Part shown: positions 1-18,709 of the stretch, in pieces
Layout: each line of letters starts with the position of its first letter
How positions within the stretch are numbered: the first letter of the stretch is position 1
NCBI GenBank assembly: GCA_031259795.1
Contig: JAIRLA010000002.1
Span: 1 to 18,709, forward strand
Source of the DNA: Azoarcus sp.
GTDB lineage: Bacteria > Pseudomonadota > Gammaproteobacteria > Burkholderiales > Rhodocyclaceae
Direction of reading: 5' to 3'
DNA: 18,709 bases
Translations under genes and position numbers: made by a program
The notes under the pieces: model-generated
Told to the model about the DNA's origin: nothing
The model's database searches: none
The model's input: only the letters and a program-made list of their open reading frames with translations

Positions 1-26
1 CATGATGCTGTCTGGGGGCAAAGGGA

Positions 27-102
27 TGGTGGGTGCTGACGGGGTCGAACCGCCGACATTCGCCTTGTAAGGGCGACGCTCTACCAACTGAGCTAAGCAC
101 CC
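27..102 (-). tRNA. tRNA-Val (anticodon UAC), CCA encoded
   Basis: Read on the minus strand, the acceptor stem GGGTGCT pairs with AGCACCC. The anticodon arm TCGCC-CTTACAA-GGCGA places TAC as the anticodon, which reads GUA valine codons. The T-arm GGCGG-TTCGACC-CCGTC closes with one G-U pair. The D-arm carries the usual AGTTGGTAGA loop. The discriminator A is followed by an encoded CCA, giving 76 nt. Its downstream side runs off the window at position 1, so a tRNA cluster beyond the edge cannot be excluded. Confidence 0.96.
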
Positions 103-372
103 GCGCAAAAACGCCAGACGCCATTCTGTCCGGAAGAGGCGGCATTCTATAGCCTTCCGCCTCGCCTTGCCAATCCCCCGGAAAGCGCGACACCGGCTTC
201 AAGGCAAACAATCGCACAGGGAACAAAAAACGCCGAACGAAGCCGCCCGCTGGATCGAGGGCGCGGGCTGAAGCCCGGAAAGAAAAAGGAAAAAGCGGCT
301 GCGCGAAGCCATCGTGGACGAGACGCCCGATCAGGACAAACCACGCCACGCCTTGCCATATAGGCTTACAAT

Positions 373-391
373 GAGATGTTTTATCATTATC
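373..391 (+). promoter_or_regulatory. Fur-box-like half palindrome upstream of feoB
   Basis: The 19 bases match the classical Fur consensus GATAATGATAATCATTATC at 13 positions. The right nine bases (ATCATTATC) match perfectly and the left half is degenerate. It lies 26 bp upstream of the ATG at 418 and overlaps the alternative ATG at 376. If it is a real operator, the downstream start is preferred. Iron-dependent repression of feo genes by Fur is well established, but binding here is inferred from the motif only. The rest of 103-417 shows no gene; GGGCTGAAGCCC near 271 is a minor hairpin. Confidence 0.4.
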
Positions 392-417
392 AGACTCTTT
401 TTTGTAACACTTCCGCC

Positions 418-2388
418 ATGCACCATCACCATTCGTCCGCTTCCTCCCCGTCCGCATCCGCCGGCACCCTTGCGTTGATTGGGCATCCCAATGTCGGCAA
501 GTCGGTCCTTTTCCATCGCCTGACGGGAGCCTATGTCAATGTATCGAACTACCCCGGCACCACGGTGGAAGTGGCGCGCGCCACGGCGCGGTTCGAGCGC
601 TCGCTTTCGCTGCTCGATACGCCGGGCGTGCTCGCCCTGCCCGCGCGCAGCGACGACGAGCGCGCGACGATGCGGGCGCTGCTCCACGAGAATCTGAAAC
701 TCGTCATCCAGGTGGGCGATGCCAAGAATCTGCGGCGCACCCTGAACCTGACGGCGTTGCTGGCCGAACTCGGCGTACCGATGGCGGTGGCGCTCAACAT
801 GAATGACGAAGCGCGCGCGCGCGGCGTGGCCGTGGACGTGGCCGCGCTTGCCGAAACGCTGGCGATACCGGTGGTCGCCACCGTCGCCACGGGCGGCGAA
901 GGCGTCGCGGCGCTCACCGAAGCCCTGCCGCGCGCCCATCCGCCCGCGCCCCTGCTGCGCTACGACGCGGAGTCGGAAGCGGCCATCGGGACGATTGCCG
1001 CGTTGCTCGCGGAACACGCGCCGCACCCGCGCCTTGCCGCGCGCGGACTGGCGATCCTGCTGCTCGGGCGGGACGCCGAAGTCGAGAACTGGCTTGCCGC
1101 CCAACCGCATGGCGACGAGATCCTCGCCCGCGTCGCCGAGATCGCGCCCGCCGGGGCCGGGGGGCGCGATTCCCTGCCGGCGCGGCTGGCGCGCGAGCGC
1201 GGGCGCGCCGCCGAAGCGCTGGCGCGCACGGTGACACAGCAAACGGCCAATGCCGACCGCACACTGTCGCTGCTCATCGGACAAGTGGCGGTACACCCGC
1301 TGTGGGGCTGGCCGCTATTGCTGCTGGTACTCCTGGCGGTGTATTACTTCGTCGGCGATTTCGGCGCGGGCACGCTGGTCGGACTCATGGAAGAGGATTT
1401 CTTCGGCGAAATTCTCAACCCGGCGGTCACGGACTTCGTGCGCGCGCACATTGGCCCGGAATGGCTCGCCGACATGCTGGTGGGCGAATACGGCCTGTGG
1501 ACGATGGGGATGACTTACGCGCTGGCGTTGATCCTGCCCATCGTCACCACATTCTTTCTCGCTTTCGGCGTACTGGAGGACTCGGGCTATTTCACGCGCC
1601 TGTCGGTCATCGGCAATCGCGCCTTCAGCGCCATCGGACTCAACGGGCGCGCGGTGCTGCCGATGGTGCTCGGGCTGGGCTGCGTGACCATGGCCACGCT
1701 CACCACGCGCATCCTCCACACCCCGCGCGAACGCCTGATCACGACATTCCTGCTCGCGCTCGCCATCCCCTGTTCGGCGCAGCTTGGCGTGGTGCTCGGC
1801 GTGCTGGGCGGCATCTCCTTCGGCGCGGCGGCGATCTGGGGCGTATGCATCATACTGATCCTGCTCGTCACCGGCTGGCTTGCCGGACGGCTGGTCAAGG
1901 GCCGCCGCGTGCCGCTCGTCACCGAATTGCCCCCGATGCGCATGCCGGTAGTGAGCAATGTACTCAAGAAAACCGGCGGACGCCTGAAATGGTATCTCGT
2001 CGAAGTGATCCCGCTCTTCTTGCTCGGCACTTTCATCATGTTCGCGCTCGACCGCCTCGGCGTGCTTCCCTGGATCATCGAAGCCGGCAAACCGCTGGTC
2101 ACCGGCTGGCTGGGCCTGCCGCCCGAAGCGAGCGCCGCCTTCGTGATGGGCTTCCTGCGGCGTGATTTCGGCGCGACGGGCCTGTTCGCGCTGGAAAGCC
2201 AACTGAGCACGGTGCAGGCCGTCGTCGGCATGGTCACAATCACCCTGTTCGTGCCTTGCATCGCCAGCGTCATGATCATCGCCAAGGAGCAGGGCATGCG
2301 CACCGCCGCGCTGATGCTGGCGCTCATCATGCCGACGGCGTTTCTCGTCGGCGGCCTGCTCAATCATTTCCTGCGTCTTTTCCTCTGA
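418..2388 (+). CDS. feoB: Ferrous iron transport protein B (FeoB), 656 aa
   Basis: GTP-gated Fe(II) permease of the inner membrane. The N-terminal G domain shows G1 GHPNVGKS (residues 22-29), G2 NYPGTT (about 44-49), G3 DTPG (67-70) and G4 NMND (127-130), followed by a GxG-containing G5-like stretch. From about residue 255 the protein becomes hydrophobic. It carries the FeoB core landmarks LEDSGYFTR, a GLGC gate motif and an IPCSAQ gate motif, so both gate cysteines are present. The sequence after the first gate Cys (VTMATLTTR) differs from the usual NVPA-type sequence, and the protein is shorter than E. coli FeoB (about 770 aa), suggesting a divergent subfamily. The start at 418 gives an unusual MHHHH N-terminus. 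An in-frame ATG at 376 would add 14 residues but overlaps the Fur-like box. Neither start has a clear ribosome binding site. feoA follows after 8 bp. Confidence 0.93.
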   Translation: MHHHHSSASSPSASAGTLALIGHPNVGKSVLFHRLTGAYVNVSNYPGTTVEVARATARFERSLSLLDTPGVLALPARSDDERATMRALLHENLKLVIQVGDAKNLRRTLNLTALLAELGVPMAVALNMNDEARARGVAVDVAALAETLAIPVVATVATGGEGVAALTEALPRAHPPAPLLRYDAESEAAIGTIAALLAEHAPHPRLAARGLAILLLGRDAEVENWLAAQPHGDEILARVAEIAPAGAGGRDSLPARLARERGRAAEALARTVTQQTANADRTLSLLIGQVAVHPLWGWPLLLLVLLAVYYFVGDFGAGTLVGLMEEDFFGEILNPAVTDFVRAHIGPEWLADMLVGEYGLWTMGMTYALALILPIVTTFFLAFGVLEDSGYFTRLSVIGNRAFSAIGLNGRAVLPMVLGLGCVTMATLTTRILHTPRERLITTFLLALAIPCSAQLGVVLGVLGGISFGAAAIWGVCIILILLVTGWLAGRLVKGRRVPLVTELPPMRMPVVSNVLKKTGGRLKWYLVEVIPLFLLGTFIMFALDRLGVLPWIIEAGKPLVTGWLGLPPEASAAFVMGFLRRDFGATGLFALESQLSTVQAVVGMVTITLFVPCIASVMIIAKEQGMRTAALMLALIMPTAFLVGGLLNHFLRLFL

Positions 2389-2396
2389 TCGCCGCC

Positions 2397-2642
2397 ATGA
2401 ACGCACAACACATCGAACGCATCCGCCTCACCGGCACTCCGGCGGGCCATCGCGCCCGCCTGGCCGAATTCGGCGACGAAATCGACCCCCTGCAACGCGA
2501 GCAATTGCTCGCCTATGGCCTGACCGCGCCGCAGATCATCACCGTGCTGCAACAACAACCCATGACAGTGGTGCTGTGCGAACACATGGAACTGGCCCTG
2601 GAACACGGCGTGGCGCAACATATCTGGGTCGAGGGAGAATAA
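2397..2642 (+). CDS. feoA: FeoA-domain protein, 81 aa
   Basis: A small cytosolic SH3-like protein that in other bacteria supports FeoB-dependent ferrous iron uptake. The body follows the FeoA pattern: a GxxARLAEFGDEI segment, then LLAYGLTAPQIITVLQQQP, then a hydrophobic strand TVVLCEHMELAL and a terminal HIWVEGE. It lies 8 bp behind the feoB stop with no convincing Shine-Dalgarno sequence, so translational coupling to feoB is likely. An upstream extension of the reading frame is buried in feoB and is not used. The order feoB-feoA is the reverse of the common feoA-feoB order. The FeoA assignment rests on pattern similarity and context; a generic hypothetical protein is the alternative. Confidence 0.78.
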   Translation: MNAQHIERIRLTGTPAGHRARLAEFGDEIDPLQREQLLAYGLTAPQIITVLQQQPMTVVLCEHMELALEHGVAQHIWVEGE

Positions 2643-2720
2643 CCCCGCCGGAGTTCTCCCGCATTTGCGGCGTCGTTTTCCTCAAAGGAAAAATAGAGAG
2701 ATCGCAACGACGAGGGGGGC

Positions 2721-2762
2721 GGCTTTCGTAATGGCGAGGGCGGGAGGGCTTTCGTGATGACG
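2721..2762. repeat. Short direct repeat (two 16-bp copies) in the feoA-phaC gap
   Basis: GGCTTTCGTAATGGCG (2721-2736) recurs as GGCTTTCGTGATGACG (2747-2762), a 26-bp period with two mismatches. The surrounding gap 2643-3080 holds no convincing gene. Besides the phaC terminator it has two small hairpins, TTTTCC/GGAAAA at 2677-2693 and GGCGAC/GTCGCC at 2922-2937. A plus-strand open frame across 2768-3178 runs into the 3' end of phaC and lacks protein-like composition. Confidence 0.5.
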
Positions 2763-2966
2763 GCGCTTTGCCTTTCCCGCACGGCATGGCCATCCCTCAA
2801 TCACAGCCGCTTGCCGTCCCCTCTTCAGCTTGCGGGATAGGGCGCCCCGTCAGGGGCGGGCGAGGGTTTCCTTCCATGCGAAACGTATCGACACTGTTTT
2901 CTTTGCGGCGGGGAGTGGGCAGGCGACCGTTGTCGCCAAACAGGTTTGCCGGGATTTCGACGCCCG

Positions 2967-3000
2967 AAAAACAAAACCCCGTCTTCCAGAGAGGACGGGG
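2967..3000 (-). terminator. Rho-independent terminator of phaC
   Basis: On the minus strand CCCCGTC-(10 nt)-GACGGGG (2977-3000) forms a 7-bp GC-rich stem, followed by TTTTGTTTTT (2967-2976). It begins 80 bp after the phaC stop codon. The orientation of the T-tract assigns it to the minus strand. Confidence 0.88.
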
Positions 3001-3080
3001 TGCGAAACGAGGACACATCCATCACGCTTGCCAAAGGCCGAAAACCCGGGCGAGGCGGGTGCGCGCGCGGCTTCTGCTTC

Positions 3081-4862
3081 TCAGGGCTCGGTTACGTAAG
3101 TCCCCGGCGCGGGGGCCAGTTGCGGGTATTTGTCGTTCGCCGGCCTTGCATCCACCAGTTCGCCCGCGCGCGGCTTGAGCCAATCCATCCAGTCCGTCCA
3201 CCACGACCCCGCCTGCTGGCTCGCCCCGGCCCGCCAGTGTTCGGCGTTGTCGGAATGGTGCGGTTCTGCCGCCCAGAAACCGCGCTTGGGCGGCTTCACC
3301 ACCGGATTGACGATGCCGAAGATGTGGCCGGAGCTGGAAAGTACATAGCGCTTCGGCCCGCTCACGAAGTTGTTGATGCGGAAGGTCTGCGCCCATGGCG
3401 CGATGTGATCGTCTTCCGCCCCCACCGCGTAGAGCGGCTGGGTGATGCGGGAAAGGTCGAGCGGCTCGCCGGCGACCGTCAGCGCATCGTGCTGGATCAG
3501 GCGGTTGTCCAGGTAAAGCTCGCGCAGATACCATGCATGCATCGCGTAGGGCAGGCGGGTGCAGTCCATGTTCCAGTAAAGCACGTCGAACGGCGCGAGA
3601 GGTTCGCCATATAGCCAGCCATGCACGACATATGTCCAGATCAGGCTGTTCGAACGCAGCAGGCGGAAGGAGGAGGCCATTTCCTTGCCTTCGAGATATC
3701 CTTTGCGCGCCATGTTGTCGATCAGGTACTGGATGCAGGATTCGTCGATGAATACCTCGATGTCGCCCGGCTTGCTGAAGTCGACCAGCGTGGTGAAGAG
3801 CGTGAAATCGGCGACCGGTACATCCTCGGGCTTGAAATGCCGGTTTGCCCAGGCCATGTACATCGTCAGCGCCGTGCCGCCGATGCAATAGCCCACCGCA
3901 TGCACTTTGGCCGCGCCGGTGAAATCGCGCGCCACATCCACGATGGCCTGGATGCCGTCGGTCAGGTAATCGTCGAAGCGTGTGTCGCGCATCGACGCAT
4001 CCGGGTTTTTCCAGCTCGTGATGAATACCTCCAGCCCCTGGTCGAGCAGGAAGCGCACCATGCTCTTTTTTTCGTTGAGGTCGAGGATGTAGAACTTGTT
4101 GATCCACGGGGTGACGATGACGACTGGTTCAGCGTGTACCTTGGGCCGGGTCGGGGTGTAGCGGATGACTTCGACGAGCCGGTTGCGAAATACCACTGAT
4201 CCGGGGGTGTTGCCGATATTTTCCCCCACTTTGAAATCATCGAGCGTGGTCATCCGCACCGTACCGGCCCGCATGTCTTCAAGGAAATTATGGTAGCCCG
4301 CGACGAGGCTTTGCCCGTTGCTCTCGATCGCCTTGCGCAGCGCGACCGGATTGGTCGGCAGGAAATTGGTCGGCGCTACCGCGTTGAGCCATTTCCGCCA
4401 CCAGAATGCCGCCTTGCGCCGCTCCCTGCCACTGAGTCCCGGAGTGTCGTAGAGCATGTCCTGCATGTTGTGGGTGAAGGCGATATACCACTCCTTGACC
4501 AGGTCCCAGAAGGTGGATTCCGTCCATACCGGGTCGGCGAAGCGGACATCGTCGGGATGGGGCTGGATGGGATCGTCGCCCTCCTTCCCCGCCAGCCGGG
4601 TCAGGGTATGGAGTTGAAGTTTCCACAAGTCCGACGACAGGCGCGCGATTCGCTCGGCAAGCTCCTGGGGATGCACCAGCCACGCCAGTTGGGCATGGAC
4701 GATGGGCGCGCCCATGCCCAGGGGGTCGATCGTGCCTTCGACGCCTTCGTGCAATTTGTGGATGGTTTTCTTCAATACCTGTCCGGGGTCGAAAGGCGCT
4801 TCGTGCCGCGCGGCACGGTCGTGCGCCCGCTGGTTCTCTCCGGTCGCGTTGTTCCTGGTCAT
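3081..4862 (-). CDS. phaC: Class I poly(3-hydroxyalkanoate) synthase PhaC, 593 aa
   Basis: Polymerises (R)-3-hydroxyacyl-CoA into PHA storage granules. The lipase-like box GYCIGG carries the nucleophile Cys326. The Asp of EDDHIAPW (Asp485) and the His of SSSGHIFG (His513) complete the triad. The spacing (159 and 28 residues) agrees with Cys319-Asp480-His508 of the Cupriavidus necator enzyme. Length about 590 and the absence of a phaE partner indicate class I. The start at 4862 is chosen because GGGAGG lies 8 nt upstream; a longer frame to 4988 adds an Arg/Cys-rich stretch untypical of the family. No phaA, phaB or phasin gene is nearby, so phaC is monocistronic here, closed by its own terminator. 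Confidence 0.96.
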   Translation of the reverse strand: MTRNNATGENQRAHDRAARHEAPFDPGQVLKKTIHKLHEGVEGTIDPLGMGAPIVHAQLAWLVHPQELAERIARLSSDLWKLQLHTLTRLAGKEGDDPIQPHPDDVRFADPVWTESTFWDLVKEWYIAFTHNMQDMLYDTPGLSGRERRKAAFWWRKWLNAVAPTNFLPTNPVALRKAIESNGQSLVAGYHNFLEDMRAGTVRMTTLDDFKVGENIGNTPGSVVFRNRLVEVIRYTPTRPKVHAEPVVIVTPWINKFYILDLNEKKSMVRFLLDQGLEVFITSWKNPDASMRDTRFDDYLTDGIQAIVDVARDFTGAAKVHAVGYCIGGTALTMYMAWANRHFKPEDVPVADFTLFTTLVDFSKPGDIEVFIDESCIQYLIDNMARKGYLEGKEMASSFRLLRSNSLIWTYVVHGWLYGEPLAPFDVLYWNMDCTRLPYAMHAWYLRELYLDNRLIQHDALTVAGEPLDLSRITQPLYAVGAEDDHIAPWAQTFRINNFVSGPKRYVLSSSGHIFGIVNPVVKPPKRGFWAAEPHHSDNAEHWRAGASQQAGSWWTDWMDWLKPRAGELVDARPANDKYPQLAPAPGTYVTEP

Positions 4863-5219
4863 GGGTCGTCCCTCCCTGTTCGCATGCCCGCATGGCACGC
4901 ACTGGATTTCCACGCATGGATCGTGGATTCCATCGCGCCCCGCCCGCCGCCGCCAAGCAACCGGCCCGCCGGCGGACAGGGTATTCACGATATTCCATGA
5001 TTCGCCGACCGGGCGAAAATGCCATGGCGGCGCGGCATATGATACCGCTCGCGGCGATCGCCGTCATAATCATTCTTTCGGAATGTCACACTTTTCGGCA
5101 AATATCGCTCACGGGCGCGCGCGCGTGATGACGAATTCCCCACGCGCAACCAGCGGGGTCATCACACTATAATCAGGGTTGAAAACAACGCAGCAACACA
5201 GCAGGAGGGAAATCACATC
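4863..5219. other. Divergent intergenic region between phaC and the usp gene
   Basis: 357 bp without a convincing gene. The right end carries an exact TATAAT hexamer for the usp gene, annotated separately. On the minus strand GTGACA (5 of 6 to the -35 consensus), near 5090, is followed 15 nt later by TATGAC, a weak candidate promoter for phaC. A GGCGATCGCC palindrome lies near 5055. No FNR box is visible here. Confidence 0.5.
5168..5173 (+). promoter_or_regulatory. -10 hexamer TATAAT of the usp gene
   Basis: An exact sigma-70 TATAAT lies 46 bp before the usp start codon. No recognisable TTGACA occurs 16-18 bp upstream, so the promoter may need an activator or use another sigma-factor arrangement. 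AGGAGG at 5203-5208 is the ribosome binding site of the gene. Confidence 0.5.
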
Positions 5220-5663
5220 ATGTTCAAGCACGTTCTCGTACCTACCGACGGATCGCCGCTGTCCGACACCGCCGTGACCCGTTCCATCGTTTTCGCCAGG
5301 GAAGTCGGCGCGCGCATCACCTTTTTCTACTCGCAGCCCGACTTTCCGATGCCGATCTATGGCGAAGGCGCGCTGATCGACCCGACCACGCCAGAGCAGT
5401 TCGCCCGCTCCGCGCAGCAGGAAGCCCAGCGCATTCTCGAACGCGCCAAGGCGGCGGCGGACGCCGAAGGCGTGCCCGCCGATACCGATACGCAGGTCAG
5501 CGAAGTCCCCTACGAGTCCATCATCAGCGCCGCGGATCGCCACGGCTGCGACCTGATCTTCATGGCCTCGCACGGGCGCCGCGGCATCGCCGGCCTGCTT
5601 CTGGGCAGCGAAACGCAGAAAGTACTTACTCACAGCAAGACCCCGGTGCTCGTTTATCGCTGA
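5220..5663 (+). CDS. Universal stress protein (UspA family), 147 aa
   Basis: A single-domain Usp protein, likely cytosolic and dimeric. The N-terminal strand MFKHVLVPTDGS and the C-terminal strand TPVLVYR are typical of the family. The nucleotide-binding loop reads A-S-H-G-(9 residues)-G-S: the second and third glycines of the G-2x-G-9x-G-S/T motif are kept, while the first is alanine, a common variant, so ATP binding is possible but not certain. A strong AGGAGG sits 11 bp upstream of the ATG. The gene is monocistronic between an upstream TATAAT and a strong terminator. Its position beside an oxygen-responsive oxidase locus and phaC fits a role in energy or oxygen stress, which is inference. 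Confidence 0.93.
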   Translation: MFKHVLVPTDGSPLSDTAVTRSIVFAREVGARITFFYSQPDFPMPIYGEGALIDPTTPEQFARSAQQEAQRILERAKAAADAEGVPADTDTQVSEVPYESIISAADRHGCDLIFMASHGRRGIAGLLLGSETQKVLTHSKTPVLVYR

Positions 5664-5702
5664 TATGGCGCTTTCCGGGCGGTACTTTCTCTCTCTTTCC
5701 CG

Positions 5703-5757
5703 CCCCTTGAAATGAAAACGGCCCGGAAAACTCCGGGCCGTTTTCATTTTCAAGGGG
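5703..5757. terminator. Strong bidirectional terminator between usp and the cbb3 cluster
   Basis: A 25-nt arm (5703-5727) pairs with a 26-nt arm (5732-5757) around an AAAC loop with only one bulged base. The GC core GGCCCGGA/TCCGGGCC is flanked by GAAAAC/GTTTTC and CCCCTTGAAA/TTTTCAAGGGG. Both strands therefore have a GC stem followed by a T-rich stretch. It separates the convergent usp (plus) and cbb3 (minus) transcripts. Confidence 0.92.
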
Positions 5758-5769
5758 TCCCGTTACGGA

Positions 5770-5931
5770 TCAGCCGGCATTGCGTTCGCGCCGCCGGGCA
5801 GCCTTGCGCTCATCCTCCTCGATACGGTTTGCAAAGAAGCGAATAAAGAAAACCCCCATGACGATCACGAACACAATGGTAAACAGGCTGAACAAGCCAA
5901 AAGGGGTCGAAAACAGCTCTTGCAGGGCCAT
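5770..5931 (-). CDS. Small membrane protein of the DUF3149 type, 53 aa
   Basis: A 53-residue micro-protein starting MALQELFSTPFGLFSL. One membrane helix spans about residues 13-30 and is followed by a charged tail RIEEDERKAARRRER. The N-terminal ELFSTPFGL...VFFIRFF pattern matches what is known of DUF3149, a family of short proteobacterial membrane proteins of unknown role. GGAGG 9 nt before the ATG is a good ribosome binding site. It starts 32 bp after the ccoH stop and is the last gene before the terminator, so it is probably co-transcribed with ccoG and ccoH. A role in cbb3 oxidase assembly or stability is inferred from position only. Confidence 0.85.
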   Translation of the reverse strand: MALQELFSTPFGLFSLFTIVFVIVMGVFFIRFFANRIEEDERKAARRRERNAG

Positions 5932-5963
5932 GGTGGAACACCTCCTTCAAAACAGTCTAAGAA

Positions 5964-6512
5964 TCAATCGGACGGTCCAATGAACACCTCTGTCTCCGTC
6001 GGGAGGTTAGCGGTTCCGTCCATGCGCCAACTTCGGGATTCGTTTTCATTTCTCAATTCGCGTTCGTCCTTCAACTTGTCTTCCAACTGGAAACGCCAGC
6101 GCCCGGCGCCCAGCGGCGCGATCTTTCCCGAATACAAACCATCCTCTCCCCTGGGCAACACCACGCGCTGATCGAAGCGGCCATGCGCCGGATGGATGAT
6201 CGCCAGATGAAGCCGCGGGGGTAATTCCGTTTCCCCCGTGGCGGACAGCTCGACACTGACCGCGCCGTCGCGCACCCGCGCGCGCGCCGACAAACCCATT
6301 TCCCGCGCGCGCCTGAGACGGTCGACGGTTTTCACGACCGCCTGGCCTTCCTTGTAATAGTCATCGGACACGAGACCATCCCAGTCCCGGACGGCAAACC
6401 ACAGTGTGATCATCCCCGCCACCACGGCGGTCGCGGGCAACGCGATCAGGAACCACGGCCAGCCCTGCCGGTACCATGGGACATTGCTCGCGTCGATCAT
6501 CGGTGAATTCAT
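5964..6512 (-). CDS. ccoH: FixH/CcoH-family cbb3 oxidase assembly protein, 182 aa
   Basis: A membrane-anchored maturation factor. In other bacteria CcoH associates with the cbb3 complex and is needed for its assembly or stability. One hydrophobic helix (about residues 18-41, PWYRQGWPWFLIALP...) is followed by the conserved SDDYYKEGQ motif. A periplasmic beta-rich domain then contains a HPAHGRFDQ segment and a GAGRWRFQLED segment. The length fits FixH. The start at 6512 lacks a strong Shine-Dalgarno sequence, and a second in-frame ATG at 6500 is an alternative. It lies 33 bp after ccoG, across a small tandem repeat. Confidence 0.92.
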   Translation of the reverse strand: MNSPMIDASNVPWYRQGWPWFLIALPATAVVAGMITLWFAVRDWDGLVSDDYYKEGQAVVKTVDRLRRAREMGLSARARVRDGAVSVELSATGETELPPRLHLAIIHPAHGRFDQRVVLPRGEDGLYSGKIAPLGAGRWRFQLEDKLKDERELRNENESRSWRMDGTANLPTETEVFIGPSD

Positions 6513-6521
6513 GCGTGTATC

Positions 6522-6547
6522 TTCAGGTTGGTCGGTTCAGGTTGGTC
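6522..6547. repeat. 14-bp tandem repeat in the ccoG-ccoH junction
   Basis: TTCAGGTTGGTCGG (6522-6535) is immediately repeated as TTCAGGTTGGTC (6536-6547). The second copy overlaps the ccoG stop codon (TGA on the minus strand at 6546-6548). The duplication lengthens the ccoG-ccoH gap. Confidence 0.7.
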
Positions 6548-7994
6548 AGCGCGGGAACAGGAAGGTCGTCTTTTCCCGCAATTTCAGGGCGGGATCATCT
6601 TCGGGAGAAATCTCGAAAAAGATCTCGTACGCACCGGGCTTGCCGACGTTTCGCGGAACATGCACAGGCAAGGTGATTTCACGGATTTGCGCCGCATCCA
6701 GATCGACGCGGTGTTCGCCCGCAAGCCGCGCGCCGTCCAGCCCCGCCACGCCCAGGACGAAAGTCCGCGGCGCTTCGGTCATGTTCAGGATGCGCAGCAG
6801 GTAAACATTTTCGATCATCCCGTCCGCGACTTCCCGCCCGAGCGTGGCCCGGTCGCGGATGACGTCGACCCGCAGGGGCATCCGCGTGGCAAGCCCCCAC
6901 AGGAAAGCCGAGCCGATCACGAGCAGCACGGCTCCGTAAACCAATGTGCGCGCGCGCAACACGTGGTGGATGATTTCCGCCTTTTTCCAGCCTCGCTTGA
7001 TGGCGTTCTCGGTCGTGTAGCGCACCAGTCCGCGCGGCATGCCCATCTTGTCCATGATCTCGTCGCAGCCGTCGATACAGGCCGCGCACCCGATGCATTC
7101 ATATTGCAGTCCCTTGCGGATGTCGATGCCGGTCGGACACACCTGGATACAGACCCCGCAGTCGATACAGTCTCCCAGGCTCCCGGAGGCCGCATCCTTT
7201 CCCTTGCGGCGCACGCCGCGCGGCTCGCCGCGCGCTTCGTCGTAAGTGACCACCAGCGTGTCGGGGTCGAACATCACCGCCTGGAAACGCGCATATGGAC
7301 ACATATATTTGCACACCTGTTCGCGCATGACTCCGGCAAGCAGGAAGGTGAAAGCGCCGTAGAACAGTATCCAGAAGGTTTCCCACGGCCCAAAGGCCAA
7401 ACGCGGCACGGCGGCCAGCAATTCGTTCAGGGGCGAAAAATAGGCGACGAATGTAAAACCCGTCCACAGGGCCACGGCGCCCCACGCCATGTATTTGGCG
7501 AACTTGAGCGCGAACTTGCGACCGTCCAGCGGCGCCTTGTCGAGTCTCGCCTGTTTGTTATGGTCGCCTTCGATCTTCCGCTCGATCCACAAGAATATTT
7601 CTGTATAGACCGTCTGCGGACAGGCATAACCACACCATAACCGCCCCGCGATCGCGGTGAAGAAGAACAGGGAATAAGCCGAGATAATCAGCAGGACGGC
7701 CAGGAAGCGCACATCCTGCGGCCAGAAGACCCAGCCAAAGATATAGAACTTGCGTTCCGTCAGATGAAGCAATACAGCTTGCCGGTCATTCCACATCAGC
7801 CACGGCAGGCTGTAGAACACGATCTGGGTCAGCCATACCAGCGCCCAGCGCCATTTGGCGAAGATGCCGTTGACCGCGCGTACATAAATTTTCTTGCGGT
7901 TCGCGTACAACCCGCCTTGTTTCGACGGGGAAGCGGAAGCCGGGGGAGGAACAGGCGGAGACGGAGAAATTTCCGGGTTTGCAGAATCATTCAT
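6546..7994 (-). CDS. ccoG: cbb3 oxidase accessory ferredoxin-like protein CcoG (RdxA/FixG), 482 aa
   Basis: A polytopic membrane iron-sulfur protein; CcoG has been linked to copper reduction during cbb3 biogenesis. After a Pro-rich N-terminus there are several helices, the conserved WCGYACPQ motif and a CKYMCPYARFQ motif. A double 4Fe-4S cluster region follows (CIDCGVCIQVCP and CIGCAACIDGCD). A C-terminal membrane helix and an Ig-like FixG C-domain end in the TTFLFPR tail. The start at 7994 is preferred because GGGAGG lies 8 nt upstream; an upstream frame start at 8012 would itself cover that site. It is separated from ccoP by about 100 bp containing a terminator-like hairpin, so expression may be partly independent of ccoNOQP. 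Confidence 0.96.
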   Translation of the reverse strand: MNDSANPEISPSPPVPPPASASPSKQGGLYANRKKIYVRAVNGIFAKWRWALVWLTQIVFYSLPWLMWNDRQAVLLHLTERKFYIFGWVFWPQDVRFLAVLLIISAYSLFFFTAIAGRLWCGYACPQTVYTEIFLWIERKIEGDHNKQARLDKAPLDGRKFALKFAKYMAWGAVALWTGFTFVAYFSPLNELLAAVPRLAFGPWETFWILFYGAFTFLLAGVMREQVCKYMCPYARFQAVMFDPDTLVVTYDEARGEPRGVRRKGKDAASGSLGDCIDCGVCIQVCPTGIDIRKGLQYECIGCAACIDGCDEIMDKMGMPRGLVRYTTENAIKRGWKKAEIIHHVLRARTLVYGAVLLVIGSAFLWGLATRMPLRVDVIRDRATLGREVADGMIENVYLLRILNMTEAPRTFVLGVAGLDGARLAGEHRVDLDAAQIREITLPVHVPRNVGKPGAYEIFFEISPEDDPALKLREKTTFLFPR

Positions 7995-8043
7995 GAACGA
8001 CACCTCCCGCAACGAAAATCAGAATATTCTAATGCTATCACGT

Positions 8044-8080
8044 GAAAGAAAAGCGCCCCGGAAGCAAAACTCCCGGGGCG
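8044..8080 (-). terminator. Terminator/attenuator between ccoP and ccoG
   Basis: On the minus strand CGCCCCGG-(11 nt)-CCGGGGCG forms an 8-bp perfect stem (8054-8061 with 8073-8080), followed by CTTTTCTTTC. It starts 15 bp past the ccoP stop. The T-tract is interrupted, so partial read-through into ccoG is plausible. Just beyond it, TAGAAT (minus strand, 8026-8031, 5 of 6 to the -10 consensus) overlaps the palindrome AGAATATTCT (8021-8030), a candidate start for a separate ccoG transcript; no good -35 was found. Confidence 0.75.
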
Positions 8081-8094
8081 ACCTTTCTCCACAT

Positions 8095-9069
8095 TTACTT
8101 GTTGCTCAGACTATATACATACGCCGCCAGGACGTGCACCTTGGCTTCGCCCAGAAAGTCTTTCCAGGCTGGCATGTTGTTGGTCAGGCTGCCGGGGCCC
8201 GCGTTGCGCCCCCTGGTGATCCCCTCGATGATGGCGTCTTCCGAATTGTCATACAACCACACGCTGTCGGTCAGGTTGGGCGCGCCGAGCAGGCCCATCG
8301 CGGGAACGCCCATGGAGATCCCCATGGCGACGGCGCCCTTGCCATCCGCGCCGTGGCAGGTGAGGCAGGTGCCCTTGCCGGTGAAGATGTCCCTGCCGCG
8401 CGCCGCGCGCGCCGCATCATGCGACAGATTGGAAAGGGAACGCACGTAATTGGCCGCGTCCTTGATCTCGTCCGCGGTCAGCGTCCCGCCCAGGGGGGTC
8501 ATCATCCCGGCGCGGCCTTCGGAGATGGAGCCCTTGATGGTCTCCGGATCGCCGCCATACAACCAGTCGCCGTCGGTCAGGTTCGGAAAGCCCCTGGAGC
8601 CCTGGCCCAACGACCCATGGCATTGCGCGCAATAGGTCAGGAACAGGCGCTGGCCCGTGGCGACCGCATCCGGATCCTTCGCCAGAGTCTCCACGGATAT
8701 ACCCTGGTATCTCGCAAAGATCGGGCCGTATGTGCCTTCGGCATCGAAGACCTCCTGCGCATACTGCGCGCGCAGTCCGCGATCCTTTTCTGGATCGGCC
8801 GGATTGCTGTGCCGGTTGCCGAAGCCCGGGAACAGGTAAAGATAGAAAATCGAAAAAATGACGGTCGCCCAGAACAGGTACAGCCACCAGCGCGGCAGCG
8901 GATTGTTGTACTCCCTCAGGTTTTCGTCCCACACGTGCCCCTGCAACTTGGGCTCGCCGGACTCTTTCGACGTCATGTTGGTCACCAGCACGACGAGACA
9001 GAACAGCAGGCCAAAGGCAACGAGGCCCGACACGTACAAGTCCCAGAAACTGTTGATAAAATCAGCCAT
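8095..9069 (-). CDS. ccoP: cbb3 cytochrome oxidase subunit III, dihaem cytochrome c CcoP, 324 aa
   Basis: Passes electrons from periplasmic donors towards the catalytic subunit. Two N-terminal membrane helices (about 12-30 and 61-81) are separated by the typical HVWDENLREYNNPLPRWW linker. Two class I cytochrome c domains follow, with haem motifs CAQCH (147-151) and CLTCH (235-239). Likely Met ligands lie in GMMTPLGG and NNMPAW. The length is normal for CcoP. The start overlaps the end of ccoQ by 8 bp (ATGGCTGA), indicating translational coupling, with GGAAGGG upstream. Confidence 0.98.
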   Translation of the reverse strand: MADFINSFWDLYVSGLVAFGLLFCLVVLVTNMTSKESGEPKLQGHVWDENLREYNNPLPRWWLYLFWATVIFSIFYLYLFPGFGNRHSNPADPEKDRGLRAQYAQEVFDAEGTYGPIFARYQGISVETLAKDPDAVATGQRLFLTYCAQCHGSLGQGSRGFPNLTDGDWLYGGDPETIKGSISEGRAGMMTPLGGTLTADEIKDAANYVRSLSNLSHDAARAARGRDIFTGKGTCLTCHGADGKGAVAMGISMGVPAMGLLGAPNLTDSVWLYDNSEDAIIEGITRGRNAGPGSLTNNMPAWKDFLGEAKVHVLAAYVYSLSNK

Positions 9070-9253
9070 TTGTCATCCCTTCCTTTTCAGCCGGACGCGC
9101 CGGCAGATCGTCATCGGCCAGAGGCAATTGCGCCGCCTCGTCGAACCCGGCCCGCGCCTGCCTGCCGTAGGCCCAGAAGCAGATGCCCACGAAACACAGC
9201 AATCCCACCAGAAGGAGGATGCTTCTCAGGCTATTGACCAGTTGTCCATCCAT
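9062..9253 (-). CDS. ccoQ: cbb3 oxidase subunit IV CcoQ, 63 aa
   Basis: A small single-helix subunit thought to stabilise the cbb3 complex. One helix (about residues 11-28) is followed by YGRQARAGFDEAAQLPL, matching the CcoQ pattern of an aromatic helix end and an acidic F-x-E-A-A-x-L-P-L stretch. It sits between ccoO (19-bp gap) and ccoP (8-bp overlap). GAGGAGG lies 12 nt before the ATG, a somewhat long spacing. Confidence 0.94.
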   Translation of the reverse strand: MDGQLVNSLRSILLLVGLLCFVGICFWAYGRQARAGFDEAAQLPLADDDLPARPAEKEGMTNG

Positions 9254-9272
9254 GGCGGCGCGATGCCTCCTC

Positions 9273-9905
9273 TTACCTTACGTTACGAAGCGCCAAGCCC
9301 AATCCCTGGAGATAGGCGACTATGGCGTCGAGCTCGGTCTTCCCGGCCAGCGCCGCGGGGGCGTTGGCGATTTCCTCGTCGGTATAAGGCACGCCGACCA
9401 TGCGCAACGCTTTCATGCGCGCACCGATGTCGTCCATCTGAAGCGAACGGTCGAGCCATGGAAACGCCGGCATGTTCGACTCCGGCACGACATCGCGCGG
9501 ATTGATGAGGTGCACGCGCTGCCATTCGTCCGAATAGCGGGCGCCGACGCGCGCCAGATCCGGCCCGGTGCGCTTCGAACCCCACTGGAAGGGATGGTCG
9601 TAGATGAATTCGCCCGCCACGGAATAGTGGCCGTAACGTTCGGTCTCGGCCCGGAACGGACGGATCATCTGCGAGTGGCAGTTGTAACAGCCTTCGCGGA
9701 TGTAAATGTCGCGCCCCGCGAGGCGGAGGGCATCATAGGGTTTCACGTCGAGCGCGTTCCCCTTGTCGTCGACCGCGGTCGTCGTGGATGTCTGGAAGAA
9801 CAGCGGCACGATTTCCACCAGCCCCCCCACGCTGACAGCAAGCAGCGTGAGGACGATCATCAGGAATACGTTGCGTTCGATCGCGTCGTGTTTTGATTGA
9901 GCCAT
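9273..9905 (-). CDS. ccoO: cbb3 cytochrome oxidase subunit II, monohaem cytochrome c CcoO, 210 aa
   Basis: A membrane-anchored cytochrome c that accepts electrons from CcoP and donates to CcoN. An N-terminal helix (about residues 13-36) precedes the haem motif CYNCH (73-77) with the family context [17 protein letters not shown]. The [20 protein letters not shown] block is typical of CcoO. The likely axial Met lies in [10 protein letters not shown]. The start at 9905 (MAQSKHD) has GGAG 9 nt upstream; an upstream frame start at 9926 would overlap the ccoN end. The gap to ccoN is 13 bp. Confidence 0.98.
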
Positions 9906-9918
9906 GTCTGATCTCCGC

Positions 9919-11343
9919 TTAAGCATGGGCAGCGGCCGGAGCCACTATCGGTGCGTTATAAGCCCTCTCGCCGGCGATGGTCTTGAGCATGTTGTAGAAC
10001 ATGATCAGCATGCCCACCAGGAAGAGCGCGCCGCCTACGAGGCGAATGGTCCAGAGTGGATAGGTCGCCTTGACGCCTTCGACGAAGGCATAGGTGAGCG
10101 TGCCATCCGGGTTGACCGCGCGCCAGTACAGACCCTGCATCACCCCGGCGATCCACATCGAAGCGATATAGAGCACGATGCCGACGGTCGCCACCCAGAA
10201 GTGGGTATTGACAAGCTTGGTGCTGTACATCTCGGTCTTGCCGTACAGGCGCGGGAGCAGGAAGTAAACCGAGCCGATGGAAATCAGCGCCACCCAGCCC
10301 AGCGCGCCGGAATGCACGTGGCCGACCGTCCAGTCGGTGTAGTGCGACAGCGCATTGACGGTCTTCACCGACATCATCGGCCCCTCGAAAGTCGACATGC
10401 CGTAGAACGACAGCGAAGTGACCATGAACTTCAGGATCGGATCGGTGCGCAGTTTGTGCCAGGCGCCGGAGAGCGTCATGATGCCGTTGATCATGCCGCC
10501 CCAGGATGGCGCCAGCAGGATGAGCGAGAACAGCATGCCGACGGATTGCGCCCAGTCGGGCAGCGCGGTGTAGTGCAGGTGGTGCGGCCCCGCCCACATG
10601 TAGGTGAAGATGAGCGCCCAGAAGTGCACCACCGACAGGCGGTAAGAATAGATGGGGCGGTCGGCCTGCTTCGGCACGAAGTAGTACATCATCCCCAGGA
10701 AGCCCGCGGTCAGGAAGAAGCCCACCGCGTTGTGGCCGTACCACCACTGCACCATGGCGTCCTGCACTCCGGCGTAGGCGGAGTAGGACTTGAACAGCGA
10801 TACCGGGATTTCCACGCTATTGACGATGTGCAGCAGCGCCACGGCGATGATGAAGGCGCCGTAGAACCAGTTCGCCACATAGATGTGGCTGACCTTGCGC
10901 GTGGCGACGGTGCCGAAGAACACGACCGCGTAGGCCACCCAGACAACGGCGATGGCGATGTCGATCGGCCATTCGAGTTCGGCGTATTCCTTGCCCGTGG
11001 TGATGCCGAGGGGAAGGGTGACGGCGGCCGCGACGATGATGAGTTGCCAGCCCCAGAAGACGAAGGAGGCCAGCCCCGGCGCGAACAACCTGGTATGACA
11101 GGTCCGCTGTACGACATAAAAGGACGTTGCGAACAAGGCGCAACCGCCGAACGCGAAAATCACCGCGTTGGTATGTAGCGGACGCAGCCTGCCAAAATGC
11201 AGGAATTCGTGCACATTCAGTTCGGGCCATATGAGCTGTGCCGCGACGATCACGCCGACCAGCATGCCCACTATGCCCCACACCACCGTCATGATGGCGA
11301 ACTGGCGCACGACTTTGTAGTTATAAGTCGCTTGCGATTGCAT
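9919..11343 (-). CDS. ccoN: cbb3 cytochrome oxidase catalytic subunit I CcoN, 474 aa
   Basis: The haem-copper oxygen-reducing, proton-pumping subunit of the C-type oxidase. About twelve hydrophobic segments. The ligands are all visible: low-spin haem b His57 and His344, CuB His204, His254 and His255, high-spin haem b3 His342, and the cross-linking Tyr248 in [12 protein letters not shown]. Counted from an upstream in-frame GTG these become 60, 347, 207, 257, 258, 345 and 251, the same numbering as the Pseudomonas stutzeri subunit. The ATG at 11343 is chosen because AGAGG lies 8 nt upstream; the GTG at 11352 overlaps that site. It is the first gene of ccoNOQP, behind a class II-type FNR promoter. 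Confidence 0.98.
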
Positions 11344-11423
11344 GTGAGTCACCTCTTAGTTTGAAAAACCCCTCTTGAGACACCTGCGCCTCGGATGGCC
11401 ATGAAACCGCCACCACCGGGCGA

Positions 11424-11464
11424 AGGATACCTTCGAGCCAAAACCACAATTTGATACAGATCAA
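11424..11464 (-). promoter_or_regulatory. FNR/ANR-dependent promoter of ccoNOQP
   Basis: A perfect FNR box TTGAT-ACAG-ATCAA lies at 11451-11464, centred at 11457.5. On the minus strand TATCCT (11424-11429, 4 of 6 to TATAAT) would set transcription start near 11417, placing the box at about -40.5. This is essentially the -41.5 spacing of class II FNR activation. The ATG of ccoN lies about 75 nt downstream. FNR/ANR control of cbb3 oxidase genes is well documented in proteobacteria; the start site itself is inferred. Confidence 0.88.
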
Positions 11465-11539
11465 CCTACGGATGTGCATTGTATTGCAGGGCGCAAGAAT
11501 GGAAAAGCCTGCCGCCCTCCGGCCATCGCGGCGCGCCAT

Positions 11540-11567
11540 AAAAAAAAGGGTGCGCATATACGCACCC
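11540..11567 (-). terminator. Rho-independent terminator downstream of ccoS
   Basis: On the minus strand GGGTGCG-TATATG-CGCACCC (stem 11548-11554 with 11561-11567) is followed by eight uninterrupted Ts (11540-11547). It ends the ccoI-ccoS transcript, and the candidate sRNA, before the ccoN promoter at about 11417. Confidence 0.93.
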
Positions 11568-11641
11568 CCAACCCCAACAGAGAGACAAGAAAACATTGCG
11601 GCTACCGGAAACCGCCGCGGCAGCCAACCACCATATGGACG
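11540..11641 (-). ncRNA. Candidate FNR-activated small RNA between ccoS and ccoN (~102 nt)
   Basis: Read on the minus strand, an FNR box (11675-11688) is followed by CATACT (11648-11653, 4 of 6 to TATAAT). This predicts a start near 11641, with the box at about -41. About 100 nt later comes a strong intrinsic terminator ending in eight Ts. Between them, GGCTGCC pairs with GGTAGCC (11619-11625 with 11600-11606, one G-U pair) as a 5' hairpin. A single-stranded U/C-rich linker (11568-11599) contains TTTTCTTGTCTCTCTGTT. No ORF with a ribosome site is present. A 5' hairpin, a pyrimidine-rich seed-like region and a U-tailed terminator form the usual layout of an Hfq-type sRNA. Alternatively it is only the 3' untranslated end of the ccoI-ccoS mRNA. 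No known RNA family was recognised. Confidence 0.5.
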
Positions 11642-11674
11642 GAAACCAGTATGCCCCCTCTCCACCCTCTCCCC

Positions 11675-11688
11675 TTGACCAAGATCAA
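11675..11688 (-). promoter_or_regulatory. Second FNR/ANR box, 16 bp past the ccoS stop
   Basis: TTGAC-CAAG-ATCAA matches the FNR consensus TTGATnnnnATCAA at 9 of 10 defined bases. It sits between the ccoS stop and a terminator rather than directly before a protein gene. The CATACT hexamer at 11648-11653 on the minus strand lies at class II spacing. Any leftward transcript would meet the terminator at 11540 before reaching ccoN. Confidence 0.72.
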
Positions 11689-11703
11689 AAGCAATGCGAT
11701 TTG

Positions 11704-11940
11704 TTACAAATTTTTCTCGTTTTCACGAGCGCGCCCGCCCTCATTCTTGCCCGGAACCCCCATCGGGTTCTCGCCGCTCTCTTTCTCCCGCCGCGGCTCG
11801 TCCCGATCATCGAGCAAGATGCGATAAGCCGGGCCTTCGAGATCGTCGTATTGCCCCGTGCGCAACGACCACCAGAACAAAACGCCGATGATGAAGACCA
11901 GAATGAGCGAGATCGGAATCAGCAGAAAAAGACTTTCCAT
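11704..11940 (-). CDS. ccoS: cbb3 oxidase maturation protein CcoS, 78 aa
   Basis: A small single-helix protein needed in other bacteria for cofactor insertion into cbb3 oxidase. MESLFLLIPISLILVFIIG forms the N-terminal helix. It is followed by the family signature FWWSLRTGQYDDLEGPAYRI and a DD stretch. The C-terminal 25 residues are charged and Gly/Glu-rich, a somewhat long tail for the family. It lies 7 nt after the ccoI stop with AAGG as a weak ribosome site, so the two are coupled. Confidence 0.95.
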   Translation of the reverse strand: MESLFLLIPISLILVFIIGVLFWWSLRTGQYDDLEGPAYRILLDDRDEPRREKESGENPMGVPGKNEGGRARENEKNL

Positions 11941-11947
11941 CCTTGCC

Positions 11948-14431
11948 TCAGCCCCGACCGCGATGTTGCAGCCGCAGCGCGTTGAGAACCACCAGCAGCG
12001 AACTGCCGGCCATGCCGACGCCGGCCATCAGGGGCGTCACCCAGCCAAGCATCGCCAGCGGCACGGCGGAAAAATTGTACGCGAATGACCAATAAAGATT
12101 TTGCCTGATGATACGCAAGGTCTTGCGGGCAAGCCCCCCGCCGGCGGCCAGTCCGGCAAGTCCTTCGCCAAGCAGCACGATGTCGGCCTGGTTGCGGGCG
12201 AGATCGGTGCCGCTGCCCATCGCCACCGAAACATGCGCCTGCGCCAGCACCGGCGCGTCATTCACGCCATCGCCGACCATCGCCACCACATTGGCCGGAT
12301 CGTTTTGCAAAGCGGCGATGAACGCCTGCTTGTCCTGTGGCGTCATGCCGCCATGCACGTCGGCAATGCCCAACTCGCGTCCCACCGCCGCCGCCACGGC
12401 GGGCGCGTCGCCCGACAGGATCGTCATTGGAATCCCCGCTGCGGCGAGCTGGCGGATCAGTTCGACCGCGGCCGGGCGCAAGACATCGGCCAAGCGGAAA
12501 AGTCCGAGCCAGCCGCGCGCATCGGCGAGCGCCACCACCGTGCCCGTTTTCGCTTCCAGTTCGGCGACGGCGGCGGGCATGGGCTGCCCCAGGCGCGCGG
12601 CGACGAAATCCGGCCGTCCGATCCACACTTCCCCGCCATCGTGGCGGCCGGCCATGCCCTGCCCGGTCAGCGCGACCACCTCGCTGACCGCGGCGAGCGT
12701 TTTCCCCGCGGCCATGGCGCGCAGCCCGAGCGCCACCGGATGCTCCGACCCCTGCTCCAGCGCCGCGCCGAGCGCGCACAGCGCCTCGGCGTCCAGCCCG
12801 CCCAACGGCCGGATCTCCTCCACCGTCATCCGCCCCAAGGTTAATGTGCCCGTCTTGTCGAACACATAATGATTGGCCCGCGCCAGGGTTTCGATCGCAT
12901 GCCCGCGCGTCACCAGCACGCCCAGGCGCGCCAGCGCGTCGGTCGCCACCGTGAGCGCGGTGGGCGTCGCCAGCGACAGGGCGCAGGGGCAGGCCACCAC
13001 CAGCACCGACACGAAGACCCACAGCGCCCGCGCCGGTTCGACGAAATACCACGCCGCCCCGGTTGTCGCCGCCAGCGCCAGCAATACCACGACGAAATAC
13101 GCCGCCCAGCGGTCGGAGAGCGTCGACAGTCTCGGTTTTTCGCCTGCGGCCCGCTCCATCAGGCGGCGGATCGCCGCCAGGCGGGTATCGTCCCCCACCT
13201 GCTCGATCCGCAGCACGAGCGGACTGGAAACATTGATACTGCCGCCGGTAAGAGAAGAACCCGCCGCCTTGGGCACGGGCTTGCTTTCCCCGGTCAACAG
13301 GGCCTCGTTGGCTTCGCTCGCGCCGTCGATCACCGTGCCGTCGGCGGGAACGACCTCCCCCGGCCGCACGCGCACGCAGTCTCCGGGCGCGAGTTGCGAG
13401 ACCGGCACGCGCTCGCCTCCCTCCCGCGGCCAATGCGGCAAACGCTCGCTGAACATCGGCAAGACCTTGCCCAGTTCCTCGATACCGCGCACCGCCCGCT
13501 GCCGCGCCAACATTTCGAGATAGCGCCCGCCGAGCAGGAAAAACACGAACATCGTCACCGAATCGAAATAAACCGCCGGCCCATGCGTCAGCGTCGCCCA
13601 CAGGCTCGCCAGGAACGCACTGCCGACGCCGAGCGCCACCGGCACATCCATCCCCAGGCGGCGCAGGCGGATATCGCGCCAGGCGCGCTGGAAAAACGGC
13701 GACGCCGAATACAACACCACCGGCAAAGTCAGGATCAGGCTCGCCCAGCGCAGCAGCAGTTCCACATCCGCCGTCATGTCGCCATCGCCCGCCATATAGG
13801 CCGGGAAGGCATACATCATCACCTGCATCATGCCGAAACCGGCGACGAACACCCGCCACAGCATCGCGCGCCGCTCGCGCTCGGCCACCTGCTCGGCGCG
13901 CGCGGCATCGTAAGGGTAAGCGCGATAGCCGATGGCCCGGATCGCCCCGAGGATGCCGGAGAGTTTGATCCGGCGTTCATCCCAGCGCACGCGCGCGCGC
14001 CGGGTGGCGTAATTGATCCGCACCGCCGACACGCCCGGCTGGCGGGCGATATGCTGCTCATTGAGCCACACGCAGGCGGCGCAGGTGATGCCTTCGAGAA
14101 TCAGCGAAGCCTCGCGCTCGTGCTCATTCTCGCCGGCCGGGCGCACAAAGCCGCGCTGGAACTCGGGGTGATCGAAAAGTCCGAGTTCGCGCAGTTCATC
14201 CGGGAGCGCCTCGGCCTTGGTCTCGGGCATGGCATCGCGGTGGCGGTAATAATCGGTCAGGCCGTTGCCGACAATCGCCTGCGCCACCGCCTCGCATCCG
14301 GCGCAACACATGCGGCGCTCCTCGCCGTCTATGAGCACGCGATAGCCGCTCCGCGGCGGCACCGGCAGGCCGCAGTGGTAACAGGCGCATTCATCGGCGG
14401 ACGCCGGGGAAGATGGAAGAATCGAACTCAT
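11948..14431 (-). CDS. ccoI: Copper-transporting P1B-type ATPase CcoI (FixI), 827 aa
   Basis: Exports copper across the inner membrane for the cbb3 active site. The N-terminal Cys cluster (CACYHC at 15-20, CCAGC at 42-46) is the domain that distinguishes FixI/CcoI from other copper ATPases. A heavy-metal-associated domain follows with CAAC (117-120). Catalytic motifs are TGES (380-383), CPC in the transport helix (481-483), DKTGT with the phosphorylated Asp525, SEHP (563-565) and GDGVND (720-725). The start at 14431 gives the normal length of about 820; the open frame continues upstream to 14656 but that part is Arg/Cys-rich and untypical. The Shine-Dalgarno sequence is weak. ccoI leads a two-gene unit with ccoS, located upstream of ccoNOQP rather than after ccoG as in many genomes. 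Confidence 0.96.
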   Translation of the reverse strand: MSSILPSSPASADECACYHCGLPVPPRSGYRVLIDGEERRMCCAGCEAVAQAIVGNGLTDYYRHRDAMPETKAEALPDELRELGLFDHPEFQRGFVRPAGENEHEREASLILEGITCAACVWLNEQHIARQPGVSAVRINYATRRARVRWDERRIKLSGILGAIRAIGYRAYPYDAARAEQVAERERRAMLWRVFVAGFGMMQVMMYAFPAYMAGDGDMTADVELLLRWASLILTLPVVLYSASPFFQRAWRDIRLRRLGMDVPVALGVGSAFLASLWATLTHGPAVYFDSVTMFVFFLLGGRYLEMLARQRAVRGIEELGKVLPMFSERLPHWPREGGERVPVSQLAPGDCVRVRPGEVVPADGTVIDGASEANEALLTGESKPVPKAAGSSLTGGSINVSSPLVLRIEQVGDDTRLAAIRRLMERAAGEKPRLSTLSDRWAAYFVVVLLALAATTGAAWYFVEPARALWVFVSVLVVACPCALSLATPTALTVATDALARLGVLVTRGHAIETLARANHYVFDKTGTLTLGRMTVEEIRPLGGLDAEALCALGAALEQGSEHPVALGLRAMAAGKTLAAVSEVVALTGQGMAGRHDGGEVWIGRPDFVAARLGQPMPAAVAELEAKTGTVVALADARGWLGLFRLADVLRPAAVELIRQLAAAGIPMTILSGDAPAVAAAVGRELGIADVHGGMTPQDKQAFIAALQNDPANVVAMVGDGVNDAPVLAQAHVSVAMGSGTDLARNQADIVLLGEGLAGLAAGGGLARKTLRIIRQNLYWSFAYNFSAVPLAMLGWVTPLMAGVGMAGSSLLVVLNALRLQHRGRG

Positions 14432-14588
14432 GGACAAGACTCGGGCCGACAGCCGCGCCAAGCCGTCCCGGCGCGGACAAAAAGGACGCGCCCTTGTAGC
14501 ACATCCGCCCCCGCTCCACCAAGATCGGCAAACACAAAGCGCGGGAAGCGGGCAATCCATCCGGATGCGCACAAAATCCCTCCGGCCC

Positions 14589-14622
14589 GGCGGAACGACA
14601 TCCTCGGCGGAACGGCATCCTC
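14589..14622. repeat. 17-bp tandem repeat directly upstream of a -10 hexamer
   Basis: GGCGGAACGACATCCTC (14589-14605) is immediately followed by GGCGGAACGGCATCCTC (14606-14622), one mismatch in 17. The second copy abuts TACAAT at 14623, the likely -10 element of the lipoprotein gene. It occupies the -35 region, where no TTGACA-like hexamer is seen. Confidence 0.75.
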
Positions 14623-14628
14623 TACAAT
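14623..14628 (+). promoter_or_regulatory. -10-like hexamer TACAAT of the lipoprotein gene
   Basis: TACAAT matches the sigma-70 -10 consensus at 5 of 6 bases and lies 28 bp before the ATG at 14657. There is no clear -35; the 17-bp tandem repeat fills its place, suggesting activator-dependent use. On the opposite strand of this 225-bp ccoI-lipoprotein gap, TTGGTG-18 nt-TACAAG is a weak candidate promoter for ccoI. Confidence 0.4.
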
Positions 14629-14656
14629 TGCGCCATTCCCATCCCGGAGGCGACAC

Positions 14657-14881
14657 ATGAACAAAGTATTCGGCATCATCTGCCTGGCGGCTCTGGCGCT
14701 ATCGGCGTGCGGCGCCGATGTGGCGAGCACGACCGCCACCGCCGCGCAACTGAAGGCCGAAGAGGCCAAACAGGCGCAGGCGAAACTGGAGCAGGCGCAA
14801 AAAGCGCTGGAAGAAACGCAGCGGCTCAGCCAGCAACGCCTGGAAGAAGCCGACAACGACACCGCCGGCGCACAACCCTGA
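14657..14881 (+). CDS. Small coiled-coil lipoprotein, 74 aa
   Basis: The signal peptide MNKVFGIICLAALALSAC ends in a lipobox LSAC with the modified Cys at position 18. The mature part is a charged, Ala/Gln/Glu-rich helix (about residues 31-65) with a regular KAEEAKQAQAKLEQAQKALEE pattern consistent with a coiled coil. The length and architecture resemble small Lpp-like envelope lipoproteins, but no specific family was recognised. GGAGG 6 nt before the ATG is an ideal ribosome site. It is transcribed divergently from ccoI, and no terminator follows immediately. The same frame is open for a long way upstream across the antisense of ccoI, but that part is a codon-bias shadow. Confidence 0.85.
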   Translation: MNKVFGIICLAALALSACGADVASTTATAAQLKAEEAKQAQAKLEQAQKALEETQRLSQQRLEEADNDTAGAQP

Positions 14882-14957
14882 TACAGCTTCCCTCAAAGCC
14901 ATCCCCGCCATGTCCGATGAATCCCCACCGCTTTCCGCAGGGGGCATGGAACGAACT

Positions 14958-15022
14958 GGATTGCCGCGTCGCTGCACTCCTCCCGCCTCGTCATTGCGAG
15001 GAGCGAAGCGACGCGGCAATCC
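14958..15022. repeat. Imperfect palindromic repeat element (REP-like)
   Basis: Two 25-nt arms (14958-14982 and 14998-15022) are inverted copies matching at 23 positions. The outer 16 bp (GGATTGCCGCGTCGCT and its complement) match perfectly, around a 15-nt loop. The right half reads TCATTGCGAGGAGCGAAGCG, a sequence recognised from memory as a common dispersed intergenic repeat in proteobacterial genomes. It lies between the convergent lipoprotein and NCS1-like genes, where it could act as a terminator or mRNA stabiliser. Confidence 0.8.
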
Positions 15023-15060
15023 CATGCGGCGGTTCAGGGCGGGCCTATTGGAATGGATTC

Positions 15061-17325
15061 TTAGTCGTCTTCTTCCGGGACGAAGCTCCGGATCAGGGCC
15101 TGGAAATCGAGGCGGTCGACGAAGCCCTGTAGTTGTGCCAGGAGGGCGAGATGGCCGGGATGTTCGGCGCGCGCTTCTTGCAGGCGCTGGCGCAGGGCGG
15201 ACGCTTCGCCGTGGCGGGCGAGGCGCAGCAGCGTTTCGCGCAGGGCGGCGGGCAGGGCGGCGGCTTGCGGCCATGCGTCTTTGTCCGGGGGGGCGGGGGA
15301 AGGGGGGGGCGCCGCCCGCGAGCCGGACTGGCGGATGTCGATTTCCCGCAACAGGCTCAGGAGGTGGCGCTGCGATTCCGCTTGCGCCTGTGCCTGCATT
15401 TGCGCGCCGCGCTGGCGGCTGTCGGTTTTCATCATGTACCAGCCGCAGATGGTGGCCGGGAGCGCGAGCAGGAGGAAAAATTTGAGCAGGGAGGCGAGTA
15501 GTTGCGAGGAGGGTATTTCCGCTTCGCCGTAGAAATACGCCATGGTGAGCAGGAAGGCTCCGGTCGCGCAGAGAGCCAGCAGCGCCGCCAAGTACAGCGC
15601 GATCCTGGAATTGAAGCGCGTGGCTTTGCCGTGGGGCAGGATGACGCTCCACAGGGAGTGCAGTTGTTCGGCGGCGTTGGCGTTGGTTTTGCAGCGGTCG
15701 CGGCAGTCCGCCTCCAGCGCGCAGCACAGGGAGCAGACCGGCGCTTTCAGGACGGGGCAATACACCATGTCTTCGGATTCGAAGGCGTGGCCGCAGGCCG
15801 AGCAGCGTATGGTTTCTCCCGGTCGCCAGGCGGCTTCGGGCTGGCGCGCCAGGTAGTAGCGGCCCTGTGTCGCCCAGGCCAGCAGCGGGGAGAAAATGAG
15901 CGCCATGCCGAGGACGATGAATGAGGTGAAGGCTTTCGCCATTTCGCCCAGCGCGCCCGAATGGAGCAGGCTGCCGATGGCGATGGCCAGCAGCATGGCG
16001 CACAGGCCGGTATTGAAGTCGTACAGATGACCGCGGCGGAATTCGATGCCCGGCGGCGACAGGCCGAGCGGCTTGTTGATGACGAGATCCGCGACCAACG
16101 CGCCAATCCAGGCGGTGGCGATGACGCCGTAGAAGCCGAGCACCCGTTCGAACGCGTCGAAGATGCCCAGCGCCATCAGCAGCGTGGCGATGAAGATGTT
16201 GAAGATGAGCCAGACCACCCTGCCCGGATGGCTGCGGGTGAGGCGGACGAAGAAGTTCGACCACGCCAGCGAGCCGGCGTAGGCGTTGGTCACGTTGATC
16301 TTGATTTGCGAGATCATCACGAACAGGACGGTCACGGCGACCGCCAGGCCCGGCAGGCCGAAGATTTCCCTGAAGGCGACGAGGAACATGTGGGCGGGTT
16401 CCATGGCCTGTTGCTGCGGCGTCGAGTATTGCATGGCGACGTATGCCAGGAAGGCGCCGCCGGCCATCTTGAGCATGCCGGGCACGATCCAGCCCGGCCC
16501 GGCGGCGATGAGGGCGGCCCACCAGCGCCATTGTTTGCCCGGGGTGGGCGGCGGCATGAAGCGCAGGTAATCCACCTGTTCGGCGATCTGCACGATCAGC
16601 GGGAAGACGACCGCCGCCGCCGCGCCGAACATGGCGGGATGAAAGCCGCCCGCCGGGTGCGATCCGGTGAATTCCACGAAGTCCCGGAAGAGCCAGGGAC
16701 GGGAGAGGGCGAACCAGATGAAGGGCAGGATCAGCAGGAAAAGCCAGAGCGGCTGCGTCCATGTTTGCAGGCGCGAGATGAAAGTGACGCCGCGTATGAC
16801 CAAGGGCAGGATGATGAGCGAAGAGAGCGCATAGCACATGGGCAGCGGCCAGCCCTTGAGCATTTGCAGGGCCATCGCCATGATGGCGGCTTCGAGCGCG
16901 AAAAAGATGAAGGTGAAGATGGCGTAGGTGATCGAGGTGATCGTCGAGCCGAGATAGCCGAAGCCCGCGCCGCGCGTGAGCAGGTCGATGTCGAGGCCAT
17001 GGCGCGCGGCGTGCCAGGCGATGGGAAGGCCGGTGAGGAAGACGATCAGGCCCACGGCCAGGATCGCCCACATGGCGTTGGCAAAGCCGTAATTCACGAC
17101 GATCACCGCGCCGATGGCTTCCATGACCAGGAACGAGAGGGAGCCTATCGCGGTATTGGCGATGCGCCATTCGCTCCATTTGCGGAAACTGCGCGGCGCG
17201 TAGCGGAGCGCGTAGTCTTCCATGGTCTCGTCGGCGACCCACGAGTTGTATTGGCGGCGAAAGCCGGCAACATTCCATGGCGGAATGACGGAAACGGGGG
17301 AAGGGGGGTCGCCGGGCCAGCTCAT
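15061..17325 (-). CDS. NCS1-permease-like membrane protein with Cys-rich cluster, 754 aa; no kinase domain
   Basis: Residues about 25-500 form a twelve-helix transporter-like region of the NCS1 (purine/cytosine permease) type, opening with YNSWVADETMEDYALRYAP and carrying LLTRGAGFGYLGSTITS. A Cys-rich cluster follows (C508, C511, C523, C531, C534, C535, C541, C545), probably binding zinc or another metal. Two more helices (about 573-597 and 606-630) and a Gln/Ala-rich coiled coil ending LLSLLREIDIR (655-665) come next. A Pro-rich linker (671-680) then leads to a helical tail of about 65 residues ending in EEDD. From memory of the family, this order matches the sensory half of NCS1-linked hybrid histidine kinases, but no H-box, ATP-binding or receiver motif is present. 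It may be a stand-alone sensor, a transporter, or a kinase that lost its core. The ribosome site is weak. Confidence 0.82.
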   Translation of the reverse strand: MSWPGDPPSPVSVIPPWNVAGFRRQYNSWVADETMEDYALRYAPRSFRKWSEWRIANTAIGSLSFLVMEAIGAVIVVNYGFANAMWAILAVGLIVFLTGLPIAWHAARHGLDIDLLTRGAGFGYLGSTITSITYAIFTFIFFALEAAIMAMALQMLKGWPLPMCYALSSLIILPLVIRGVTFISRLQTWTQPLWLFLLILPFIWFALSRPWLFRDFVEFTGSHPAGGFHPAMFGAAAAVVFPLIVQIAEQVDYLRFMPPPTPGKQWRWWAALIAAGPGWIVPGMLKMAGGAFLAYVAMQYSTPQQQAMEPAHMFLVAFREIFGLPGLAVAVTVLFVMISQIKINVTNAYAGSLAWSNFFVRLTRSHPGRVVWLIFNIFIATLLMALGIFDAFERVLGFYGVIATAWIGALVADLVINKPLGLSPPGIEFRRGHLYDFNTGLCAMLLAIAIGSLLHSGALGEMAKAFTSFIVLGMALIFSPLLAWATQGRYYLARQPEAAWRPGETIRCSACGHAFESEDMVYCPVLKAPVCSLCCALEADCRDRCKTNANAAEQLHSLWSVILPHGKATRFNSRIALYLAALLALCATGAFLLTMAYFYGEAEIPSSQLLASLLKFFLLLALPATICGWYMMKTDSRQRGAQMQAQAQAESQRHLLSLLREIDIRQSGSRAAPPPSPAPPDKDAWPQAAALPAALRETLLRLARHGEASALRQRLQEARAEHPGHLALLAQLQGFVDRLDFQALIRSFVPEEDD
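15287..15309. repeat. Homopolymeric G/C tracts inside the NCS1-like gene
   Basis: The plus strand has G7 (15287-15293), G5 (15295-15299) and G8 (15302-15309), separated by C and AA. On the coding strand these are C-runs encoding the Pro-rich linker between the coiled coil and the C-terminal tail. Runs of seven and eight are prone to slippage and would shift the frame of the last ~75 codons. Confidence 0.8.
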
Positions 17326-17555
17326 GCGGAATACCTGGAACCGTGTCCGCCAGCCCGGAAGCCGCGCCCGGCGGATTGGTCTGGAATCATTGATCTACAT
17401 TGCGGCCATGCGGCGAAACGATCCATGATGTCAACATGATCCGGGGGAAAGAACAGGATTCGGTCAATATATAATCGTGGCGCGCACGTTCTTGTATGTC
17501 GGAAAACACGAATGACAGAAGAAACGCCGTGGTCTCGATTTGCGTATGCGGTTTT
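17326..17555. other. Intergenic region upstream of the NCS1-like gene
   Basis: No convincing gene. An AT-rich patch has an exact TATAAT on the plus strand (17470-17475) with no clear -35 and no obvious gene behind it. On the minus strand the same patch reads TTATATATTG. An isolated FNR half-site TTGAT lies near 17390 but its second half does not match. TTGACA occurs on the minus strand near 17430 without a partner at the right distance. Confidence 0.45.
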
Positions 17556-17819
17556 TCACGATCGCGGGGCATGGCCGGGCGGGCGCGGCGCGGTCTGTAT
17601 CAACCGCCCCGACATGTGCGCCCCGGTGAGCAGGAACCAGCAAATCTGCACGACGTGGGCGCCGATGGTGATGTGCATGAAGTAATCCGGTAATCCTCGT
17701 TATCCACATCGAAGGCATAGCGGCTGGCCCGGTCGTGCGACCGCATGTAAAAAAACCTCCTCGAAATCCCGCGGATCGGCTTTATCGAAAGAATCGGGCA
17801 AGAAGCGAAAGCTGCGCGA
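17556..17819 (-). pseudogene. Possible frameshifted gene remnant, family unknown
   Basis: Three successive minus-strand frames each look partly protein-like. Frame a (17700-17819) contains LPDSFDKADPRDFEEVFLHA but no start codon. Frame b (17600-17746) starts with ATG behind GAGGAGG at 9 nt and reads RYAFDVDNEDYRIT before turning into Ser/Cys/Pro-rich sequence. Frame c (17556-17678) contains a helix-like ITIGAHVVQICWFLLTG. Together they could be one gene broken by two indels. Alternatively frame b is a real 48-residue protein, given its excellent ribosome site. No family was recognised. Confidence 0.28.
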
Positions 17820-17824
17820 TCAGA

Positions 17825-18709
17825 TCAATCTCCCGCCCTTTCCACCTCGAACCCCACCACATTGCGCGCCTTCTTGCTGAACTCCACCCCGATCAAATGG
17901 ATGGGCTGATCGAGCGCGCGGTATTTGTCGGCGTATTTCTTTTCCTTGATCTGCTGGAGCGCCTTGCCTTCGGCCCCATCCTCCACCACCTTGAATTCAA
18001 AGAGATAAACCTGCCCGTTGAATTTCACCGCCATGTCCAGCCGCCCCTGATTGCTCACGTCCTCCGGCACGATGTCCATTCCCAGCGCGGCGAAGGACGC
18101 ATAGAACACACTGGCGTAATAGCCCTCGAAATGGTCGATGTCGTTTTTGCGATACCAGTCGTTGGGAATGCTGGCGTAGAGGGAAAAGAAAATTTCCCGG
18201 ATGCGCTCGAAATCATTGATTTCCAGCGCATCGTAAAGGGAGAACCTGCTTTGTTCCGCCTTTTGCGGACTCCCAACCCAGGCGCCCATGACATTACCCG
18301 TCAATGCGCTTCGGACTTCATGATTAGGATAAGTCAGCACAAACGCGACATTGTTTCCCCGCCTTTTCTCCCCGGCAATGGTGAGATAACCGGACTGGAA
18401 CATCAGGGCTTCCGTGGAAATATCACCTACCTCGAAAGTGGAAATCAACTCGGATGAGCTTTCCATTTTCAGGAGCGAAGGCAGATAGACCTTGCGCTCG
18501 GTGAGCATATCGACCAGGAAAGTCGGCGTGCCCGTCTCGAACCAGAAGGGGCGGAATTCGCGCTCCTTGAAAAACAGCAACAGATCGAAAGGGTTGTAGA
18601 CCGCTTCGCCGCGCCAGTTGTAGCCGTTGTACCAGTGGCGGATTTCGTCCCTGTCCAATCCTTCCAATTCAGGTGCGAACACGGTATCGACATCGGCATC
18701 CGTATAGCC
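17825..18709 (-). CDS. AAA-ATPase-like / PD-(D/E)XK nuclease-domain protein, 5'-truncated by the window
   Basis: The C-terminal 294 residues of a protein whose frame is open to the window edge (it begins GYTDADVDTVF). The WYNGYNWRGEAVYNPFDLLLF block is characteristic of proteins pairing an AAA-ATPase-like domain (partly missing here) with a C-terminal PD-(D/E)XK domain of the DUF1703/PDDEXK_9 type. The nuclease-like core is seen as GRLDMAVKF...YLFEFKVVE, with the Asp and the E-x-K signature intact, followed by a QIKEKKYADKY helix. Members are often multicopy in a genome and their physiological role is not settled. The true start lies beyond the right edge; the GTG at 18682 is internal. Confidence 0.9.
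   Translation of the reverse strand, partial: GYTDADVDTVFAPELEGLDRDEIRHWYNGYNWRGEAVYNPFDLLLFFKEREFRPFWFETGTPTFLVDMLTERKVYLPSLLKMESSSELISTFEVGDISTEALMFQSGYLTIAGEKRRGNNVAFVLTYPNHEVRSALTGNVMGAWVGSPQKAEQSRFSLYDALEINDFERIREIFFSLYASIPNDWYRKNDIDHFEGYYASVFYASFAALGMDIVPEDVSNQGRLDMAVKFNGQVYLFEFKVVEDGAEGKALQQIKEKKYADKYRALDQPIHLIGVEFSKKARNVVGFEVERAGD

Follow-up and report, generated by a model that had tools for sequence, protein, structure and literature searches.

What transcript would be served by an FNR box located just behind ccoS, when a terminator stands between that box and ccoN? A sequence-only reading of the window, by which we mean the whole 18,709-nucleotide stretch of DNA analyzed here, had proposed an oxygen-regulated small RNA on the grounds that a 9/10 FNR box, a -10-like hexamer at class II spacing, and a U8-tailed terminator face the same direction. 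The coordinates and a terminator search bore out this arrangement, with all three elements on the minus strand (Table 1). The predicted start, taken from the position of the -10 hexamer, falls at 11640-11641, and by sequence the FNR site occupies the class II position before it, as expected of an FNR-induced small RNA. Within the genome from which the window comes, an assembly of 2.4 Mb that is 78% complete, TTGAYNNNNRTCAA is matched in eight places, two of which are inside this 360-bp gap.

Table 1. Coordinates of the candidate small RNA locus, its neighbors, and other features of the window
Feature	Position	Strand	Basis or remark
FNR box TTGATCTTGGTCAA	11675..11688	-	9/10 to TTGAT-N4-ATCAA; class II position for the predicted small RNA
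-10 hexamer CATACT	11648..11653	-	21-bp gap after FNR box
Predicted small RNA, ~102 nt	11540..11641	-	Start inferred from -10
Predicted 5' hairpin	11600..11625	-	Secondary-structure folding
Conserved core UCUCUGUUGGGGUUGGGG, predicted to pair	11566..11583	-	Invariant alignment rows; complementary sites at start regions
Intrinsic terminator, hairpin GGGTGCGTATATGCGCACCC then U8 (11547-11540)	11540..11569	-	Strong; also called by terminator search
ccoS (FixS family), upstream neighbor	11704..11940	-	Pfam PF03597
Separate perfect FNR box, between terminator and ccoN	11451..11464	-	Motif match
ccoN, downstream neighbor, ATG at 11343	9919..11343	-	ORF list and comparison with relatives
754-aa protein, membrane-like by eye	15061-17325	-	No Pfam match
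tRNA-Val, anticodon tac	27-102	-	
PD-(D/E)XK nuclease-family protein	17825-18682	-	PF08011

The design originally proposed for the RNA held in part. A predicted length of approximately 102 nt and a terminator hairpin at the 3' end were upheld, and a 5' hairpin was again predicted by folding, in the window as well as in ten relatives (11 sequences folded), but the sequence of this hairpin differs among them and is not conserved. The linker is C/U-rich and then G-rich. Folding of the window RNA showed a moderate excess of stability over shuffled sequences (z -1.63; 13 of 200 shuffles were equally stable). The U8 tail and the U-rich linker are compatible with the proposed binding to Hfq. The region had also been described as free of open reading frames between the elements. 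Mechanical open frames do span it, but the 5' half was matched full-length in the closest relative alone.

A DNA search of 100 relatives matched 46 genomes, the own genome included, all of the same family, which from the names of the relatives we take to be the broadly defined Rhodocyclaceae. Apart from the nearest one, the relatives matched mainly in the 3' part, over approximately 48 nt, the 5' half being variable, and UCUCUGUUGGGGUU was identical in all 46 aligned rows. The alignment of the core left out two loci with a partial core and no box (L047, L048) and a duplicate (L031, a second copy from G011). The sequence-only reading had staked itself on conservation of the box and hairpin among close relatives; a covariance model built on the 3' 48 nt of the RNA found the core and terminator in 231 of 297 family genomes (190 of 240 of good quality) and in 54 of 68 genera, and the spacing of box and -10 is kept. 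The terminator stem carries changes on both sides at four of its eight pairs, and 98.8% of cells are paired. In a named collection with at least 119 loci bearing the core, the 80 listed by name include records labeled Azoarcus, Thauera, Aromatoleum, Azonexus, and Dechloromonas, as well as Accumulibacter, Zoogloea, Denitromonas, Uliginosibacterium, and Tepidiphilus. Among the matches listed from an order-wide scan of 399 genomes, two loci with scores of 63-66 bits (L058, L059) come from outside the family, and both keep ccoS, box, core, and ccoN and are genuine members. A further 15 inspected loci from that scan, at 27-41 bits among the matches listed, were rejected; no cco match accompanies them, and they resemble ordinary terminators. 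The conserved functional part of the predicted RNA is its 3' core and not the 5' hairpin.

We then searched genomes with the core complement, CCCCAACCCCAACAGAGA, allowing up to 2 mismatches in 18. Such a search picks out extended pairing, and targets recognized through short seeds would escape it. The 18-nt complement replaced a first pattern, CCAACAGAGA with an ATG within 20 nt, for which there were 35 matches versus 5 with the pattern reversed; several of the pattern's matches were the other strand of the RNA gene itself, and by eye no gene was repeated. In 60 genomes chosen among RNA carriers, it yielded 116 matches, of which 60 were the RNA's own gene and 56 lay elsewhere; with the pattern reversed, these genomes gave 7 sites. 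Three sites were found in 19 family genomes without a match to the covariance model and 8 in 40 genomes of other families; these 59 RNA-less genomes thus held 11 sites, versus 5 for the reversed pattern. In conditional tests the excess over the reversed pattern had p = 7e-11, that over family genomes lacking the RNA p = 1e-4, and that over the outgroup p = 1e-6; these values ignore ancestry, and the site counts are not phylogenetically independent.

The location of the sites was assessed for 81 of them, namely the 56 above as a second set and 25 first-set sites, likewise with up to 2 mismatches, among the matches listed. One of the 81 (L273) comes from a genome without the RNA (G037); L223, L226, and L047 stand outside the 81, and L367 and L372 were dropped as being the RNA gene itself. 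An ATG-initiated frame began within 45 nt downstream of 67 of the 81 sites and within 12 nt of 42 (25 of the 81 being among the matches listed), as compared to 12 and 1, respectively, on the opposite strand, and to 23% and 8% of random positions. The idea for this measure came from the first set (21 of 25, among the matches listed), and the second set, fetched afterward, gave by itself 46 of 56 within 45 nt and 30 of 56 within 12 nt, with 7 and 1 on the opposite strand. Only 2 of the 11 sites in RNA-less genomes precede a frame within 45 nt, both frames being short (62 and 64 codons). The enrichment of complementary sites at start regions only in RNA-bearing genomes supports a trans-acting regulatory RNA.

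The pairing itself was examined in two further ways. G-U pairing is kept by 58 of 111 mismatches at start-region sites, as compared to 4 of 22 in RNA-less genomes; the most frequent mismatch, A to G at position 14, at the same time makes for a better ribosome-binding site, and the G-U excess is therefore partly confounded. Duplexes of the window core with 15 named sites had energies of -35 to -48 kcal/mol, the shuffled means being -16 to -26, and for one superoxide dismutase site (L374) and both folE2 sites the observed energy was reached by some shuffles. No duplex energy is given for L284. Complementarity to translation-start regions beyond chance thus holds family-wide and is weak in the own genome, whose single non-self site has 3 mismatches and stands before a short frame, transposon-like by eye; this candidate is not convincing. 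Among the window genes, no strong target candidate emerged from raw duplex energies taken with no shuffle control. Across the own genus, allowing up to 3 mismatches, 16 of 33 sites precede an ATG-initiated frame versus 1 of 33 on the opposite strand, a signal that is weaker but present.

The predicted target genes vary between genera, and few recur. One that recurs is tusE/dsrC, recognized by N-terminal sequence in seven genomes of four genera (L226, L270, L345, L346, L362, L370, L371) and by NCBIfam matches over the cut-off in three of them (L346, L371, L362). At L346 the site is complementary at 18 of 18 bases. Genome G524 carries a rare change, a C in the second G-run of the RNA, and its tusE site has the matching G, such that 18/18 complementarity is kept. 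Fe superoxide dismutase was the best NCBIfam match for two targets (L267, L374; E <1e-87, under the curated cut-off of the model), peroxiredoxin C was over the cut-off (L343), and FolE2 was just under it, with its frame cut by the end of the stretch (L358). Further NCBIfam matches under the cut-off were WrbA-like (L284, L338) and SodC-like (L344). Pfam matches among the targets comprise CydA, isocitrate lyase, acyl-CoA and acetaldehyde dehydrogenases, and a 4Fe-4S ferredoxin; a catechol-dioxygenase-like protein, glutathione S-transferase, and radical SAM; and phasin, 2Fe-2S ferredoxin, thioesterases, glutathione peroxidase, FKBP, and a DsrE-like protein. In the own genus, two genomes have in common a class-V aminotransferase that is NifS/IscS-like in appearance (L419, L432). 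Also in this genus, a recurrent 88-93 aa protein of three genomes has a core-complementary site with 2-3 mismatches 7-14 nt before its ATG (L402, L423, L424); no Pfam match was found for it when the L423 protein was searched.

We consider it highly probable that the locus encodes an FNR-activated, trans-acting small RNA of approximately 100 nt that would act as a repressor, and the comparisons support the earlier suggestion of an oxygen-regulated small RNA. At low oxygen, FNR would bind at about -41 and recruit RNA polymerase in the class II manner, and transcription would end at the U8 terminator, ahead of a separate ccoN promoter. The core would then pair, over up to 18 of 18 bases, with mRNA leaders just upstream of the start codon, where the duplex very probably covers the ribosome-binding site and would lower translation. 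As oxygen runs out, the RNA would probably shut off oxygen-era genes. The predicted targets include enzymes of aerobic life, among them superoxide dismutases, peroxidases, a catechol-dioxygenase-like enzyme, and FolE2, together with Fe-S and sulfur-relay proteins, and the RNA would thus be the repressing arm of FNR. It would be an FNR-controlled small RNA of the family including Azoarcus, Thauera, Aromatoleum, Dechloromonas, and Accumulibacter. Denitrification, the breakdown of aromatic compounds, and phosphorus removal are well-known activities of these organisms. The genes named above supply a list of predicted targets that can be tested.

The direction of regulation deserves separate consideration, as the RNA might pair with the same leaders and mainly stabilize or activate the mRNAs. 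The sign of regulation is not given by sequence alone, and a distance of 20-45 nt separates some sites from the ATG downstream of them, in line with such activation. Against this stand the 42 sites ending within 12 nt of the ATG, at which pairing would cover the ribosome-binding region, and the presence of several aerobic-type enzymes among the targets; we therefore regard activation as unlikely.

A different origin for the RNA, as a processed 3' end of the ccoI-ccoS transcript with the FNR box a relic or of other use, seems to us very unlikely. No terminator was found in the window sequence between ccoS and the FNR box, and hence a read-through RNA would likewise end at 11540. The promoter argues otherwise. 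Upstream sequence of at least 230 nt was available for 153 distinct related loci, and 150 of them have an FNR box in the interval from 55 to 230 nt ahead of the core. In 131 of these 150, a -10-like hexamer begins at a distance of 21-22 bp from the box, as compared to 0-5 loci for any other offset between 8 and 45; this arrangement is not chance, and it is kept where the surrounding 5' sequence is not. Of the three exceptions, L180 has a box nearer to the core, and the other two (L027, L135) have an OmpW-family gene between FNR box and core. In these two the core directly follows that gene, and the RNA there would be its 3' UTR, a situation that resembles the processing model. A promoter of its own and processing of ccoI-ccoS may coexist as sources of the RNA.

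We think it extremely unlikely that ccoN has an attenuating leader made up of the box and terminator, in which FNR-driven transcription either stops early or reads into ccoN. The model is in accord with the placement of ccoN approximately 200-400 nt downstream of the core in most loci. In most loci, however, a second FNR box lies between the core and ccoN, and attenuation leaves both the invariant core and the target sites unexplained. The neighborhood also varies. Among the matches listed for the 119 loci of the named collection, 114 have the FNR box, and both ccoS and ccoN flank 91; one of the two flanks 27, where the stretch often ends, and neither flanks the remaining locus (L098), which is unrelated and in which the hairpin is absent. 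Two loci (L109, 1880-3465; L182, 2013-3262) have regulator genes of the Rrf2 family and the Crp/FNR type separating the RNA from ccoN, whose place after ccoS and the RNA is taken by ndk in a Zoogloea record (L151). Box and core persist in all three, which makes the RNA separable from ccoN. The loci with the regulator genes (L109, L182) combine regulators, RNA, and oxidase in one place.

The reverse case was found as well. Of 24 family genomes scored as lacking the RNA, 18 have a ccoN match, at 19 loci, and the RNA is thus dispensable for keeping ccoN. Upstream sequence exists for 15 of these loci, the other 4 beginning at the edge of a contig; none of the 15 has an intact core upstream of ccoN, and one (L204) has an apparent decayed copy. 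It is scarcely credible that the core instead has a protein as its partner, which it would bind or titrate, or acts as a sponge for another RNA, with the complementary sites being a leader motif read by that partner. The core is rich in G and its length exceeds that of a usual seed, but the sites are enriched in RNA-bearing genomes and not in the 59 RNA-less ones, and their mismatches favor G-U pairs.

How does the candidate compare with known small RNAs? An Rfam scan at threshold recovered the tRNA alone in the window and nothing in 20 relatives, and no title or abstract describing this RNA was found in the open literature, most subscription papers being outside that coverage. SorY (RF02651) shares a weak common stretch, CUC-CUGUUGG, before the terminator; of 10 loci scanned with its model, 7 scored 23-36 bits, with 28.2 bits in the window and a best score of 35.5 in a relative, below the threshold of 111, and the similarity in the window is confined to the linker and terminator. 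The Bordetella S17 RNA (RF02278, a Betaproteobacteria toxic small RNA) is described, in the text available, as having a C/U-rich conserved core before its terminator and sites near the ribosome-binding sites of many mRNAs (PMC11722255). The present RNA is similar in having a conserved core before the terminator and sites at start regions. The word FNR does not occur in the available main text of the S17 paper (PMC11722255). Identity of the two was rejected, S17 having another sequence and a separate locus in the same genomes: RF02278 (threshold 50 bits) was absent among matches at this locus up to E=10, and it exceeded its cut-off in 10 of 12 genomes, always at another place, the own genome's member being at G000:C135. 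One genome has five RF02278 copies over the cut-off within 3.6 kb (G458:C1:3305531-3309062), plus one elsewhere.

Closer in layout is the neisserial FnrS/AniS, which the accessible account gives as 108 nt, with a class II FNR site, a 5' stem-loop, an unstructured region, and a terminator (PMC3032703). The candidate has the same layout. The gonococcal gene lies, according to the same account, near bacterioferritin genes (PMC3032703). The AniS covariance model (RF02274) scored 19 bits versus a threshold of 50, and the FnrS family gave no covariance match in the window region at threshold or up to E=10, in agreement with the sequence-only reading, which had claimed no sequence relation to either. 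Enterobacterial FnrS is, in the portions of the literature available, activated by FNR from a site at about -42 and regulates the E. coli sodB and folE operons among others (PMC3688515), sodB being a target of both RyhB and FnrS (PMC4114697). The position of the FNR site is similar here, and the predicted sodB and folE-type targets parallel those two. The candidate is unlike FnrS in belonging to another taxonomic group, in its mostly fixed cco location, and in its long near-perfect pairing core beside the terminator, and the GTP cyclohydrolase target would be FolE2 rather than FolE. Our best reading is that the RNA would function like enterobacterial FnrS, although unrelated to it in sequence. 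We give an even chance to a broader proposal, in which it would be an independent Rhodocyclaceae RNA counterpart of FNR, with a constrained core whose near-perfect complements of 16-18 nt in mRNA leaders would act as a portable operator gained and lost by lineage, and with superoxide dismutase and GTP cyclohydrolase as targets on which it and FnrS would have converged. The pair would offer a natural comparison of two unrelated RNAs under the same regulator with similar targets.
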